Source: an uncultured Verrucomicrobiales bacterium
Lineage (GTDB): Bacteria; Verrucomicrobiota; Verrucomicrobiia; Verrucomicrobiales; Akkermansiaceae
DNA: 64,000 nucleotides
Assembly: GCA_937928545.1 (NCBI GenBank)
Contig: CALGJQ010000017.1
Span: 1-64,000 of the forward strand
Reading direction: 5' to 3'
The notes below the pieces were generated by a model, which saw only the letters and a list, made by a program, of their open reading frames with translations, was not told where the DNA came from and did not search any database. The first letter of the stretch is position 1; every line of letters starts with the position of its first letter. Positions 1 through 64,000 of the stretch are shown piece by piece. The position numbers were made by a program, and so were the translations under genes.

Positions 1-196
1 AGGCTTGGTTGGGGGGCTTGGTTGAGGGGATGTCTCACGCGGAGCAGCGGAGGGGGCTTGGTTGGGGGGATGTCTCACGCAGAGGCGCGGAGGTTTTGTT
101 GGACTTGGTTGGGGGGGGACTTGGTTGGGGGCGGGGAGGGACACTTTCTAAAGTGTCCTTCCGGGGGGACGAAAAACCCCACGCTGCGGAGGCAGG
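1..196. repeat. Intergenic word repeats and a palindrome
   Basis: This stretch carries two near copies of a roughly 42-bp unit (about 16-57 and 58-99) built from a CTTGGTTG/GGGG word followed by TCTCACGC and GAG/GCGG words. At 139-158 there is a perfect 20-bp palindrome with arms GGACACTTT and AAAGTGTCC, followed by TTCCG. Related words recur at 21.6 kb, 22.8 kb, 32.3 kb and 52.8 kb in this window, always between genes. I see no coding gene here. ORFs that cross it are repeat-derived and have no protein-like composition. Confidence 0.7.
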
Positions 197-231
197 GTGA
201 GGTTTGAGAATTATATTATGAGAGGAGCGGG

Positions 232-579
232 CTATGCGGCCGCTTCTTCTTTTTCCTTTGCCGTGAAACCCTTTTTCTCGAGGGCTTTGATGAGGTCTTC
301 GACCTTTACTGAACTTTCGGCAGTGACGGTGGTGTCGGCGTCTGATCCGACCTTTTTTCCGACGACTACTTTGGAGACTCCTTTAACGCTTTTAAGTGCA
401 GCCTGCACTTTTTTTGAGCAACCGCCCGCTCAGACGAGGCCAGACACCTCGAGGGTGACCGTTTTTTCATCGGCAGCGACAAGTTCAGCAGTCTGTGCGA
501 CGCCGGCAGCTACGGGAGCGGCCATGGCACCAGCAGAGAGCACCGCGAAGGCTGCAATCATAGTGATTTTGGTTTTCAT
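232..579 (-). CDS. Exported HMA-domain protein, predicted selenoprotein (Sec50)
   Basis: The reading frame gives 115 residues if the TGA at 432-430 is read as selenocysteine. Residues 1-20 form a signal peptide ending in an A-x-A type site (SAGAMA). Residues 39-110 form one heavy-metal-associated fold with the usual strand-helix order. The metal loop reads SGLV-U-AGGCSKKV, so the TGA falls at the first ligand of the family's GMxCxxC motif and C54 is the second, with three residues between them. Past the TGA the frame stays open and HMA-like to a TAG at 232, ending in ALEKKGF as in real HMA domains. A hairpin starts 22 nt after the TGA. A paralogue at 16168-16524 has TGA at the same place. It probably binds a soft metal such as copper or mercury in the periplasm. 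The ligand and metal are inferred. Confidence 0.82.
394..410 (-). promoter_or_regulatory. SECIS-like hairpin in HMA selenoprotein 1
   Basis: On the minus strand a perfect 7-bp stem, AAGTGCA and TGCACTT, closes a GGC loop. The GTGCA stem begins 22 nt after the TGA codon. Bacterial SECIS elements lie within the coding sequence just downstream of UGA and usually have a G in the apical loop, as here. The same GTGCA/TGCAC stem at the same distance occurs in the paralogue at 16299-16311. SelB binding itself is inferred. Confidence 0.6.
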
Positions 580-636
580 TATTTTGTTGGTTTTAGGGGA
601 GAGGATGATTCCCCTCGCCTAGGCCAAGAGATAGCA

Positions 637-653
637 CAAGTCAGGTGGACTTG
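637..653. promoter_or_regulatory. Inverted repeat upstream of HMA selenoprotein 1
   Basis: Arms CAAGTC and GACTTG are separated by 5 bp, about 60 bp upstream of the start of the minus-strand HMA gene. The place fits an operator, possibly metal-responsive. No regulator family is recognised from the sequence. Confidence 0.25.
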
Positions 654-684
654 CCTAAGGTTTATTTATTCCCGAAAAGTGGAA

Positions 685-1731
685 TTACTTTTCGGGGTGT
701 GTGTTTTTGGCCTTTCCGAAAGTGACCATGACGGCGCGGTGGTCCGAGGCTTCGTTCCAATTTGGGGTGTCGCTGACGTAGGAGTTTTCCATGTCAACTT
801 CTGGAAGGATGGAGCGGGAGGTGAGGACGTAGTCGAAGCGGGCGTATTGTTGCTGGTAGGACCAGTAGTGAGTCCAGAGGTGATCACGGGAGTCTTTTAC
901 GAAGACGTCGCCGAGGTAGTTTTTCGAGTTGAAGCGGCCCATGAGGGCGGACATGGGAGGAGTCTTGCGAGTGTCATTCATGTCACCGTAGACAACGATG
1001 CGGGCTTCGGGGTCGGCAGCGAGGATGGAGTCGCAATGGGCTTTGGCGAGGCGAGCCTCGTTGAGGCGGATTTCGGCTTCGTCCATTTCTTTGAGTGGTC
1101 GCTTGGATTTAAGGTGGAGGCCGACGAAGTGGGTGGGGCCGCCGGGGAGGTCGATGAGGACGCTAAGAATGCCACGACCCATGAGGCGTTCAAATTCGCC
1201 GATTTGGAAGGGGAGGTGATGTTCTGAGTTGTTCTTTAGGATGGGGAAGGCGGAGAGAATGGCAAGGTGGCGGACGGAGTCGAAGCCGCCGGCGTGGATG
1301 CTGTGTGGGAGATCAATTCCGGCTTCTTTGAGGCGGGATTGAAGTTCGGCGAGATCTTCGCGGGTTCCGATTTCGCAGATGCCGAGGATGTCTGGTTTTT
1401 CGTGAGCGATGATGTCGATGAGGGCGTCGATCTCAGCGGGGTCTTTCGGTCGCTTTTCTTTCACACCACCTTTGCGAAGGACTTCCATGGTGAGGTAGTT
1501 CTTGATGTTGTAGGACATGAAGCGAACGCCCTCGGAAGGAGAGGAGTCGTTTTTTTGGCCCTCTTCACTGACGGAGGGAGTCGTGACAGTGGATGTGTCG
1601 CCTTCAGCTTCAGCTTCTGAAGTTGGGGGACTGCTCTCTGGGGTCTCGTTCTTACAAGAAGAGAACAGAAAAAACGCCCCGAGAAGGATTCGCGGAGCGT
1701 TTTTGAAAAAGTGTTTTCTGAGAGAAATCAT
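685..1731 (-). CDS. Endonuclease/exonuclease/phosphatase family lipoprotein
   Basis: The product has 348 residues. The N-terminus is a lipoprotein signal with the box FLFSSC (C26), followed by a Ser/Thr/Glu-rich linker of about 45 residues. From about residue 70 it has the EEP (DNase I-like) fold: the opening strand RFMSYNIKNY, the metal-binding Glu in GICEIGT, the strand VGLHLKSKR, the YGDMND motif and the closing catalytic SDHRAVM. The family hydrolyses phosphodiester or phosphomonoester bonds. The lipid anchor puts it at the cell surface or periplasm, where a nuclease or phosphatase role in nutrient scavenging is likely. Its start overlaps the tatA stop by 4 nt (ATGA), so the two are co-transcribed. 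The substrate is unknown. Confidence 0.85.
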   Translation of the reverse strand: MISLRKHFFKNAPRILLGAFFLFSSCKNETPESSPPTSEAEAEGDTSTVTTPSVSEEGQKNDSSPSEGVRFMSYNIKNYLTMEVLRKGGVKEKRPKDPAEIDALIDIIAHEKPDILGICEIGTREDLAELQSRLKEAGIDLPHSIHAGGFDSVRHLAILSAFPILKNNSEHHLPFQIGEFERLMGRGILSVLIDLPGGPTHFVGLHLKSKRPLKEMDEAEIRLNEARLAKAHCDSILAADPEARIVVYGDMNDTRKTPPMSALMGRFNSKNYLGDVFVKDSRDHLWTHYWSYQQQYARFDYVLTSRSILPEVDMENSYVSDTPNWNEASDHRAVMVTFGKAKNTHPEK

Positions 1732-1976
1732 GAATCTTTGCGGCTTTCCGTGCCGGCAGCCTTGCTGACAGGTTCTTCAGCATCGACCGCTTCCCCGCCT
1801 TTGCGAATTTCGTCCTCGAATTCTTCGCGTGCTTTGCGGAATTCTCCGACGCTTTTTCCGATTCCGCGTGCGAGTTGAGGAAGTTTTTTGGCTCCAAAAA
1901 GAAGGAGCATGATGAGGAAGATGAGGACCATCTCCTGGGTTCCAAGAGGTCCAAAGAGTGGGAAGAAAGTAGTCAT
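1728..1976 (-). CDS. tatA: Sec-independent translocase TatA/TatE-like protein
   Basis: This 82-residue protein has the TatA plan: a short N-terminal segment, one membrane helix (EMVLIFLIMLLLFG), then the hinge and amphipathic helix FGAKKLPQLARGIGKSVGEF, and an acidic, charged tail. TatA oligomers form the pore of the twin-arginine export machine with TatB/TatC. The FG-x-KKLP hinge is the family mark. A downstream lipoprotein gene overlaps its stop by 4 nt. tatC is not in the window. A TatE or TatB label cannot be excluded, but the length and hinge favour TatA. The DUF1501 protein at 39591 is a likely Tat substrate. Confidence 0.93.
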   Translation of the reverse strand: MTTFFPLFGPLGTQEMVLIFLIMLLLFGAKKLPQLARGIGKSVGEFRKAREEFEDEIRKGGEAVDAEEPVSKAAGTESRKDS

Positions 1977-2069
1977 GACGGAAGTTTAGAAGGTTTCGCT
2001 TTATTAGCAAGGGATGAAACGGAGCTTCTGAAGGAGACATTTCAAGAAATCTGACGTGCGAAGTGGCTG

Positions 2070-4616
2070 GTGGGGTGTTTTTGTGAGGGAGTGAAGTTGC
2101 CAGTGCATGAGGTGGAAGGGGAAATTCGGGCAGCCGTTCGTTCTCCGCAGGGGCGGCTTTTGCTGAAGGCTCCGACGGGATCTGGTAAGTCGACGACGGT
2201 GCCAACGATGGTGCGAGGGGAGGTTGCGGGGCAGGTGATTGTGGTGCAGCCACGGCGGATGGCGGCTAGATTACTGGCGGAATTTGTGGCGCGGCAGGTG
2301 GGGACGCCATTGGGGAAAGGGGTGGGCTATGCGATTCGTTTTGAGAGTAAGGCGGGGCCGGAGACGGAGATTCTTTTTGTGACGGATGGGGTTTTGCAGC
2401 GGATGTTGCTGGATGATCCGGAGTTGAAGGGGGTGGGAGCAGTAATTTTTGATGAGTTTCATGAGCGGCGCTTGTCGTCTGATTTGTCCTTGGCGCGGGT
2501 TTTGGATTTGCAGGAGAGCTCGCGGGAGGATCTGCGAGTGGTGGTGATGTCGGCGACTTTAGAAGTGGGTGGCTTGAAGGAATATTTGGAGCCTTGTGAG
2601 TTGGTGGAGGCGGGCGGGAGGCTTTTCCCGGTGGAGGTGGAGCATCGTGGAGGGAAACCGGTGGGACGAAGGGGACTGAACCGGCATGAGGAAGTGTGGG
2701 ATCGAGTGGCGGCTGCGGTGAAGGCGGAGGCGCGGGAGTTGGTGGGGGGAGATCGGATTTTGGTTTTTTTGCCGGGGATGCATGAGATTCGGAAGTCGCA
2801 GAGTTTGTTGGAAAACGCCTCAGCGATGAATGGTTGGGAAATTCTGCCGCTTTATTCGGCGCTGAGTCCGGCGGCGCAGCAGGCGGCGATCAAGGCGGAT
2901 GGATCGAAGAGAGTGATCTTATCGACGAATGTGGCTGAGACTTCGGTGACGATTGAGGGGGTGAAGGTGGTGGTGGATTCGGGCTTGGTGCGGCAGGCGA
3001 GTTACGACGTAGGGCGAGGGTTTAATTCTTTGAGGATTGAAAAAATTGCGTGTGCGTCGGCTGAGCAGCGGGCTGGTCGCGCGGGGCGGACGGGGCCGGG
3101 AAAATGTGTGAGGTTGTGGAGTGAAACAGATCATCGGGGACGGACGGAATTTGAAACGCCGGAGGTGAGGAGGGTGGATTTGGCGGAGGCGGTTTTGTTT
3201 TTGAAGAAGTTGGGAGTGGGTGAGATTGGAGAGTTTCGTTGGTTGGATGCGCCGGAGAAAGAACGGCAGAAGGAGGCGGAGGATTTGTTGCATTGGCTGG
3301 GGGCTTTGGAGGGTGGGGAGTTGACCGAGGCGGGAGCTGAGATGTCTCGCTTGCCTTTGCATCCACGTCTAGCGTCTCTCGTACATGCGGGGGCGGATTG
3401 TCTGGGGGAGGTGTTGTTTGTGGCGGCGGCGGTGCAGGGGGAGGGAGTTTTTAAGCGGGGGGATCGTGGGAGTAAGTGGGTCGATGTCCTGGAGGGAGAA
3501 CCGGGGTGGAAGAATGATTTTGCGGCGGAGTGGTTGGCGATGTGGTCGGCAAAGCAGGCGGATTTTAGGCCGAGAGAATGCGATGCGATGGGAGTTCTGG
3601 CGCGCGGGGCACGGGAGACGTGGAAGAATTTTCAGCAATTGGGGCGCTTGATGCAGAAGCGGGGCGCGCGGATTAAGGAGCCGGATTTTCGCCAGCGAGG
3701 AGAGGCTTGCGCGAAGGCGATGTTCGTGGCGTTTGGGGATCGACTGGCAGTGCGTCGGGATCAGGGGAGTGTGGTGTGTGATGTGGTTGGTGGGCGGCGA
3801 GGGAAGCTGCATGCGAAGTCGGTGGTGAAGCAGTCGGCACTTTTTTTGGCGACGGAGATCATTGAGGTGGAGGGTCGAGAGCGAACGGTGATTTTATCGC
3901 GAGGGGTGGAGGTTGATGAATCTTGGATTCCGGCTGAGGAAATTCAGAGGAACGAGAATGTGATTTTTGACGAGATTGCTCGTCGGGTCGTGGCGGTGAA
4001 GCAGCGGAGTTTTCGGGGGCTTGTTTTGGAAGAGAAGCGAGGAGGTGAGGTTGATGCTGATTTGGCGGGTGGCTTACTCGCGCAGCGGGTGATTGCGGGT
4101 GAGTTGGCCCTGAAGAAATGGGATGCAAAGGTGGAGAGGTGGATTGCGCGTTTGGCTTTTTTGAGTGCGGCGATGCCGGAGTTGGAATTACCGGGTTTTG
4201 ATGAGGGGGATCGTGAGATGGCGATTGCGCAGATCTGCGCGGGTGCGACGACTTTTAGGGAGGTGAGGGATCGAGATCCTTGGCAGGTGCTGAGTCAGTG
4301 GCTTTCGGCTCCGCAGAAACAGGCGGTGGAATCTTTTGCTCCGGAGAAAATCACCTTGGCAAATGGAGTGAATACAAGAGTGCTCTATGCGGTGGGAAGT
4401 GAGCCGTGGTGTGAAGAAAAAGTGCAGCGGCTTTATGGAGTTAAGGAAACTCCGGTGATTGCGAATGGTCATCCCTTGGTGATGAAGATTTTGGCTCCGA
4501 ACCAGCGGCCGTGGCAGGTCACGAGTGATCTGCCGGGCTTTTGGGCGCGAGGCTTTGCGCAGATGAAGAAGGATCTGGCTGGGCGCTATCCCAAGCACAA
4601 TTGGGACGGAGGGTAA
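2070..4616 (+). CDS. hrpB: ATP-dependent helicase HrpB
   Basis: The product has 848 residues, close to the usual HrpB length. It has the DEAH-box helicase motifs in order: Walker A APTGSGKST, DEFHERR (motif II), MSATLE (motif III), STNVAETSVTI and QRAGRAGR (motif VI), followed by the ratchet/HA2 region and the C-terminal HrpB domain. It is a putative RNA or DNA unwinding enzyme of uncertain cellular role. The annotated start is a GTG at 2070. A second GTG at 2091 begins VKLPVHEVEGEI and matches family N-termini better, so the true start may be there. The gene is divergent from tatA and stands alone. It converges with the kinase gene 1 nt away. Confidence 0.93.
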   Translation: MGCFCEGVKLPVHEVEGEIRAAVRSPQGRLLLKAPTGSGKSTTVPTMVRGEVAGQVIVVQPRRMAARLLAEFVARQVGTPLGKGVGYAIRFESKAGPETEILFVTDGVLQRMLLDDPELKGVGAVIFDEFHERRLSSDLSLARVLDLQESSREDLRVVVMSATLEVGGLKEYLEPCELVEAGGRLFPVEVEHRGGKPVGRRGLNRHEEVWDRVAAAVKAEARELVGGDRILVFLPGMHEIRKSQSLLENASAMNGWEILPLYSALSPAAQQAAIKADGSKRVILSTNVAETSVTIEGVKVVVDSGLVRQASYDVGRGFNSLRIEKIACASAEQRAGRAGRTGPGKCVRLWSETDHRGRTEFETPEVRRVDLAEAVLFLKKLGVGEIGEFRWLDAPEKERQKEAEDLLHWLGALEGGELTEAGAEMSRLPLHPRLASLVHAGADCLGEVLFVAAAVQGEGVFKRGDRGSKWVDVLEGEPGWKNDFAAEWLAMWSAKQADFRPRECDAMGVLARGARETWKNFQQLGRLMQKRGARIKEPDFRQRGEACAKAMFVAFGDRLAVRRDQGSVVCDVVGGRRGKLHAKSVVKQSALFLATEIIEVEGRERTVILSRGVEVDESWIPAEEIQRNENVIFDEIARRVVAVKQRSFRGLVLEEKRGGEVDADLAGGLLAQRVIAGELALKKWDAKVERWIARLAFLSAAMPELELPGFDEGDREMAIAQICAGATTFREVRDRDPWQVLSQWLSAPQKQAVESFAPEKITLANGVNTRVLYAVGSEPWCEEKVQRLYGVKETPVIANGHPLVMKILAPNQRPWQVTSDLPGFWARGFAQMKKDLAGRYPKHNWDGG

Positions 4617-4617
4617 G

Positions 4618-6912
4618 CTATTCAGAAGTGCCAATGATGACGCGCTTCCAGTTGCGGAGGAAGTCGGGATCATCTTCGGCAAGTTCTTCGGCTTTTTCTT
4701 CTGCGTAGGAGATGAGTCCGACGAGTTGGGCAAAGGCGACGGCTTGGGTTTCAGGGCCGGTGTGTTCTGCGATGAGGCTTTCAGGTTTTAAATCTGACCA
4801 AGCAACGAGTGAGTCGTCGTCGAGAAGGAGGCCTTCGGTGTTTCCTGATTTTGGGGTGATTCTACTACCGTCTTTTTTTTCGGCGGACCAAGCGCTTTGC
4901 TTGGCGAGATCATCGAGGAAGTCGGAAGCTTCCTTTTGTAGGAATTGCCATGCCCAAAGAGCATTGGCGGGGGCATCGGAAGGAGGGTCGGAGAGGATGG
5001 CTCCGATCTCAGCAAAGCGGTAGGTTTTACCGTAGTCGGTGAGAATGGGGAGGACTTCAGACCAGTTTGAGGACTCGGAAAAGATGGGGCCTTGTTGGAA
5101 GCTTTTACGGAGTCGGGCGAGGTAGGCTTGGCGGGCGCGAAGGTTGTAGACGGCTCGTCCTTTGGTTTGGAGGAGTTTTAGGGAGTCGGACATTTGTCCG
5201 ATTTGAGCGCTCGCTTCGTCGGCGTTACTTGGAGCGGGAAGGTCTTTTAATTTGGCGAGGACTTGCCCATCGGCGAGGTAGGTGTCGGCGATTGACTGGT
5301 AGGGTTTGAACCAAGCGAAGTCATCTTGAAGTGAGGCACTGCGGACTTTGGCAAAGATGGGCAGAGCGGTTTCCCATTGGCTTTGCTCCCAGAGTTTTAA
5401 GGCAACAGAAAATGAGCCTAAAGCAGCGGTAATGTTATTTGGTTCGCTGGGAAGATCTGAAGGAGAGGGAGGAGGAATGCGCTGGAGGAGTTGGCTGTAG
5501 CGACGAAGTTCGATGACGTTGTCGTCTTTGCTGTCGGAGCTCTTGAGTTGAGCGAATGATTGCGCGGCGAGGCTTCGTCCTTCTGCTGCTTTTCCTAAGA
5601 GGAGGGCATTTGTGGAAGCTTCGAGGGAAGCCCAAGCACGGCTTGTTTTGGAGAGCTGTCCGTTTTGAGAGAGCTGTTGGAAGTTTTTGCTGGCTTGGGA
5701 GAAATCACCCTGTTTCACGAGTTCTTGCGCGGACTTCCAAGCCTTGTTGATGTTCTCCTCGTCACTTTGAGTGGGTTTGAAAATCCGGGGTTCAGGGGCT
5801 GGCTCTTGTGGGGCTGGGGTTTCTGCGACGCTTTCTTTCTTTTTCCAAGGTTGCCAAAAAGCGAGGGCGGCCACGATGGCAAGGAGACTCAGGACCGCAG
5901 CGACGGCTTTTCCGCTTCCGTTTTTGCGACGTTTCCGGCGGGATGAGCCTTGGACTGGGGTGGAGGGAGTTTGGCCGATGTTGCGGCGGGCGTTTTCGAG
6001 TGCTTGGATGACTTCTTTGTAGCTACCCCAGCGGTGCTCGGGCTTGAAAGCCATCATGCGATCAATGACTTCGCCAGTGCTGGGGGTGACCCATTCGGCG
6101 ACTTGGCAGAGTCGAGGAATGGTTTGTTTCACGCGGCGAAGAACGCTGTTTGAGGTGGAAGTGGTTTCGAAAGGGGGACGTCCGGCGAGGGCGTGGTAGA
6201 GGGTGGCTCCGAAGGCGTAAATGTCGCTCCGGAAGTCTTCGATGCCGCGTTCGAGGGCTTCGGGCGGGACGTAGAAGGGGGTGGCCCAGACTTCTTCGGC
6301 TTGAGCGCTGCCATCTTGGGTGATCAGGGCGAGACCGAAGTCGACAAGGCGAGCTCGGCCTTCGTTATCGATGAGGATATTCCCCGGTTTGACGTCGCGG
6401 TGGATCATGCCTGCGTCTTTCGCAGCGCGAAGTCCGGCGGCGACTTGTAAGGCGATTTCAAGGACTTCGTCTTCGGGGAGAGCGCCCCGCTTTGACATGA
6501 TGCGCTCGAAGCTTTGTCCTTCGAGCAATTCCATGACGAGGTAAAATCTTCCGAAGGCGCGGCCGACGGCGTAGACTTTGACGACGTTTGGGTGGCTGAC
6601 CTGAGCGGTGAGCCGGGCCTCGTTTTCGAAGGCTTGGATGCGGACCTCGTCGTTACAGTATTCTTCGTTGAGGACCTTGATTGCGACTTTGCGATCAAGA
6701 GTGGTATCACGACCAACGAAGATGACGCTCATGCCGCCGATCGCATAGCGTTGCTGGAGGCGGTAGGTGCCAAAGTCGCGTTTGACGCGAGTTTCGACCG
6801 AGCAGAGTGGGCAAATCGCGCTTTCGAATGGTCCAAAGCTGGTGACGTCGAGTAATTCCGCGCACCCTTCACAGGGTTCGTGGATGGGGGCCTCAGCTAA
6901 GGAGTCACTCAC
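4618..6912 (-). CDS. Membrane-anchored serine/threonine protein kinase
   Basis: The product has 764 residues. It starts with a zinc-ribbon-like segment with C14/C17 and C34/C37 (CEGC and CPLC). The kinase domain then runs from about 50 to 310, with a glycine loop, VAIKVL (ATP lysine), the catalytic loop HRDVKPGNIL and VDFGLAL, so it has the residues of an active enzyme. A basic stretch (RRKRRKN) and one membrane helix (AVAAVLSLLAIVAALAFW) follow at about residue 335-355. The C-terminal half, about 400 residues, is alpha-helical and TPR-like, and would lie outside the membrane. This is the Pkn2/PknB-like plan common in Verrucomicrobia and Planctomycetes. The signal and targets are unknown. It is a single gene with no phosphatase next to it. 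Confidence 0.9.
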   Translation of the reverse strand: MSDSLAEAPIHEPCEGCAELLDVTSFGPFESAICPLCSVETRVKRDFGTYRLQQRYAIGGMSVIFVGRDTTLDRKVAIKVLNEEYCNDEVRIQAFENEARLTAQVSHPNVVKVYAVGRAFGRFYLVMELLEGQSFERIMSKRGALPEDEVLEIALQVAAGLRAAKDAGMIHRDVKPGNILIDNEGRARLVDFGLALITQDGSAQAEEVWATPFYVPPEALERGIEDFRSDIYAFGATLYHALAGRPPFETTSTSNSVLRRVKQTIPRLCQVAEWVTPSTGEVIDRMMAFKPEHRWGSYKEVIQALENARRNIGQTPSTPVQGSSRRKRRKNGSGKAVAAVLSLLAIVAALAFWQPWKKKESVAETPAPQEPAPEPRIFKPTQSDEENINKAWKSAQELVKQGDFSQASKNFQQLSQNGQLSKTSRAWASLEASTNALLLGKAAEGRSLAAQSFAQLKSSDSKDDNVIELRRYSQLLQRIPPPSPSDLPSEPNNITAALGSFSVALKLWEQSQWETALPIFAKVRSASLQDDFAWFKPYQSIADTYLADGQVLAKLKDLPAPSNADEASAQIGQMSDSLKLLQTKGRAVYNLRARQAYLARLRKSFQQGPIFSESSNWSEVLPILTDYGKTYRFAEIGAILSDPPSDAPANALWAWQFLQKEASDFLDDLAKQSAWSAEKKDGSRITPKSGNTEGLLLDDDSLVAWSDLKPESLIAEHTGPETQAVAFAQLVGLISYAEEKAEELAEDDPDFLRNWKRVIIGTSE

Positions 6913-6936
6913 GTGGAAAAGATTACGTGAGCCGGC

Positions 6937-7113
6937 CTAGCGTCCTTCCAAAAGACCGCCCATGGCACCCGCGCCTTCGCCTCGTTGAGGGATGTTCCAA
7001 GGTTGTGAGCCAATTTGGTCAGAGCCTGGAGGAGGAACAGGTTTTCTTTCAGTCAGCTTAGGGCTGACACAGGAAACGAAGGCGAGGGAGATGAAAGCGA
7101 GAATGAAGCGCAT
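6937..7113 (-). CDS. Small putative lipoprotein (58 aa)
   Basis: This is a short gene just downstream of panC and upstream of the kinase gene on the same strand. The protein begins MRFILAFISLAFVSCVSP, a clear signal with lipobox FVSC and lipidated C15. The mature part is about 44 residues, rich in Pro and Gly (PVPPPGS), and ends GAMGGLLEGR. No family is recognised. Small proteins of this kind are common beside other genes in this genome (compare 20010-20132 and 35135-35335). The signal sequence makes it likely to be real. Confidence 0.65.
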   Translation of the reverse strand: MRFILAFISLAFVSCVSPKLTERKPVPPPGSDQIGSQPWNIPQRGEGAGAMGGLLEGR

Positions 7114-7178
7114 GGCATTATTTTAGAAGGAAGGTCGAAAGGAGCAAGGGGCATTTTGAGAGAAAAGGAGGGCTTGTC

Positions 7179-8033
7179 TCAGTCTGAAAGGCCAATGTGA
7201 TCGATGAGTCGGACGTCGCCGTAGAAGCATGCCGTGGCGAGGAAGGTGGGTTTGGTGACTTTGGAAACGGGTTGGAGGGTTTTGGCGTCGACGAGTTCGA
7301 GGTAGTCGATGGAGAAGCTATCGGGCGCGTCAGCAAGAAGATGAGTGCGAGCGGCATCGAGGTAGACTTGCGGGTTTTGTTCACCGGTTTTGCGAATGTC
7401 ACGGGCGGCGATGAGGGCGCGGCGAATGCGGGGAGCGTCGGTTCTTTCGTGGGCTTTAAGTCGTGAATTCCTGGAGGAAAGCGCTAGACCATCAGAATCG
7501 CGGACCGTGGAGTGGCCTATGATGGTGACGGGGAGATTAAGATCGCGAACCATACGATCTATGATAGCAAGTTGCTGAAAGTCTTTCTTTCCGAAAATGG
7601 CAAAATCGGGTTGGAGGATGTTAAAAAGCTTCAGAACAATGGTGAGAACACCATCGAAATGGCCTGGGCGGGTCGCTCCGCAAAGGTGTTTGGTGAGGAG
7701 GTTTTCGTGAATGAGAACTGAGTGGTCATTGTGGTAGAGGCTTTCTTTCGTTGGGGTGAAAGCGAGGTCGACTCCTTCCTCTTCACAGAGGGCGAGGTCT
7801 TTTTCGAGCGGTTGAGGGTAGTTTTCGAGGTCGGCGGCTTTGTCAAATTGGATCGGATTGACGAAAATAGAGATCGCGACGGTGCCTTTAGGACCTACTT
7901 TTTGACGGGCCGCCCTCAGAAGTTGGAGGTGTCCTTCATGGAGCGCTCCCATAGTTGGAACGAGAGCGAGCGGCTTCGGCATTTTTTGCAACAATTCTCT
8001 TACAGAGTTGACGTTCGCGCTTCGTGTGATCAT
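7179..8033 (-). CDS. panC: Pantoate--beta-alanine ligase
   Basis: The 284-residue protein has the usual length and the family marks: PTMGALHEGHL with the HxGH nucleotide motif near residue 31, the beta-alanine/pantoate region NPIQF, FGKKDFQQL, and SSRN followed by R in the KMSKS-like position (DGLALSSRNSRL). It joins D-pantoate and beta-alanine with ATP to make pantothenate, the CoA precursor. It is cytoplasmic. It is transcribed away from the ompH-lpxD operon, whose first gene begins 36 nt away. panE, the preceding step, lies at 26711 in the same window. panB is not seen. Confidence 0.97.
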   Translation of the reverse strand: MITRSANVNSVRELLQKMPKPLALVPTMGALHEGHLQLLRAARQKVGPKGTVAISIFVNPIQFDKAADLENYPQPLEKDLALCEEEGVDLAFTPTKESLYHNDHSVLIHENLLTKHLCGATRPGHFDGVLTIVLKLFNILQPDFAIFGKKDFQQLAIIDRMVRDLNLPVTIIGHSTVRDSDGLALSSRNSRLKAHERTDAPRIRRALIAARDIRKTGEQNPQVYLDAARTHLLADAPDSFSIDYLELVDAKTLQPVSKVTKPTFLATACFYGDVRLIDHIGLSD

Positions 8034-8068
8034 CTAAGGGAGTGTCCACGAGGTCCGCAAAAAGTGCT

Positions 8069-8674
8069 ATGAAAAATCTCCCCGCAGTTCCCCTTTTCCT
8101 GGTCGTGTTCTTTCTGGGTTTCCCAAGTTTGGCTTTCGGACAAGAAGCCGATGATTTCAAGGTGGCTGGAGTTAATATCCAAAGAGTCTTTCAGGAGTTT
8201 TATAAAACCACAAAGACGGAGCAAGATATCAACGAGGAGCGCATTCGAATCCAAAAAACTGACCGTCAGTTGCGTTCTCAGTTGAGCAAGGTGGATAAGC
8301 AGCTGGCGAAAGAGAGCCAAAAAGCGAAAGACGACACACTAAGTGATGAGGAGAAAGAAGCTCACACCGCAAAGATAGAAAGGATGGTTGCTGAGAGGAA
8401 TAAATTGAATCAAGATCGGGCAAGTCGCTACGAGGCAAACAATAGTCAACTCAACCAAGATATGATGAGTACGATGTCAGGTCTTCTGGGTGAGATTCAA
8501 CGTTTTGTCGAAGCGCACGCCGAAGAAAACGGCTATGACGTCGTTTTCGACCTCTCCGGAACATCGACAAATCAAATGGTACCTGTTATCGGCGGGAAAG
8601 GATTGCTAGACATTACTGAGACCGTAATTGCTGAATTAAACAAGGTGCAGCCTAAGGTTGACCCAAAACAGTAG
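8069..8674 (+). CDS. OmpH/Skp-family periplasmic chaperone, paralogue 1
   Basis: The 201-residue product starts at MKNLPAVP. An upstream in-frame ATG at 8042 would put charged residues ahead of the signal peptide and is unlikely. The signal peptide ends near SLAFGQ. The mature protein opens with the OmpH strand FKVAGVNIQRVFQEFYKT, followed by long charged coiled-coil helices (about residues 55-135) and a C-terminal strand region, YDVVFDLSGTSTNQMVPVI. Skp/OmpH trimers hold unfolded outer-membrane proteins in the periplasm on their way to BAM. It is the first of five genes with short spacers (ompH-ompH-lpxD-ompH-ompH), and is most like the next gene. Confidence 0.9.
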   Translation: MKNLPAVPLFLVVFFLGFPSLAFGQEADDFKVAGVNIQRVFQEFYKTTKTEQDINEERIRIQKTDRQLRSQLSKVDKQLAKESQKAKDDTLSDEEKEAHTAKIERMVAERNKLNQDRASRYEANNSQLNQDMMSTMSGLLGEIQRFVEAHAEENGYDVVFDLSGTSTNQMVPVIGGKGLLDITETVIAELNKVQPKVDPKQ

Positions 8675-8719
8675 ATTATTACACTCCATCTTCAAACGTT
8701 CCCCATCCAACCACTCATT

Positions 8720-9313
8720 ATGAAACATTCTCTTTTTTCAATCCTGACCGGGCTTTTGCTCTTTTCTTCGGCAGCTAGCGCTCAGCAGCGTCTAAAAATT
8801 GCAACCGTAGACATGGAGCGTCTCTTTAATGAGTATCATAAAACTGCTGAAGTGCAGCGAGACATCAACATCGAGAGAGCTCGGATTCAGAAGGACAATA
8901 ACAACAAGCTTTCTGGAATTCGAGAAATCGATGCGAAGCTTCAAGAGATTCGAGACAAGCTGGCTGGGGGAGAGGTCGGTGAAAAACAGCGCCGTAGTCT
9001 GAATGATCAATCCCGTGAACTTCAGCAGGATGGAAAATCTAAAGAGCGTGAGCGCACCGAATTCCTAGAGCGTCGAAACCGTGCTTTGACCGAGAAAATG
9101 CGAAAGAAGATGAGAGGGATTTTGGTGACGATTCAGCGGTCAGTCAGTGAGCGAGCCAAAGAGGGAAATTACGATTTTATCCTCGATTCGTCTGGTAAGA
9201 GTAACCAAGGAATTCCTTTTGTGATTCATGCTCGGGAGACCACTGATCTGACTGATTCTCTTCTTAAGGAGATCAACGAAGATACGGAGGAAGATGCGGA
9301 TAAAGGCGAGTAG
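8720..9313 (+). CDS. OmpH/Skp-family periplasmic chaperone, paralogue 2
   Basis: The protein has 197 residues, with a signal peptide ending in ASAQQ. The mature N-terminus LKIATVDMERLFNEYHKT is the OmpH signature strand and turn. The INIERARIQKDN segment is shared with the gene just upstream, so the two look like a tandem duplication. The middle is a charged coiled coil, and the C-terminal part, YDFILDSSGKSNQGIPFVI, is the usual OmpH cap. It lies 45 nt after paralogue 1 and 21 nt before lpxD, so it is probably in one transcript with them. Its likely role is periplasmic handling of outer-membrane proteins. Specific clients are unknown. Confidence 0.9.
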   Translation: MKHSLFSILTGLLLFSSAASAQQRLKIATVDMERLFNEYHKTAEVQRDINIERARIQKDNNNKLSGIREIDAKLQEIRDKLAGGEVGEKQRRSLNDQSRELQQDGKSKERERTEFLERRNRALTEKMRKKMRGILVTIQRSVSERAKEGNYDFILDSSGKSNQGIPFVIHARETTDLTDSLLKEINEDTEEDADKGE

Positions 9314-9334
9314 GCCAATTTAGATTCATCCAAA

Positions 9335-10369
9335 GTGTCCTTAAGTTGGCAACAACTGCATCATCTTGTCGGAGCAAGCTCGGACGAAGAGGTCTCGACT
9401 GTTTTTACCGGAATCGGGGCCCTCGATGATGCGGGGCCTCAGGACGTCAGTTTCTTAGGAAACCCAAGATATGAGCCGCAGCTAGCGGATACTGCAGCCG
9501 GAGCGGTCTTGGTTCCGGAAGGTGATTATTCGGTTTCTGATACATGCCGTTTCATTTCTGTTCCAAATCCCTCGGGAGCTTTTTCGAAGCTGATTGATTA
9601 TTTTCAGCAGCAGGCCAATCCCTTTGTTCCTGGAGTCTCTTCTGGAGCGCATGTTGACGATGGAGTGAGTCTCGATCCTGAAAAGGTGAGAGTTGCTCCT
9701 GGTGTCGTGATTGAAAGAGGTGCGGTGATTGGCGACGGAACTAGGATCGGTCCGGGATGTCTGATTGGTTCGGAGGTGGTGATTGGCCGAGATTGCATCT
9801 TACATTCAGGGGTCGTGGTTCGTGAGCGATGCACTTTAGGAGATCGTGTCGTTCTCCAGCCAGGATGCGTCATTGGATCTGATGGATACGGATTTGATCT
9901 GGTGGAAGGTCGGCATCAGAAGGTCCCACAAGTCGGGATTGTCAAAATTGATGATGATGTTGAGGTGGGAGCCAATAGCTGTCTCGACCGAGCTCGTTTT
10001 GGCGCTACGGTGATCGGGGAGGGGACTAAAATAGACAATTTGGTCCAGATTGCTCACAACGTGAAAATTGGAAAGCACTGTCTTGTCGTCGCGCAAAGTG
10101 GGGTGGCGGGAAGTTCAAAGCTGGGAAACTATGTCACGATCGCGGCTCAGTCGGGAGTCGCTGGTCATCTGGAGATTGCAGATCAAGCGATTTTGTCGGC
10201 TCAGAGTGGACTTTTGAAAAATATCTCTCAGCCGGGCGTTTATATGGGAACACCAGCACGTCCGATGAAAGCGGAGCAGCGTAAAATGGCGGCGGTAGCT
10301 CGCCTTCCCAAATTACGTGAGGAACTCCGCGACTTAAAAAAGAAGCTGGAGGATTTGCTTCCAGAATGA
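9335..10369 (+). CDS. lpxD: UDP-3-O-acylglucosamine N-acyltransferase
   Basis: The protein has 344 residues, the normal LpxD length, from a GTG start. An N-terminal uridine-binding domain (about 1-100) is followed by a long left-handed beta helix of hexapeptide repeats (for example [19 protein letters not shown]). The region [20 protein letters not shown] carries the catalytic histidine, and a helical C-terminus ends it. It adds the second acyl chain in lipid A synthesis at the cytoplasmic side. In many bacteria lpxD follows bamA-skp. Here it sits between two pairs of skp-like genes, keeping the skp-lpxD link but with extra copies. fabZ and lpxA are not next to it. Confidence 0.97.
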
Positions 10370-10400
10370 CACCTTTTGGCCGTTCACCACTTACCGAAAC

Positions 10401-11030
10401 ATGAAACGTTTTACCATTATGAAAAAATCCCCATTTCAACGTATCAAATCTAAGCTTGTCCCCGTTCTTTTGTCCTTGGGACTAGCGGGAGCTGCGATGG
10501 CTGGTCAGTTCAAGGTTGCGACCGTGAATATGACCACTCTTCTCAATGAATACCACAAGACCAAGGCTGCCGAGGAGGAAGAGAAAGTAGAGACTGCGAA
10601 CATCAGGAAGCTGGATGCCGAGAGGGTGTCTACAATCCAAGCGATCGTCGAGGAACTTAGAAAATTGAGAAAGGAGTATACCGATCCATCCTTATCGGCC
10701 GAGAAAAAGAAGGAGATCGCCAAGGTTGCCAATGATCGTCAAGCGACCTTGAACGAGCTTCAGAAAGAGCGGCAGGAATTTATTGGTCGGAGCCGCCGAG
10801 CTCTGAACCAAAAAATGGTAGGCCTCATGGATGAAATCCGAGTTCAGGTGATCGAGGCTGTCAATGCTCATGCCGCAACTCAAGATGCTGATTTTGTCTT
10901 CGATGAATCGGGCCTGACAACCAACCAAGTTCCGTTCCTTGTCTATGTTCGCAATAAAATAGACATTACCCCTGACGTTTTGAAAAATCTCAATAAGGAC
11001 GCGCCCGCTGCGACGGCTGCTTCTGAGTAA
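10401..11030 (+). CDS. OmpH/Skp-family periplasmic chaperone, paralogue 3
   Basis: The protein has 209 residues from the first ATG. Starting at the MKKSPFQRIK methionine at 10419 would give a more usual signal peptide ending in GAAMAGQ. The mature start FKVATVNMTTLLNEYHKT marks the OmpH family. The coiled-coil arm has the segment TDPSLSAEKKKEIAK, closely matched by the next gene and absent from paralogues 1 and 2, so this pair forms its own subgroup. It lies 31 nt after lpxD. Its expected role is periplasmic chaperoning of outer-membrane proteins, possibly with different clients from the first pair. Confidence 0.9.
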   Translation: MKRFTIMKKSPFQRIKSKLVPVLLSLGLAGAAMAGQFKVATVNMTTLLNEYHKTKAAEEEEKVETANIRKLDAERVSTIQAIVEELRKLRKEYTDPSLSAEKKKEIAKVANDRQATLNELQKERQEFIGRSRRALNQKMVGLMDEIRVQVIEAVNAHAATQDADFVFDESGLTTNQVPFLVYVRNKIDITPDVLKNLNKDAPAATAASE

Positions 11031-11050
11031 GAACAATCTTAACCATATTT

Positions 11051-11668
11051 ATGACTATGAAAGCGCTCAAGATTTTCGCCCTTCTCTGTTTTTCTGCAAT
11101 AATACCCGCCTCGCTCTCCGCTCAGGAGAAAGAGGATAGAATAGGCACAGTCAATATGCAGAAATTGGTGGATGGCTATTACAAAACAGCTCAAACCCGC
11201 GAGGAGTTCAAGGGATACGAGAAGGAGATCCAAGCCGACAATGATGCTCGGGTGGCCGTAATTAAAGCTCTCGTCGATGAGGCGCGTAAGCTCCAAAAAC
11301 AAGGAGAAGATCCGTCCTTGAGTCGTGAAAAAAAGGACGAGCTCTTTAAAAAGGCAGCATCTAAGAATCAGGAAGCACAGGGTTTAGTGAATGCTCGCCA
11401 AGAGTGGGGTAATCAGAAACAGGCGGCTCTTATGGAGAAACTGAAAGTTGAGTTTAGTGCCTTGAGAGCGGAAATTATCGCAGTCGTTCAGAAGACTGGA
11501 GAAGAGCAGGGCTACGACTTCATTTTGGATCGTTCAGGATCGAGCGGAGCACAGGTTCCAATTTTGTCCTACGCGAAAGATGCCACGGATCTCACTGCGA
11601 CATTACTTGAGATTATCAACAAGGATGCTCCAGCCCCTGCAAAAGATGGGGCGAATGGTTCTGAGTGA
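11051..11668 (+). CDS. OmpH/Skp-family periplasmic chaperone, paralogue 4
   Basis: The protein has 205 residues with a signal peptide ending in PASLSAQ. The mature part opens DRIGTVNMQKLVDGYYKT, then a coiled-coil arm with GEDPSLSREKKDELFKK, the same element as paralogue 3, and a C-terminal cap YDFILDRSGSSGAQVPIL. It lies 20 nt after paralogue 3 and is the last of the ompH-lpxD run. A 58-nt spacer then leads to the C39-like gene, which could still be in the same transcript. The tail ends in a short Ala/Pro stretch. Its function is inferred from the family. Confidence 0.9.
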   Translation: MTMKALKIFALLCFSAIIPASLSAQEKEDRIGTVNMQKLVDGYYKTAQTREEFKGYEKEIQADNDARVAVIKALVDEARKLQKQGEDPSLSREKKDELFKKAASKNQEAQGLVNARQEWGNQKQAALMEKLKVEFSALRAEIIAVVQKTGEEQGYDFILDRSGSSGAQVPILSYAKDATDLTATLLEIINKDAPAPAKDGANGSE

Positions 11669-11726
11669 TTTTCCTTTTCAGCTTAAAGATTGACGTTGCT
11701 AGGCCACTGGAGCGGGTGTTTGATAC

Positions 11727-13007
11727 ATGCCTGTGAAGGTGGTTTTCTTTTTTTTGGTTTTTGTGAGTCCGCTTTGGGCTTTGCCCAATGCGGTTTTAGG
11801 GGCGCTTGCGCAGAATGAGAGTCCTCTCGATGGGAGAGACCTTACTGAAACTTTTATGGGAGCTGCGCTGTGGGATGGTTCTGAGTCCTTACCCGGAGAA
11901 TGGGAGGAGGAGGCGGGCGTCGCCACAACCCGCGCAGGCTACTTGATGGCTCGGCCGAAGGTTTTCGGCGTTGACGCTCTTTTTGTGCGAGCCCTTCATC
12001 GAGGAGAAAGCCTAGAAGAGCTTCAAATCACCTTTGCTGATGCCGGTTCCTTTTTTGGTTACCTAGCTCGCAGCCTCCCTTCAGGAATGAGCGCTGAGGA
12101 AGCGAAGGAGGACTTGATGAAGAGAGTGGAGTTGAAGAGGAATGAATTCACCACCTTGTATGGGAAAACTTCTGAGGCCTTGCTTCTGAGCCTAGGGGAA
12201 ATCGATCAAAAACCAAAAGAGTCAAAGCGAGGGCGCACCCGCGATCTACGGGCTGATTTTAGTGAGTATCGGGACGAGAAATCTGGACTAACAATCAGCT
12301 TGCTACAGGCGGCTGATCGTCTCATCCGTGTGAGCATTTCTAAGAGCGAGCTTAAGGCTAAGACTTGGCTGGACCTCACTCAGGAAAAGCTTGCGGCTCG
12401 GGAGCGCTTGAAGCTTCTGGAAAAAAATGTCTCCAAGAACGAGCGGGGTGATCTGGTCTTGGATGGGGTCTCAGTTGTTCCTCAAGGTTTCCGGCCCTAC
12501 TGCGGCTTAAATACGCTCGTGATGGTGGCTCGATACATGGGTTTGCATCTTGATGAAGATTGGTTGGCGGTGGCTGGGAAATTTCAAAATACGGGATCGT
12601 CTGCCGGTTCAGACATGTTGGGCCTTTATAGCTCAGTGGCAAAGGAGGCTCGTTTCAATTTAGACCGTAAGAGTCGCTATGATCATACCACGGTGCGCCG
12701 GTCGCTTCGGGCAGGGATGCCGGTCATCGTTTGGCGTCGTTGGGATCAGACGCGAGATCGGCTTCATAGCAAGGTTTCGCGTGAAGTCTTGCGGGGAAAA
12801 GAGAGTCGCTTCGAGCGTCCAGATGAAGAGGCTTTGCCATCGAAAAAGAAGCGCTCGCCGCTTCATGCTTCGGTGATCATCGGTTTCAACGATGAACGCA
12901 ATGAGGTGATCTTCTTAGAGAGCTGGGTGGAGAATGCTGCTCCGAGGAGGATGCCTGTGAGTGAGATGGCTTTCACGGCCGATTTGACCTTTGCTTTTCG
13001 ACCATAA
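11727..13007 (+). CDS. Secreted protein with C39-like peptidase domain
   Basis: The protein has 426 residues, with a signal peptide at the N-terminus (VVFFFLVFVSPLWALPN). Residues about 25-240 are a family-specific region I cannot assign. From about 245 there is a papain-fold C39-like domain: VVPQGFRPYCGLNTL with C259 as nucleophile, H380 in LHASVIIGF, and ESWVE after it where the third active-site residue is expected. C39-like proteins are cysteine peptidases or inactive relatives, and here export points to the periplasm or outside. It follows four OmpH genes and lpxD, and ends at a strong bidirectional terminator. The substrate is unknown. Confidence 0.75.
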   Translation: MPVKVVFFFLVFVSPLWALPNAVLGALAQNESPLDGRDLTETFMGAALWDGSESLPGEWEEEAGVATTRAGYLMARPKVFGVDALFVRALHRGESLEELQITFADAGSFFGYLARSLPSGMSAEEAKEDLMKRVELKRNEFTTLYGKTSEALLLSLGEIDQKPKESKRGRTRDLRADFSEYRDEKSGLTISLLQAADRLIRVSISKSELKAKTWLDLTQEKLAARERLKLLEKNVSKNERGDLVLDGVSVVPQGFRPYCGLNTLVMVARYMGLHLDEDWLAVAGKFQNTGSSAGSDMLGLYSSVAKEARFNLDRKSRYDHTTVRRSLRAGMPVIVWRRWDQTRDRLHSKVSREVLRGKESRFERPDEEALPSKKKRSPLHASVIIGFNDERNEVIFLESWVENAAPRRMPVSEMAFTADLTFAFRP

Positions 13008-13034
13008 AAAAGCCACCCGAGTGGGCGGCTTTTT
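13006..13034. terminator. Bidirectional terminator
   Basis: A hairpin with arms GCCACCC and GGGCGGC is flanked by six A on the left and five T on the right. It lies between the C39-like gene (plus) and ndk (minus), and so serves both. Confidence 0.85.
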
Positions 13035-13059
13035 CAAAGTTACAAGTCAGTTTCGCCGA

Positions 13060-13494
13060 TTAAGCGAAGATCTCACCGTCATTGAAGAATCGCTTAAGCT
13101 CAGCTTCAGCAGCTTCTGGGCTGTCGGAAGCGTGACAGATGTTGCGCATTTTAGAGTCTTCCGCTTTTTCGCCAAAGTCACCTCGGATCGTGCCGGCGGC
13201 GGCTTCTTTGGAATCAGTTGGTCCGAGAAGGTCGCGCACGCGGGAAATGACGTTATCGCCGCTGAGAGCGAGTGCTACGACAGGGGACTCCTGCATGAAG
13301 CCGCGCACGGATGGGAAGAAGGGCATTTCAGCGATGTGCGAGTAGTGCTCTGCGAGAATTTCGTCAGAAAGGGTCATCATTTTGATGCCTTGGATTTTGA
13401 ATCCCTCGGCCTGATAACGGGCGAGGACGGTTCCGACGAGGTCTTGTTTGACGGCATCAGGTTTGAAAAGGATCAAAGTCGTTTCTTGGGACAT
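13060..13494 (-). CDS. ndk: Nucleoside diphosphate kinase
   Basis: This is the 144-residue form starting at MSQETTLILFKPDAV. A longer frame upstream has no family match. The marks are FKPDAV, the SGDNVISRVRDLLGPTD loop, GTIRGDFG and the active-site histidine in RNICHASDSPEAA. It transfers the gamma-phosphate between NTPs and NDPs to balance nucleotide pools, and is cytoplasmic. It stands alone on the minus strand, sharing a terminator with the convergent C39-like gene. Confidence 0.97.
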   Translation of the reverse strand: MSQETTLILFKPDAVKQDLVGTVLARYQAEGFKIQGIKMMTLSDEILAEHYSHIAEMPFFPSVRGFMQESPVVALALSGDNVISRVRDLLGPTDSKEAAAGTIRGDFGEKAEDSKMRNICHASDSPEAAEAELKRFFNDGEIFA

Positions 13495-13555
13495 GGTATT
13501 TTGATTAAGCGAGCAATTCCTCGCTGTCAACTCCATGTCGGAAAAGGGTGCTTCG

Positions 13556-14122
13556 CTAAAGGCCTAGAATGACTTCAAGTCGTCCGTTTTTCACTTTGAT
13601 CTTTTGGACGAGCATTTCGGCCAAGGCTCTTGGAGCATCCTTAGGTTTAATCGTGTGAACGACGTGGTCGTCGAGGTATTTCCGGGCGGCCGTGGTTAGG
13701 GCGAGGCGGATGGCGCCTTCGTATTTTTTGGGAAGGCTATTTGTTCCGATGCTTTCGACGGTGAGGTCTGAAATGCGGAGAGTTTTGTCCTCTTTCTCAT
13801 AGCGGATTGAGCTGGTGCAGACCGCGACGACTTCTTCACTGCGGATGAAGGGAATTGAAATGGTCGCTTTGGCCGAGAGTTGAACTCGCTTGCTTTCGCC
13901 GAGAAATTTCACGACAGGTTCCTCGATCACTACTGGGATGTAGTTGAGGATTCTCTCGTGTTTGGGGAAGTCCTTCCCGAGCTTTTCCTGAATTGTAGCT
14001 TCGGTGAATGAAATGGTGATGCTTTCGTCTCCAGCTTTATTTTTTTTCAAGTAGAAGTAGCCCCCAATCACGATTATAGCTCCAAGGATAGAGCCTACGA
14101 TCAGTCCGATTGCTAGTTTCAT
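13556..14122 (-). CDS. Membrane-anchored protein, DUF1439-like
   Basis: The protein has 188 residues. It starts with one hydrophobic helix (LAIGLIVGSILGAIIVIGGY) that probably stays as an anchor, followed by a periplasmic domain. The opening pattern ITISFTEATIQEKLGKDFPK resembles DUF1439/YceB proteins, in which a helix follows the 'T..ei...l...fP' start. The rest is beta-rich with a helix around residues 140-170 (KKYEGAIRLALTTAARKYL). The biological role of that family is not known. It lies 6 nt after the zinc-ribbon membrane gene on the same strand, so they probably share a transcript. Confidence 0.55.
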   Translation of the reverse strand: MKLAIGLIVGSILGAIIVIGGYFYLKKNKAGDESITISFTEATIQEKLGKDFPKHERILNYIPVVIEEPVVKFLGESKRVQLSAKATISIPFIRSEEVVAVCTSSIRYEKEDKTLRISDLTVESIGTNSLPKKYEGAIRLALTTAARKYLDDHVVHTIKPKDAPRALAEMLVQKIKVKNGRLEVILGL

Positions 14123-14128
14123 GGGGCG

Positions 14129-14596
14129 TTAGGGACGCCGTTTCGCAGGGATTTGAGTAGTGCGGCGACTTGGAGCCATTCTCCGAGGTGGCACCTGAGG
14201 AAGTTCAAGATTCTCTACTTTGGGGCGTAAGCTGAACGCTTCGCCGCAATAAGAGCATCGATAAGCCCCTTTACAGAGAACAGCGACGGCAATGCGGAAT
14301 CGATAGCTGCCTAACAGTTTTTTCGCGTTTTTGTGATGACTGCACTTTAAAGAGCGCATCGTTGAAGCCTGGCAGAGTTGGCAACGACAGGTTCCAGAGA
14401 CGATCATCGTGGTGGCCCACAAAAGGAGGGTCACTCCAAGAACGATCCCCAAGATGAGAAGTTTTTCCCCTGATCTGTCTATAAAAGTGTAAATGACCAT
14501 CCCCCCAGCAACAAAGAGTGACAGGTAGGCTAAAACAAAGACGATACTTGCTCGTCGAAAGGCCTGTGCTCGAAATTTACTTTTGATGTAGTGCAT
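14129..14596 (-). CDS. Two-helix membrane protein with cysteine clusters
   Basis: The protein has 155 residues and no family I recognise. Two membrane helices lie at about 18-40 (SIVFVLAYLSLFVAGGMVIY) and 46-66. A soluble part follows with CRCQLC, CSHHK and a second cluster CKGAYRCSYCGEAF, which together look like zinc-binding sites. The tail is basic and Pro/Arg-rich. It is likely an inner-membrane protein with a cytoplasmic metal-binding region. It is upstream of and closely spaced with the DUF1439-like gene. Its function is unknown. Confidence 0.55.
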   Translation of the reverse strand: MHYIKSKFRAQAFRRASIVFVLAYLSLFVAGGMVIYTFIDRSGEKLLILGIVLGVTLLLWATTMIVSGTCRCQLCQASTMRSLKCSHHKNAKKLLGSYRFRIAVAVLCKGAYRCSYCGEAFSLRPKVENLELPQVPPRRMAPSRRTTQIPAKRRP

Positions 14597-14641
14597 TTAG
14601 GGTGGGGGGATTTTTTTGTCAACTATCTGATTGTCAATCGG

Positions 14642-16060
14642 TTAAAGGATTGATTCTGGAGAGTAGTCCGCTGCTCCGGGAAAGGTCGCTTTCAGTGTTT
14701 CGATTGCAGATCCAAAATGTGCCACCTGAACCTTGGCTTGTCCTACATTATTTCGACCTTCTTCAAGAATCGCGGCCAGTGAGGCCTGATCTAAGGGGAG
14801 GCGATCATCTTCAGCGAGACGTTGGAGAAGGTTATTTTCTGAAGCGATGCCATTTCGGAGGTCGTGAACCGTAGCAACCGCGTGTTCTTTAATCGCTTCA
14901 TGAGCAGTTTCTCTGCCAACTCCCGATTTCACCGCTTCCATCATAATGGTGGTCGTGAGAAGGAAGGGGAGATAGTGCGCATTTTCTTTCTCAATCACGG
15001 CAGGATAGGCATCCATTTGGCTAAGGATGGTGAGGAAGGTCTCGAATAGGCCATCGATGGTATAGAAGGCATCTGGCAGCATCACGCGGCGAACTACTGA
15101 ACAAGAAACATCGCCCTCATTCCATTGGTCTCCGGCTAGGTTGGAGGCCATGGCAAGGTGTCCTTTGAGGATAGCGTGGAAGCCGTTGACCCGTTCGCAA
15201 GAGCGCGAGTTCATCTTGTGAGGCATGGCGGAGGAGCCAGTCTGACCTTTCGCAAATCCTTCTGAGGCCGTCTCGTGCCCAGCCATGAGGCGGAGAGTTT
15301 TGGCGAGGGATGATGGGCCAGACGCGAGGTCAACGAGAGAGCTGACGACACGGAAGTCGAGCGAACGCGGGTAGACTTGGCCGACATTGGTCCAGGCTTT
15401 TGGAAGGCCGAGGTGCTCGCGGACTTGTTCATCGAGCGCCGCGACTTTTTCGGTGTCGCCATTGAAGAGGGAGACTTGGTCCATCTGGGTTCCCACTGCT
15501 CCTTTGAGACCGCGGACGGGGTAGGAATTGAGGATGGATTCGATGTTGTGGAAGGCGCTGAGCACTTCTTCGCCAAACATTGAGAGGCGTTTTCCAAAGG
15601 TCGTGGGTTGGGCGGCGACATTGTGAGTGCGCGCGGTGATCATGAGATCTTGCCATTGCGTGGCGCGCTCCGACATGCGGGCCATGACGGCGATGCTCTT
15701 ATTCCGGATGACTTCGAGCGAGCGGTAGACTTGGAGTTGCTCGACATTCTCAGTGAGGTCACGAGAGGTGAGTCCTTTGTGGATGTGCTCGTGGCCGGCG
15801 AGTTCGTTAAATTCTTCGATGCGGGCTTTGACATCGTGGCGGGTGATGCGCTCCCGTTCATCGATGGCGGGAAGGTTGACCTGATCTTTGACGGATTCGT
15901 AAGAGGCGATCGCTTCGTCTGGGATATCCAGTCCAAGAGCCTTTTGAGCTTTCATGACCGAGATCCAGAAATCTCGCTCTAGGACAATGCGACCTTCGGG
16001 TGACCAAATCTCTTTAATTTGAGACGCAGCATATCGTTCGGCGAGGACGTTTGGAATCAT
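14642..16060 (-). CDS. purB: Adenylosuccinate lyase
   Basis: The protein has 472 residues from MIPNVLAERYAAS. The longer frame upstream reads through a repeat-like AATTGGGAATTTGAAAC stretch and is unlikely. The lyase signature GSSAMPHKMNS is present near residue 265, with the substrate-binding RARTHNVAAQPTTFGKR-like segment (ITARTHNVAAQPTTFGKR) about residue 140. It cleaves SAICAR and adenylosuccinate in purine synthesis, and is a cytoplasmic tetramer. It is downstream of the HMA selenoprotein gene but separated from it by a strong terminator. Confidence 0.97.
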   Translation of the reverse strand: MIPNVLAERYAASQIKEIWSPEGRIVLERDFWISVMKAQKALGLDIPDEAIASYESVKDQVNLPAIDERERITRHDVKARIEEFNELAGHEHIHKGLTSRDLTENVEQLQVYRSLEVIRNKSIAVMARMSERATQWQDLMITARTHNVAAQPTTFGKRLSMFGEEVLSAFHNIESILNSYPVRGLKGAVGTQMDQVSLFNGDTEKVAALDEQVREHLGLPKAWTNVGQVYPRSLDFRVVSSLVDLASGPSSLAKTLRLMAGHETASEGFAKGQTGSSAMPHKMNSRSCERVNGFHAILKGHLAMASNLAGDQWNEGDVSCSVVRRVMLPDAFYTIDGLFETFLTILSQMDAYPAVIEKENAHYLPFLLTTTIMMEAVKSGVGRETAHEAIKEHAVATVHDLRNGIASENNLLQRLAEDDRLPLDQASLAAILEEGRNNVGQAKVQVAHFGSAIETLKATFPGAADYSPESIL

Positions 16061-16112
16061 GGCGGGAGAGAAGACAGAAAATTGGGAATTTGAAACCCTA
16101 AACAGCAAAGAA

Positions 16113-16140
16113 GCCGCTCTCCGCAGGTTCGGAGGGCGGC
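16113..16140 (-). terminator. Terminator of HMA selenoprotein 2
   Basis: A hairpin with arms GCCGCCCTCCG and CGGAGAGCGGC (one G-U pair on the minus strand) is followed by TTCTTT in the minus direction. It separates the HMA gene from purB. Confidence 0.75.
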
Positions 16141-16167
16141 TTTGAGGATTTTTTACAGGATCCGAAG

Positions 16168-16524
16168 TTATTCGGCTTCTGCCGTGAACTTGGTCTTACT
16201 TTGGAGAGCCGCGATCACGTCGTCTGCTTTCGCAGAGCCGGAGTAAGAGACTTTTCCTAGGGAGACTTTCAAGTCAGAGACGCCATCAATATCAGCAAGT
16301 GCAGACTGCACGCTTTTGACACAACCGCCTGGTCATGTCATGCCGCTGACTTTGAGAGAAACGGTTTGGGCTTCTTCGCCCGTTGCTTCTTCGCCAGTGC
16401 TAGCGGAGGCTTCTTTTTCAGGAGATTTCTTATCATCGGTGCTCGCACCGTCTTTGTCGCCCTTGCAGCTTACGAGGCCGAAGCCCAGAAGCACGCTGGC
16501 GGTGAATGTTGTTAGTTTTTTCAT
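16168..16524 (-). CDS. HMA-domain lipoprotein, predicted selenoprotein (Sec64)
   Basis: The frame gives 118 residues if the TGA at 16335-16333 is read as selenocysteine. The N-terminus MKKLTTFTASVLLGFGLVSC is a lipoprotein signal with C20, followed by a Ser/Glu/Lys linker to about residue 52. The HMA domain then reads VSLKVSGMT-U-PGGCVKSVQSAL, continues through DIDGVSDLKVSLG and ends at a TAA. The SGMT motif and the GGC put the TGA exactly at the first metal ligand, with C68 as the second. Stopping at the TGA would leave a lipid-anchored linker with no domain. A hairpin at +22 matches that of the paralogue at 232-579. It is probably anchored in the outer or inner membrane facing the periplasm, holding a soft metal. 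The metal is not known. Confidence 0.85.
16299..16311 (-). promoter_or_regulatory. SECIS-like hairpin in HMA selenoprotein 2
   Basis: On the minus strand GTGCA and TGCAC pair around a GTC loop, starting 22 nt after the TGA. Flanking AGC and GCT can extend the stem across a TT bulge. The stem is identical to, and at the same distance as, the one in the other HMA gene, while the loop differs (GTC versus GGC). This fits a conserved structural signal. Confidence 0.6.
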
Positions 16525-16593
16525 AGTCGTTATTCTTTGATGGCGGCGTGTTGATTCACCGACGCCTAGAGACTAGTGAGCTTGTCGTCGATT

Positions 16594-17475
16594 TCAAGCA
16601 TTCAAGACTCGATCAAGTGCCGCGATTAAGGACGCTCGAAGGTCTAGCCCTTGTCGATAGAGGCAATACTGAGCTTCTTCATACTCTTGTCGGCCTTGGG
16701 AGGTCTCGATTGTGATGGCGGGGTATCCGTAGCTTTCGAGATTGTAAGGGGAGGCTCTCATGTCGATCTCTCTCGCTTTGATTGCGAAGAGAAGGCTTTC
16801 CTTTAAAATTTCGGAGGGAATCCAAGGAGAGCTTTTGTAAGCCCACTTGTAGAGGTCCATATTGACGTGGATGCATCCGGGTTGCTCGTTTTCTTGTCGA
16901 GTTTCTAGGGTGGGGGACAGTCGATTGAGGGGAGCGGCCTCGGGAGCGAAGAAGCGATAGGCATCGAAATGGGAACAGCAGATGGGCCGCGACTTCACAA
17001 AGGAATCAATTTCCTGTTGGGATAATCGTAAGGGAGCGATCTCGCGATGCCGGACATCTGCTCCGGAATAAACCATGGCCCATTCGTGGAGGCCGTGGCA
17101 GGCAAAGTTGGGTGGTCGAGCTTGCGTGAGGGTCAAGATCTGGTGAATCCATTTGAGTTGCTGCCGTCCTTTGCTCGTGAGTTTTTCGGAGTCGATCCAG
17201 GCGAGTCCTTTTTCCCTTCGATAATAGCGATCTGAAAAATCGAGAGCTTCATCGTCTTCTAAAGTCACTCCCACCCCGGGATGCCAATGTTCCAACCTTC
17301 CTAGCGAGAATGAATAATAGGTGTAGAGGAAATCGTAAATGGGATGCTTTTCCTGCCGAGACCTGCGAGCGCGGATCGGGCTGGTGAACTTCTCGATTTC
17401 TTCACGATAAGCCCTTGCGCACTCCTGCCATTCCGAACGGGGAAGGAATTCTGAAGTCGGAGAAGAAGAGGGCAC
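16594..17475 (-). CDS. Conserved protein of the family annotated as 3-methyladenine DNA glycosylase
   Basis: The protein has 293 residues. It carries the conserved blocks of a family well known in actinobacteria: HPIYDFLYTYYSFSL, HWHPGVGV, ACHGLHEWAMVY, ICCSHFDAYRFF, EQPGCIHVNMDLYKWAYK and EIDMRASPYNLESYGYP. Databases often call this family 3-methyladenine DNA glycosylase, but I know of no firm proof of that activity, and it has no visible AlkA or AlkD fold. It has no signal peptide and is probably cytoplasmic. It stands alone, between the HMA lipoprotein gene and initiator tRNA. Confidence 0.7.
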   Translation of the reverse strand: MPSSSPTSEFLPRSEWQECARAYREEIEKFTSPIRARRSRQEKHPIYDFLYTYYSFSLGRLEHWHPGVGVTLEDDEALDFSDRYYRREKGLAWIDSEKLTSKGRQQLKWIHQILTLTQARPPNFACHGLHEWAMVYSGADVRHREIAPLRLSQQEIDSFVKSRPICCSHFDAYRFFAPEAAPLNRLSPTLETRQENEQPGCIHVNMDLYKWAYKSSPWIPSEILKESLLFAIKAREIDMRASPYNLESYGYPAITIETSQGRQEYEEAQYCLYRQGLDLRASLIAALDRVLNA

Positions 17476-17562
17476 GGCGGGTTAAATTCATCAAATTAAA
17501 TCTTGTCCGACCAGTGAAACCGTCCTAGTTTCCGCCCGCCTCGCAAGAGGTGGTAACTAAAT

Positions 17563-17638
<76 letters not shown>

Positions 17639-17639
<1 letters not shown>

Positions 17640-17679
17640 ATGAAGGCCGGACTTGAAAAAGTCCGGCCTTCGCCTTTTT
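17639..17679 (+). repeat. 41-bp direct repeat, tRNA-side copy
   Basis: This begins in the last base of the tRNA CCA end and covers the whole terminator. It is identical over 41 bp to 18597-18637, with 958 bp between equivalent positions. The higBA cassette lies between the copies. It may be one end of a small inserted element at the tRNA 3' end. Confidence 0.85.
17643..17679 (+). terminator. Terminator of the initiator tRNA
   Basis: A 12-bp stem, AAGGCCGGACTT with AAGTCCGGCCTT, is followed by CGCC and five T. The whole element lies in a 41-bp sequence repeated exactly at 18597-18637. Confidence 0.9.
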
Positions 17680-17798
17680 GAAGAGATGGGTTCAACGCTT
17701 CGATGTGGTTACAATCACAGTGAATTATTAATTTACGATTCAGGCATCATCGCGACTATTTCGCCTAGTATTGAGGTCATTTTCGTGGCTGAGGTTCC

Positions 17799-18224
17799 TT
17801 AGATGAGCAGTCCTTTTTCGATGTGGAGGGCTTCGGCGGATTTTCGGATGTGGTCGGTGTTGAGCTTTCGTTCGCCACGGAGGAGGCGGGAGGCGGTGGA
17901 ACGATCAATGCCGATGAGTTTCCCCCAGTCGCTGGCGCTCATGCCGATATTCTCAAGATGGGCGGCGAGAAATTGGTGAGAGGTGAGTTGTGGGAGACTT
18001 TGCAGTCGCTGTTTTTCGTAAGCTTCGGAGAGTTCAGAGAGAGTCTCGAGATAGTCGGCTTGGTCTTTCGTAAGGGAGCGGCCAGCCATGTGGTCGATGA
18101 TGGAGGTCACGGCATCATGTTCGAGGTCATCGTGAATGGTGCGTGGCATGAGAAGGGCGCAGAGCCCCGCGTAGCTTTTTGGCAACTTACTGAAGGGGGG
18201 CAGGGTGGGTTGATGGGTTTTCAT
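17799..18224 (-). CDS. higA: HigA-type antitoxin, XRE-family DNA-binding protein
   Basis: The start used is the ATG at 18224, giving 141 residues and the ATGA overlap with the toxin stop. An upstream ATG at 18239 is also possible. The C-terminal 60 residues are an XRE-type helix-turn-helix (MSASDWGKLIGIDRSTASRLLRGERKL). The N-terminal part (to about residue 85) is helical and would neutralise the toxin. Toxin-first order is typical of higBA. The protein should repress its own promoter, where a 19-bp inverted repeat lies at 18536-18554. Confidence 0.85.
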   Translation of the reverse strand: MKTHQPTLPPFSKLPKSYAGLCALLMPRTIHDDLEHDAVTSIIDHMAGRSLTKDQADYLETLSELSEAYEKQRLQSLPQLTSHQFLAAHLENIGMSASDWGKLIGIDRSTASRLLRGERKLNTDHIRKSAEALHIEKGLLI

Positions 18225-18529
18225 AGCTCTTTTTTCCAACGGTTTTTGCTGTATTCGGCGTGGGTAAGGATTTTGAGAATGTAGATGATTCCGGTGTTGT
18301 AGTGGATGGCTGTGATTAAGCGGTGATGATTTCCGGCGATGTTGAAGACGGTGGCGGTTCGTTTGCTTCCGGTCGTGACTTGATCAGCATGAGGAAAGGT
18401 CTGTCTGAGATGAACGAAGTTTTCCCACGATGCGGAATCTGCGACTGATATCCATGCAGACAAGTTGGTTGCAGAATTGGGATGTGATTTGGCATAGGAG
18501 AGAATTCGATGCTTTGTGACAATTCTCAT
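18221..18529 (-). CDS. higB: HigB-family toxin (mRNA interferase-like)
   Basis: The 102-residue protein matches the HigB family of the RelE fold: it starts MRIVTKHRILSYAKSHPNS, has the middle block ADQVTTGSKRTATVFNIAGN, then HHRLITAIHYNTGIIYILKI and LTHAEYSKNRWKKEL near the end. Family members cut mRNA on the ribosome under stress. Its stop overlaps the antitoxin ATG by 4 nt. Together with higA it forms a roughly 0.7-kb operon inside the 41-bp repeats downstream of initiator tRNA. Activity is inferred from family only. Confidence 0.88.
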   Translation of the reverse strand: MRIVTKHRILSYAKSHPNSATNLSAWISVADSASWENFVHLRQTFPHADQVTTGSKRTATVFNIAGNHHRLITAIHYNTGIIYILKILTHAEYSKNRWKKEL

Positions 18530-18535
18530 CTGTTG

Positions 18536-18554
18536 TCAAAATGGCACCATTTGA
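18536..18554. promoter_or_regulatory. Likely HigA operator
   Basis: An inverted repeat, TCAAAATGG-CA-CCATTTGA, with one extra A in the left arm, lies 7 bp upstream of the higB start codon. Type II TA modules are usually self-repressed by antitoxin binding to such a palindrome in the promoter. The identity of the binding protein is inferred. Confidence 0.55.
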
Positions 18555-18596
18555 TAATTTCGTCAAGTTTTGATGACTGAGCTAACGCCCGTAAGT

Positions 18597-18637
18597 AATG
18601 AAGGCCGGACTTGAAAAAGTCCGGCCTTCGCCTTTTT
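18597..18637 (+). repeat. 41-bp direct repeat, distal copy
   Basis: This is an exact second copy of the tRNA terminator. The bases just upstream (CGCCCGTAAGTAATG) resemble the tRNA 3' end (ACCCGCAACCAATG), with 12 of 18 positions equal in the wider alignment. Its T run is on the plus strand, yet no plus-strand gene precedes it, so it is a terminator with nothing to terminate. Confidence 0.85.
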
Positions 18638-18657
18638 AGAGGGACTGATTTTCGAGC

Positions 18658-19896
18658 TTAAGCCTTTTTGGCTTCGTCGAGGCGGGGGTGTTCGTTTTGG
18701 AGATCGGCGCGGGTGAGGCCTTTGCCTTTGTTCATTTTGTCCATTTCGCGGAGGGTTGCTTCCACTCCATAGACGGCGGCGAGGACGTCGAGGGTGTGGC
18801 CGGTTTCGGAGATGGTGTGCATGTTGCGGATCGGGAAGCCGATGGAGGTGGCGGCGCTATCGATGCCGGCGAGGGCGGCGGCCATGGCATCGGTGCCAGT
18901 GTCGCGGCCGGTGACGTCCATTTGGTAGGGGATGCCAGCTTTGCGGGAGGCTTTTTCGATGAGGGTGTTTAAGAAGGTGCTGGTGATGGAGCCGGTGCTG
19001 AGGCTGAAGCCTTTGCCCATGCTGAGGCTATTCATGCGCTTGGAGGCGAGGCCGGGAGCGGCGTCGTAGTCGTGATTGACGTCGGATCCGATGATGATGT
19101 CGGGCTTCATTTCACCCGCGACGGCGGTGGCGCCGAAGCGGCCAATTTCTTCGTGTGTGGCGATGGTGTGGAGGACGCGGATGTTTTTGAGGGGCTTTTT
19201 GGCGAGGAGACGGGCGAGTTCGGCGACCATGAAACAGCCGAGGCCGTTGTCGAGGTAAGCGCCGTAGAAGGTGTCTTTGGTGAAGCCTTTGCGGATAGGG
19301 CGATCGAGGATGATGGGGTCGCCGGCACGGATGCCGAGTTTTTCGATTTCTTCTTTGGGGTCGTCTCCGTGCATTTGGAGTTCGAGGAAGAGCATTTCAG
19401 GTTTGATCCCTTCGGCTCCGGTGCGCTGGGCTGGTTTGGAGAAGTGGATGGCGCCGAGGGCCTCGATAGTGCCGCCGTTGATGGTGCGGAATTCGCCGGG
19501 CTTGTCGGGGTGTTGGGAGAAGAGTTTGACCTCGTGACCGATGAGGGTGCAGGGGAGGAAGGAATCGCTGTTGACCCAGATTTTTCCATCACTGCCGATG
19601 CTGCGGACTTGCAGGCGGATTTTATCGGCATGGCCGATGACCATGACGGAGGTTTTTTTGTCATCACCGGGGTGGGTGTCGAGGACGATGCCGGCGTTGC
19701 CTTTGAATTGCTGGACCGCCCAGGATTTTGGTTTGATCTCTTCGAACATGGGCTTGAGGACGCCGTAGCTCATCGCTCCTTCGAGGCCGATGGGACTGGG
19801 GGCGGCGAGGATCTCGCGCATGAAGTCGAATTGCTTGGCGGGCATTGCTTTTGCCCAAGGTCCTTTTTTTGAAGCGCTCTTTTTCTTAGCTGTCAT
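18658..19896 (-). CDS. M42-family metallopeptidase (aminopeptidase)
   Basis: The protein has 412 residues from MTAKKKSASK. The longer frame would run into the upstream terminator. It has the M42 pattern: VIGHADKI (first metal His), the PDZ/beta-barrel-like lid around residues 100-200 (VNSDSFLPCTLIGHEVK), DNGLGCFMVAEL (bridging Asp), THEEIGRFGA (general base Glu and metal Glu), SDVNHD and a late metal His (RNMHTISE). The family forms large tetrahedral aminopeptidases that trim peptides in the cytoplasm. The basic Lys/Ala-rich start is a lineage extension. It is a single gene with no operon partner. Confidence 0.9.
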   Translation of the reverse strand: MTAKKKSASKKGPWAKAMPAKQFDFMREILAAPSPIGLEGAMSYGVLKPMFEEIKPKSWAVQQFKGNAGIVLDTHPGDDKKTSVMVIGHADKIRLQVRSIGSDGKIWVNSDSFLPCTLIGHEVKLFSQHPDKPGEFRTINGGTIEALGAIHFSKPAQRTGAEGIKPEMLFLELQMHGDDPKEEIEKLGIRAGDPIILDRPIRKGFTKDTFYGAYLDNGLGCFMVAELARLLAKKPLKNIRVLHTIATHEEIGRFGATAVAGEMKPDIIIGSDVNHDYDAAPGLASKRMNSLSMGKGFSLSTGSITSTFLNTLIEKASRKAGIPYQMDVTGRDTGTDAMAAALAGIDSAATSIGFPIRNMHTISETGHTLDVLAAVYGVEATLREMDKMNKGKGLTRADLQNEHPRLDEAKKA

Positions 19897-19959
19897 TGGT
19901 GAGGTGATAATGGGGATTGGTGAAAGGGGCAAAGATAATGCCGTGATTTTTGCACACAA

Positions 19960-19986
19960 AAAAACCCACGGGCTTCCGTGGGTTTT
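19960..19986 (-). terminator. Terminator of the small lipoprotein gene
   Basis: A stem, AAAACCCACGG with CCGTGGGTTTT, is followed on the minus strand by more T. It lies between the 20010 lipoprotein gene and the M42 peptidase. Confidence 0.85.
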
Positions 19987-20009
19987 TAAATTTTTATGGG
20001 GGGGATGGA

Positions 20010-20132
20010 CTAGCCGAGATCAGTGGGGTGGATGTATTCCACCGGAGGAGTGGCGGGTTTGCTAGGGGTGTTGCTGCACGAAGCGAGGGCGAGAGAGAAA
20101 GCGACGAGGGGGAGGAGAATGACTATTTTCAT
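20010..20132 (-). CDS. Small putative lipoprotein (40 aa)
   Basis: A short frame begins MKIVILLPLVAFSLALASCS, a clear lipoprotein signal with lipidated C19. It continues with a 21-residue mature part rich in Pro and Thr, ending YIHPTDLG. Its strong downstream terminator supports it as a gene. It has no recognisable family. It could act only as a small envelope component. Confidence 0.6.
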   Translation of the reverse strand: MKIVILLPLVAFSLALASCSNTPSKPATPPVEYIHPTDLG

Positions 20133-20173
20133 CCCTGATAAGCTTAGCGAGGTGGGTTGATGAGTCAAAACAT

Positions 20174-20695
20174 CTATAGCTCCTCTTCTTCCTCGCCGTC
20201 GTATTCAGGGACGGGTGGGAGGAGGTCTTCTCGTTCGAGGAGGAGGGGGATGGAGATGTCTTCGAGGAGGTCATCGGCGGTGCGGTTGATGACTCCGGCG
20301 AGGGGGACGATGCGGTCGAGCTCGGCGATGGCGCAGTGGACCATGGAGGAGATGATGTCGGCATCGTAGACTTCTTTTTCGAAGACGTTGGTGATGCGGA
20401 AGACGATGAGGGAGCGGTCTAGGTCGTATTCGAAGTTGCCAAGGGTGAGTTGTTTGTTGGACCGCATGATGAGTTCGAGGGCGTATCGCTCGCGCTCTTC
20501 ATCAAAGCTCATGGGGGATTCGGCGACGATGGAGAGGGCGTTGAGGTTGGTGAAGGCTTGCGCGTGGAGGTGGATGTGGGTGTGGTGTGCCTCGAAGGCG
20601 GTGGTGATGACGTCGCGGCCTTCGACTTGGTCGCAATGCCAGCCTTGTTTGCCAAAGGCATCGATGACGGAGTGGAGTTGGCGGGAGGTGGACAT
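20174..20695 (-). CDS. YbjN domain-containing protein
   Basis: The protein has 173 residues. It has the type III secretion chaperone-like alpha/beta fold of YbjN proteins: an N-terminal helix (QLHSVIDAFGKQGW), strands around AHHTHIHLHAQAF and LNALSIVAESP, and the segment YALELIMRSNKQLTLGNFEYD that marks the family, then VFRITNVFEKEVYDADII. The tail is acidic (EYDGEEEEEL). YbjN proteins are soluble and of unclear role, tied to stress and motility changes in enterobacteria. It lies just upstream of the small lipoprotein gene. Confidence 0.75.
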   Translation of the reverse strand: MSTSRQLHSVIDAFGKQGWHCDQVEGRDVITTAFEAHHTHIHLHAQAFTNLNALSIVAESPMSFDEERERYALELIMRSNKQLTLGNFEYDLDRSLIVFRITNVFEKEVYDADIISSMVHCAIAELDRIVPLAGVINRTADDLLEDISIPLLLEREDLLPPVPEYDGEEEEEL

Positions 20696-20746
20696 GTGCG
20701 GGGAAGATGAAAGTGCCTTTTTGGAATGGGAAGGATTTTGTGTCTT

Positions 20747-21520
20747 CTAGAGGTCGATTTCTAGGGTGACAGGGCAGTGGTCCGAGCCGAGGACATCGTC
20801 ATTGATGCTGGCGGAGGTAAGCTTGGGGGTGAGGGATTCGGAGGTGATCCAGTAGTCAATGCGCCAGCCGACGTTATTGCCACGCGCTCCGGCTCGGTAG
20901 GACCACCAGGAGTAAGTGTCGGATTTGTCGGGGTGAAAGTGGCGGAAGGTGTCGACAAAGCCTGCGTTGACGAGCTCGGTGAAGCCGGCACGTTCTTCTT
21001 TGGAGAAGCCTGCGCTGTGGTGGTTTGTTTTTGGGCGGGCGAGGTCGATTTCTTGGTGGGCGACATTGAGATCACCGGAGGCGATGACGGGTTTGCCTTC
21101 GGCTTCGAGCGCCTTGAGGTATTCGCGGAAGGCGATGTCCCATTCCATGCGGTAGGGGAGGCGGAGGAGTTCGTTTTTTGAGTTTGGGGTGTAGACGGTG
21201 ACGAGGAAGAAGTCGGGATACTCGAGGGTGATGACGCGGCCTTCCTTGTCACCTTCGGCAGCTTTTTCGGAACCGATGCCGAGTCGGACGGAAAGGGGCT
21301 CGGTCTTGGTGAAAACGGCGGTGCCGGAGTAGCCTGCTTTTTCGGCGGAGTTCCAGTAGGTTTTGTATCCCGCGAGATCGAGGGGGAGTTCGACTTGTTC
21401 GGGGCGGGCTTTGGTTTCTTGGAGGCAGAGGATGTCGGGGTTGTGTTCGAGGACGAAGTCGGTGAAGTTCTTTTTGAGGACGGCGCGGATGCCGTTGACG
21501 TTCCAGGAGATGAGTTTCAT
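20747..21520 (-). CDS. xth: Exodeoxyribonuclease III
   Basis: The protein has 257 residues from MKLISWNVNGIRAVL. The upstream residues of the longer frame are repeat-derived. It has the AP-endonuclease marks LCLQETKA (metal Glu), YSGTAVFTK, ASGDLNVAHQEIDLARPK, TYSWWSYR, and the closing SDHCPVTLEIDL. It removes nucleotides 3' to 5' and cuts at abasic sites in base-excision repair. It is a cytoplasmic enzyme and a single gene. Confidence 0.95.
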   Translation of the reverse strand: MKLISWNVNGIRAVLKKNFTDFVLEHNPDILCLQETKARPEQVELPLDLAGYKTYWNSAEKAGYSGTAVFTKTEPLSVRLGIGSEKAAEGDKEGRVITLEYPDFFLVTVYTPNSKNELLRLPYRMEWDIAFREYLKALEAEGKPVIASGDLNVAHQEIDLARPKTNHHSAGFSKEERAGFTELVNAGFVDTFRHFHPDKSDTYSWWSYRAGARGNNVGWRIDYWITSESLTPKLTSASINDDVLGSDHCPVTLEIDL

Positions 21521-21589
21521 TTGGGGAAGGGTGGAGGGGGATGGGGGGATGGGCAATTGCGGAATGTATGAATTGGGGAGGTTGAGGGG

Positions 21590-21760
21590 GGGATCTCACG
21601 CAGAGCAGCGGAGCAGCAGAGATGGGGGCTAGGTTGAGGGGGCATCTCGCGTAGAGTTGCTGAGGCGCAGAGATGGGGGCTAGGTTGAGGGGCAGTCTGG
21701 AGACAGCCCTTCCGTGGACTGTGCTTTTGTTGTGGGGGCTTAGGCTGTGCACTCGGACTA
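21590..21760. repeat. Intergenic word repeats and palindrome
   Basis: This holds two near copies of a unit with TCTCACGCAGAGC/TCTCGCGTAGAGT, GCAGAGATGGGGGC and TAGGTTGAGGG. A palindrome at 21690-21709 (GGGCAGTCTGGAGACAGCCC) is followed by TTCCG. The palindrome plus TTCCG recurs at 52824-52848 and, with other arms, at 139-163. There is no gene. Confidence 0.7.
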
Positions 21761-21803
21761 AAGTACCCAAGGGGCATGCCATCCAAGCTCCGTAGCTTGA
21801 AAA

Positions 21804-21830
21804 ATGGCGCCTCCTTTCGGGGGCGCCATT
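21804..21830 (-). terminator. Terminator of the hsp20 pair
   Basis: A stem, AATGGCGCC and GGCGCCATT with extra C-G pairs, runs around a GAAA-type loop on the minus strand, followed by TTTTT. It lies 30 bp beyond the second hsp20 stop. Confidence 0.85.
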
Positions 21831-21860
21831 CGCACTATTCACACACACATATGAAAATAT

Positions 21861-22196
21861 TTAATTCGCGAGGATGTCGATTTTTCGGGGAGCGAGTTCC
21901 TTTCGTTTTTGTAGTGAAAGGGTGAGGATGCCGTCTTGGTGAGTGGCTTTGATGTTGTTGACATCGAGGTCCTCATGGAGCTCCACTTTCAATTCAAAGC
22001 GACATGCTTCGTGGTCTTTGTTTTCGAATTCACCTTCGAGGGCTTTTCGCTCTCCGCCGATGGTGAGAATTCGGTTCTCGAGTTTGATTTGGACGTCGTC
22101 TTTGGCGAGGCCGGGGAGGGCGATGGTGAGGTCGAAACCGGCATCATTGCTGCGGGTTTTAAAGCGGGGTCTTTCGGTAGAGATTTCTGAGTTCAT
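21861..22196 (-). CDS. Hsp20-family small heat shock protein, copy 2
   Basis: The protein has 111 residues from MNSEISTERP. The alpha-crystallin domain fills almost all of it: FDLTIALPGLAKDDVQIKLE, LTIGGERK, FELKVELHEDLDVNNIKATH, and the family's A-x-x-x-x-G-x-L-x-L element as ATHQDGILTLSLQK. It binds unfolding proteins without ATP. It lies 31 nt after copy 1 in the same operon and lacks the long N-terminal arm, so it is a compact variant. Paired Hsp20 genes are common and often form mixed oligomers. Confidence 0.93.
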   Translation of the reverse strand: MNSEISTERPRFKTRSNDAGFDLTIALPGLAKDDVQIKLENRILTIGGERKALEGEFENKDHEACRFELKVELHEDLDVNNIKATHQDGILTLSLQKRKELAPRKIDILAN

Positions 22197-22227
22197 TTTA
22201 TTGATGGGGGTGATGTTTTTTAGGGGG

Positions 22228-22617
22228 TTACGAGATTTCGATATTACGAACGCCTTCGTTTGTTTCGGTGAGTTTTTTGAAGGTGAGTTCGAGGACTCCG
22301 TTTTCGAGTTTGGCGGCAGTGCCTTCGGGATCGACGTCTTCGGGCAGCGAGTAGGTTTGTTCGAAGTCGCTTCGGAAGGCATCTTCACGCTCGGTGGTGG
22401 CGGTGACGGTGAGGTCTCGTTTTTCGAGTGAGAGGGAGATTTCTTCGCGAGTGAAACCGGGGAGGTCCAGTCGGAGTCGGTAGGCGTCTTTCTCTTCGTA
22501 GCGATAGGCTCCGGGTGCGCGGGTGGCTGGAGTGGGACCGAAGCTGCGAAGAGTTTGGCTCAGGAGCTCGTCGAGATTTCCGAGGAGGCGATTTGGAGAG
22601 TAGTTGATGAGATTCAT
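22228..22617 (-). CDS. Hsp20-family small heat shock protein, copy 1
   Basis: The protein has 129 residues. It has a short N-terminal arm (NYSPNRLLGNLDELLSQTL), then the alpha-crystallin domain with YRLRLDLPGFTREEISLSLE, LTVTATTERED, FEQTYSLPEDVDPEGTAAKL and ENGVLELTFKK (A-x-x-x-x-G-V-L-x-L form). It probably helps hold aggregation-prone proteins during heat or envelope stress. It leads the pair. The 319-nt gap upstream shows no CIRCE element that I can see. Confidence 0.93.
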   Translation of the reverse strand: MNLINYSPNRLLGNLDELLSQTLRSFGPTPATRAPGAYRYEEKDAYRLRLDLPGFTREEISLSLEKRDLTVTATTEREDAFRSDFEQTYSLPEDVDPEGTAAKLENGVLELTFKKLTETNEGVRNIEIS

Positions 22618-22799
22618 TTTTTTCTTTGGGTTTTGGTTAACGTCTATCCTCTATGGCAGGATACGGACCAAGTGGGGGAGAATCGGGTGGATCCTTTATT
22701 TTATCAGGAAAAGGAGGAGGCTAGGATTTGGGTCCTAGCAGGAATTTGGTGCAAAATGTCGCGCATTGGGTCAATGTGACCCGACCTTATGACGCGGTT

Positions 22800-22925
22800 T
22801 TTTGGGGGTGGTTGAGGGGGAGAGCACCACGAATCTTCACGAATTGACACGAATCTGGGTTGGGGGGCTGGGTGGACCACAGAATACGCGGAAAGAGCGG
22901 ATGCTGGGGGACTGGGTTGAGAAGT
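22800..22925. repeat. Intergenic word repeats
   Basis: Words of the type ACCACGAATCTTCACGAATT, GACACGAATC, CCACAGAATACGCGGA and GGTTGGGGG/GGTTGAGGGGG lie between hsp20 and pdxA. The rest of the 22618-22936 gap holds no gene that I can support. Confidence 0.55.
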
Positions 22926-22936
22926 GGCCGGGACGG

Positions 22937-23866
<930 letters not shown>

Positions 23867-23871
23867 GGTGA

Positions 23872-24594
23872 CTATTCGTCCTCGTCTTCGTTGACGATGA
23901 TGGCCCGCGGCGCTGCTTGGTGTTCGGGGAAGGCGTAGACGGGGGCATCGGGATCTTCCTCAGGTGATTCAGGAGTGGTGGAAGCGATGGGGGTATTATT
24001 CGCAAGGGAAATGACGCGGGCGGGGCGGTCGGGTTTTTGGGTGGTCGGAATTGTGGAGACAATTTTCTCTTCAGGTTTTGGAGTGGTTTCTTTTTGGGGA
24101 TCTTTTGGGGCAGTCCCTGGTGTAGTGGTATCTGCCGTTTCAGGGTCAGCATTGAGTCGTTTTTCGACGACAATGAGACCCCAAACTCCGGCAGCGATGA
24201 GGCCGCCGGTGATGAGCATGATGAGAAGGGGTTGCGAAAATTTGCTGAGTTTCCCCGGCGAAGTGGAAGCTGATTTGCGGCGAGTGGGGGAGATTCGGGG
24301 GCTCTTGGTGGCGGTATCTTCTTCTAAGAATTTGATGCGTTCAGATTGATCAAGAACGTTTTCGGTCTGGAGGTTCTCGATGACTTCGTCGGCATCGATT
24401 TTTAGGAAAGCGGAATACTGATCCAAGAAGCTTTTGGTGTAAGTGGAGTTGGGGAAGCTGGAGTAATCGTTTGCTTCGAGCGCCTGGAGAGTGCCCAAAG
24501 GGATACACGTTTCATGGGCGACGTCCTTTAGCGAGAGGCGGCGAATTTCGCGGGCTTCTGTAAGTTGTTTTCCGATGTCAGACTGATCATTCAT
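23872..24594 (-). CDS. RodZ-like helix-turn-helix membrane protein
   Basis: The protein has 240 residues from MNDQSDIGKQL. The N-terminal XRE-type helix-turn-helix (residues about 7-75) has the RodZ pattern GKQLTEAREIRRLSLKDVA followed by YTKSFLDQYSAFL. Then come a charged linker, one membrane helix (PLLIMLITGGLIAAGVWGLI, about 130-150) and a Thr/Pro-rich periplasmic tail without a clear RodZ beta domain. RodZ links MreB to the cell-wall machine. Proteins of this layout are found in most rod-shaped lineages, but mreB is not nearby, so the role is inferred. Confidence 0.75.
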   Translation of the reverse strand: MNDQSDIGKQLTEAREIRRLSLKDVAHETCIPLGTLQALEANDYSSFPNSTYTKSFLDQYSAFLKIDADEVIENLQTENVLDQSERIKFLEEDTATKSPRISPTRRKSASTSPGKLSKFSQPLLIMLITGGLIAAGVWGLIVVEKRLNADPETADTTTPGTAPKDPQKETTPKPEEKIVSTIPTTQKPDRPARVISLANNTPIASTTPESPEEDPDAPVYAFPEHQAAPRAIIVNEDEDE

Positions 24595-24753
24595 GGGGAA
24601 GGAGGATGTGGTTCCAGCGAGACTGCATGGGGAAAGTATCAATTCTCAGCGAGGAAGAGAGATTTTTTTCAGGGGATCTGAGTTCCCCGTATTGAGGGGT
24701 AAATTTTACAAGAATATCATTCATGATGAGCCTCGGTCAAAACACGAAAGTCT

Positions 24754-24769
24754 TGGCACGGATTTTGCA
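24754..24769 (+). promoter_or_regulatory. Sigma-54 promoter (-24/-12)
   Basis: The sequence TGGCACG-GATT-TTGCA matches the sigma-54 consensus TGGCACR-N4-TTGCW at every fixed base, with the GG and GC elements 10 bp apart. The start point would be near 24780. No long plus-strand gene follows. A hairpin terminator lies about 50-80 bp downstream. The regulated transcript may be a small RNA (next entry). Confidence 0.7.
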
Positions 24770-24779
24770 TATCTGATCT

Positions 24780-24862
24780 CGACAGTATTTTGGGAATTGT
24801 TTGTACCCTCTGTCATTGTCGATTGTGTGTAGAAAGGGCGGGTCTTTAGATCCGCCCTTTCG
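24780..24862 (+). ncRNA. Candidate sigma-54-dependent small RNA
   Basis: From the predicted start of the sigma-54 promoter to the terminator is about 80 nt, with no ribosome-binding site and no convincing reading frame. One weak frame from TTG at 24790 encodes a very short Cys-rich peptide, which I do not support as a gene. The length and the ending fit a small regulatory RNA. There is no sequence family to compare it with. The terminator could belong solely to the opposite-strand DPBB gene. Confidence 0.4.
24833..24860. terminator. Bidirectional terminator
   Basis: A perfect 9-bp stem, AAAGGGCGG and CCGCCCTTT, has a 10-nt loop. The pairing A and T runs at its base make it usable in both directions, for the DPBB gene (minus) and the sigma-54 transcript (plus). 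Confidence 0.8.
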
Positions 24863-24884
24863 TTTATGATCTGGATTGGGGTGG

Positions 24885-25697
24885 TTAGCGGCGATTTTTT
24901 TGGGCCTGATCACGGAGTTTGAGCAGGTATTTCATATAGCGATCGCGTTCGATGAGGTCGAGGTCGACCTTGGGGTTTACGAAGGGATTGTTTGTTCCGT
25001 AGAGAGCCCAAGGGCCTTTGGGGACTTTCGAGAACTCGATAAAGCGCCAGTGGACTTTGGCCTTGTTGCCCACGCCGAGGAGGTCACGGACGGCGGGGGA
25101 GATGTCGATGCCAGCGCCTTGGTTTTTTTTGTTTTTGGGGCGTTTGTTGCCGAAGACGTATTCCCAGTCATTGGTGACGAAGGGGCCGCAATCCTCCCAC
25201 TGGGCGTAGCAGACTTTTCGAGTGCCGGGGCAGTAGATTTGGACCCAGCGACCTTTGCAGACGGTTTTTCCGGGCTTGGGATTGACGCGCTTCCACCAAG
25301 GGATGACGCGAGCGGCCTCGGGTTTGTGCATTTTGTGGTTGAGGCAGTCGTTGTAAGGGAGGGCGATGTAAAAGGGGTTTTGGCCGGGAATAATGCCTTT
25401 TGGGAGGTAGCCATTGCGGGCTTTGGGGTCTGGGTTGTCGTAGCCACCGAAGTTTCGTTGCCAGTTTTGATCCCAGGATGATTTATTGTTGGGAGTGGGG
25501 TTGTTGGGAGTGGGTTTTTCGCCAATCCAGAAGACGGTGGCGGTGATGGATTTTTTCCAAGGATAGACCGTGTTTTTTTGAAGTTTGAAGGCGTCGGGTG
25601 GGGCGGCTTGAGCTGGGACTACGGTGATTTTAGGCCCGCGCTGAGCGAAAGCGAGGGACGGTGCGCAAATCAGGAGAAGAATGAATCGGCGGATCAA
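24885..25697 (-). CDS. Secreted double-psi beta-barrel (DPBB, RlpA/expansin-like) protein
   Basis: The protein has 270 residues, with a signal peptide ending in SLAFAQ. A middle strand TATVFWIGE is followed by a Pro/Asn linker. The conserved region is KVCYAQWEDCGPF, DWEYVFG, and AGIDISPAVRDLLG, which is the DPBB core seen in expansins and RlpA proteins. Several cysteines (NDCLNH, KTVCKGRW, IYCPG, KVCYAQWEDC) suggest disulfides. The family is common in Verrucomicrobia and Planctomycetes as a conserved secreted protein. A cell-wall binding or loosening role is only inferred. The C-terminal tail is basic. Confidence 0.7.
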   Translation of the reverse strand: MIRRFILLLICAPSLAFAQRGPKITVVPAQAAPPDAFKLQKNTVYPWKKSITATVFWIGEKPTPNNPTPNNKSSWDQNWQRNFGGYDNPDPKARNGYLPKGIIPGQNPFYIALPYNDCLNHKMHKPEAARVIPWWKRVNPKPGKTVCKGRWVQIYCPGTRKVCYAQWEDCGPFVTNDWEYVFGNKRPKNKKNQGAGIDISPAVRDLLGVGNKAKVHWRFIEFSKVPKGPWALYGTNNPFVNPKVDLDLIERDRYMKYLLKLRDQAQKNRR

Positions 25698-25802
25698 GGT
25701 TCGCGGAAGGTAGCTGGTGTTTTGGTGAAATCCAGTCGAGATTGGACGAAGGTCTATCCTTGCAGGTTAGGCCGAAGCGCGTGAGAGTAGCGCTAGATCG
25801 AA

Positions 25803-26714
25803 ATGCGCTGCTTCTACTCTTCAGAATTCTACCTTGAGCTGCCGAATGGGCATCCGTTTCCGATGGACAAGTTTGAGGTGTCGAAAGACATGCTGGTGAC
25901 AAGCGGGACGATCAAGGGGGAGGATATTATTGAGGTGAAGGCGGCGGAGAGTCATGTGTTGAAGAGGGTTCACGATGACGATTACCTTGCGAAAATTTAC
26001 CATGGGCAGCTTGACCGGAAGGAGCAGATCCAGCTGGGCCTTCCGGTGACGCCAAAGCTTTATCAAAGGAGTGCGACGGAAGTGGAGGCGACGAGACAGG
26101 CTTGCTATGCGGCGCTGCAGGATGGAGTTTCGGCTGTTTTAGCGGGGGGGACGCATCACTCTTTTCAGAATCGAGGGGAGGGATATTGTGTGTTCAATGA
26201 TATCGCGATTGCGATTCGGGACCTGCAAGTGAATCAACCGGGGATTAAGGTGATGGTGGTGGATACGGATGCGCATCAGGGGAATGGCACGAATAGTATT
26301 TTGGGAGATGATCCGAATGTTTTTACTTACTCGATTCATGTGGGGAGGAATTTTCCGACGCGGAAGGTGGAGGGATCGATGGATGTTGAGACGGTTCGAT
26401 ACGTGGAAGGTGAGATGTATTTAAAGCAACTTTTTACGACTTTGGCGGCGGCGTTGGATGTCTTTTCGCCGGATTTGGTAATTTGGATTTCGGGAGCGGA
26501 TAACCATCGGAATGACCGGATGGGGCAGATGCTTTTGGACCTCAAGGATTTCATGAAACGAGATGAGGTGATTTTGCAGGCCTTTCTGGGGAACCGAATC
26601 CCGGTCGCGATTCTCTATGGCGGTGGGTATAATCGACAGCCGGAATACACTGCGAAAATTCACCGTAATACGATTGCCACGGCGGCGAAAGTGGCACGGA
26701 AGTTTATTCGATGA
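25803..26714 (+). CDS. Histone-deacetylase-family protein
   Basis: The protein has 303 residues. It carries the deacetylase marks LAGGTHHSFQNRGEGYCVFN (active-site His pair), VVDTDAHQGNGT (zinc ligands), YSIHVGRNFP, ISGADNHRNDRMG, and YGGGYN with the tyrosine. These metal-dependent amidohydrolases act on acetyl-lysine, acetylpolyamines or other N-acyl groups. Bacterial relatives include AcuC and acetylpolyamine amidohydrolases, and the specific substrate cannot be told here. It overlaps panE by 4 nt (ATGA), so the two are translationally coupled. Confidence 0.9.
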   Translation: MRCFYSSEFYLELPNGHPFPMDKFEVSKDMLVTSGTIKGEDIIEVKAAESHVLKRVHDDDYLAKIYHGQLDRKEQIQLGLPVTPKLYQRSATEVEATRQACYAALQDGVSAVLAGGTHHSFQNRGEGYCVFNDIAIAIRDLQVNQPGIKVMVVDTDAHQGNGTNSILGDDPNVFTYSIHVGRNFPTRKVEGSMDVETVRYVEGEMYLKQLFTTLAAALDVFSPDLVIWISGADNHRNDRMGQMLLDLKDFMKRDEVILQAFLGNRIPVAILYGGGYNRQPEYTAKIHRNTIATAAKVARKFIR

Positions 26715-27634
26715 AGACCTTTGCGATTGTTGGGGCCGGAGCGATCGGGAGCTACTACGGGGGGCGACTCGCGAAGGCGGGGAATGAGGTGAAGTTTCTT
26801 TTACGAGCCGATTATGAGGTGGTGAAAAAGAGAGGCTTGCGGGTTGAGAGTATCGATGGTGATTTCGTGCTTCTGGAGGTGGATTGTGCGCGGACGTCGG
26901 TGGAAATTGGGCCGGTGGATGTGGTGATCGTGGCGTGGAAGGCGACTTCTAATCATCGTTATGAAGAAGTGATTACGCCGCTCCTTCATGAAAAGTCAGT
27001 GATTGTGACTTTGCAGAACGGGATGGGAAATGTGGAGAAGTTGGGGGAGCTTTTTGGATTGGATCGGGTTTTAGGAGCGATGTGTTTTGTGTGTATCAAC
27101 CGGATTGAACCGGGATTGATTCGTCACACGGGCGGGGGGATGATTGTGATGGGCGAGGCTCGGCCGGGGGTGTCGGATCGTCTGCTGGAGCTAAAGGGGC
27201 TCTTTGAGGGTGCGAATGTCCACTGCGATGCGGTTGAGGATTTTGAGGAGGCGACGTGGCGGAAGTTGGTTTGGAATGTGCCTTTCAATGGGCTTTGCAT
27301 CACGGAGGGTGGGATTGATACGGGGGTGCTTTTGGCGCAGCCGGATGGGGAGGATCGGGTGAGGGAGTTGATGAAAGAAGTGACCCGCATTGCGGGATCT
27401 TTGGGGCATGTGATCGAAGATGAGTTTGTGGAATTCCAGATCTCACGAACTTACCCGATGAAGGATTATCGGCCCTCGAGTATGATTGATTTTGTGAATG
27501 GTGCGCCGGTGGAGGTGGAGGCGATTTGGGGTGAGCCGCTGAGGCGGGCGAAGGCGGCGGGGGTGGAGGCTCCTCGACTGGAGGAGCTGGAGGCGAGGAT
27601 CCGGGAAGTGGTGGATGAACGTCAGTCTTCGTAA
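26711..27634 (+). CDS. panE: 2-dehydropantoate 2-reductase
   Basis: The protein has 307 residues. It opens with the NADP-binding KTFAIVGAGAIGSYYGGRLA and has VIVTLQNGMGNVEKL, the active-site lysine region EEATWRKLVWNVPFNGLC, and the ending RPSSMIDFVNGAPVEVEAI with the substrate-binding motif. It reduces ketopantoate to pantoate in pantothenate synthesis, two steps from PanC (7179-8033). It is coupled to the upstream deacetylase-family gene, an unexpected partner. Its end overlaps the convergent gene at 27622 by 13 nt. Confidence 0.93.
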   Translation: MKTFAIVGAGAIGSYYGGRLAKAGNEVKFLLRADYEVVKKRGLRVESIDGDFVLLEVDCARTSVEIGPVDVVIVAWKATSNHRYEEVITPLLHEKSVIVTLQNGMGNVEKLGELFGLDRVLGAMCFVCINRIEPGLIRHTGGGMIVMGEARPGVSDRLLELKGLFEGANVHCDAVEDFEEATWRKLVWNVPFNGLCITEGGIDTGVLLAQPDGEDRVRELMKEVTRIAGSLGHVIEDEFVEFQISRTYPMKDYRPSSMIDFVNGAPVEVEAIWGEPLRRAKAAGVEAPRLEELEARIREVVDERQSS

Positions 27635-28005
27635 GGAAGCTGATCAGCGGGGATATTTACAAAGTCCGGTTCGGGAAGGTTCGTGAGTTGAGTCGCTAGG
27701 ATAGTCGTTAGGCCAAGGTTGAGCGCTTTACAAACTCGGTGCATGCCATCCATGACGCGGCCATCTGGATCTAGGATGATCGGGAATTTGAGGTTCGCTT
27801 CATCGATATATTTTGAATGCATCGCTACACTTCGACAGCTTGGTTTGTCGGTGTTTGATTGATACCAAAAGGTCTCATCAAGCTCGGCAATCGAGTCTAG
27901 TGAGAGTTCGATTGTGGGTTGTTTTTCTGCCAGTTCGATTAACCTGAAAACATCCCATGCGAGTAAGCCTTCGGCCGATTGTCGGAGATGATATTGTGGT
28001 CGCAT
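27622..28005 (-). CDS. Conserved hypothetical protein with ParB-like DGMHR motif
   Basis: The protein has 127 residues with no signal peptide. The segment FPIILDPDGRVMDGMHRVCKALNLG resembles the ParB N-terminal/KorB-like core, in which a conserved D-G-x-H-R follows a short strand. The rest, with LDSIAELDETFWYQ and CRSVAMHSKYID before it, is a small soluble domain. A nucleotide- or DNA-related role would fit that fold but is not shown. It lies 10 nt after the eboE-like gene and could be part of that transcript. Confidence 0.6.
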   Translation of the reverse strand: MRPQYHLRQSAEGLLAWDVFRLIELAEKQPTIELSLDSIAELDETFWYQSNTDKPSCRSVAMHSKYIDEANLKFPIILDPDGRVMDGMHRVCKALNLGLTTILATQLTNLPEPDFVNIPADQLPYED

Positions 28006-28015
28006 GGTTCGAAGA

Positions 28016-29173
28016 TTAACGCGAGGTTACCCAATCGTATTCCGCTGCGATTTGGTCGGTGAGAGGTTTTTGGAGCTGCTTGGGGAGAACGCCCCAAGTG
28101 TAGGTCTCGATTTCGAGGTGGGGGCAGGTTTCGGGGTGATCTTTGAGATAGGAGAGGGCGGCTTCGGCGTGATCGAGAGTGGAGCCGAGTGGTTCGAGAG
28201 GTTCTGAGTAGAGAGGGACGTGGAAGTGGCACCTTGCTTCGCAAGGAGTGGTGAGTGGTGAATGGTGAGTTTTGAATGAAGAGAAGAAATCGGGGAGGTC
28301 TTTGAAGCGGGTGAGGGGGGTGGTGTTGAGGATGACTTGATGAAGGTAGGTGGGTTCGTCGAATTGACGAATTGCTTCAAGAGCGGCGGGGTTTTGAGGG
28401 TCGAAGGAGAGGGCGTTGGAGAGGTGGATTTTTGAGATGCGGAGGCCGGCGTCGGTGAGGGCTTTGAGGGAGGTGTGGCAGTCGTCGAACTCGAGAGCGA
28501 AGTGGCAGGTGTCGTAGTTGATGCCGATGTGTTTGGTGAGGCGTTCGGTGGGGAGGTCGCGGTCGGCGCACCAGGTGAAGAAGCGTTGGAAGAAGGCGAG
28601 GGTTTCGGCGGTGTTTTCGAAGTGGCCGAGGGGTTCTGGCTCGAGGCCTAGATGGAGGTCTTTACCCGATTCGAATGAGAGGGTCTCGATGAGGCGCGCG
28701 CAGGCGTAGAGATTGGCGAAGATGAGGTTTTCGTCAGCTTCGAATTCCTTGAAGGAGCCGGGGAGGGTGGAGACGGAGCCGCCGGAGTCTTCGGGGCAGA
28801 GCTCGGCAATGATGACGAAGAGGTTGTTGGTGTAAGTGAGGCGTTCTTCGGTGGTCCAGTCGGGTTGGTAGACTTTTTCCTTAACACGAGTGCCGTGGAA
28901 GGCACCGTAGGGGAAGCCGTTGATGGTGAAGACGTAGCAATTTTCTTCAATGAGCCAGGCCTTGAAAGAGCGGAGGTTCTTGCCGTCGGTGCCGATGAGT
29001 TCGGACGCGGCGAGGGCGGAGAGACGGAGGCCGATGGCGAAGGGTTGGCCATTTGCAACGCGGTCGCGGACGGCGAGGACGTCGGTTTTGAGGACTCGAA
29101 AGGTTTCCTCCCAAGTTTCTGCGGGGTGAATATTGGTGCAGTAGGCGAGGTGGTGTTGACCGTGGAACTTCAC
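28016..29173 (-). CDS. eboE: EboE-like protein (xylose-isomerase-type TIM barrel)
   Basis: The protein has 385 residues. It opens MKFHGQHHLAYCTNIHPAETWEETF and has RVANGQPFAIGLRLSALAASEL, the features of EboE of the ebo (metabolite traffic) clusters, then the barrel motifs LHLGLEPEPLGH and IGINYDTCHFALEFDD with likely metal ligands. The ebo genes are thought to move or modify a secondary precursor across the inner membrane, for example in scytonemin producers. Here only eboE and an eboB-like gene are visible, so the pathway is partial or split. Its substrate is unknown. Confidence 0.75.
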   Translation of the reverse strand: MKFHGQHHLAYCTNIHPAETWEETFRVLKTDVLAVRDRVANGQPFAIGLRLSALAASELIGTDGKNLRSFKAWLIEENCYVFTINGFPYGAFHGTRVKEKVYQPDWTTEERLTYTNNLFVIIAELCPEDSGGSVSTLPGSFKEFEADENLIFANLYACARLIETLSFESGKDLHLGLEPEPLGHFENTAETLAFFQRFFTWCADRDLPTERLTKHIGINYDTCHFALEFDDCHTSLKALTDAGLRISKIHLSNALSFDPQNPAALEAIRQFDEPTYLHQVILNTTPLTRFKDLPDFFSSFKTHHSPLTTPCEARCHFHVPLYSEPLEPLGSTLDHAEAALSYLKDHPETCPHLEIETYTWGVLPKQLQKPLTDQIAAEYDWVTSR

Positions 29174-29225
29174 GGGTGAGTTTTAGCGTCACCTGCTCGC
29201 GTCGCAAGGGTGAAGAAGGGGTGAC

Positions 29226-30074
29226 TTACTCGGGGTCGGTTCGTTGAAGAGTCGAGATGCGGAAATAGTTTGGGTGGTCTGCACGGACGTATTCGCGAGT
29301 GAGCATGGTGTCAGTTCCGAATCGTGTTTCGATGGGGTTCCAAGTTTCGGATGAGAGGTCATCAGTAGCCTCAATAAGGTAGCGGAAGCGGAAGTCGCTT
29401 TGCCAAGTCAGGGAGACAGAGTTATTTGTCACGGAGATGGAGGGAATCACGACAATAGGAGCGACGGTTTCATCTTTTTCAAAGAGGATTTCGAGTGAAG
29501 CTGGGTCGATGGTGAATGAAAGTTCATTGCCAACACCGGTAGAGATTTTACCGGTCGCTGATGAGAGATGCTCGGGGTGGATATCACCTACGCTGATTCC
29601 CGAATCGAGGAGAGAGCTATTTGCTCCATTGAAGTCGAGAAAGAATGAAGCCAAACTGTCTCCGAGGCGGAAGGGGAAGCTGGAAAAGCTCCCTTGGTCA
29701 TCACTGGTAATTTGAATATCGAATGACTCTGCGGTGGGAAAAGGGTCTTTGACTCGGGTGAAGAAGGTGTAAGGGAATCCTTTCTTTGCGGAGCTGACAG
29801 TGCCTTCCCACAGGTAGCTGCCAATGGTGATCTCAATCTTGAGGTTGATGGCCTCGCGATAGTCACTATCTGTTCGACCTAAGAGGGGGGTCGGAACATC
29901 GGGAATGGCATCATCGTCGTAGGTGATTCTTAGGGTGACTGAATCACTGGGAGAAAGGTCTTGGCGCTGAAAAACGCCGGTGCCGGTTGTGAGAGCGCCG
30001 GTGGCTTTCCAGAGGACTGTTTCTGCTTGGGCTGCGGAAGTGAGGCAGAGGGCTAGAGCGAAAAGTTTGGACAT
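29226..30074 (-). CDS. Secreted beta-rich protein
   Basis: The protein has 282 residues, with a signal peptide ending in SAAQAE. The N-terminal domain (about 20-200) is beta-rich with DSVTLRITYDDDAIPD, and resembles Verrucomicrobia/PEP-CTERM secreted proteins with a similar opening. The last 70 residues read FRYLIEATDDLSSETWNPIE and PNYFRIS, a short Fn3-like module found at the ends of many secreted Verrucomicrobia proteins. It has no PEP-CTERM tail. Its ATG overlaps the eboB-like stop by 22 nt, so it is in that transcript. The function is unknown. Confidence 0.6.
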   Translation of the reverse strand: MSKLFALALCLTSAAQAETVLWKATGALTTGTGVFQRQDLSPSDSVTLRITYDDDAIPDVPTPLLGRTDSDYREAINLKIEITIGSYLWEGTVSSAKKGFPYTFFTRVKDPFPTAESFDIQITSDDQGSFSSFPFRLGDSLASFFLDFNGANSSLLDSGISVGDIHPEHLSSATGKISTGVGNELSFTIDPASLEILFEKDETVAPIVVIPSISVTNNSVSLTWQSDFRFRYLIEATDDLSSETWNPIETRFGTDTMLTREYVRADHPNYFRISTLQRTDPE

Positions 30075-30850
30075 TGGCTTAGGAAGGCTTTGGGATTGTC
30101 GAAGATGACTTTTTCGACAATCTCAGGTGAGTGATGTCGTTTCTTCATTTCGAGGGCGGTTTTGATGACGGCGAGGGGATCTGAGATGCCCCAGTCGCAG
30201 GCGGAGTTCATCCAGATGCGTTCCATGCCGAAGGTCTCGAGAATATCGATCGCGCGGGCGGGGGAGCATTTGGATTCGGGATAAAGAGTCATGCCAGCCC
30301 AGTATCCGGCGTCGAGGACGAGGGGGGCGGTGTGTTCTTCGACGTGATCGATGATGACGCGGTCGCGGTCGACCTTGGCGTTTTTTAAGGCGTCGAGGAT
30401 GAGGCGGGTGCCTTTGAGTTTGTCCTCGAGGTGAGGGGTGTGGATGAGGATGGCTTGATCATATTTTTTGGCGATTTCGAGGTGTTCCTCAAAGATCATT
30501 AGTTCGTTTTTGGTGTTCTTGTTGAGACCGATTTCTCCGATGCCAAGGACGGTGGGCTTGTCAATGAAGTCGGGGATGAGGGCCATGACTTCGCGGGCGA
30601 AGACGGGGTCTTCGGCTTCCTTGGGGTTGATGCAGAGCCAGCAGAAGTGCTTGATGCCGAACTTGGCGGCGCGGGCTGGTTCGTATTCGGTGAGTTGGCG
30701 GTAGTAGTCGAAGAAGCCTTGGGCATCAGCACGGTCATAACCAGCCCAGAAGGCGGGTTCGCAAAGAGCCTCGCAACCGACTTGGGCGATGGCTTGGTAG
30801 TCGGCGGTGGTGCGGCTGACCATGTGAGCGTGAGGTTCGATATAGCGCAT
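30053..30850 (-). CDS. TatD-type metal-dependent hydrolase (EboB-like)
   Basis: The protein has 265 residues. It starts MRYIEPHAHM with the HxH metal pair, and continues with IGEIGLNKNTKNE (metal-bridging Glu), ILIHTPH, VIIDHVEEH and NSACDWGISDPLA with the closing Asp. It is an amidohydrolase-fold protein, and its neighbour eboE suggests the EboB role. TatD in the narrow sense (DNase) cannot be excluded. It is soluble. It is followed by a secreted protein gene overlapping by 22 nt, and vapC ends 34 nt before it. Confidence 0.72.
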   Translation of the reverse strand: MRYIEPHAHMVSRTTADYQAIAQVGCEALCEPAFWAGYDRADAQGFFDYYRQLTEYEPARAAKFGIKHFCWLCINPKEAEDPVFAREVMALIPDFIDKPTVLGIGEIGLNKNTKNELMIFEEHLEIAKKYDQAILIHTPHLEDKLKGTRLILDALKNAKVDRDRVIIDHVEEHTAPLVLDAGYWAGMTLYPESKCSPARAIDILETFGMERIWMNSACDWGISDPLAVIKTALEMKKRHHSPEIVEKVIFDNPKAFLSQCPNFSL

Positions 30851-30884
30851 GGGGATGAGTGAATTAGGTTACAAGGTGAGAGAG

Positions 30885-31262
30885 TTATTTAGGGAGGACC
30901 TGTTGGATAGATCCGAAGTGTTTGTCATGGTGTAGCAATTCAAGATTGTTGCAAAGTGAACAGGCGAGGATTTGGATGTCAGAGAGGGGGACATTGACTC
31001 CTCGCCTTTTACAGATGCGGGCGATTCGAGCAGTTTCGGTCCAGCATTTTTGGTCGAATTCGAAAAATTGAATCATCTCTACGAAGTCTGCCAGCTCTTT
31101 CTCCTCTCGCTTGCCGCGGATTCCTTGAAAAAGCTCGACCCAGACGACAGAGGTGATTCCGAGTTCGCGGCGAATCATGCGAGCGACAAAATCGGTATGC
31201 TCACTCTCGGGCATAGTGCCACGGAGGTAGGGAATACAGACAGAGGTATCGGCGAGTGTCAT
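30885..31262 (-). CDS. vapC: VapC-type PIN-domain toxin
   Basis: The protein has 125 residues. The PIN acidic residues are at the start (LADTSVCIPYLRG, D5), the middle (SVVWVELFQGI), and the C-terminal part (PLSDIQILACS, then HHDKHFGSI with its Asp). PIN toxins are Mg-dependent RNases, often cutting tRNA or rRNA. The start overlaps the vapB stop by 4 nt (ATGA). It lies between the small conserved gene at 31539 and the eboB-like gene, which may be an insertion. Confidence 0.9.
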   Translation of the reverse strand: MTLADTSVCIPYLRGTMPESEHTDFVARMIRRELGITSVVWVELFQGIRGKREEKELADFVEMIQFFEFDQKCWTETARIARICKRRGVNVPLSDIQILACSLCNNLELLHHDKHFGSIQQVLPK

Positions 31263-31507
31263 TCTGATGCTCGGGCTTGATAGTCGGCGAGCTGACGGGT
31301 CGATTCGACGAGATCGGCGGCCTCAATTTCGTCATTATCCATGAGTTTGAGAGGGTTCTTCCTGATACGTTCGCTGAAAGCTAGAACACGCTGGCGGTGA
31401 TTGTAGTCGTCCATGGCTGCAAGAATCGCATCTCTTTTCGTAGAGGCTCCAGAATACTTCATAGAGTCCTTGAGGGTCTTCTCTGGAATATCAACAGTGG
31501 TCTTCAT
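31259..31507 (-). CDS. vapB: VapB-type antitoxin
   Basis: The protein has 82 residues from MKTTVDIPEKTLKDSMKYSG. The first 45 residues form a ribbon-helix-helix-like DNA-binding domain (TTVDIPEKTL, TKRDAILAAMDDYN) typical of VapB antitoxins. The acidic second half (MDNDEIEAADLVESTRQ) would bind the toxin. A longer frame upstream crosses the spacer and is not supported. It is coupled to vapC. Autoregulation is expected, but I see no clear operator. Confidence 0.85.
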   Translation of the reverse strand: MKTTVDIPEKTLKDSMKYSGASTKRDAILAAMDDYNHRQRVLAFSERIRKNPLKLMDNDEIEAADLVESTRQLADYQARASE

Positions 31508-31538
31508 GGAATCTAATTTAGCTAAAAAAGGATTCTTT

Positions 31539-31814
31539 TCAAGCCTCCTCTTGATGCGCTCCGTAGGCGAACTGGATTCCGGCGGAGTCGGCTGGTTCAG
31601 TCGAGTGATCGGAGAAGGCGAGGTGGACTGCTTGGGCACGAGTGGTGCCAGCGGGTGGGTTTTGCATGGCGGCGAGGGCTTTTGCGAAGGCGGGGTGTCG
31701 GAAGTCAGCTTCGCCTTCATGGCGGTCCACGCGGTCGAGAAAGGAGGCGATTTCAAGGAGCTTGAAACGCGCGTCCATGAAGTAGAGGTCTTGGATTTCC
31801 TTTTTCGTGGGCAT
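31539..31814 (-). CDS. Small conserved protein upstream of vapBC and the eboB-like gene
   Basis: The protein has 91 residues with no signal peptide. The N-terminal helix reads LYFMDARFKLLEIASFLDRV, and then VHLAFSDHSTEP and the acidic tail. I believe similar short proteins accompany EboB/TatD-like genes in related genomes, but I cannot verify this here. If so, vapBC has entered between the two. No function can be assigned. Confidence 0.5.
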   Translation of the reverse strand: MPTKKEIQDLYFMDARFKLLEIASFLDRVDRHEGEADFRHPAFAKALAAMQNPPAGTTRAQAVHLAFSDHSTEPADSAGIQFAYGAHQEEA

Positions 31815-31857
31815 GGGGAGAATGGTGAGGGGTGAGTTATGAATGGTGAATTTGGAT

Positions 31858-32220
31858 CTACCGAGGGACGCCGGTAACGTGTTCGTAGAACTCGGGGTTT
31901 AGGTCGGCGAGGGGTTCGCGGAGTTGGTCGAGCTCAGCTTTTGGGCCGTGGATTTCGATGCGGTAGAGTTCGGAGAAGGTGAGGATTTCTTCGATGCAGG
32001 AGCCAACGTTTTCGAGGTGGCGGAGGACACCGGCGGCACCAACGTAGGCTTCGCGGCAGAAGACTTGGTCGTCGCAGACGGAGAAGTCGTAATAGAGGTT
32101 GGTGTCTTCGGTGCTGGTGCGGGCTACGCATTCTTTCATGACTTCTCTAAAGGCGTCGAGTTTGCCGGGCCGGACTTTAAAGTAGGGATTGATGCTGATG
32201 GCTTGGGAGAGTTGGCTCAT
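31858..32220 (-). CDS. Antibiotic biosynthesis monooxygenase (ABM)-like domain protein
   Basis: The protein has 120 residues from MSQLSQAISINPYFKVRPG. It has the ferredoxin-like alpha+beta pattern of ABM proteins: an opening strand with INPYFKVRPGKLDAFREVMKE, the strand DTNLYYDFSVCDDQVFCREAY, a helix AAGVLRHLENVG, and further strands in YRIEIHGPKAELDQL. Members range from quinone or polyketide monooxygenases to small domains of unknown role. No cofactor or catalytic residue is evident. The gene lies upstream of the small conserved gene at 31539 on the same strand. Confidence 0.65.
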   Translation of the reverse strand: MSQLSQAISINPYFKVRPGKLDAFREVMKECVARTSTEDTNLYYDFSVCDDQVFCREAYVGAAGVLRHLENVGSCIEEILTFSELYRIEIHGPKAELDQLREPLADLNPEFYEHVTGVPR

Positions 32221-32279
32221 GGGACTGATTGTGAACGTTGAGTGAGGAAGGTCCAAGGGGGAATTTCACAGGATTGGAT

Positions 32280-32325
32280 GGGAGTAGTTCTCACGCAGAG
32301 CAGCGGAGAAGCAGAGTTTTATGTT
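32280..32325. repeat. Single copy of the TCTCACGCAGAGC word repeat
   Basis: The sequence TCTCACGCAGAGCAGCGGAG and the following AAGCAGAG match the words at 1-100 and 21590-21760. It lies at the end of the DUF455 gene. Confidence 0.55.
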
Positions 32326-34163
32326 TAGGTTGAGATCGTGACGATGGGGATGCGGGAGTGGGCGTTTTTGGAATCGCCGAGGGGGAAGGAGTTTTCTGGC
32401 AGGGGTGAGTTTTTTTGGATGGTGCTGAGGGTGAGGGGACGGTCGGGGGAGAGTTTGAGGCGGAGTTGGTGGGCGAGTCGGCCCATGGACCAACGAGCGT
32501 TGATCTCGCTGACTCTATGCCAAACGAGGCCTTCTGAAGTATAATGGATGAAGGAGTCGATACAAACAGGGCCGTGGTAGTTTTGTTCTTCTAGAAGTTG
32601 GGAGAGCGGTTCTAAGAGGTCTTTTTTTGCTGAAGGAAGGACTTTGGTTGCGATGAGGCGGGCTTGCTCAGGGAGGAGTAGGCTGGCGGGTTTTCGGGCG
32701 GAGGTGGAGGAGATCCATTGGCCGCTTTTGCTGACTTCTTGGTAGCAGATTCCGAGGAAGCGTAAGCCGCCTTGGTCGGGTGGGTTAGAGTGATAGAGGA
32801 GGGAGAACTCGAGGTCTTTTTGAAGCCAAGGTTCGATGAGGTATTTTCCGGAGATGGGAGGAGGTCGATGGGCGGAGAATTTGATGATGCCGCGACCGGC
32901 GGAGCTGTGGAGGGGTTTGGCAATCCAGTCATCGAATGGGTGGGATTCAATGAAAAGGCGGATTTCAGGTTCGTTTTTACAAATGGCGGATGGAATGGGG
33001 GTTGGGTCGATTTTTTCGCGGAGCTGGAGGCCGAACTCTTTACTGAGGAGGGCGGGGTTTGGAATTCCCCAGGGGCGTTCTTCGCAGATGTTTCGTACTT
33101 CGCGAAGCTGGTCGAGATCGGAAAGGGGAGCGATTTCGGGGAAGGTGAGGTTTTTGGCGGCGAGGGCTTCGCGATGTGAGTCGCTAGGGAGATTACGGAG
33201 GAGGACGATGTCGTCTGAGGAGGGGGCGGCGAGGGCGAAGGCGTATTCGAGATCGGCGGCGAGTTGGTCGAGGCGTTTTGGGGTGTGGTAGTTTTTTGAG
33301 GCGGCAGAGAGTTCGACGTCGGGATTGAACCAGTAGAGGTCGGGGCTGCGACCGCGGGAGGATTGGAAGCGTTTGAGCGAGGCGATGAAATTTTCGTCGA
33401 GCCCGGCTTTGCGGCGGCCTTCTTCGTTGAAGGGCGTCATTCCTTTGGCGCGGATGGGGGAGAGGGGGAAGTGGAGTTGTTTGTTCCAAGCATCCCAGTC
33501 GCTTTGGGCGTTTTCCTTCCAGCGACGGAGCCACTTTAGGCCGTGGCCGACGTGAGCGATTTCGTCTTTGTAGATCTTGGCGAGGAGGTCGGCGGATTCT
33601 TGGTCGCCCGCTTCGGTGAGGACCTTTGAGTAGTGTTTGGCGTAGTCGAGGTTGGCCTGTTCGAAAGTGAGGGAGAGGCGGGAGACATAGTCGAGGGGGC
33701 TTTCCATGGAGGAAATATGCGACCAGATCATGGGGCTGAGGTGGTAGTCGCCGAAGTTGAGCCCACAGGACTTCATGCGTTCGAGATACCAGCGGGTGTG
33801 GTCTTGTTCTTCTTGGAGGGTGTGGAGGACGCCTTTGCGAAAGGCATCTGGGGCGTCGGGAAATTTGAGGAGGGCGAGGGCCATGAGCTCGACGGCGAGG
33901 AGCTCGTGGTTGGCGAAGAAGTGGAGGAGGATGCCGCGTTGTTCTTCGTTGTGGATTTGGTCGTCGCTGGGGAAAGGGGATTTGCCATTGTTGGGGCGTG
34001 GCTTGAGGTGATCGGGACGGCCTGGAGTGGTGGGTGTTTTAAAAGAGCCTTTTTTTGGAGGGTCGAGAATGAGTGAGGGAGGGGCGTGGGTGAGTTTTTC
34101 CTCCAGCGAGGTGCTCAGGAGGACGCGCTGGGCAAATTCGGAAACAGTGTGGGCTTCGGCCAT
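32325..34163 (-). CDS. DUF455 ferritin-like protein fused to an ATP-grasp-like domain
   Basis: The protein has 612 residues. Residues about 1-275 are the DUF455 fold: FFANHELLAVELMALALLKF, LQEEQDHTRWYLERM, SLTFEQANLDYAKHY and YKDEIAHVGHGLKWL, giving the E..ExxH pairs of a di-iron helical bundle. From about 310 to 600 the pattern changes to an ATP-grasp-like half: LRNLPSDS, HSSAGRGIIKFS, YLIEPWLQKDLEFSLLY and WHRVSEINARWSMGRL. I read this as one continuous frame with no frameshift. DUF455 proteins occur widely, alone, with unknown role, so the join is unusual. It is divergent from Sec-msrA, which starts 113 nt away. Confidence 0.75.
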   Translation of the reverse strand: MAEAHTVSEFAQRVLLSTSLEEKLTHAPPSLILDPPKKGSFKTPTTPGRPDHLKPRPNNGKSPFPSDDQIHNEEQRGILLHFFANHELLAVELMALALLKFPDAPDAFRKGVLHTLQEEQDHTRWYLERMKSCGLNFGDYHLSPMIWSHISSMESPLDYVSRLSLTFEQANLDYAKHYSKVLTEAGDQESADLLAKIYKDEIAHVGHGLKWLRRWKENAQSDWDAWNKQLHFPLSPIRAKGMTPFNEEGRRKAGLDENFIASLKRFQSSRGRSPDLYWFNPDVELSAASKNYHTPKRLDQLAADLEYAFALAAPSSDDIVLLRNLPSDSHREALAAKNLTFPEIAPLSDLDQLREVRNICEERPWGIPNPALLSKEFGLQLREKIDPTPIPSAICKNEPEIRLFIESHPFDDWIAKPLHSSAGRGIIKFSAHRPPPISGKYLIEPWLQKDLEFSLLYHSNPPDQGGLRFLGICYQEVSKSGQWISSTSARKPASLLLPEQARLIATKVLPSAKKDLLEPLSQLLEEQNYHGPVCIDSFIHYTSEGLVWHRVSEINARWSMGRLAHQLRLKLSPDRPLTLSTIQKNSPLPENSFPLGDSKNAHSRIPIVTIST

Positions 34164-34276
34164 TGCTTATTGGCAGGGAAGGGCTTGGCTTGGGGACTTG
34201 CAAAGAAAAAAGGAAGATAGAGGGGAGATCGTGTGCTGGAATAATCACCAAGCTGTGTCATCCTACTGCTAGATAG

Positions 34277-35059
34277 ATGAAATTTCGATTGATCATTGGA
34301 GGAGCAATAGCAGGGTTAGTGCTGATGTCAGGAATCGCTCCCGGAGAAAAATTACCAAAAGCCGACGGTAAGGTGTCTGCTACCACTTTGCCGCTCGATG
34401 CGAAAACGGCCAAGGTGAAGTATGAGACGGCAACTTTCGGGATCGGATGATTTTGGGGGCCAGACTCCGAGTTCGGAAGTCTCAAAGGTGTTTTGCGCAC
34501 GCGGGCAGGATATGCGGGTGGCGAGAAGGAATTCCCATCCTATTACGATCTGGGAAATCATACGGAGGTTTTGTCGATTGATTACGATCCGACGGTGCTG
34601 AGCTATGATGATTTGTTGAAGATTTTTTGGTCGGCTCATCGTTGCGACCAGATCAATCGCTCGCGTCAGTATATGAATGCGGTTTTTTATCACGACGAGG
34701 TGCAGAAGGTGGCGGCGGAGAAGTCTCGTGCCGCGACGGCGAAGAATCAGGGGGTTGAGGTTTCGAAGGTGCAGACTGAAATTCTCCCAGTGGGCAAATT
34801 CACCTACGCGGAGGGCTATCATCAAAAATACTACCTGACTCGTTATCGCGAGGTGCGTGGAGCGCTGACGGCAATTTATAAGGATGGTAAATCCCTCGCG
34901 GATTCCACCGTGGCGACGCGGCTGAATGCCTATCTGGGAAGTGGGATGAAGAAGGACTGGAAGGTTTTTTTAGAGGAGCTGCCAGAGTTTGGGCTGCCTG
35001 AGAAGTTAGAGAAGGCCTTGGAGGAAGCGGCTCAAAATATGGTAGATGCTAAGAAGTGA
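34277..35059 (+). CDS. msrA: Peptide-methionine (S)-S-oxide reductase, selenocysteine form
   Basis: The frame is 260 residues if the TGA at 34448-34450 is read as Sec58. The active-site motif reads ATFGIG-U-FWGPDSEFG, where ordinary MsrA has GCFWG, so the TGA is at the catalytic cysteine. The rest is typical: TRAGYAGGEKEFPSYYDLGN with the GYAGG block, HTEVLSIDYDP, FWSAHRCDQINRSRQY, and AEGYHQKYYL. Ending at the TGA would leave only a signal-like N-terminus (residues 1-22, hydrophobic), and beginning later gives no start codon and no active site. MsrA reduces methionine S-sulfoxide. The N-terminal signal puts it in the periplasm or membrane. Sec forms of MsrA are known in other organisms. A SECIS-like hairpin lies 12 nt after the TGA. 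Confidence 0.93.
34462..34482 (+). promoter_or_regulatory. SECIS-like hairpin in msrA
   Basis: It starts 12 nt after the TGA. AGACT pairs with AGTCT, then CCG with CGG across a bulged A, with a four-base loop AGTT containing G. The distance and the loop G match the E. coli fdhF type more closely than the HMA hairpins do. SelB recognition is inferred. Confidence 0.65.
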
Positions 35060-35134
35060 GCAAGGTGCTCATTTCTTTCGTGCACCGAGTAGTCGAGACT
35101 TGCGGAGATTTTTTGAGGAGTCATAGTGGCTGCG

Positions 35135-35335
35135 ATGAAACGTGTGATCTTTGCCTCCCTTGCTGTTGCTTTTGTGTCCGTTCTTGCCTCTTGCGAGTCC
35201 ACCAACAGTCGGCGTGCCGGTGGTGGTGCGTTTGATGATTCTGAGTTGGGCCGGAAATTGGATGCGAATTCGCACCTTGATGATCCAGAGATTCCGGGTC
35301 AGCGCAGCTTTGAGCAGTGGCGTGATCGGGATTAG
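35135..35335 (+). CDS. Small putative lipoprotein
   Basis: The protein has 66 residues from MKRVIFASLAVAFVSVLASC. An in-frame ATG at 35126 is also possible. The lipobox LASC gives a lipidated Cys at residue 20. The mature part is hydrophilic, with Gly and Asp (GGGAFDDSELGRKLDANS), and ends FEQWRDRD. No family is recognised. It lies after Sec-msrA by 75 nt. Confidence 0.6.
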   Translation: MKRVIFASLAVAFVSVLASCESTNSRRAGGGAFDDSELGRKLDANSHLDDPEIPGQRSFEQWRDRD

Positions 35336-35417
35336 GAATGAATCCCTGCGAGGCGATTTTTTTTAAGGCGCTGATTTTCTGATTGTCCTTCGTTGAGCGT
35401 GGCGGTTTGCTCATGCC

Positions 35418-36518
35418 ATGGATCCAAGGTATCTCGAACTCGCCAAACAACTCATCCGCTATTCTACTTCGCTTAAGAAAGGGGAGAAGATTCTTCTCGA
35501 TCTGGTCGATACTCCGGAGGAGATGGGGATTGCGTTGATTCGTGAAGTCCGCGCTCGCAAGGCTGAGCCCTTTCTTCGGCTTGGATCAAATCGCCTCAGT
35601 CGCGAGATGCTAAAGGGGGCTACCGATGAGCAGTATAAGGTGACGGCGAAGCATCTTCTTACTGAGATGAAGGATATGGATGCCTATATCGCGATTCGTG
35701 GATCTCACAATATTAACGAGACGAGTGATGTGCCGGCTCAGCGGATGGGTGCTGCGATGAAGCATATGCGTAAGGTGCTGGACCATCGGGTGAAGAAAAC
35801 CAAGTGGTGTGTTCTGCGCTGGCCTCACGCCGCGATGGCTCAGCAAGCAGGAATGAGCACGGAGGCCTTTGAGGATTTTTACTTCAAGGTTTGTCTGTTG
35901 GATTACAAAGCTCTTTTGCCTTCGATGAATTCTTTGAAGAAGGCGATGGAGAAAGCGAATGATGTTCACATTTTGGGGAATGGGACCGATTTGAAATTTT
36001 CGATTAAGGATATTCCGGCAATTGTTTGTGGTGGCGAATACAATATTCCTGATGGGGAGGTTTTCACTGCTCCGGTGAAAGATTCGGTGGAAGGGGTGAT
36101 CGCTTACAATGCGCCTACGATCTACCAAGGGATTGCTTTTGATGGGATCACTTTGACCTTTGAGAAGGGGAAGATTATCAAGGCGGTGGCCGCTGGAGGG
36201 AAGACGAAGGAGTTGAACAAGATTCTCGATAGTGATCCCGGAGCGCGATATGTGGGTGAGTTTGCGATTGCCTTTCATCCGCTGATTCGTGAGCCGATGC
36301 GCGATATTCTTTTTGATGAAAAGATCGCGGGGAGTTTCCACTTTACGCCGGGGCAGGCTTACGAAGAAGCCGACAATGGGAACCGCTCGACGGTTCATTG
36401 GGATATGGTGAATATCCAACGGAAGGATTATGGCGGAGGTGAGATCTACTTCGACGGGAAACTGTTTAGGAAAGATGGTCGATTCCTTGCGAAGAATCTT
36501 GATAAGCTGAACGGATAA
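35418..36518 (+). CDS. M29-family aminopeptidase
   Basis: The protein has 366 residues, the length of the thermophilic (AmpS/aminopeptidase T) M29 family. It shows [20 protein letters not shown], the metal-site regions [20 protein letters not shown], the block [25 protein letters not shown], and [24 protein letters not shown] near the end with the histidine and acidic ligands. These dimeric metallopeptidases remove N-terminal residues in the cytoplasm. It is the start of a run with hisD and the TPM-like genes but is 40 nt away from hisD. Confidence 0.92.
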
Positions 36519-36558
36519 TTACTTTGATTGTCTTGATTTTCCCGTCGTTTCGGCTTCA

Positions 36559-37863
36559 ATGTGCCGGATGAAGATGCTCACTCACGAGGAGAAGGCTTAT
36601 GCGGCTTTCGTGAAGAAATTGTATCGTCGGGCAATCCCGAGTGATGCGGTTTCGGAGGTCGTGTCTGGGATTGTGGATGAGGTTGCTCGGAAAGGGGATC
36701 GAGCATTAGTGGCCTTTGCGGAAAAATTTGATGGAGCGAAGCTCACTTCGAAGACTCTTCGTGTGAGTGAGGCTGAACTAGCTGAGGCGCGAGCTTCGGT
36801 GAGCCAGAAAACGAAAGCCGCAATTAAGGCTTCTCTTGCGAACATTCATTCCTTCGCGAAGAAGAGCCAGCGCAAGAATTGGTCTTCGAAAAACCCGCAA
36901 GGGGTTGAGGTGGGGGAGCGCTTTGTGCCCTTCGATCGGGTCGGAGTCTACGTGCCGGGTGGCAAGGCTCCCTTGGTTTCTACTTCATTAATGACGGCAG
37001 GTTTTGCACAGGCAGCTGGAGTTCCGGAAATCGTGGCGGCGACTCCTTCGGGACCGGATGGATCGGTCAATGCGGATTTGCTATACGCTCTGGATGCGGC
37101 GGGAGCGACGGAGATTTACAAAGCGGGTGGGGCTCACGGAATCGCAGCGCTTTCGCTAGGGACGAAGACGATTCGGCCGGTTGATAAGGTTTTTGGTCCC
37201 GGGAATAGCTATGTGGTTGAGGCGAAGCGGCAGATGGTTGGCGCGGTGTCGATTGATCTCCTTCCAGGCCCAAGTGAAATTTTGATCGCAGCTGACGCCA
37301 CTGGGAATGCTCGCTTTTTGGCGGCGGATCTCCTTGCGCAGGCAGAGCACGGTCCTGATTCGGTGGTAGGAATGGTGACGCATTCGAAGAAGTTATTTAA
37401 AGAGGTTCAAGTAGAGCTGGAAAAGCAGTTGGCGGAGACACCACGTCGTGAAATTGCAGCGAAAGCGTTAAAGAAGGCTGGCTTCTTGTTGCTGACGAAG
37501 TCGATGAAGGAGTCGATTGAAATCGTGAATGATTGGGCTCCTGAGCACCTCGTTTTGGTCGCGAAAGATGAAGAGAAATGGCTCGATCAGGTTCGTACTG
37601 CCGGGGCGATTTATGTTGGGAATTACTCAGCAGTTGCAGTGGGGGATTTCCTCGCAGGTCCCAGTCATACTCTTCCAACAGAGGGGTCGGGACGCTCGTT
37701 TTCGGGTTTGCGAGCCGACCAATTTCAACGTCGTGCGAGTGTGGTTAGAATGGATCAAGCAGCCGTGCGAAAGTCTCAGAAGGTGGTCGAACATTTTGCG
37801 GAGATGGAAGGGCTCTACGCTCACGGTCGCTCGGTCACGCTCAGAGCAGAAACTTCTCGGTAA
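36559..37863 (+). CDS. hisD: Histidinol dehydrogenase
   Basis: The protein has 434 residues from the first ATG. A second ATG at 36568 (MKMLTHEE) is equally likely. The marks are RVGVYVPGGKAPLVSTSLM, YKAGGAHGIAALS, KVFGPGNSYVVEAKRQM, the zinc site LAQAEHGPDSVVG, and the block WAPEHLVLV and AVGDFLAGPSHTLPTEGSG. It carries out the last two oxidations of histidine synthesis using NAD. It is cytoplasmic. The TPM-like gene begins directly after its stop codon, so hisD may share a transcript with it. No other his genes are adjacent. Confidence 0.97.
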   Translation: MCRMKMLTHEEKAYAAFVKKLYRRAIPSDAVSEVVSGIVDEVARKGDRALVAFAEKFDGAKLTSKTLRVSEAELAEARASVSQKTKAAIKASLANIHSFAKKSQRKNWSSKNPQGVEVGERFVPFDRVGVYVPGGKAPLVSTSLMTAGFAQAAGVPEIVAATPSGPDGSVNADLLYALDAAGATEIYKAGGAHGIAALSLGTKTIRPVDKVFGPGNSYVVEAKRQMVGAVSIDLLPGPSEILIAADATGNARFLAADLLAQAEHGPDSVVGMVTHSKKLFKEVQVELEKQLAETPRREIAAKALKKAGFLLLTKSMKESIEIVNDWAPEHLVLVAKDEEKWLDQVRTAGAIYVGNYSAVAVGDFLAGPSHTLPTEGSGRSFSGLRADQFQRRASVVRMDQAAVRKSQKVVEHFAEMEGLYAHGRSVTLRAETSR

Positions 37864-38532
37864 ATGAGTCAGGAGAAGAAAGAATCTCGTGGGAGAAAAG
37901 TTTATCGCGCTAAGAGTTTTGCGCTGAGTGTGATGTCGTGCCCTGGTTGTCATCTTACTTTAGACCAACCCGCTGATCGGTGTCCTCGTTGCCAGTATAC
38001 AAGAGAGGTATCGATGTCTAAATTTGCTTTTCCAGCACCTGCAATGAGTCGTTTCATTGATCCTCAGAATCACCTTTCTGAGAGTGATCGTGAGCGGATC
38101 AGCAAATCACTTAATGATTTAGCGAGGAAGTTCCCTCAGCCGAGAATCTGTTTCTGTATTATCGATCTCCCTGAAGGTGTTGATCTTCGCGAATTTGGTT
38201 TCTGGCTGATGAATGCAAGTCCGGTTGAAGGTCCAGAAGAAGCTAGGGTGAGGCCTTGGACGATTTTGATCGTGATCGATGACATTAACGGAAATGTCTC
38301 GGTGACTCCAGGCTATGGTATCGAACCTTTTCTAGATGATCAAAGTTGGGTTACTCAGATTCGGAAGGATAGACAGTATTTCTTCGCTCGTGATTACGGA
38401 ACGGCTGCTCTCAAAACAATCGAAGGGGCCGAGTTGATTCTTCGAGAAGGAGCCAAGAGGGCTGAGCGAAAAATGGATAAAAGCCGATCGTCGAAGAAGC
38501 GTCTCAAAAGGAAGGTGAGGAAATCAGAATGA
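37864..38532 (+). CDS. TPM-domain-like protein with zinc-ribbon N-terminus
   Basis: The protein has 222 residues. The start MSQEKKESRGRKVYRAKSF is followed by a zinc ribbon (CPGC at about 26-29 and CPRC about 14 residues on), then a TPM-like domain at about 60-190: LSESDRERISKSLNDLARKFP, PRICFCIIDLPEG, WTILIVIDDINGNVSVTPGYGIEPFLDDQ. TPM proteins may act in phosphatase-like or membrane-linked assembly roles, and none is proven for this branch. It follows the hisD stop with no gap and overlaps the next TPM-like gene by ATGA. The tail is very basic. Confidence 0.62.
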   Translation: MSQEKKESRGRKVYRAKSFALSVMSCPGCHLTLDQPADRCPRCQYTREVSMSKFAFPAPAMSRFIDPQNHLSESDRERISKSLNDLARKFPQPRICFCIIDLPEGVDLREFGFWLMNASPVEGPEEARVRPWTILIVIDDINGNVSVTPGYGIEPFLDDQSWVTQIRKDRQYFFARDYGTAALKTIEGAELILREGAKRAERKMDKSRSSKKRLKRKVRKSE

Positions 38533-39335
38533 AATTGATTATCGTTTTGTTGCTAACGTTTTCTGGCTTTCTTTCGGCAAAGAATACCCTGTCGCTTGGT
38601 GATTTGCCTCCTGCTCCTGAAGATGGGGTTCATGATCCTGACCAATGGTTAACGAGTGATTCGAGAATTGAAATTATCAGGAATATTCAAATCGCGAAGT
38701 CGAAGTGGAACACTGAAATCTATATTGTAGTGCTAGCTGATCATCCTGAGGCTGATGCAGCGATTCTAGCGAAGGAAACGGCAGAGGCGTGGGGCAAGGG
38801 GAAACTATGGGGAGTTGTTTTACACGTAATTGGCGACCCTGAATTTCCTCGTTTTTTTGCAGGGCGAAAGGAGTCTTTTGGTTGGAGTGATACCCAAGAA
38901 GAGGATTTTTCAAAGTCTCTAGCAAAGGCGCTGAGCGATGTGGAAGGTCGAGCGATGCGGGAGCAAGATCAACGGATGCAGGTCGAGACGGGGGCTCGAG
39001 AGTTTTGTGAGGAATTGGGTTACTTGGGCTTAGTGATGACTCGGATCGAGAAGCGTTACGACCAAGCCCGCGGAGCAAATCTTAAGGTGATTCAGAAACA
39101 GTATTCGGATCGTAACTTTCTCAAAAAGTTACTCATGGTTCTCATTCCGCTGCTCTTGTTGCTTACAGGAATCATCATTTACTTGACGCGAAAGAGGCGC
39201 AAGGAAGCCAAAGCAGACTTCTTTTTTCCTGAGACTTCTCCTCGTAAAAGATTTCTCGCTCCATGGAGTGGAGGGGCTGATGTGATCGTGGATGTTGGTT
39301 CTAGGCTTCGCGAAGATGGATCTAGAAAAGGTTAA
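38529..39335 (+). CDS. Secreted/membrane TPM-domain-like protein
   Basis: The protein has 268 residues, with a signal peptide ending near SGFLSAKN. The TPM-like domain follows: SDSRIEIIRNIQIAKSKWNTEIYIVVLAD, ILAKETAEAWGKGKLWGVVLHVIGD and FAGRKESFGW. A membrane helix lies near residues 200-220 (LLMVLIPLLLLLTGIIIYL), then a basic cytoplasmic tail. It is the partner of the previous gene (ATGA overlap), with the TPM-like domain on the outside and the other protein probably inside. Its role is not known. Confidence 0.6.
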   Translation: MKLIIVLLLTFSGFLSAKNTLSLGDLPPAPEDGVHDPDQWLTSDSRIEIIRNIQIAKSKWNTEIYIVVLADHPEADAAILAKETAEAWGKGKLWGVVLHVIGDPEFPRFFAGRKESFGWSDTQEEDFSKSLAKALSDVEGRAMREQDQRMQVETGAREFCEELGYLGLVMTRIEKRYDQARGANLKVIQKQYSDRNFLKKLLMVLIPLLLLLTGIIIYLTRKRRKEAKADFFFPETSPRKRFLAPWSGGADVIVDVGSRLREDGSRKG

Positions 39336-39344
39336 AAAAATGCC

Positions 39345-39585
39345 CTTAGACTCCTAGGTCACGGGAACGTTAGAAATTAATTTATTTCTAACGAATGGGG
39401 TTCGGTTGCTGTCTCTACTTCCGACAGCCGAGGTTTATTCCTTTCCATGCTTGTGTTTGGTGGGGGGAATATCCGAAGCTGACAAATCTGCTGTTAAGCA
39501 AACGCCCAGTGGCAGGGTCGCGTAAGCCCTGACTTGCCGGCCTATGGAACTACCGGCCCTGTCACCTAATGCGTTTGAGCGTTTG
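39345..39585. other. Structured convergent intergenic region, possible non-coding RNA
   Basis: About 240 bp between two convergent genes has no reading frame I can support, but three stem structures. There is a 9-bp perfect hairpin at 39369-39392 (GTTAGAAAT/ATTTCTAAC), a 6-bp hairpin at 39408-39428 (GCTGTC/GACAGC), and a branched stem at 39499-39577 with CAAACGC/GCGTTTG, GTGGCAGGG/CCCTGTCAC and an inner GCCGG/CCGG. On the minus strand the region ends in seven T (near 39345), as an RNA terminator would. It does not match tmRNA, RNase P, SRP, or the riboswitches I know. Confidence 0.35.
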
Positions 39586-39590
39586 CGATT

Positions 39591-41057
39591 CTAGGAGAGA
39601 ATTTCTTGAATCATTTTGGCGTGCTTTACGCCGGTGAGTTTCTCATTGAGTCCCTGGCGGGGGAACGAAAGCTTTTCGTGATCGAAGCCGACTAGTTTTA
39701 GCAAGGTGGCGTGGAAGTCGTTCAAGGGAACCTCTTGGCCGGGAAGAGCACGATAGCCCATTTCGTCTGTTTCTCCGTGGCTGATACCGGGTTTGATTCC
39801 TGCGCCAGCCATCCAAAGGGTGAAAGCATTGGGGTTGTGATCCCGACCTAGGAAGGCCATTTTGGCTCCGTTACGGTTTTCTTGCATGGGAGTACGACCA
39901 AATTCTCCGCCCCAAACGACGAGAGTGTCATCAAGCATGCCTCGTTGTTCGAGGTCGGTGAGAAGAGCGGAGATCGGCTTGTCGATTGATTGGCACTTGC
40001 CAATGAAGCCTTCGTTGAGTGCTTCATTTTTTCCAGCTCCGTGAGAGTCCCACCCCCAATCGTAAAGTTGGATGAAGCGTACTCCGTTTTCGGCAAGCCG
40101 GCGAGCTAGGAGGCAGTTGTTGGCGAAGGACTCTTTTCCCGGCTGGGTGCCATACATTTCGTGCATCGCTGGAGGCTCGTCGTCAATCGACATGACTTCT
40201 GGGACTGAAGTCTGCATGCGGAAAGCCATCTCGTATTGGGCGATGCGAGTGACGGTTTCTTGGTCAGCGAGTTGGGAAAAAGTTTCGTGGTTCAGTTCCT
40301 GAAGGGCATCGAGAGTACGGCGGCGGGATTTTGGTGACACGCCTTTTGGGTTGCGAGTGTTGAGAACAGGGTCCCCGAATGAGCGGCATTGCACTCCTTG
40401 ATAAACCGAGGGGAGGAAGCCCGAACCCCAGAGAGATTTACCAACTCGTGGCACGCGACCACCGGAGAGAAGGACCATAAAACCTGGTAGATTTTGGTTT
40501 TCAGAACCGAGCCCCCAAGTGACCCATGAGCCGATGGAAGGATAGCCGAGGCGAGCGTTTCCAGTTTGGACCATGAGCTGAGCGGGGCCGTGATTGAACT
40601 GGTCGGTCTTGATCGTTTTTATGAAAGTCAGCTTGTCGGCATGTTGGCTGAGTTCTGGAAGGCGATCGGAAATCCATGCTCCGGAGTCACCATGCTGTTT
40701 GAAGGGATAGACTGGACCCAGCATTTGCGGGGTGCCTTGGATAAAGGCGAAACGCTCGCCTTCGAGGAAGCTTTGGGGGCAGTCTTTCCCGTCGTATTTT
40801 TTAAGAACGGGTTTGTAGTCGAAGAGTTCAAGCTGAGACGGAGCCCCAATCATATGGAGATAGATGACCCGTTTGACCTTTCCATTCATGGGGGGGAGTT
40901 GAGGCGCGAGAGGAGCAGCTGGGTCGTGATTGATGAGGAGGGGGGAAGCCGCGGAGTCCATCGTCAATTGGTTGGCTAACCACATGCCTCCCAAGCCCGT
41001 GGTGCAGTCACGCAGGAAGTGACGACGAGTGGTATTTTGGAGGTCGAGGTAGCTCAT
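39591..41057 (-). CDS. DUF1501 family protein with Tat-like signal
   Basis: The protein has 488 residues. The N-terminus TTRRHFLRDCTTGLGGMWLA has a twin-arginine type motif, so it is probably exported by the Tat system (tatA at 1728). The body has the DUF1501 features: VIYLHMIGAPSQLELFDYKP, HGDSGAWISDRLPELS, NHGPAQLMVQTGN, GGRVPRVGKSLWGSGFL, and TLVVWGGEFGRTPMQENR at about 385. It is related to the alkaline-phosphatase/sulfatase superfamily, with the W-G-G-E-F-G-R-T motif. DUF1501 genes usually follow a DUF1800 or DUF1553 cytochrome gene in Planctomycetes and Verrucomicrobia. No such partner is present here. The substrate is unknown. Confidence 0.85.
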   Translation of the reverse strand: MSYLDLQNTTRRHFLRDCTTGLGGMWLANQLTMDSAASPLLINHDPAAPLAPQLPPMNGKVKRVIYLHMIGAPSQLELFDYKPVLKKYDGKDCPQSFLEGERFAFIQGTPQMLGPVYPFKQHGDSGAWISDRLPELSQHADKLTFIKTIKTDQFNHGPAQLMVQTGNARLGYPSIGSWVTWGLGSENQNLPGFMVLLSGGRVPRVGKSLWGSGFLPSVYQGVQCRSFGDPVLNTRNPKGVSPKSRRRTLDALQELNHETFSQLADQETVTRIAQYEMAFRMQTSVPEVMSIDDEPPAMHEMYGTQPGKESFANNCLLARRLAENGVRFIQLYDWGWDSHGAGKNEALNEGFIGKCQSIDKPISALLTDLEQRGMLDDTLVVWGGEFGRTPMQENRNGAKMAFLGRDHNPNAFTLWMAGAGIKPGISHGETDEMGYRALPGQEVPLNDFHATLLKLVGFDHEKLSFPRQGLNEKLTGVKHAKMIQEILS

Positions 41058-41081
41058 TTGAAGGGCGATGATCTTTTGCGT

Positions 41082-41894
41082 TTAGCGGGAGAGCTTGGGC
41101 GTTGATGTGATCGCGTAATGTTGTTCAGCGATTTTCAAGACTCCAGGAAGGGTAGTTTCACCTTCTGGAGAAAATTCAGATCTCGGGACGGAGAGGAGAA
41201 GCGAGCCATCTTTTTGAAATGAAAATTCCTGTTTCTTGTCGGACGAAATTTGACGTTCACTTGAGAAGAAATAGAGCTCACTGGGTGGACATTTTTCGAT
41301 CCCTGAGAAGAGCACTTTTATGATCTCTGCGTCAGGAGCGCTCAGGAGGGTTGCTTTAATTTTCTCTGAGGCTTTGGGAAGTTCAGCGCGAGCCTTTTGA
41401 ATGTGAGCTTTTGCTGTGGGGTCTTCGATGGCTTCATTTTTCACAGGGAGAGTGAGTTCGAAGGTCTTGAACCCTGGGAAGCAGCCTTTGGCGCAGCACA
41501 TCCATGCGGTCTTAGCGCTTAGCTTTACTGAAGTCGCATCGATCTTCTTCGGGGGAGTGATCGTGACGAGGAGGGTGACGTCTCGTTCGTAGCCATGGCA
41601 GGGGTATTCCGCCATGAAGCTTTTTTCAGGGTAGGGCCATGAGATTTCTGAAGCTTGAAAGCCCTCGGGGAGACTCCACTCGATGGACGTCTCTACTCCG
41701 ACGATGCCGGGGTTCTTCCAGTAGGTATGAAAGCCCTCGAAATGATGGATGTGAAGGCCAACCGTAAAAGCTTGGCCGGGTGTTACGCTGCGGTTTTCTG
41801 AGATCAGATCGATCGAGAGGCCCGGACCCTTGAGCTGAGGGTCATCGGCCCGTAGCGAGGCAAAAAGAATGGCGAAGATTAGGAGGGCCCTCAT
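41082..41894 (-). CDS. Exported protein with DsbD N-terminal-like domain
   Basis: The protein has 270 residues, with a signal peptide ending in FASLRADD. The domain matches the DsbD-alpha type: FTVGLHIHHFEGFHTYWKNPG, VGVETSIEWSLPEGFQAS, and AKTAWMCCAKGCFPGFKTFE with two close Cys pairs. The rest, to residue 270, is beta-rich. In DsbD this domain receives electrons from the membrane part and passes them to periplasmic partners. Here the membrane and thioredoxin parts are missing, so the gene is a stand-alone version. A role in periplasmic thiol reduction, perhaps for Sec-containing proteins, is only inferred. Confidence 0.68.
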   Translation of the reverse strand: MRALLIFAILFASLRADDPQLKGPGLSIDLISENRSVTPGQAFTVGLHIHHFEGFHTYWKNPGIVGVETSIEWSLPEGFQASEISWPYPEKSFMAEYPCHGYERDVTLLVTITPPKKIDATSVKLSAKTAWMCCAKGCFPGFKTFELTLPVKNEAIEDPTAKAHIQKARAELPKASEKIKATLLSAPDAEIIKVLFSGIEKCPPSELYFFSSERQISSDKKQEFSFQKDGSLLLSVPRSEFSPEGETTLPGVLKIAEQHYAITSTPKLSR

Positions 41895-41930
41895 ATCCCT
41901 CTCATCTACGTTGGTAGAGAGGTGATAAAT

Positions 41931-41950
41931 TTCACTGAATCTTCAGTGAA
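41931..41950 (-). terminator. Weak terminator after the LysM gene
   Basis: A perfect 8-bp hairpin, TTCACTGA/TCAGTGAA with a 4-base loop, lies 6 bp after the LysM stop on the minus strand and is followed by ATTTAT, a weak U-rich tract. Confidence 0.5.
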
Positions 41951-41956
41951 TGAGGC

Positions 41957-42547
41957 TTAGCGAGGGATCACGTAGGATTTCCCAGTGATGATTCTTGTTC
42001 CCGATATTCCGTTCGCCCGTTTGATGGCTGAGATGGATGTTCCGTAGCGTTTCGAAAGACCGTAGAGGGTGTCTCCTTTCTTCACAACATGTCGAACCGT
42101 CTTTGGCTTGGTGACGACGGGCTTGGGAACAACTGGTTTTCTGACAACCGGCTTTGGAGCTGGTCTTGGAGTGACCGCAACAGGCTTGGGCATTGGTGTC
42201 GGAGTCGGCTTACGAACTGCAACAACGGGCGGTGGAGTCACCGGACGTGCGACCGGACGGGCGACAGGTTTTGGAGCTGGGGCAGGTCGCGATACGATCT
42301 TAGGCGCGGGTTTCGGCTTTGCCTTAGGTTTCGATGCGACGACTGGCTTAGGGTCGGGCTTTGGATTTTTGACTCTGAGTTTTGAACCGCGTTTTGGTGG
42401 GTTATCGGCCCAAGCTTCCACGTAATTACCGTTCTCATCGAAGGGCCCTACGTCGGGATTATAGGTTGATCCACCGCCGCCAGAGCAACTGACGAAGATG
42501 AATGAGGTCGCGAGAAGAAGAGAGATTTGGCAGAATCGCAGAATCAT
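41957..42547 (-). CDS. LysM-domain lipoprotein with Pro/Lys-rich linker
   Basis: The protein has 196 residues. The lipoprotein signal ends SFIFVSCSGG with lipidated C21. Residues about 60-150 are a long linker of P-K, P-V and P-A repeats (KPKPAPKIVSRPAPAPKPV), likely able to cross the cell wall. The C-terminal LysM domain at about 153-196 has VRHVVKKGDTLYGLSKRYGTSISAIKRANGI, and binds peptidoglycan sugar. The layout suggests an outer-membrane lipid anchor reaching the wall. It is a single gene with a weak terminator after it. Confidence 0.88.
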   Translation of the reverse strand: MILRFCQISLLLATSFIFVSCSGGGGSTYNPDVGPFDENGNYVEAWADNPPKRGSKLRVKNPKPDPKPVVASKPKAKPKPAPKIVSRPAPAPKPVARPVARPVTPPPVVAVRKPTPTPMPKPVAVTPRPAPKPVVRKPVVPKPVVTKPKTVRHVVKKGDTLYGLSKRYGTSISAIKRANGISGTRIITGKSYVIPR

Positions 42548-42734
42548 TGGTTGGGGGAGTTTAGCTCACAGTGGCACGAAAACAAACTTTTGTTAGAGTT
42601 TGTCATCAGGCCATGGGTGGAAGAATCACATGAATGACGCGTTGAGGCAAGGATGGTGATTTTGAATCTCTCTTAGAATCGGAGAACCAACTTATTCATG
42701 GGGATTTTGCTTTAAGCTTCAAACTCTTGCGATC

Positions 42735-42915
42735 TTGGTCTATTGCTTCGCAGCCGTCGCCGGAAAGGAGGCGGTGATTTTGGGAAGCCCGTCGCTCGGG
42801 CAAGAAATAGATGGGGAATTCGGTGCCTTCAGAAATGAGGAATTCCGAAGCGGTCCCGCCACTGTGAGTTTTACTTTTTTGAGTGAAACAAGCCAGATCG
42901 CCAGCCTGAAGTCTT
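42735..42915 (+). promoter_or_regulatory. Cobalamin riboswitch
   Basis: The leader of the receptor gene holds the class features in order: GGGGAATTCGGTG at 42813-42825, GAGGAATTCCGAAGCGGTCCC at about 42838-42858, the B12 box GCCACTGTGAG at 42858-42868, and AAGCCAGATCGCCAGCCTGAAG at 42890-42911. It ends about 50 nt before the ATG at 42965. It represses the downstream gene when cobalamin is high, probably by sequestering the ribosome site or by a terminator. Confidence 0.9.
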
Positions 42916-42964
42916 CTGAAAATTGGGAACCTGCGGATTTCAGGGGCCTTTTTTGAAAATATAA

Positions 42965-44818
42965 ATGACCATTAAAAAGAACGTCCTTTTTGGACTGACG
43001 GGATTGTTGAGCGCAGGTGAATGCCTTGCTCAGGCAGTCGAAGAATTGGAGCCGCTGACTGTTTTGGCCCGCCGGATAAACTCTGCAAGCGACGATAATG
43101 CCTCCTCGGTAGGTGTCATTACCGCTGAAGAGTTGGTTCGCCAACAACGCCATCTCCTCTTAGAGTCGCTCAATCTCAATCCTGGGACGCAAGGCCTCTC
43201 GACGGCGGGGTTAACTGGAAATACTGGCACCGTCATCATTCGAGGTCTGTCTTCGAGCTATCAGCAATTCATTGTTGATGGGGTCAAGATTGCGGATATT
43301 TCAAATCCGGTCGGAAGCTTTCTTGGAAATGCTAATTTGGGTCAAATCGACCGGCTAGAAGTTCTTCGAGGCCCTCAAAGTGTTCTCTTTGGCACTGGCG
43401 CAGGTGGGGGAGTGGTTGGCTACGAAACGGCAGTAGGAACCGGCGATCCGAGCTTTAAGCTTTTCGGGGAAGGTGGAAGTTTCGATAGCTACCGGACGAG
43501 TTTAAGTTCGCAGGGGCAGTTGGGTGATTTTTCCTACGGTGCCGAAGTGGGGCGTCAGTTCACCTCGAATGACACTTACGCAGCTCTCCCGATTCATGAT
43601 TTTGAGCAGAACTATGCGAACCTTGCACTAGAGTGGCAGTTACGTGACGACTTACGATTGAAGTTGAGTTATCGAGGGACTGATAATTTTCTCAAAACTC
43701 GATCAATCACGGGCTTTGGGACTTCAGATTCCGAGATTCAGACTGAGACATCGCTCTTTGCCTTGAATGCCTTTTATGAAGTCAATCCAAGTTGGCAATC
43801 GCGTCTTACTTTGGGCTATTATCAGGAAAACTATGTGGGCGATTTTGTTTCGGCATTTGGGGCGTCTGGATTTGGGATCGACTACGAGAGATATACCTTC
43901 AACTGGAACAACGAGATTGAGGTATCAGATTCCTTGACCGCAGTGGCTGGACTCGAGATTGGAAGGAGTGATTTTTCCAACACGAGCGGACGTGAGGTTG
44001 ATCAGACAAATTACGGAGTTTACACCAATCTTTACTACCGTCCTATTGATGACCTTTTGCTTGAGGCGGGGGCTCGCTACGATGAGCATGATGAGTTTGG
44101 TGGAGATACGGCCTGGAGTCTCGGGGCAGTGTATACCATCGATTCATCGGGAACCCGTCTCCATGCTCGATTGAGCGAGGCTTTTCGCAATCCAACTCGT
44201 CTTGATTCGGAGTTCTTTGTTTCTCCGTTTTCAACTCAGCTCGCGAACTCGGATCTTAAGTCTGAGGCGATTCGAGGCTTCGAATTTGGTGTGACTCAAG
44301 AGTTTGGAGATCACAAGGCGGAGCTTACCTACTTTGATCAAGAAATTGATGATGCCGTGGTGACCCGTTTTCTTGGAATGAGAACGAATCAGCGGGTGAA
44401 CTCTGCCGGAAAGTCTTCCGTGAGCGGTTTGGAATTTGCGGCAAGTGGTCACTTTATGAATGAAAGTGTAAATTACCGTCTGGCTTTCACGGCTCAGTTT
44501 GATGAAGAGGTCATTGATCTCCCTGATCATCTAGCGAGTTTCGATGTGAATTACGATGCGGGCTCATTTTTGGTTGGAGCAGGGGTAAGCTATGCCGATG
44601 GCGCTGCGTATCTGGCTTCAGGAAATCCCCAAACGGATGATCGTCTTTTGACTCGGGTGTATGGAAAATATCGCTTGAACGAAAGTCTAAGCTTTCATGC
44701 TCGGGTAGAGAATGTCTTCGATGAAGAATACGAGCTTTTCTCAGATGCCTTTGGTCCGGGAAGTGAAGTGCAGGGACCGGGTAGAGCCTTCTATCTAGGG
44801 GCTAGCTATACTTGGTAA
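42965..44818 (+). CDS. btuB: TonB-dependent receptor, probably for cobalamin
   Basis: The protein has 617 residues, close to BtuB length. It has a signal peptide ending SAGECLAQA, the TonB box ELEPLTVLARR, a plug domain at about 45-160 (SSVGVITAEELVRQQRHLLL, GTVIIRGLSSSYQQFIVDGV, LEVLRGPQSVLFGTGAGGG), and a 22-strand barrel ending in FYLGASYTW with terminal Trp. The cobalamin riboswitch in front strongly supports the substrate. It sits in the outer membrane. No btuFCD or TonB genes are adjacent, so energy coupling and inner-membrane uptake lie elsewhere. Confidence 0.92.
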   Translation: MTIKKNVLFGLTGLLSAGECLAQAVEELEPLTVLARRINSASDDNASSVGVITAEELVRQQRHLLLESLNLNPGTQGLSTAGLTGNTGTVIIRGLSSSYQQFIVDGVKIADISNPVGSFLGNANLGQIDRLEVLRGPQSVLFGTGAGGGVVGYETAVGTGDPSFKLFGEGGSFDSYRTSLSSQGQLGDFSYGAEVGRQFTSNDTYAALPIHDFEQNYANLALEWQLRDDLRLKLSYRGTDNFLKTRSITGFGTSDSEIQTETSLFALNAFYEVNPSWQSRLTLGYYQENYVGDFVSAFGASGFGIDYERYTFNWNNEIEVSDSLTAVAGLEIGRSDFSNTSGREVDQTNYGVYTNLYYRPIDDLLLEAGARYDEHDEFGGDTAWSLGAVYTIDSSGTRLHARLSEAFRNPTRLDSEFFVSPFSTQLANSDLKSEAIRGFEFGVTQEFGDHKAELTYFDQEIDDAVVTRFLGMRTNQRVNSAGKSSVSGLEFAASGHFMNESVNYRLAFTAQFDEEVIDLPDHLASFDVNYDAGSFLVGAGVSYADGAAYLASGNPQTDDRLLTRVYGKYRLNESLSFHARVENVFDEEYELFSDAFGPGSEVQGPGRAFYLGASYTW

Positions 44819-44842
44819 GCTTTTCGGAAGGCCAAAAAAAAT

Positions 44843-44892
44843 GTTCCATTGTGCGAGAGAGCGGCATCAGCCTCCCTCTCGCACAGGGAACA
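44843..44892 (-). terminator. Terminator of the argB gene
   Basis: A long hairpin with arms TTCCCTGTGCGAGAG and CTCTCGCACAATGGAA (one or two mismatches), read on the minus strand, is followed by eight T in the minus direction. It ends the argB transcript, and btuB on the plus strand ends 25 bp away on the other side. Confidence 0.8.
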
Positions 44893-44980
44893 ACAACGTT
44901 TAATCCCTTACGGGATATTTTTAAGATGGACTAATTATCTTTTTTGTCATCTAGAAAAGTTAGATAAATTGATATCGAAA

Positions 44981-45850
44981 CTATCGAATCTCGGTTCCTA
45001 TTCCTGATTTCGTGAAGATCTCAAGAAGTAGAGTGTGAGGAGTTCTTCCATCAATGAAGTGAACCTTCTCAACACCGCTTGCGAGAGCTTCGAGAGCAGA
45101 TGTGATTTTTGGAATCATTCCGCCTGAAATGGTGCCATCTTCGATGAGGTCTTGCGCTTCATTGCCAGTGACGGATTCGATCAAAGTGCTTTCATCGGCG
45201 GCATCTCGGAGGAGGCCGGGAACGTCAGAGAGGTAGACCAATTTGGCCGGTTTTAGAGCGCAGGCTAATGCGGCAGCGGCTAGATCGGCATTGATGTTAT
45301 GAGTTGCCCCGCTTTCTTCATGGCAACCGAGAGGGGAGATGACGGGTACTAAACCTGAAGAGAGAGCATTGAGAACCTCTTCGACCAGAACGTCTGAGAC
45401 TTGCCCGACTCGTCCGATATCGACCATTTGGCCGTCCTCGTCTTTCCCGAAAAGTTGTTGGGCTTTGAAGACTGAGGTTCCGTGAATTGAGGTGGCCTTA
45501 CCGCCGAAGTCATTGATCGTCTGGACGAGGCCTTGATTGATTTTTCCGTGCAGGGTTTGGTCAACGATCTCGATCGCTTTTTCTGAGGTGACGCGAAGTC
45601 CTCCGACGAATTTCGCTTCGAGTCCGGATTCTCTCATGGCCGCCGAGATGGCCTTGCCACCACCATGCACAATGACGGGGCGAATGCCGGCAACCTCCAG
45701 GAAGACAATGTCGCGCATCACTTCCCGAACCAGTTCTGGATCGTCCATTGCAGAGCCGCCCATCTTGATGAGAAAGGTCTTTCCGCGGAAGCGCTGTAGG
45801 TAGGGAAGGGCTTCGATCAGCACGGAGGATTTTTCGGCAGCTGAAGTCAT
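44981..45850 (-). CDS. argB: Acetylglutamate kinase
   Basis: The protein has 289 residues from MTSAAEKSSV. An upstream ATG would add 12 residues. It has FLIKMGGSAM (Gly-Gly near the start), VIVHGGGKAI, FVGGLRVTSEK, INADLAAAALACALK and the end GGMIPKITSALEAL, all family marks. It phosphorylates N-acetyl-glutamate in arginine synthesis and is the usual feedback point for arginine. It is cytoplasmic. It is the last gene of the folate-operon strand after a 51-nt gap. Confidence 0.95.
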   Translation of the reverse strand: MTSAAEKSSVLIEALPYLQRFRGKTFLIKMGGSAMDDPELVREVMRDIVFLEVAGIRPVIVHGGGKAISAAMRESGLEAKFVGGLRVTSEKAIEIVDQTLHGKINQGLVQTINDFGGKATSIHGTSVFKAQQLFGKDEDGQMVDIGRVGQVSDVLVEEVLNALSSGLVPVISPLGCHEESGATHNINADLAAAALACALKPAKLVYLSDVPGLLRDAADESTLIESVTGNEAQDLIEDGTISGGMIPKITSALEALASGVEKVHFIDGRTPHTLLLEIFTKSGIGTEIR

Positions 45851-45901
45851 GAAGAGAGAATAGTGAACCGAGGGTCGTTTGACCATTGCGAATGGTCTCT
45901 T

Positions 45902-46534
45902 CTATTTCCCCGTAACGAGGTAACAGTGGTAGAGGGCAAATTCTCCGAAAAGGAATTTCGACTTCGCTCCTACTGAGCGGAAGCGAGAAGAAGGAGTTCC
46001 GGAAACGTAGACTTCGAGATCGAGATCGGATGCCATCTTACGAGCTCGTTTGAGGTGCCAAGGATCACTGACTAAGAGGGCGTCTTCGAACCCTTGTGCA
46101 GACATGATTTTCTTAGCCTCTTTGATATTGTCCAGGGTGTTGAGCGATTCTAGTTCAGCATGGATCACTTCGCGGGGCACGCCTTGTTTGACACAATACT
46201 CAAGACCGACTTCGGATTCGGCAAAATCCGCTCCTTTGCCGTAGCCGCCGGTTAAGACGAGCGATTTCACAGATCCTTCTTTGTAGAGATTGATGGCATG
46301 ATTGAGCCGTTCACGAAGAACGGGCGATGGCTTGTCGTGCCAAGCCGCCGCGCCTAGGACAATAGCGCAATCGGCTCCTCGGCCTCGATCCATGTGGCCC
46401 ACACGATGAATATCCCAAAGTTGCACACCCACGTAAACGAGGAGAAGCAAGATTAGGATGTAGATGGTGCGACGGCGTGAACGGGTCAAAACAGAGAATG
46501 ATCCAATATGGTTCGATTTTATGGGAAGAATCAA
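45902..46534 (-). CDS. YdcF/SanA-family DUF218 protein
   Basis: The protein has 210 residues, with one N-terminal membrane helix (TIYILILLLLVYVGVQLW). The DUF218 core has DCAIVLGAAAWHDKPSPVLRERL, SLVLTGGYGKGADFAESEVG, and LLVSDPWHLKRARKMA. SanA and YdcF act at the envelope, with effects on vancomycin barrier or with S-adenosylmethionine, but no catalytic role is firm. It overlaps the folP-ribD fusion by 4 nt (ATGA), so the two are coupled. Confidence 0.82.
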   Translation of the reverse strand: MILPIKSNHIGSFSVLTRSRRRTIYILILLLLVYVGVQLWDIHRVGHMDRGRGADCAIVLGAAAWHDKPSPVLRERLNHAINLYKEGSVKSLVLTGGYGKGADFAESEVGLEYCVKQGVPREVIHAELESLNTLDNIKEAKKIMSAQGFEDALLVSDPWHLKRARKMASDLDLEVYVSGTPSSRFRSVGAKSKFLFGEFALYHCYLVTGK

Positions 46535-48009
46535 GAGAGCTTTTTATGATAAGTCAAAAAGACTTCATTTTCACCATTTTTCAAAAAGTGAGATAAGTGA
46601 TAGTGTCTCGATTCTGGAAGGAAGTTATCAGCAAGTCCGGTAAGTGTTGGGGCCTCCTTCCCTCCAAAAAGAGTATGGGGAGCCCATGTGATATTGATTT
46701 CATCGACGACATCGAGTTCAAAAAGTTCCTTCACTAAAGTCCCTCCTCCTTCGCAAAGTAGGGTGTGAATTCCTTCTTGCAAGCGTAGCTCTTCCAAAAA
46801 CTCGTCAAGAGTTCCGCGGTGAATCGTTGCGGGAAGGTCAGGAACCTCGGCGTCTTTTCCAACGATGAGGTGGCGTTCTCCGCCTTCTGATGTGAAGAGG
46901 GGGTGTTCTGGATCAAAGCAGCCGCTTTCCGAAATGACACAGCGCAGCGGGGAATGGCCTTCAATCGTCATCGTCATTTGGTCGGCTTCTAAGGTCTTGC
47001 GTCCCACAAGAATGGCATCGGCCCCTTTTCTGATTTCCAGAAGCCGATCAAGGTCCTTTTTTGAGGTGAAATGGGCCGGCGAATTGCTCGAAGTGGAGAC
47101 CTTCCCGTCACCCGTGATGGCCATGTTGATGATGATTCTCAATTTTTTTGGAAGAAGAGGGGTGACGACGCGAAGGGCTTCCCAGCAAGCTCTGACATTG
47201 TGGACGCGAAAGATGTGAGCGCCTTTCATCATGCCTTGAGTGAGCAGAGCCACGGTGCCGGCATCGCGGTCGCGTGGGTCGGGGAGGTCAAGGACATCGC
47301 CGATTACGGTCTTTCTTGAGATGGGGAGGAGAACTGGGCAGCCGAGGGCGATGATCTTTTCGAGTTGATTGAGGACCGTGAGGTTGTCGTCTTTCTGTTT
47401 CGCAAAATCGATTCCGGGATCGAGGATGATTTGGTCGTGTGAGAGTCCCGCAGCGCATGCGGCTGAAATTTTTTCCTGAAAGAAGGAGAGCATTGAGCCC
47501 ATCAAATCATCCCATTTTTGATGAGTGTGCGAGACCTTGGGCTGACCCACGGAATGCATGATGAGCAGCGCCACTCCATGCTCGGCACAGAGGCGGGCAT
47601 TGCGATCATCTGGAAGGGCGGACATGTCATTGAGAAGATCGACATCTTCGCTGATGATTTCCGCAACGACTTCTGGTCGCCAAGTGTTGATGGAAAGAAG
47701 AACGGGAGAAAGTTGCTCGCTATCGGCTCCGCTGGTTTCATCTCTGATGGAGGGCCAGTGTTCTAAGAATGAGCGTAAGCGGTTGACTTCTTCTTCGACC
47801 GAGATGGCTTCCCGATTGGTGCGCGCGGACTCAGCTCCGATATCGATAATGTCGGCGCCTTCGCGGATATGACTGCGAGCCAACTCCAGCGCTTCATTGG
47901 GATCCAAAGTTCCGTCGCCCGAGAACGAGTCATCGTTGATGTTTACAATGCCCATCAGCAAAGGGCGTCGGGGGAACTTGATGCTCCTTCCTGGTAGCCT
48001 AAGAATCAT
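46531..48009 (-). CDS. folP: Dihydropteroate synthase fused to a RibD C-terminal reductase domain
   Basis: The protein has 492 residues in one continuous frame. Residues 1-275 are DHPS: LMGIVNINDDSFSGDG (the usual NVTPDSFS replaced by NINDDSFS), GADIIDIGAESARTN, LSINTWRPEVV, LNDMSAL, IMHSVGQPK, ILDPGIDFAKQKDDN and LLPISRKTVIGDVL. From about 280 the second domain matches RibD_C: INMAITGDGKVST, GADAILVGRKTLEADQMT, LRCVISESG, LLCEGGGTLVKELFE and HTLFGGKEAPTL. RibD_C belongs to the DHFR-like reductase superfamily. The join suggests pterin made by one half is reduced by the other, so the second half could stand in for FolA. That is an inference. Genes overlap on both sides by ATGA. Confidence 0.88.
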   Translation of the reverse strand: MILRLPGRSIKFPRRPLLMGIVNINDDSFSGDGTLDPNEALELARSHIREGADIIDIGAESARTNREAISVEEEVNRLRSFLEHWPSIRDETSGADSEQLSPVLLSINTWRPEVVAEIISEDVDLLNDMSALPDDRNARLCAEHGVALLIMHSVGQPKVSHTHQKWDDLMGSMLSFFQEKISAACAAGLSHDQIILDPGIDFAKQKDDNLTVLNQLEKIIALGCPVLLPISRKTVIGDVLDLPDPRDRDAGTVALLTQGMMKGAHIFRVHNVRACWEALRVVTPLLPKKLRIIINMAITGDGKVSTSSNSPAHFTSKKDLDRLLEIRKGADAILVGRKTLEADQMTMTIEGHSPLRCVISESGCFDPEHPLFTSEGGERHLIVGKDAEVPDLPATIHRGTLDEFLEELRLQEGIHTLLCEGGGTLVKELFELDVVDEINITWAPHTLFGGKEAPTLTGLADNFLPESRHYHLSHFLKNGENEVFLTYHKKLS

Positions 48010-48677
48010 GGTGCGGTGAGAGATTGCCCATTATCCTTTGCGCCGAATGAACAAATGAAAGGCGCGGCGGTGGTGGCCCAGCTCTCTGGAGATGGGAAGC
48101 TTTTGGACTCCTCACCCATGCACTTGTTGAGCATGTCAGTGGCGATGATGCCGGGATTCAAGGCCACTGCGGCCATTCCAGACGGGAGCTCTTCGGCGAG
48201 GGATTTGGTAAGGCCTTCGATGGCCCACTTGCTCGCGCAATAAGGGGCAACTTCTGGCGAGGAGGATCGACCCCAGCCAGAAGATAGGTTGACAATGACT
48301 CCCTTGCTTTCAGTGAGCATGGGCGGGAGGGCGTGGCGAATGATATTGGCGGTGCCGTTGATGTTGATGGCGGTGAGTTGGTCAAATTCATCAGGTCCAA
48401 CTTCCCAGAGAGGCGCGGGCTCGTTAATGATGGCGGCATTATTGATGATCAAGTCGGGAGTGCCTGTTGCGGTGAGAGCGGCTTCGCAAAACTCTGCGAC
48501 CGAGAGGTCGTTTGAGACATCCGCCGCGAAGAAGTGTGCTTCAGGAAACTCACTTTTTAAATGAGCGAGAGCGATTTCGTTTCGCCCGCACCCAACTAGG
48601 GTATGTCCTGCTTTTAAAAATTCTGTCACCAAAGCGCGGCCTAATCCTGCCGTGCAGCCCGTTAACCATATCGTCAT
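48006..48677 (-). CDS. SDR-family NAD(P)-dependent oxidoreductase
   Basis: The protein has 223 residues. The Rossmann start is TIWLTGCTAGLGRALV (TGxxxGLG), followed by DLIINNAAI, VNLSSGWG, and the catalytic tyrosine and lysine in YCASKWAIEGL. It is a classical short-chain dehydrogenase. Being the first gene of the folate operon (ATGA overlap with the DHPS fusion), it might act on a pterin, as PTR1-type pteridine reductases do, but it is shorter than those and has no specific pterin mark that I can see. The substrate is unknown. Confidence 0.85.
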   Translation of the reverse strand: MTIWLTGCTAGLGRALVTEFLKAGHTLVGCGRNEIALAHLKSEFPEAHFFAADVSNDLSVAEFCEAALTATGTPDLIINNAAIINEPAPLWEVGPDEFDQLTAININGTANIIRHALPPMLTESKGVIVNLSSGWGRSSSPEVAPYCASKWAIEGLTKSLAEELPSGMAAVALNPGIIATDMLNKCMGEESKSFPSPESWATTAAPFICSFGAKDNGQSLTAP

Positions 48678-48734
48678 CGCCTTGACGCTACGATGAATCT
48701 AAAGGAATGACAATCGCGCTTGCGCAGTCGCTTT

Positions 48735-49793
48735 CTAAAAGAGTTCGTTGGAGACTGAGGGAGGTGTTTCCTTCGCTTCGGGATCACTGGCACCTGCTAC
48801 GGGAGCTAAGGGTGCGACGAGGGGAGCAGGAAGGGGGAACTTTCTTTCAAAGATTCCCGGCACCGTTTCGTTCGCAGTGGCGTAGGCGTCTTTTACCATT
48901 TCTAACTTCGCATCGAGATTATCGACGTAATGCAGAGCGTGCGCTTCGGGAGTGCGAGGGAGAGTGGGGGAGCCAAAGTCGTATTGCCCGTGGTGCGAGG
49001 CGATCAAGTGAAGAAGGTGGAGACGAACCTCTTCGCTGGCTGGTTCGACCTCTTTCCAAGTTTCCAGTGGTAAGTCTCGCCAGAGTCGATTGGCCAATTC
49101 CATCCCCAAAGGAATGTGGCCGAGCATCTCGCCATGTAGAAGGTGGAGTTGGTTAAAGCCTTCTTCGGGATAGGTGTTTTCCCAGAGCTTTCCGCAATCG
49201 TGGAAGAGAACTCCCGCAATCATGAGGTCGCGATTCAGGTAAGGATAGACTCCACAAATCGCGGTGGCAGAGCGCATCATCTGCGCGACGTGTTCGACTA
49301 GACCACCGCGCCGGGCATGATGGTTTCTCCGAGCGGCTGCCGTTCTTCGGAATCGATCTTCGAACTGCCCGACGAATTCATCGCAGATCGCCTTCAGTCT
49401 GGGGTCATTGATTTGACTGAGAAAGTCGACAATGTCGGCCCAATCGTCATTTTGTTTTTCTCTCGTCGCGGGGTCGCCAGCTAAGAATTCACTCTTCTCT
49501 TCCTCAGTCAGAAATCGGAATTTCCAGCCCTTGCCATCGACTCCGTATTGGTTCTGGGTCCACTCGCCTGAGAAGTGAATTAAGGTTTCGGGGCCGATTT
49601 CTTCGGCGGCGCTAAACTGTGGGTGATTGTTCCAAACTTTCAGCGTGATTGTTCCGGTGGCATCGGCGATGGCCCATTCGAGGTAGGGCTTGCCTCCCTT
49701 CGTTTCGCGCTGCTTGATCGCTTGGAGTTGGGCGCAAAAAGACGCCTCAAGCGGGCTCTCGTTCGTGGTGGCTAAAAGTTCGCTAATCGACAT
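48735..49793 (-). CDS. YhaM-like 3'-5' exoribonuclease (OB fold plus HD domain)
   Basis: The protein has 352 residues. An N-terminal OB-type domain (about 15-110: GGKPYLEWAIADATGTITLKVW) is followed by an HD phosphohydrolase domain: RRGGLVEHVAQMMR, LFHDCGKLWE (the HD motif), HLLHGEMLGHI, and LIASHHGQYDFGSP. YhaM proteins degrade RNA or single-stranded DNA from the 3' end with Mn2+. The Pro/Ala-rich C-terminus (about 320-352) is lineage-specific. It is cytoplasmic. The next gene lies 3 nt upstream on the same strand. Confidence 0.88.
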   Translation of the reverse strand: MSISELLATTNESPLEASFCAQLQAIKQRETKGGKPYLEWAIADATGTITLKVWNNHPQFSAAEEIGPETLIHFSGEWTQNQYGVDGKGWKFRFLTEEEKSEFLAGDPATREKQNDDWADIVDFLSQINDPRLKAICDEFVGQFEDRFRRTAAARRNHHARRGGLVEHVAQMMRSATAICGVYPYLNRDLMIAGVLFHDCGKLWENTYPEEGFNQLHLLHGEMLGHIPLGMELANRLWRDLPLETWKEVEPASEEVRLHLLHLIASHHGQYDFGSPTLPRTPEAHALHYVDNLDAKLEMVKDAYATANETVPGIFERKFPLPAPLVAPLAPVAGASDPEAKETPPSVSNELF

Positions 49794-49796
49794 GTC

Positions 49797-50615
49797 TCAA
49801 CAGAGACGAATCATGTCCTTCATCGATTGGAACCAAAGGAAAAAAAGCCCTTTCGTGGAATACTTAAAGTGTCCGTCGTCTGCCATCTCGATCAGGCCGC
49901 AGTTCAGGTTATGGTCAATCTGGCGCCGCATCTCTTCTTCCACCTGTTTCAGGACTTCATCGGGATCAGGGAGCATCAAAGATTCCGCCGGGATTGCTAG
50001 TTTTTCGAGGTGCCGTTCGTGATCTCGGTAGATCGCTTCAAATTGATTTCGTTCGCAGGGGAGGTGGTCCCAATGGGCTTCGGGCGAATGCTTGAGCGTG
50101 GGCGAGAAGGGATAGTTCGTGGTGTGAACCGAACGCCCATCCGGAGCGCGAGAGGAAACAGTGACGAAGGCAAAGGCCACTTGTTCTTGCTCGCAAAGGC
50201 AAACGGCGGCAATCGATTTGGCCTCAGGATTCCAAAAGAAGCGAAAATATTGCTGCATCCCAGCCCAGTCCCAGCCGCTGTCGGTGACGTGGTCGAATTC
50301 GGCTTCCTCGATCTCTCGGATCAGACGAGAAGCATTCGGGAAGTAGTCCTCGGAAGGAGGTTTCTTGAATTCGATGCGATTTTTAAGAGGAATTCGCTGC
50401 TTTCGAACTCGAGTCAGGAGATCAAACCAGGGGAGGAAAAACCAAAGTCCCGCCCCTAAAAATCCCGCGCAAATGCTGCCACAGAGAAAATACAAAGCGA
50501 GAAAGGAGGCCGCCAGAAAAGTCACCGCCCCCAACTTTCTCAAAAACAAGGTCCGGCACGAGCGCAAGGCCACGCCGACGATGAGGCAGGCGAGGACGAT
50601 GAGGAAGGAGTGCAT
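49797..50615 (-). CDS. Hypothetical membrane protein
   Basis: The protein has 272 residues. Two N-terminal membrane helices lie at about 1-20 (SFLIVLACLIVGVAL) and about 30-65 (LGAVTFLAASFLALYFLCGSICAGFLG). The remainder is soluble and probably cytoplasmic: FPNASRLIREIEEAEFDHVTD, WDWAGMQQYFRFFWNPE, and DHLPCERNQFEAIYRDHERHL. I recognise no family. The gene lies 3 nt upstream of the YhaM-like gene, so it may be co-expressed. It is divergent from the gamma carbonic anhydrase gene. Confidence 0.6.
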   Translation of the reverse strand: MHSFLIVLACLIVGVALRSCRTLFLRKLGAVTFLAASFLALYFLCGSICAGFLGAGLWFFLPWFDLLTRVRKQRIPLKNRIEFKKPPSEDYFPNASRLIREIEEAEFDHVTDSGWDWAGMQQYFRFFWNPEAKSIAAVCLCEQEQVAFAFVTVSSRAPDGRSVHTTNYPFSPTLKHSPEAHWDHLPCERNQFEAIYRDHERHLEKLAIPAESLMLPDPDEVLKQVEEEMRRQIDHNLNCGLIEMADDGHFKYSTKGLFFLWFQSMKDMIRLC

Positions 50616-50737
50616 TGAGAATCTCTGGAAAGACGGCGATTGTTGTTAGATCAGGAATCTTCAGACAGATTTCTGAGAAAGCGAACGATTTCCTGCCATT
50701 CCTTGCGATTTTCTTTGGCTCTCGCTAGGATTCCGCC

Positions 50738-51262
50738 ATGGCGATCGAACCTTTCACTGACATTTGGCCCACTATTCCCGACTCCGCTTTCGTGGCGGCC
50801 AGCGCCGATGTCATCGGTCGCGTGACCCTCGGCGAAGAGTCCAGTATTTGGCACAATGCCACCCTCAGAGGGGACATTAATGAAATCACGATCGGCCCTC
50901 GAAGCAACGTGCAAGACAATGCCGTCATCCACCTGGCCGATGATTTTGGCTGCCATGTTGGTGAGTTGGTCACGGTGGGTCATTCTGCGATTCTTCATGC
51001 CTGCACCGTCGAGGACGAGGTGCTCGTCGGCATGGGCTCTTGCGTCTTGGATGGCTGCGTCATCGGGGCTCGATCCATCATCGGGGCCAATGCTCTCGTC
51101 ACGGGCGGCACCATTATTCCTGAGGGTTCGCTGGTTCTGGGAAGCCCAGCCAAAGTGGTCAAAACGCTCGACCTGAAAGACCAGCAGGAAATTAAAAAGT
51201 GGGCTGAGAAATACGTGCGCAATTCGCGACTCTTCAAAGAGCGCAAATTCACTCCGAGATAG
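50738..51262 (+). CDS. Gamma carbonic anhydrase-like protein
   Basis: The protein has 174 residues, a left-handed beta helix of hexapeptide repeats (FVAASADVIGRVTLGEESSI, AVIHLADDFGCHVG, VTVGHSAILHACTVEDEVLV). The metal histidines are in IHLAD, VGHSAI and ILHACT. This is the gamma-CA/YrdA-like family, which may be active carbonic anhydrases or inactive relatives. It is cytoplasmic. Its stop codon meets the stop of the convergent Mpv17-like gene with no gap. Confidence 0.92.
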   Translation: MAIEPFTDIWPTIPDSAFVAASADVIGRVTLGEESSIWHNATLRGDINEITIGPRSNVQDNAVIHLADDFGCHVGELVTVGHSAILHACTVEDEVLVGMGSCVLDGCVIGARSIIGANALVTGGTIIPEGSLVLGSPAKVVKTLDLKDQQEIKKWAEKYVRNSRLFKERKFTPR

Positions 51263-51937
51263 TTAGGCGTTCTTGGCGAAGAAGGTCAGGATGAGACACC
51301 AAAGGGCCAAGATAAGGTTCATAAGAGGTAGCTGCAAGGGGAGGGGGAAGAGGTAGATCAAAGAGACTGCGGGGATCCAAACCACCCAATTCGTGATCAT
51401 CAGCGGAATGGCGCGTTGTAGAAATGGCTTCCTTTTTAGGGCCGCTCGACACTCCTTGAATGAGCAATTTTTTTCGATGAAGAGATAGCCTAGCACCAGC
51501 TGCCAAACCGCAAAAAAAGGCACCCAGACAAATTCATCCACCAAGGTTTTCTTGAAGATCGTCAGAAAGTCGATCCCGTTGCCAAAGAGCCCTGCCTGAA
51601 TCCGGTAAAGCCAGTCCACCTGCCATCCGTGGAAGCCCCAAAAAATGAGGAGAAGCGGCACTTGGCGGAAGGGTTGCCTTTCTCCCTCTTTTAAAAAGAA
51701 GGCCTGCACCAACCAAGGAATGAGGCTTCCAAAAAGTGCGGTCGAAACAATCGCGAACCATGGCGAGTAAGCGACCTTGATTTCCCCAACTTGATCTAAG
51801 ACTGATGCGACCGCCTCAATCTGATAGTAGGAGATCACCAAAATTAAACCCGCCGCCCAAAGGACTATTCCCGGCACGAGATTCGATTTTGCCCCGCCCC
51901 ATCCTAGACGAATCGCTTCCTTTAAATATCCAGGCAC
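51263..51937 (-). CDS. Mpv17/PMP22-like integral membrane protein
   Basis: The protein has 224 residues with about six membrane helices. The late pattern PLMITNWVVWIPAVSLIYLF followed by PLPLQLPLMNLILALWCLIL resembles the conserved C-terminal segment of the Mpv17 family. VDEFVWVPFFAVWQLVLGYL and KTLVDEF also fit. The family is best known from mitochondrial and peroxisomal membranes, and bacterial members occur in Planctomycetes and Verrucomicrobia. Transport or channel function is not proven. It stands alone and converges with the gamma carbonic anhydrase gene. Confidence 0.62.
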   Translation of the reverse strand: MPGYLKEAIRLGWGGAKSNLVPGIVLWAAGLILVISYYQIEAVASVLDQVGEIKVAYSPWFAIVSTALFGSLIPWLVQAFFLKEGERQPFRQVPLLLIFWGFHGWQVDWLYRIQAGLFGNGIDFLTIFKKTLVDEFVWVPFFAVWQLVLGYLFIEKNCSFKECRAALKRKPFLQRAIPLMITNWVVWIPAVSLIYLFPLPLQLPLMNLILALWCLILTFFAKNA

Positions 51938-51959
51938 GCCCGATCCATAACGGCGCGCC

Positions 51960-52062
51960 TCGAACCTTCAACTTTAAACATCGAAGGTTCAAGTCCCCGA
52001 ACCAGAACCCCTCGACCAAGCATTTCAATGTTGAACGTTGAAAGTTGAGCGTTGAACGTTCT
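51960..52062. repeat. TTCAAC/GTTGAA word repeats
   Basis: Words such as CTTCAACTTTAAACATCGAA near 51965 and ATGTTGAACGTTGAAAGTTG, followed by AGCGTTGAACG, near 52028 lie between the Mpv17-like gene and the pRiA4b ORF-3 gene. Simple words of this sort also occur at 28.24 kb and 31.83 kb (GGTGAGTGGTGAATGG types). Confidence 0.5.
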
Positions 52063-52072
52063 TTCTCTTCCC

Positions 52073-52816
52073 ATGAACGATCCTCTCGATGAGCTCCTTG
52101 CTCAAATGCCTCAGCCTGACGCCTCGGAAGCAGAGATCGAAGCCTTCATGGAAAAAGTCATGGCCACTCCGGGGGGTGCGGAATTGATTCAGGACTTTGC
52201 CCAAAAGATCACGGCGGGGGGATCGCTCGATACGATGCTCAAAGAGGAGGAAGCGCGCCTTGAAAAAGCGGCTCTGAAAAGTCCCGCGCGTTTCATCGTT
52301 CGAATCGAAATTTTAGATACAAAGCCCCTTGTTTGGCGTCGGCTGAGTCTGCCGGCCGATTGCGCTTTTCTTGATCTCCATCGGGCCATTCAAGATGCCT
52401 TCGGCTGGTCAGGTCTTCACGAGCATCGCTTTGAAATTTGGGAAGATGGTCAGTTGGAGATTACTTTTAGCTCAGCCAATGATGAGAGCCACTATTGCGA
52501 GGCGGAGAATCGTATTATCGAGCTCTTCCGCGAGAGTGTTTTAGAGTTTCGTTACCTCTATGATTCTAAGAGCAAGTGGTGGCATCGAGTTGTCGTCGAA
52601 GACTTTGTGCAAGCTGGGGTGAAAGGAAGTTCCCAAGAAATGAAGCCTCATCTTCACGAAGGAGAGGGACACGGTCCGCCGGAGAAGAGTGGAGGAGTAG
52701 AAGGGTATCAGAAATTTCTCAGCGGAGACCATCCTCTCTGCGAAATGTATGAGCCAGAAATCCTAGCGCAATTCCGGAGCGGAGAGATCGATCTGAATCA
52801 GATTACCTTTCGCTGA
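52073..52816 (+). CDS. Plasmid pRiA4b ORF-3 family protein
   Basis: The protein has 247 residues from MNDPLDELLAQMPQPDAS. The family core lies in the middle: ARFIVRIEILDTKPLVWRRL, FLDLHRAIQDAFGWSGLHEH, RFEIWEDGQLEI, and later FRYLYDSKSKWWHRVVVEDF. It is found on plasmids and beside transposons as a passenger, and its function is not known. The first 65 residues form a helical extension. It is preceded by GTTGAAC repeats and followed by a palindrome and gene remnant, a common surrounding for a mobile or recently acquired gene. Confidence 0.8.
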   Translation: MNDPLDELLAQMPQPDASEAEIEAFMEKVMATPGGAELIQDFAQKITAGGSLDTMLKEEEARLEKAALKSPARFIVRIEILDTKPLVWRRLSLPADCAFLDLHRAIQDAFGWSGLHEHRFEIWEDGQLEITFSSANDESHYCEAENRIIELFRESVLEFRYLYDSKSKWWHRVVVEDFVQAGVKGSSQEMKPHLHEGEGHGPPEKSGGVEGYQKFLSGDHPLCEMYEPEILAQFRSGEIDLNQITFR

Positions 52817-52823
52817 AGATGGT

Positions 52824-52848
52824 GGGCAGTCTGGAGACAGCCCTTCCG
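52824..52848. repeat. Palindrome followed by TTCCG
   Basis: The sequence GGGCAGTCTGGAGACAGCCC then TTCCG is identical to 21690-21714. The same layout with another stem is at 139-163. It lies after the pRiA4b ORF-3 gene. Confidence 0.7.
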
Positions 52849-52921
52849 AGAGCTGAGATATGAGGCGTGCTTTCTACTGTGACTCCATGGAGCCACTGGA
52901 GTAAATGGTTTGAGCTGGTTC

Positions 52922-53227
52922 TTAGGCATCGGGGCTTTCGAGCTCGGAACCGAAAGATTGGTCAATGCGAGCGCGGATACGGCTGGCCAAGTCAGCCTCC
53001 TCGCGAAGGCGTTGGATCGTGCCGTCCAGAAGGGGATTGTCACCTTGATGGGGGGCTGACTTCTCGGTCAGCTGCTTAGCATAGTCTTTACAATCCTACT
53101 TTTGAAGCTGTGAAACGCCGCGCCCCAGAGTGCGGTTCTGGGTTTTGTTGCTCTCTGCAATGAATTCTTTGATGATCGTTTCCTCACGAGAAATGGGGAA
53201 GGTGGGCGAGATATTACGATGACCCAT
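52922..53227 (-). pseudogene. Broken gene, one frame with an internal TAG
   Basis: In one minus-strand frame, an ATG at 53227 opens MGHRNISPTFPISREETIIK and ends with a TAG at 53098-53096 after 43 codons. Reading on past the TAG the same frame gives 57 more residues (DCKDYAKQLTEK, then TIQRLREEADLASRIRARID) to a TAA at 52924-52922. The second half keeps gene-like composition with no start codon of its own. The simplest reading is a gene ended early by a mutation (a possible sense-to-TAG change). I cannot name the family. Pyrrolysine reading of the TAG is very unlikely here. Confidence 0.5.
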
Positions 53228-53273
53228 GTCGGCGAGGCTAGTGGATGGAATTCAAGAGTCCACGATTGAGGGG

Positions 53274-53582
53274 CTAAAATTTGGTCAATCGGTAGAATCG
53301 ATAAATAAAAAAGAGGCCTCCAGCGAGAGCGGCAATGATGATTGAGAGGCCGTGTGAGCCACGGCTGCGGAATAGGATGTAGGAAGCTCCTAGAAAGAAG
53401 GCAGCGCCAAAGAGTAAACTCATCATCACAATGTGAAGTAGATTAGCGAGACGAGGATGGGTGTCGTCGAGGGTTGGTTCTTTCTTTTCGGGTTCGTAGG
53501 TGAAGGTTTTATGGGTAGGAATCTTTGTTGGGGGAGGTGGTTCCTGTGGTTTTCGCTCGGTCGGGCTTGGTGCTTTTTTCAT
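53274..53582 (-). CDS. Small two-helix membrane protein
   Basis: The protein has 102 residues from MKKAPSPTERKPQEPP. Upstream residues in the longer frame are not supported. The first 55 residues are charged and Pro-rich. Two helices follow, at about 50-72 (LANLLHIVMMSLLFGAAFFLGASYI) and 80-98 (LSIIIAALAGGLFFIYRFY). No family is recognised. It stands alone. Confidence 0.5.
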   Translation of the reverse strand: MKKAPSPTERKPQEPPPPTKIPTHKTFTYEPEKKEPTLDDTHPRLANLLHIVMMSLLFGAAFFLGASYILFRSRGSHGLSIIIAALAGGLFFIYRFYRLTKF

Positions 53583-53747
53583 GCGGGCTACTTGCTTGGC
53601 GAGTAAGCGGGCTGGAAGCTCCGCTCTCCATATTACTGGGCTTTGAGGGTGAGGTCTGAGAGGTCTGAGGGCAAAAAAAATCTCCACGGATCGGTGAGTG
53701 GCGGAGAAGGAATGAACAATTGGGAGAGATGAAGTCGTTTAAGGAAT

Positions 53748-54713
53748 GTGAGTTGGTCTTTTCGGCGGAAGTTTCTGGTTTTGATTCTAGTTTTAGTGGT
53801 GGCGGGGGTGATTGGGCTGTGGATGGGAGCGGGGTCGATTGCGAAGCCTGAGCGACGAAAGATCCAAGAGTATCATGAGAGCTATCTCGATGGAGCTGAA
53901 GATCATGGACTGCGAGTTGAGCGAATGGATTTGGACCAAGGAAAGGTTCCTTTTTTAGTGGTGAGACCTGATCGAGATGCAGGGCTTGCAAAACGGGGAG
54001 GGATTTTACGGGAGCAGTTGGAGGGAGGTAAGGTTCCTCTACCGGAGTTTGGTGAAGAGAAGGGCTTGATTATTTTACTGCATGGACGGAATGGCAGAAA
54101 AGAAGACCTCTTGCCGGTGGCGGAGAGGTTTTGTGCGGTGGGTTTTATTTGTGCCATTCCTGATCTGCCAGCCCATGGGGAGAGTGGGCTGGAGACAGTG
54201 GGTTTTGGGGCGAGAGAGTTTGAGGGGCGATTGCCGGGGCGGGTTGCTGATGAGGTCCGAGAGAAATTGAGCTTGGAGGAGGTGCCGGAATATCTCTGGG
54301 GCCTGTCGATGGGCGGGTCCTTTGCGGTGCATGCTTGTGCGGAAGAGCCAAGTCGGTGGAAGCGAATGGTGATTGTCGCTTCCTTTGATCGGCTGGAAGG
54401 AGTGGTGAAGGACTCGCTTTGGATTGCAGGAGAAATTTTGATTTCACCTCTTAAAAACATGACTTCTTGGCGAGGTGGGGCCGAGATTGGGGAGGTGAAT
54501 CCAGTTTTATTGGCGGCGAAGATTTCTCAGCCAACGCTGGTGGTGCATGGAGATGCTGACGAGTTAATTTCCTTTGAAAGAGGGAAGGCGCTTTATGAGG
54601 GCTTTGCGGGGAAGAAGAAATTTTTGCCAGTGCCGGGAGGAACGCACGACAATGTTTTGGTGACGGAGGCTCCGGTTTTTGCGGGGATGGCGCGGTGGTT
54701 TTTGGAGGAGTGA
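53748..54713 (+). CDS. Alpha/beta hydrolase with N-terminal membrane helix
   Basis: The protein has 321 residues from a GTG start. A membrane helix at about 8-28 (KFLVLILVLVVAGVIGLWMG) is followed by the hydrolase fold: LIILLHGRNGRKED, IPDLPAHGESGL, the nucleophile elbow LWGLSMGGSFAV, VVHGDADELISFE (acid), and PGGTHDNVLV (His). This is the BEM46/abhydrolase type. The anchor suggests it acts at the outer face of the inner membrane or in the periplasm. It is a single gene, and the ester or peptide it cleaves is unknown. Confidence 0.85.
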   Translation: MSWSFRRKFLVLILVLVVAGVIGLWMGAGSIAKPERRKIQEYHESYLDGAEDHGLRVERMDLDQGKVPFLVVRPDRDAGLAKRGGILREQLEGGKVPLPEFGEEKGLIILLHGRNGRKEDLLPVAERFCAVGFICAIPDLPAHGESGLETVGFGAREFEGRLPGRVADEVREKLSLEEVPEYLWGLSMGGSFAVHACAEEPSRWKRMVIVASFDRLEGVVKDSLWIAGEILISPLKNMTSWRGGAEIGEVNPVLLAAKISQPTLVVHGDADELISFERGKALYEGFAGKKKFLPVPGGTHDNVLVTEAPVFAGMARWFLEE

Positions 54714-54897
54714 CGAAAACCTAAGCGAGGACGCAGAGGCTGCGTGGGATGAGGGCTTCACTTGGTGCTGATGAGGGAGGTGCGTCGCATTTTTAAAATA
54801 GGGGTATTGGCTGAGGGGATTTCGTGTGTTGAGGAAGAGCTTGCGCAGTCTCTCTATTGGGTTGCCATTGGGGAGTGAATGGGAGATGCTTTTAAGC

Positions 54898-55674
54898 ATG
54901 AGCGACAAGCCATTGAGCGGGAAGACCGCAGTTGTTTTTGGGGTAGCGAATAAGCGTAGTATTGCGTGGGCGATTGCGAAAGCGTGGTCGGATGCGGGAG
55001 CGAAGCTGATTTTTAATTATCAGGGCGAGCGCCTAAAGGACAATGTCGAGCAGTTGGCGGGAACTTTTGGCGATGATGTTCCTCTTTATCCCTGTGATGT
55101 GTCTAGCGATGAGGAGCTCGACGCGTTTTTTGCAAAGGTTAAGGATCACACTGATCAGATTGATTTGGTTTTGCACTCGGTGGCTTTTGCTCCGAAGGAA
55201 GCTCTGGAAGGTGACTTTCTGAGCACAACGAGAGACGCGTTTAAGACTTCGCATGATATTAGTGCTTATTCTCTCGTAGCGCTGGCTCAGCGAGCTGCTC
55301 CGATGATGACGAATGGCGGAAGTATTGTGGCGATGAGCTACTATGGTGCGGCCAAGGTGGTGCCAAATTACAATGTCATGGGAGTGGCGAAGGCGAGCTT
55401 GGAGGCTGCCACGCGATATCTCGCCTATGATTTGGGTCCCAAGAAAATCCGTGTCAATTGTATCAGTGCAGGACCAGTTCAGACGCTCGCGGCGCGTGGA
55501 ATTGCAGGATTTGGAACGATGATTAAGCACTATGAGGAGCATGCTCCGTTGGAGCGTTCTTGTTCGACCGAAGAACTGGGAGCGACCGGGGTATTCCTCG
55601 CGAGCGAGGGAGCGGCTTCGATCACGGGGCAGGTGCTTTACGTGGACGGAGGCTACCAGATCATGGGAATGTAA
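54898..55674 (+). CDS. fabI: Enoyl-[acyl-carrier-protein] reductase
   Basis: The protein has 258 residues from MSDKPLSGKTAVVFGVAN. An earlier in-frame ATG adds residues without family match. It shows the NADH-binding VFGVANKRSIAWAIAKA, the FabI active site SYYGAAKVVPNYNVMGVAK (Tyr, Tyr, Lys), and the end SEGAASITGQVLYVDGGYQI. It performs the last reduction in fatty acid elongation. It is the target of triclosan and related inhibitors. It stands 16 nt before the GYF/DUF4190 gene. Confidence 0.97.
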   Translation: MSDKPLSGKTAVVFGVANKRSIAWAIAKAWSDAGAKLIFNYQGERLKDNVEQLAGTFGDDVPLYPCDVSSDEELDAFFAKVKDHTDQIDLVLHSVAFAPKEALEGDFLSTTRDAFKTSHDISAYSLVALAQRAAPMMTNGGSIVAMSYYGAAKVVPNYNVMGVAKASLEAATRYLAYDLGPKKIRVNCISAGPVQTLAARGIAGFGTMIKHYEEHAPLERSCSTEELGATGVFLASEGAASITGQVLYVDGGYQIMGM

Positions 55675-55689
55675 GTTTCCTGATCCAGA

Positions 55690-56238
55690 ATGACTGAGTG
55701 GTATTACGGGAAAGGAGGTCAGCAGTATGGCCCGATCGATGAGGCGACGCTTCGTGCCCGAATTGCCACGGGCGAGGTAGGTCCGCGTGATTTGATTTGG
55801 ACCGAGGGGATGTCGTCTTGGACGCCCTTGATTCACTTGCCTCAATTTGGGGCGGGGGCTGCGGTTCCTCCTCACTTGCCGGAGTTCGAAGATGCTGACG
55901 CTCCGGATGGAGTTGATCCGAGTTCGCCCTATGCGCCACCGATGGCGAATCTTGGTGGGGCTTATCCCGCTGGACCGGCGATTCCGGTGACGAATGGTTT
56001 GGCGATCGCGAGCATGGTTTGTGGAATTTTATCGCTAGTGTTTTTCTGTTTTTGTGGAGGGATCTTCTTTGGACTTCCGGCGGTGATTTGCGGGCACCTT
56101 GCCTTAAACCAATTGAATCATCCTGGGAACCAACAAGATGGACGGGGGATGGCGATTGCGGGGCTGGTTTGTGGTTATGCTGGGATAGCGGTTTTTGTCC
56201 TGAAAGCGATTACTGGGGATTTTAATATTCAGGTGTGA
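55690..56238 (+). CDS. GYF_2 and DUF4190 domain membrane protein
   Basis: The protein has 182 residues. Residues 1-55 are a GYF_2 domain (WYYGKGGQQYGPIDEATLRA, IWTEGMSSWTPL). A Pro-rich part follows, then two membrane helices typical of DUF4190 (ITNGLAIASMVCGILSLVFFC-like segment, and GMAIAGLVCGYAGIAVFVL). GYF_2 and DUF4190 joined occur widely in Planctomycetes and Verrucomicrobia, of unknown role. Its stop overlaps the DUF2752 gene start, so they are coupled. Confidence 0.85.
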   Translation: MTEWYYGKGGQQYGPIDEATLRARIATGEVGPRDLIWTEGMSSWTPLIHLPQFGAGAAVPPHLPEFEDADAPDGVDPSSPYAPPMANLGGAYPAGPAIPVTNGLAIASMVCGILSLVFFCFCGGIFFGLPAVICGHLALNQLNHPGNQQDGRGMAIAGLVCGYAGIAVFVLKAITGDFNIQV

Positions 56239-56633
56239 TGAGGCGGGGCAGCTGGCCGAGGTGGGTCATATTGGCCCCGTTGATGCTGCTGGGAGTGCTT
56301 TCGGCACGATGGTTTGCGGAGGTCTTGCCTGCTTGCCTTTTTTTCGATCAAACAGGATTGCTTTGCCCGGGCTGCGGGGCGACGAGATCAGCAGTGGCGC
56401 TGTCGGAGGGACGTTGGATCGAGGCGCTTCAGAACAATTTGCTGTTTGTTTTAGCGGTGGTGCTGGGTGGGGTTTGGCTTGTTTTCAGCGCAGCGAGGAA
56501 GAGGTATCCTGAGGCTAAAGGTCTGTCACTTTTTCAATTTCGCTTATGGCAGCTGTGGGTGATTCTAGGGTTCTTGTTGCTCTTCACGGTTTTCAGAAAT
56601 TTTTCAGGAATGGAATTCCTGAGGCCGAGGTAG
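56235..56633 (+). CDS. DUF2752 domain membrane protein
   Basis: The protein has 132 residues from a GTG directly followed by ATG, either of which could be the start (ATG at 56238). It has three membrane helices, and the family motif FDQTGLLCPGCGATRSAVAL with the two Cys (C-P-G-C), followed by GRWIEALQNNLLFVLAV. DUF2752 proteins are small inner-membrane proteins of unknown function, often found next to GYF/DUF4190 genes as here. Confidence 0.88.
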   Translation: MMRRGSWPRWVILAPLMLLGVLSARWFAEVLPACLFFDQTGLLCPGCGATRSAVALSEGRWIEALQNNLLFVLAVVLGGVWLVFSAARKRYPEAKGLSLFQFRLWQLWVILGFLLLFTVFRNFSGMEFLRPR

Positions 56634-56641
56634 CCGGGTGC

Positions 56642-57181
56642 CTATGAGCTTGAGTTGTAAATCGCCGCTACGATGAAGACTGTGATCAAGAGGAACAAAA
56701 GAATCCAAGTGACGATTGAGGTCCGGTATTTTATTTCGGGGGTTTCGGAGATGACTTGTTGGTATGCGGGGGAGAACACAACGCTGCCTTTTGAGGAGCA
56801 GAGGAGGTAGAGGGCATAGATGCTGATGAGGGTTCCAATGGGGATGATGATGAGACCCAGAGCAGAAAGGACGATGGCGGGGATGCGAAACCTTTTTTTG
56901 AGTCTCCGAACTTTGAGGCCGATCCATAGCGGTAGAAGAGATAGCAAGAGGCCTCCACAAATGTGTCCAATGACAAAGGCGGTGTTGTCGTTGGGGAGAA
57001 TCGCCATGGTGCTAACAACGGATGCTCCGCAGCTGATTAATCCCGAGAGAATGAAAAGGGTGCCAATCGACTTTACGGAGGCTTCATGCTTCAGATGCTT
57101 TTGGCGGATTGCCACTGAAGAGGAGGGATCGTCTGAGGTGAGCTGAGCTGCGCTTGGTGCAGCGTAGGGATTTTCGTTCAT
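56642..57181 (-). CDS. Four-helix membrane protein with NPYAAP start
   Basis: The protein has 179 residues. It begins MNENPYAAPSAAQLTSDDPS, a start typical of many Planctomycete and Verrucomicrobia membrane proteins, and has about four membrane helices (GTLFILSGLISCGASVVSTM, GHICGGLLLSLLPLWIGLKV, AIVLSALGLIIIPIGTLISI and TWILLFLLITVFIVAAIY). No function is known. It converges with the DUF2752 gene. Confidence 0.68.
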   Translation of the reverse strand: MNENPYAAPSAAQLTSDDPSSSVAIRQKHLKHEASVKSIGTLFILSGLISCGASVVSTMAILPNDNTAFVIGHICGGLLLSLLPLWIGLKVRRLKKRFRIPAIVLSALGLIIIPIGTLISIYALYLLCSSKGSVVFSPAYQQVISETPEIKYRTSIVTWILLFLLITVFIVAAIYNSSS

Positions 57182-57240
57182 GGAGTATTTGGAAAGGGTA
57201 TTTTTAATCCCAACGAAGCACAGGGCTAATGGGAGTGTTT

Positions 57241-57467
57241 TTATTTCGATCTATGCGGTCTACCTTTTTTCGACCTGTTTTGAGTTCTCGCTTCGATGTC
57301 GTTTCCGAGGAGGAGAGCTCGGCGTTTCGCTTCTTCGTCTGTGAAGCCTTCGGCTCAGGCTTCTTGATAGTTCTCTTTGCTGGGGCGCTTGGTAGGGCTT
57401 CCGTAGATGAGGAAGAGGCTGGTTACAGTTTCTATGAGGGCATGGCGGCTGGAAGCCACCGCCACTT
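57241..57467 (-). pseudogene. Possible gene remnant with an in-frame TGA
   Basis: Directly after the sulfatase stop the minus strand reads through a gene-like frame: LFLIYGSPTKRPSKENYQEA, then TGA at 57357-57355, then AEGFTDEEAKRRALLLGNDI and ARTQNRSKKGRPHRSK before a TAA. There is no start codon before the TGA and no SECIS-like stem in the expected place. A CGA-to-TGA change in an older gene would explain it. On the plus strand an 80-residue frame also spans this region with no family match. I do not support either as a working gene. Confidence 0.3.
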
Positions 57468-59657
57468 TTAGAGGCCGAATTCTTTGAGCTTTGGTTCGAT
57501 GGCTTCGGCCCAGATTTGGTAGCCTTTTTCTTTCGGGTGGAGAGCGTCGGGCATGACTTCTTTGGTGAGGATGCCTTCGGCGTTTAGGAATTTGTCGGAG
57601 ATGTCGAGGTAGTGAATGCGTTCGCCGTTATGGAGGGTTGAGATGAGCTTGTTGATTTCGACATTGTTTTTGCGCTTGGGGTCGTCTGGGTTGAGGCCTC
57701 GTGGGAAGACTCCGAGGAGGAGGATTTTGGCTTCGGGGCAGCGAGCGCGGAGGGTGGAGACGATGCGATTGACGCCGTCTTTGACTTCGGAAGGAGCTTG
57801 CTTGTTATGGCCGGTGTTGTTGGTGCCGATCATAACGACGGCGACTTTTGCCTTCTTTTGGTTGCGAAGATTTCCGTTGTTGAGGCGCCAAATGACGTGC
57901 TCGGTGCGGTCGCCGCTGATGCCAAGGTTGAGGGCGTTACGTTCGCCGTAGTATTTGTTCCAAGTGTCTTTGCCGGGGCCTTCCCAGCTTTGGGTGATGG
58001 AGTCACCGATGAAGAGGAGGTCGTGCTTTTTATTCTTCGCCTTGGTGCTCATCGAGCTGTGACGCTTTAGCCAGCCTGCGCCTCGTGGTTCGCCGATGAC
58101 GGCGGAGTGGACGCGGTATTTTTTGCGGGTGTCATCGAGCTTCTTCTTCATTTTGGTGAAGACTTCGGTGTAGGCAGGATCTTGATGAACGGACTTCATT
58201 TCCTGCGGGTCTTTCTTCATGTCGAAGAGTTGGTATTCCTTGGTTTTGGGAACCCAGAAGAGTTTGTGGTCGGCGGTGCGGATGCCATCGTGAGCGGCGA
58301 CGGCGTGAGTGCGCTCGCCCGAGTAGCGGTAGTAGATGGAGTCACGCCAGCCGCTGGGTGCTTCGCCCGAGGCTTTGAAAAGAGGGAGGAGAGATTTCCC
58401 CTGCATCGAGCTGGGGATTTCGGCTCCGGCGGCCTCGAGAAAGGTGGGGGCGTAGTCGATGTTTTGGATGAGGGCTTGGGAAACTGATCCGGGTTTAATT
58501 TTCCCAGGCCAACGAACGACGAAGGGCATCATGAGAGATTCTTCAAACATCCAGCGTTTGTCGTACCAGCCGTGTTCGCCGAGGTAGAAGCCTTGGTCGG
58601 AGGAGTAGATGACGATGGTATTTTCGGCGAGTCCGGTTTGGTCAAGATGGTCGAGGATCTTGGTGATGCCTTCATCCATGGAGCGGATGACGCGGAGGTA
58701 GTCTTTGATGTAGCGTTGGTATTTCCATTTCGTAACGGCTTTTTGGTCGAGTTTGCCGGCCTTCATGTCAGCGATGAGCTTGGTGTTTTCGTCATCGTAA
58801 GCAGCGCGGTAGATTTTTTTGTCTTCTTCTGAAAGTCGGCCAAACTGTCGATCGGGAAGACCGCTGGAAAAATGGGCGGGGAAGGGGTTCTTGCCATCGA
58901 ACTTCATATCGTGTCCCCAGTACATGTGTTTGTAGATTCCCATTTCATGTTCCTTGAGGACGGAGGAGCGGTTGGCGTAGTCGTCGAAGAGGGTTGCGGG
59001 TTCAGGGAGGTCAGTGCCGTCGAAGAGGTTGAGGTGGCGGAAGGCGGGAGCCCAGTTGCGGTGAGGGGCCTTGTATTGAACCATCGCCATGAAGGGCTTG
59101 TCTGAATCGGCGGCCTGCTTCAGCCAAGTGAGCCCCTTTTCCGTGACGAGGTCGTTGCAGTGTCCATCGAAGCGCTTCTTTGTGTTGTCCATCTGGATGA
59201 AGTCAGGATTGTAGTAGGCACCTTGGCCGGGGAGGACTTCCCAGTAGTCGAATCCGATGGGGTTCGAGTGAAGGTGCCACTTGCCGATCATGGCGGTGGT
59301 GTAGCCTGCCTTGCGGAGGAGGTCGGGGAAGGTGGTTTGGAGGCCATCGAAGTAGGAGCTGTTGTTATCGATGAAGCCATTGAGGTGAGAATGTTGGCCG
59401 GTGAGAATGGAGGCACGGGAGGGACCGCAGATGGCATTGGTGCAGTAGGATCGATCAAAGCGCATGCCTTCCTTGGCGATGCGGTCGATGCCGGGGGTGG
59501 GAGAGATTTCGTCGAAGAGGCCGCCGGGGTAGCATGAGATGGCGTTGGGAGCGTGATCGTCCGAGAAGAGGAAGAGGATGTTTGGCCGTTCTGCGGAAAA
59601 TCCCCAATTCGAAATGAGGAGAAATCCTAAAAGACTGAGACGAGAATATGGCTTCAT
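57468..59657 (-). CDS. Secreted sulfatase fused to an SGNH/GDSL-type hydrolase
   Basis: The protein has 729 residues. A signal peptide ending NWGFSAERP is followed by a type I sulfatase (about 22-500): NILFLFSDDHAP (metal Asp pair), the formylglycine site C77-G-P-S-R in AICGPSRASILTGQ, MIGKWHLHS, and TIVIYSSDQGFYLGEHGWYD. Residues about 530-729 are a separate SGNH domain: DLLFIGDSITQSWEG, ALNLGISGDRTEHVIW, VVMIGTNNTGH, and DALHPKEKGYQIWAEAI (Asp and His of the triad). Both halves keep their active-site residues. It would remove sulfate and acetyl or other ester groups from algal polysaccharide. The activating FGE gene is not seen. Confidence 0.93.
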   Translation of the reverse strand: MKPYSRLSLLGFLLISNWGFSAERPNILFLFSDDHAPNAISCYPGGLFDEISPTPGIDRIAKEGMRFDRSYCTNAICGPSRASILTGQHSHLNGFIDNNSSYFDGLQTTFPDLLRKAGYTTAMIGKWHLHSNPIGFDYWEVLPGQGAYYNPDFIQMDNTKKRFDGHCNDLVTEKGLTWLKQAADSDKPFMAMVQYKAPHRNWAPAFRHLNLFDGTDLPEPATLFDDYANRSSVLKEHEMGIYKHMYWGHDMKFDGKNPFPAHFSSGLPDRQFGRLSEEDKKIYRAAYDDENTKLIADMKAGKLDQKAVTKWKYQRYIKDYLRVIRSMDEGITKILDHLDQTGLAENTIVIYSSDQGFYLGEHGWYDKRWMFEESLMMPFVVRWPGKIKPGSVSQALIQNIDYAPTFLEAAGAEIPSSMQGKSLLPLFKASGEAPSGWRDSIYYRYSGERTHAVAAHDGIRTADHKLFWVPKTKEYQLFDMKKDPQEMKSVHQDPAYTEVFTKMKKKLDDTRKKYRVHSAVIGEPRGAGWLKRHSSMSTKAKNKKHDLLFIGDSITQSWEGPGKDTWNKYYGERNALNLGISGDRTEHVIWRLNNGNLRNQKKAKVAVVMIGTNNTGHNKQAPSEVKDGVNRIVSTLRARCPEAKILLLGVFPRGLNPDDPKRKNNVEINKLISTLHNGERIHYLDISDKFLNAEGILTKEVMPDALHPKEKGYQIWAEAIEPKLKEFGL

Positions 59658-59697
59658 TAAGGAATTATGATTTCAGATTTGGAGCGAGGGAGCTAGC

Positions 59698-60456
59698 TTG
59701 AAGACAGCGATCATGTTTTCACCAGTTTACAGAGAAACAATGCGGGCATCTTGGGCGGCGATTTTGGAGGCGGTGAAGGTTTCGGATGGGATGCCGGTGT
59801 CAGATTTGGCGCGGGAACTGGGGATGAGCTATATGGGAGTGAAACAACATTGCTTGAAGCTCACGGAGATGGGTTTTTTGGAGGAATGGCGGGTGCCAAG
59901 AGAGAAAAAGGAGGTGGGGAGGCCGGAGAAGCTTTATCGAATGAAGCCGAAGTGTGAGGGGCTTTTCCCGCAAGCGGGGGTGGAGTTGACCTTGGCGGTG
60001 ATGGAAGGGGTGAGGCAGATTTATGGGGATTCGGCGCCGGAAAAATTGTTGTTTCACCACTTTCAGAAGTTGCGTGATCAGTGGCAGCCGAAGGTGCGGG
60101 CGGGGAAATCGATGGTCGAGAAGGCGACGCGTCTGGCCGATGTGCGCGATAAGTCAGGATGGTTTAGTAAGTGTCACTATGATCCTTCGACTGGGTTTCG
60201 GATTGAGGAATTTCATAGCCCGATGACTAAGATTTATGCGGAGTATCCCAATGCGGTCCGGATGGAAGTGCAGATGATGGAGCAGCTTCTGGGAACGAAG
60301 GTGGTGCGCAATGATGCGGCAACTGGGAAGGGGCGGAAGCGGGTTGTTTATGAAATTGCGACTCTCGGTGTGCGAGAGGAGGGATCGACGAGTGATGAAA
60401 GAAAGCCAATTCCTAGTCAGAAAAAGAATCAGGATGGGCAAGGACGTTTGTTCTAG
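59698..60456 (+). CDS. ArsR/DeoR-like transcriptional regulator
   Basis: The protein has 252 residues. A TTG start at 59698 has a good ribosome site (GAGGGAG), while an ATG at 59713 begins MFSPVYRETMRAS. The winged helix lies at about 15-85: AAILEAVKVSDGMPVSDLARE, GMSYMGVKQHCLKLTEMGFL, and REKKEVGRPEKLYRMK, a SufR-like pattern with the GRPEKLY wing. The C-terminal half has KCHYDPSTGF but lacks the four-cysteine Fe-S set of SufR. It is divergent from the sulfatase gene by 40 nt, which makes it a likely regulator of it. The ligand is unknown. Confidence 0.75.
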   Translation: MKTAIMFSPVYRETMRASWAAILEAVKVSDGMPVSDLARELGMSYMGVKQHCLKLTEMGFLEEWRVPREKKEVGRPEKLYRMKPKCEGLFPQAGVELTLAVMEGVRQIYGDSAPEKLLFHHFQKLRDQWQPKVRAGKSMVEKATRLADVRDKSGWFSKCHYDPSTGFRIEEFHSPMTKIYAEYPNAVRMEVQMMEQLLGTKVVRNDAATGKGRKRVVYEIATLGVREEGSTSDERKPIPSQKKNQDGQGRLF

Positions 60457-60465
60457 GGGGGGCAC

Positions 60466-60495
60466 AAAAAAACCCGCGAGAGCCGCGGGGTTTTT
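60466..60495. terminator. Bidirectional terminator
   Basis: A hairpin with arms AAAAAAACCCGCG and CGCGGGGTTTTT (one mismatch) lies between the plus-strand regulator and the minus-strand toroid gene, with A and T runs at both bases. Confidence 0.85.
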
Positions 60496-60517
60496 GCTTT
60501 AGAAAGAATGACGTCTT

Positions 60518-61672
60518 TTAGTTCAGCGAGGAATGGATCTGCTGAAGGGTCATGATGGCGTAGCTGGTGACGAGAACGGGGTCATTTTCCATCCAGCGGC
60601 TGGCGTCTGTGTTGATCCAAGAACCATCTTCACGTTGCTTGTTGATAATGGTTGAGGAGAGGTCAGAGCGCCAATCGATCTTGAGGCCGTCTTTTCCTTT
60701 GAGTTCCGGGATGTTGGCTGCGACAAGGCTTTTGGCCATGGCGTGGTAGTAGTAGTAGAGTCCTTGTCCGCCGAGGCCGGGGTTTTCTTTGAGGGTGTAG
60801 TTTTCGTTGATCCAAGTGGTGACGGCTTTCACGCGTGGGTCATCGGCTTCGAGGTCAGCATAAACGAGCGAGAGGAGGCCGGCATAGGACATGGAGCCGT
60901 ATCCGCGAAGGGCGACGCGGCCGGTTTTACTATCGACGGCTTCACCTGCTTTTGAGTTTCCGGGAAAGTAGACGAAGCTGCCGTCGTCCCCGGAGTTTTC
61001 GATCTTGTTGGTGGCTTTTAAATTTTGGCAGCGGGAGACAAATTCTAGGGCGGCGCCCCAGTCGAGCTCTTGCACTTTTTTGTCACCAGTGTCGGTGGCA
61101 ATAGCGCGGGTGTGGTAGAGGGCTTCGAGGGCTTGATGAGTGTTGGAGAGATCAGAGTGAGCGTAGGTGCCGCCGTAGCCAATGCCGCCATCGAACTCGG
61201 TGTCGTTCTCTCCTTTGACGCCCCAGTCAGTTTGTTGGTTGATGAGGAAGCCGCGAGCTTTGATGAGTTGCTCTTTGTATTTTTGTGGATCGGCAACCCA
61301 AAGGGCCATGATGGAGGAGGCGGTGCTGTAAGTGGCCATGCCTTTTCCGTAGATGCCGCCATCGGATTTCTGTTGGGAGAGAAGCCAATCGAGCCCTTTT
61401 TGAACGGGAGCGGGAGTGGGTGCCTTTGTGTCGTATGATGGGTCGACGATGAGGCAGCGGAGAGCGTAGGCGGTGAAGGCGGGGAGTTTAGGATCTCCCC
61501 AGTAGCCGTCAGCGTGTTGTTGGCTGAGAAGAAATTTGTTGCCTTTTTTGATCACTTCTTGGGACTCAAGCTTGAGTGAAAGGTGAAGGCCCTTGGCGTT
61601 CTCTTTTCCAAGAGTCGTGATCGGAGAGATGGCAGCGATTCCGAGGATGGCTGAGGCGATTAACTTCTTCAT
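60518..61672 (-). CDS. Secreted prenyltransferase/squalene-cyclase-like alpha/alpha-toroid protein
   Basis: The protein has 384 residues, with a signal peptide ending ISPITTLGK. The family repeats are clear: QQHADGYWGDPKLPAFTAYA, LSQQKSDGGIYGKGMATYST, EFDGGIGYGGTYAHSDLSNT, YGSMSYAGLLSLVYADLEAD and QREDGSWINTDASRWMENDP. Such helical toroids occur in prenyltransferases and squalene cyclases and in secreted proteins of Planctomycetes and Verrucomicrobia, where the role is not known. Export excludes a usual membrane-lipid cyclase. It overlaps the YdjY gene by 4 nt (ATGA), so they are co-expressed. Confidence 0.88.
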   Translation of the reverse strand: MKKLIASAILGIAAISPITTLGKENAKGLHLSLKLESQEVIKKGNKFLLSQQHADGYWGDPKLPAFTAYALRCLIVDPSYDTKAPTPAPVQKGLDWLLSQQKSDGGIYGKGMATYSTASSIMALWVADPQKYKEQLIKARGFLINQQTDWGVKGENDTEFDGGIGYGGTYAHSDLSNTHQALEALYHTRAIATDTGDKKVQELDWGAALEFVSRCQNLKATNKIENSGDDGSFVYFPGNSKAGEAVDSKTGRVALRGYGSMSYAGLLSLVYADLEADDPRVKAVTTWINENYTLKENPGLGGQGLYYYYHAMAKSLVAANIPELKGKDGLKIDWRSDLSSTIINKQREDGSWINTDASRWMENDPVLVTSYAIMTLQQIHSSLN

Positions 61673-62454
61673 TTTTTTGGAGGAGTGTGTGGTTTGATGA
61701 TGATTTTAACGACGGTTTCGGCCGGGGGAATGGTGTTCTGATTTGGTATCCAAACGTCACCCAGTTCGCGATCTTTGCCAGGAAAGTTTACGATGGCTTG
61801 TTGGGCGGTGTAGATGGCGAAAATCATGCCGTCGACGTTGGCCTTGAAACGGCCTTCGTGAATGTAGGAGCCAGTCGATAACCAAGGACCGGCTTCCATC
61901 ACACTTAGAGAAACATCATCGGTTTCCACCGGTTGATTCGGTTGAGGAGTTTCAGCCTCTTCGGGCCAATCGATGTGATGAATGAGTTCATTGACGGGGA
62001 GGCGCTTCTTTTTTTCACCTTTGCCCCATTCTACGAAGATATCGACGAGGGAGGCGGCGTGGACTTCTGGGGTGACTTTGGGGAACTTGCCGGTGGGTTT
62101 CCAAGTCTCCTCGTCCATGATTTCAAAGAGCTCTTGTGATTCTTTGATGCCGAGGAGTTTTAGGGCAATGTTGAGATTGAGGGGGGAGATGTCGGTGAGG
62201 AAGAGAGTCTCGTGGACCTTATTACTCTGGGTGGTGACGAGGAGGTATTCGAGGAGGCCTTCGGTCATGTTGAGACCGGCTCCGAAGCTGGCTTCGCGCT
62301 TTGCCTTATCGAGAGTGATTTTACCGATTTGGTATTCGTTCTCGCTGATTTGTTTGATCTCCGGTTTGGGATCGGTCAGAGGCTTGGACTCTTCTTCCTG
62401 ACTAAGAGCAAGAAGTGAGAAAAGAAGAGAAGCGCTGAGGGCCTTTGTGATCAT
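61669..62454 (-). CDS. YdjY-domain exported protein
   Basis: The protein has 261 residues from MITKALSASLLFSLLALSQE (signal peptide). A longer upstream frame overlaps the next gene and is not supported. The YdjY domain is in the middle: EYQIGKITLDKAKREASFGA, NMTEGLLEYLLVTTQSNKVH, ETLFLTDISPLNLNIALKLL. In E. coli YdjY is next to a ferredoxin gene, and its role is unknown. Here it precedes the toroid gene with ATGA overlap, suggesting a shared extracellular function. Confidence 0.83.
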   Translation of the reverse strand: MITKALSASLLFSLLALSQEEESKPLTDPKPEIKQISENEYQIGKITLDKAKREASFGAGLNMTEGLLEYLLVTTQSNKVHETLFLTDISPLNLNIALKLLGIKESQELFEIMDEETWKPTGKFPKVTPEVHAASLVDIFVEWGKGEKKKRLPVNELIHHIDWPEEAETPQPNQPVETDDVSLSVMEAGPWLSTGSYIHEGRFKANVDGMIFAIYTAQQAIVNFPGKDRELGDVWIPNQNTIPPAETVVKIIIKPHTPPKK

Positions 62455-62497
62455 GGGTCTTCGAGAGGGAACGATCCTGCGAGGGGGGATCTTAGAA

Positions 62498-63454
62498 TTA
62501 ATTTGGAGAAGCGTCGCCCTCTGTTTCCGGATCTGCCTTTTTGTAGAGAGATTTGGCAAAATCTCGCCACATAAGACGGGTGATGTAAGTGGTGAGGAGG
62601 TCTTTTCCGGATGCTTGAAAAGAGGGAGGAGAGGGATAGCCGAGAGCGTTGAGCTGGGAGCGGACTGTTTTGAAAACAGCAAGGGAGATTCCGTCGATGG
62701 CTTGATCTTGATCGGCGGAAGGACTCAAGCTGATCACCGGAGTGGTCGGTGAGTCTTTTTCGTTTGTTGAGATCCAGATGCTGATCGGGCTATCTTCGAC
62801 CGCGGTGTTACTGCGATTGGTGGAAATTTTTGGAGTGATTTCGAGAAGGTCGCTGGAGGATGCTCTAATTAAGGTGGCAACTTGGAGAAGAGCGGATTTG
62901 AGGTTGTCGCTGGCTCCCTTTGCGGTTCCGAGGTGAAGGATGAGAGAGATTTCAGTGGTGGGATCGACGTTCCAGCTAGGGAGGGTGGGGGCGAGAGTTT
63001 CGATTCCCTTGGCGGCTTCGTCCAAGGTGGTGGACTCGGCCTTAGAGGTGTCGATGATCCGTTCAAAAGCGAGCAGGGCTCTTTGAAATTGTCCGCGTGC
63101 TCGCAGGGTGGAGGAGAGTTCGAAGAGGCGATCTGGGTCATTACTCTCAGCAAAGCTCCGGTAGGTGTCGAGTCCCGGACTAGCTTCGAGGTCCCCGAGT
63201 TCGAGATCCGTGATTTCGGCAACGATGTCTTCTTCGGGTTCTTCGGGGTTGCCGAGGACTTCGGTGACCTCGGGGTTTTCTTCAATGACGGGTTGAAGGG
63301 CGATGGGGCCAACGGCGAGGTTTTCGCCATAGTCCTCTGGGCTAAGTTCAACGCCGCGAGGGACCATGAAATCTAAGTGCTGGGTACGGAAGTGCCAGGT
63401 GAGAAGGATAGTCCCAATCACGGCAAAAACGACGACAGCCCAATGAACTCTCAA
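62498..63454 (-). CDS. Membrane-anchored hypothetical protein, TPR-like
   Basis: The protein has 318 residues. It has a single N-terminal membrane helix (WAVVVFAVIGTILLTWHF), an acidic linker (about 45-95) with EEPEEDIVAEITDLELGDLE, a short helical-repeat region with DRLFELSSTLRARGQFQRAL, LAFERIID, and a C-terminal Ser/Asp-rich part ending in a charged tail. It is probably periplasmic, held in the inner membrane. No family is recognised. The YdjY gene follows it after 43 nt on the same strand. Confidence 0.6.
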   Translation of the reverse strand: MRVHWAVVVFAVIGTILLTWHFRTQHLDFMVPRGVELSPEDYGENLAVGPIALQPVIEENPEVTEVLGNPEEPEEDIVAEITDLELGDLEASPGLDTYRSFAESNDPDRLFELSSTLRARGQFQRALLAFERIIDTSKAESTTLDEAAKGIETLAPTLPSWNVDPTTEISLILHLGTAKGASDNLKSALLQVATLIRASSSDLLEITPKISTNRSNTAVEDSPISIWISTNEKDSPTTPVISLSPSADQDQAIDGISLAVFKTVRSQLNALGYPSPPSFQASGKDLLTTYITRLMWRDFAKSLYKKADPETEGDASPN

Positions 63455-63501
63455 GATGCGGGAGAGTGGAAGAGAGAGAGGATAAGGTGAAGTGCAAAAA
63501 A

Positions 63502-63533
63502 GAGCCGTTGAGAGAAAAGTCTCTCAACGGCTC
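63502..63533 (-). terminator. Terminator of rplS
   Basis: A perfect 13-bp stem, GAGCCGTTGAGAG with CTCTCAACGGCTC, has a short loop and is followed on the minus strand by TTTTTT. It lies 42 bp beyond the rplS stop. Confidence 0.9.
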
Positions 63534-63574
63534 GGAAATTTAAAACGAAAGGAGGCAATGAATGCCTGATTTCT

Positions 63575-63919
63575 TTATTCGGCGGTCTTAACCTGGATCG
63601 CACGCTTACCGACACGGTCGCGAAGGTAATGAAGTTTGGCGCGTCTTACTTTACCGCGAGAGATGACCTCTACTTTGGCAATACGAGGGCTGTGAAGAGG
63701 ATAAACACGCTCAACACCAACGCCGTAAGAAATTTTACGGACGGTGAAGGCTTTGTTGACGCCAGTGCCGCCCATTGCGAGGACGATGCCTTGGAACATC
63801 TGGATACGCTCTTTACCTCCCTCAACCACGCGGTTGTGAACCTTTACGGTGTCACCCACTTTGAAGTCGGTGACTTCAGCCTTCATTTGTTCTTTTTCGA
63901 TCTTGCTGATGATATCCAT
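63575..63919 (-). CDS. rplS: 50S ribosomal protein L19
   Basis: The protein has 114 residues from [19 protein letters not shown]. The upstream frame is a leader-like extension and not part of the protein. It has the L19 features [60 protein letters not shown], and [18 protein letters not shown]19 lies at the 30S-50S interface. Only the minus-strand end of its operon is visible, and trmD is expected just outside the window. Confidence 0.97.
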
Positions 63920-64000
63920 GGTCGTAAACGCGGTTAACGGGGCGCAGGAACTACGGGAAGGGCAGGGTGATTGCAACTGTTTTTTCAAGAGTTCATAGGA

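Follow-up and report, generated by a model that had tools for sequence, protein, structure and literature searches.

One of the genes in the window (the whole stretch of 64,000 nucleotides analysed here) reads as an MsrA with a TGA codon in the place of the catalytic cysteine. The question raised by this locus is whether the codon is decoded as selenocysteine (Sec) and, if it is, on which side of the inner membrane and with which partners the enzyme may work.

The msrA frame and its UGA codon

34277-35059, forward strand: Sec-MsrA gene, 260 amino acids with Sec at residue 58 (Sec58), terminal TGA at 35057-35059
34448-34450, forward strand: UGA codon for Sec58 in GIGUFWG, aligned with the MsrA catalytic Cys, TGA in 49 of 49 scorable orthologs

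Translation of the window gives a single MsrA frame on the forward strand, interrupted by one internal TGA. The protein matches the Pfam PMSR family (PF01625; E 6.5e-37, 127.6 bits against a gathering score of 23.7) and barely passes the NCBIfam msrA equivalog (108.7 bits, cut-off 108.1). Among proteins of solved structure the best match is the selenoprotein MsrA from Clostridium (Alkaliphilus) oremlandii (CoMsrA; 3.5e-49 over residues 48-242), with Sec58 aligning to catalytic residue 16 (GCFWG) of that enzyme, and the MsrA motif G-C/U-F-W-G is present as GUFWG. This confirms an MsrA frame with TGA at the catalytic Cys, as had been described in an earlier note made from the sequence of the window alone. 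Residues Y89, E97, Q131, Y132, Y181 and H182 are invariant or nearly so in the ortholog alignment, and the active-site set of CoMsrA (Tyr47, Glu55, Gln89, Tyr90, His137 and Tyr140) has its counterparts in the window protein. By family knowledge the protein is predicted to reduce MetO-S. The Sec-MsrA also matches (3.8e-12) the C-terminal half of NCBIfam NF041383 (VPGUxxT family thioredoxin-like (seleno)protein, type 2), a match suggestive of a family in which thioredoxin and MsrA are fused.

The 387 genomes examined from the order hold about 50 close orthologs, almost all with one TGA. The codon is TGA in all 46 orthologs with the GUFWG motif and in three further ones with GUFWH, SUFWH and GUFWT, and none of the 49 has Cys; two more orthologs of the order are fragments beginning 3' of the codon and were left out of this count. 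Named genomes were scanned as well, a set that overlaps with the order-wide one; the sequences came from Akkermansiaceae, Rubritalea, Roseibacillus and other Verrucomicrobiales, and all 49 that reach the codon have TGA. A chance reading of the TGA is excluded, since every scorable ortholog keeps it. Outside the Verrucomicrobiales clade, distant relatives from Planococcus-type Firmicutes (Planococcus, Sporosarcina), haloarchaea (Haloarcula) and Atribacteria carry Cys at the codon, and one relative from a Dehalococcoidia MAG (L119) carries TGA. The MsrA tree needs one change between Sec and Cys, with L119 and L065 on long branches of unsure placement.

These comparative data already rule out the reading of the TGA as a true stop, which would leave either a broken gene or a shorter protein beginning downstream, at the TTG at 34493. 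A mechanical ORF of 188 amino acids does start there, and automatic annotation would probably pick it, but it lacks the catalytic motif, while L26, D41, T53, G55 and G57, all ahead of the TGA, are invariant among the orthologs. The TGA in 49 of 49 orthologs, the covariation of the SECIS and the Sec machinery of the genome further contradict a stop.

The genome examined (3.98 Mb in 75 contigs, about 92% complete) carries a tRNA-Sec scoring 59.2 bits against the Rfam cut-off of 47, together with selA (7e-144), selB (3e-95) and selD (6e-114), the last likewise containing a TGA, at ASCGGUASK. The sel genes for which the earlier note had advised a search are in place, and the lack of a tRNA-Sec, which it had named as a refutation, did not turn up. 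Across the order selA is found in 47 of the 50 genomes with this msrA and in 71 of the 337 others (Fisher 2.4e-24, kinship ignored); the three msrA genomes without selA (G250, G326 and G200) are all drafts. Near the full selA there are two short SelA-like matches (G000:C5:11411-11764, locus L010), perhaps remnants of a second, broken copy, or else a distant relative.

Decoding of the UGA as some other amino acid, through an alternative code or near-cognate read-through, appears very improbable. The open frame itself is all that was found in its favour. Against it, genes of the region, msrA among them, terminate with TGA; selA, selB, selD and tRNA-Sec are present and a SECIS lies 3' of the UGA; and the UGA codons of MsrA, DsbD, SelD and HMA genes fall at Cys positions of redox or metal sites. 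Sec in the catalytic place of MsrA, as first proposed from the window, stands on the Sec machinery, the TGA in 49 of 49 orthologs, the covarying SECIS and the association with selA, and on this comparative evidence recoding of the UGA to Sec is very well supported.

The SECIS hairpin

34463-34481, forward strand: SECIS core hairpin GACUCCG-AGUU-CGGAAGUC, from covariation and controls

The hairpin starts 12 nt 3' of the TGA, where it had been noticed before, and is now accompanied by covariation. Its stem pairs GACUCCG with CGGAAGUC, the apical loop (AGUU or GUU) contains G, and the GUU lies 23-25 nt after the U of the UGA. Across the orthologs two stem registers alternate, GAG-UUC-GGA and CAG-UUU-GGG. 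Orthologs of the GAG (Glu) register have a CCG/CGG stem closed by the loop AGUU; the codons that follow are UUC in 30 of 30 and GGA in 28 of 30 sequences, the others having GGT or GGC. Those of the register with CAG or CGG have a longer stem (CCCA/UGGG or CCCG/CGGG) and the loop GUU, and all 16 of them use GGG for Gly (Fisher 1e-12). Mutual information with the state of the Glu/Gln codon stands at 0.93 at the Gly third base (+9) and at 0.55 at that of Phe (+8), the next best of the remaining codons tested reaching 0.21 and the median being 0.05. The register switches at least six times on the ortholog tree, so the two states are not one inherited block.

Pairing in the stem amounts to 0.95 in the Sec orthologs against 0.46 in 28 Cys relatives; 200 synonymous recodings average 0.55 and never exceed 0.62. 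The mean hairpin energy is -9.1 kcal/mol in the Sec orthologs against -3.6 in the recodings. Folding the 71 nt that surround the TGA, from the window sequence alone, gave no signal (z 0.76), which shows the weakness of a single-sequence folding test for this SECIS, and RNAalifold on the ungapped ortholog set gave a weak consensus. The cause of both results is the alternation of the two registers; each register scored on its own rows gave a clear result. Judged by these comparisons, the hairpin is a SECIS inside the coding sequence, compensated at synonymous sites.

Probable envelope targeting and further predicted selenoproteins

34277-34348, forward strand: N-terminal hydrophobic targeting segment MKFRLIIGGAIAGLVLMSGIAPGE, predicted from hydropathy, signal peptide or N-in anchor
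34643-34645, forward strand: Cys123 codon in HRC, candidate resolving Cys, Pro at this position in C. oremlandii MsrA

The N-terminus of the window MsrA reads MKFRLIIGGAIAGLVLMSGIAPGEK. Its hydropathy peaks at a Kyte-Doolittle 12-residue mean of 2.6 at residues 5-16, and the AlphaFold2 model has a helix at residues 4-17, with low confidence in that region. No clear AxA cleavage site was seen in this N-terminus; the positive charge of MKFR before the helix suggests an N-in orientation with the catalytic domain facing the envelope. From this anatomy the MsrA is probably exported to the envelope. A strongly hydrophobic stretch within the roughly 55-62 residues ahead of the Sec is present in 32 of 46 orthologs, the window protein included, and the other 14 begin later or are devoid of it. 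Among MsrAs without the segment are those of Roseibacillus ishigakijimensis KCTC 12986 (L095) and R. persicicus KCTC 12988 (L100).

Cys123 lies in HRCDQxN and aligns with Pro81 of CoMsrA, a few residues before the L2 loop (86-91). Every one of the 32 orthologs that possess the hydrophobic stretch has it, as do five of the 14 without. This association may reflect inheritance; there are only three independent pairs of Cys123 and segment on firm tree branches, too small a number for a phylogenetic test to decide. On anatomical grounds Cys123 is a candidate for the resolving residue.

The sole DsbD_TM match of the genome is a full-length DsbD of 731 residues (L161:934-3126, reverse strand; G000:C1:50489-52681), composed of DsbD_N, TM and thioredoxin-like domains. 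In the thioredoxin-like domain a TGA stands in for the first Cys (DYTADWUATC), and WUxxC with TGA stands at the same place in 25 fetched loci, including that of this genome. Counted by hand over the genomes with a clear call among the matches listed, Sec-DsbD is present in 21 of the 23 with an N-terminal-segment MsrA against four of the eight without (p 0.026, kinship ignored); two genomes (G009 and G245) have an MsrA with the segment yet DsbD matches without TGA. The TGA-bearing DsbD matches of G303 and G272 (no selA) were not counted as Sec-DsbD, the stretch fetched being without WUxxC. On anatomical grounds, DsbD is the probable electron supplier of the envelope Sec-MsrA.

The single MsrB of the genome (L168; G000:C69:10119-10472) has a catalytic Cys and an N-terminal hydrophobic segment resembling that of the Sec-MsrA. 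Repair of both epimers of MetO in the envelope is thus plausible for this genome. At 41082-41894 on the reverse strand, 6 kb from msrA, is found a DsbD_N-like protein standing alone (Pfam 4.8e-16), which begins like a signal and contains WMCCAKGCFPG; it is possibly another envelope redox protein.

Two more genes of the window carry a UGA at a metal-site Cys:

16168-16524, reverse strand: HMA-domain lipoprotein (Pfam HMA), lipobox LVSC, UGA at 16335-16333 in GMTUPGGC
232-579, reverse strand: HMA-domain protein (Pfam HMA) with signal peptide, UGA at 432-430 in GLVUAGGC

Among the matches listed, the TGA is present in 21 of 21 for the first gene and in 30 of 33 for the second, one of the latter matches being the other HMA gene; by these counts the two are genuine, conserved TGA genes and predicted selenoproteins, as the earlier note had it. 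Both proteins also match the NCBIfam UxxU_metal_bind and CopZ models, below the cut-off. As to the claim that all three selenoproteins of the window are exported, it agrees with the signal peptide and the lipobox of the HMA proteins and with the hydrophobic N-terminus of MsrA, and for MsrA is a prediction that does not extend to all orthologs, 14 of 46 being without the stretch. The broader suggestion of selenium chemistry in the envelope is supported, and gains further from the conserved TGA in the DsbD of the same genome, by which the predicted envelope selenoproteins number at least four (MsrA, DsbD and the two HMA proteins). In another genome (G023:C31:102734-103186) a pair of HMA-Sec matches are direct neighbours, and one of them contains two TGA codons in frame, a possible tandem of HMA selenoproteins.

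The density of three selenoprotein genes in 64 kb, to which the earlier note had given weight, could indicate a functional cluster, as the conserved TGA genes lie at 0.4, 16 and 34 kb of one contig. This we regard as most unlikely. The genes are 16-18 kb apart with unrelated genes between them, and the msrA neighbours, a DUF455 gene and the gene at 35418-36518, are common to 17 of 51 loci, the nearest ones. In relatives the three genes are on different contigs, so the local density is probably a coincidence. Synteny over the 51 loci revealed no operon partner of msrA, neighbours being common to close relatives only. A six-frame scan of the window for other TGA-split frames found only pairs resembling adjacent genes or chance frames, e.g. 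48735-50615 on the reverse strand. A cobalamin riboswitch (42765-42923, forward strand) is located just upstream of a gene on the same strand (42965-44818) that reads like a TonB-dependent receptor.

Proposed mechanism and relation to known enzymes

34841-35047, forward strand: C-terminal helical domain of C. oremlandii MsrA type, from the structure match of residues 48-257

The AlphaFold2 model of the window MsrA, built with 40 orthologs, has a mean pLDDT of 90.8, and its residues 48-257 superpose on residues 6-210 of CoMsrA (PDB 4LWJ) with Z 23.6 over 205 residues at 41% identity; of the other MsrA structures the best gives Z 17.9, and the PDB search found none closer to the model than CoMsrA. 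The alignment over residues 48-257 indicates that the window MsrA has the C-terminal helical domain, in which ADSTVATRLNAYL is conserved in the ortholog alignment, and in CoMsrA this domain is reported as essential for the active site (PMC4333827). Native Sec in GUFWG (PDB 4LWJ, 4U66), a gapless HxxxxxxxxRQYM loop and the C-terminal helical domain are common to both enzymes. The window MsrA is therefore of the C. oremlandii type by sequence and fold, and the kind of enzyme is already known.

CoMsrA is described as having no Cys, as 20-fold more active in its Sec than in its Cys form, and as using glutaredoxin, not thioredoxin, as reductant (PMC4333827; for recycling also PMC4479559). The window enzyme could then be imagined as Clostridium-like throughout, with a single redox residue, recycling by glutaredoxin or a small thiol, possibly a location on the cytosolic face, and Cys123 irrelevant. 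This is a possibility, if a doubtful one: the closest structure is that 1-Cys, glutaredoxin-recycled enzyme (PMC4333827, PMC4479559), and orthologs without the N-terminal segment are often without Cys123, so that the MsrA fold does not need this residue. Against it are the retention of Cys123 both in the window MsrA and in each of the 32 orthologs that carry the segment, the MKFR before the helix, favouring N-in with the catalytic domain outside, and the Sec-bearing DsbD of the genome. CoMsrA has neither Cys nor an N-terminal hydrophobic segment, unlike the window MsrA with its C123 and targeting segment; a 1-Cys enzyme has Cys only at the catalytic place, and by the presence of C123 the window protein falls outside this class.

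The reading we prefer, and hold to be probable as a whole, is that of an envelope Sec-MsrA of CoMsrA type, made through UGA, SelB and SECIS, resolved by Cys123 and re-reduced by Sec-DsbD. Sec58 would be inserted by recoding of the UGA through SelB and the SECIS within the coding sequence, and the N-terminal hydrophobic segment would place the protein on the envelope face of the inner membrane. There Sec58 may attack oxidised methionines of envelope proteins at their sulfoxide sulfur, and the selenenic acid would be resolved by forming a Se-S bond within the protein, most likely with Cys123. Electrons carried across the membrane by DsbD, with the Sec of WUATC in its thioredoxin-like domain, would then re-reduce the MsrA. 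The recoding apparatus, the conserved UGA, the covarying SECIS, the MsrA family and fold type and the UGA in DsbD can all be read from the sequences themselves. More tentatively, one may think of a selenium MetO-repair relay in the envelope of these Verrucomicrobiales, in which Sec-DsbD passes electrons to an anchored Sec-MsrA, C123 replaces glutaredoxin, and exported Sec-HMA proteins bind metal.

The lineage retains Sec, with no reversion to Cys in the scored orthologs, in an enzyme that probably acts beyond the inner membrane; DsbD, from which it is likely to receive electrons, has Sec too. If this is true, the reason for paying the selenium cost in envelope repair becomes directly testable. 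The two named Roseibacillus strains with MsrA make Sec insertion testable in culture. Automatic annotation is likely to truncate all these selenoprotein genes.

Sec in the catalytic position of MsrA has been known since 2006-2008 from marine metagenomes (GOS, PMC2398784) and Syntrophobacter (PMC1794560); with these and the C. oremlandii enzyme, the family is, as the earlier note had said, not new. The Cys relatives from Planococcus, Sporosarcina, Haloarcula and Atribacteria are of the same MsrA type at 37-47% identity and have TGC or TGT and no SECIS-like stem, unlike the window gene with its TGA and SECIS. A term search of PMC2398784 and PMC1794560 met no mention of Verrucomicrobia in the text covered, nor a description of the envelope pairing; no paper on a periplasmic Sec-MsrA together with DsbD turned up, and in the literature searched we did not find this lineage and the predicted envelope location described. 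A UxxC form is recorded for the Sec protein listed as Trx-like 2, thiol disulfide interchange protein (cd02953, PMC2398784), which the present DsbD resembles, with the difference that here the DsbD is full-length and the genome also has a Sec-MsrA. In C. oremlandii the Sec-MsrA is reported, by a title cited in PMC4333827, to be paired with a Sec-glutaredoxin, and Sec-DsbD with Sec-MsrA would be the envelope parallel to that pair.
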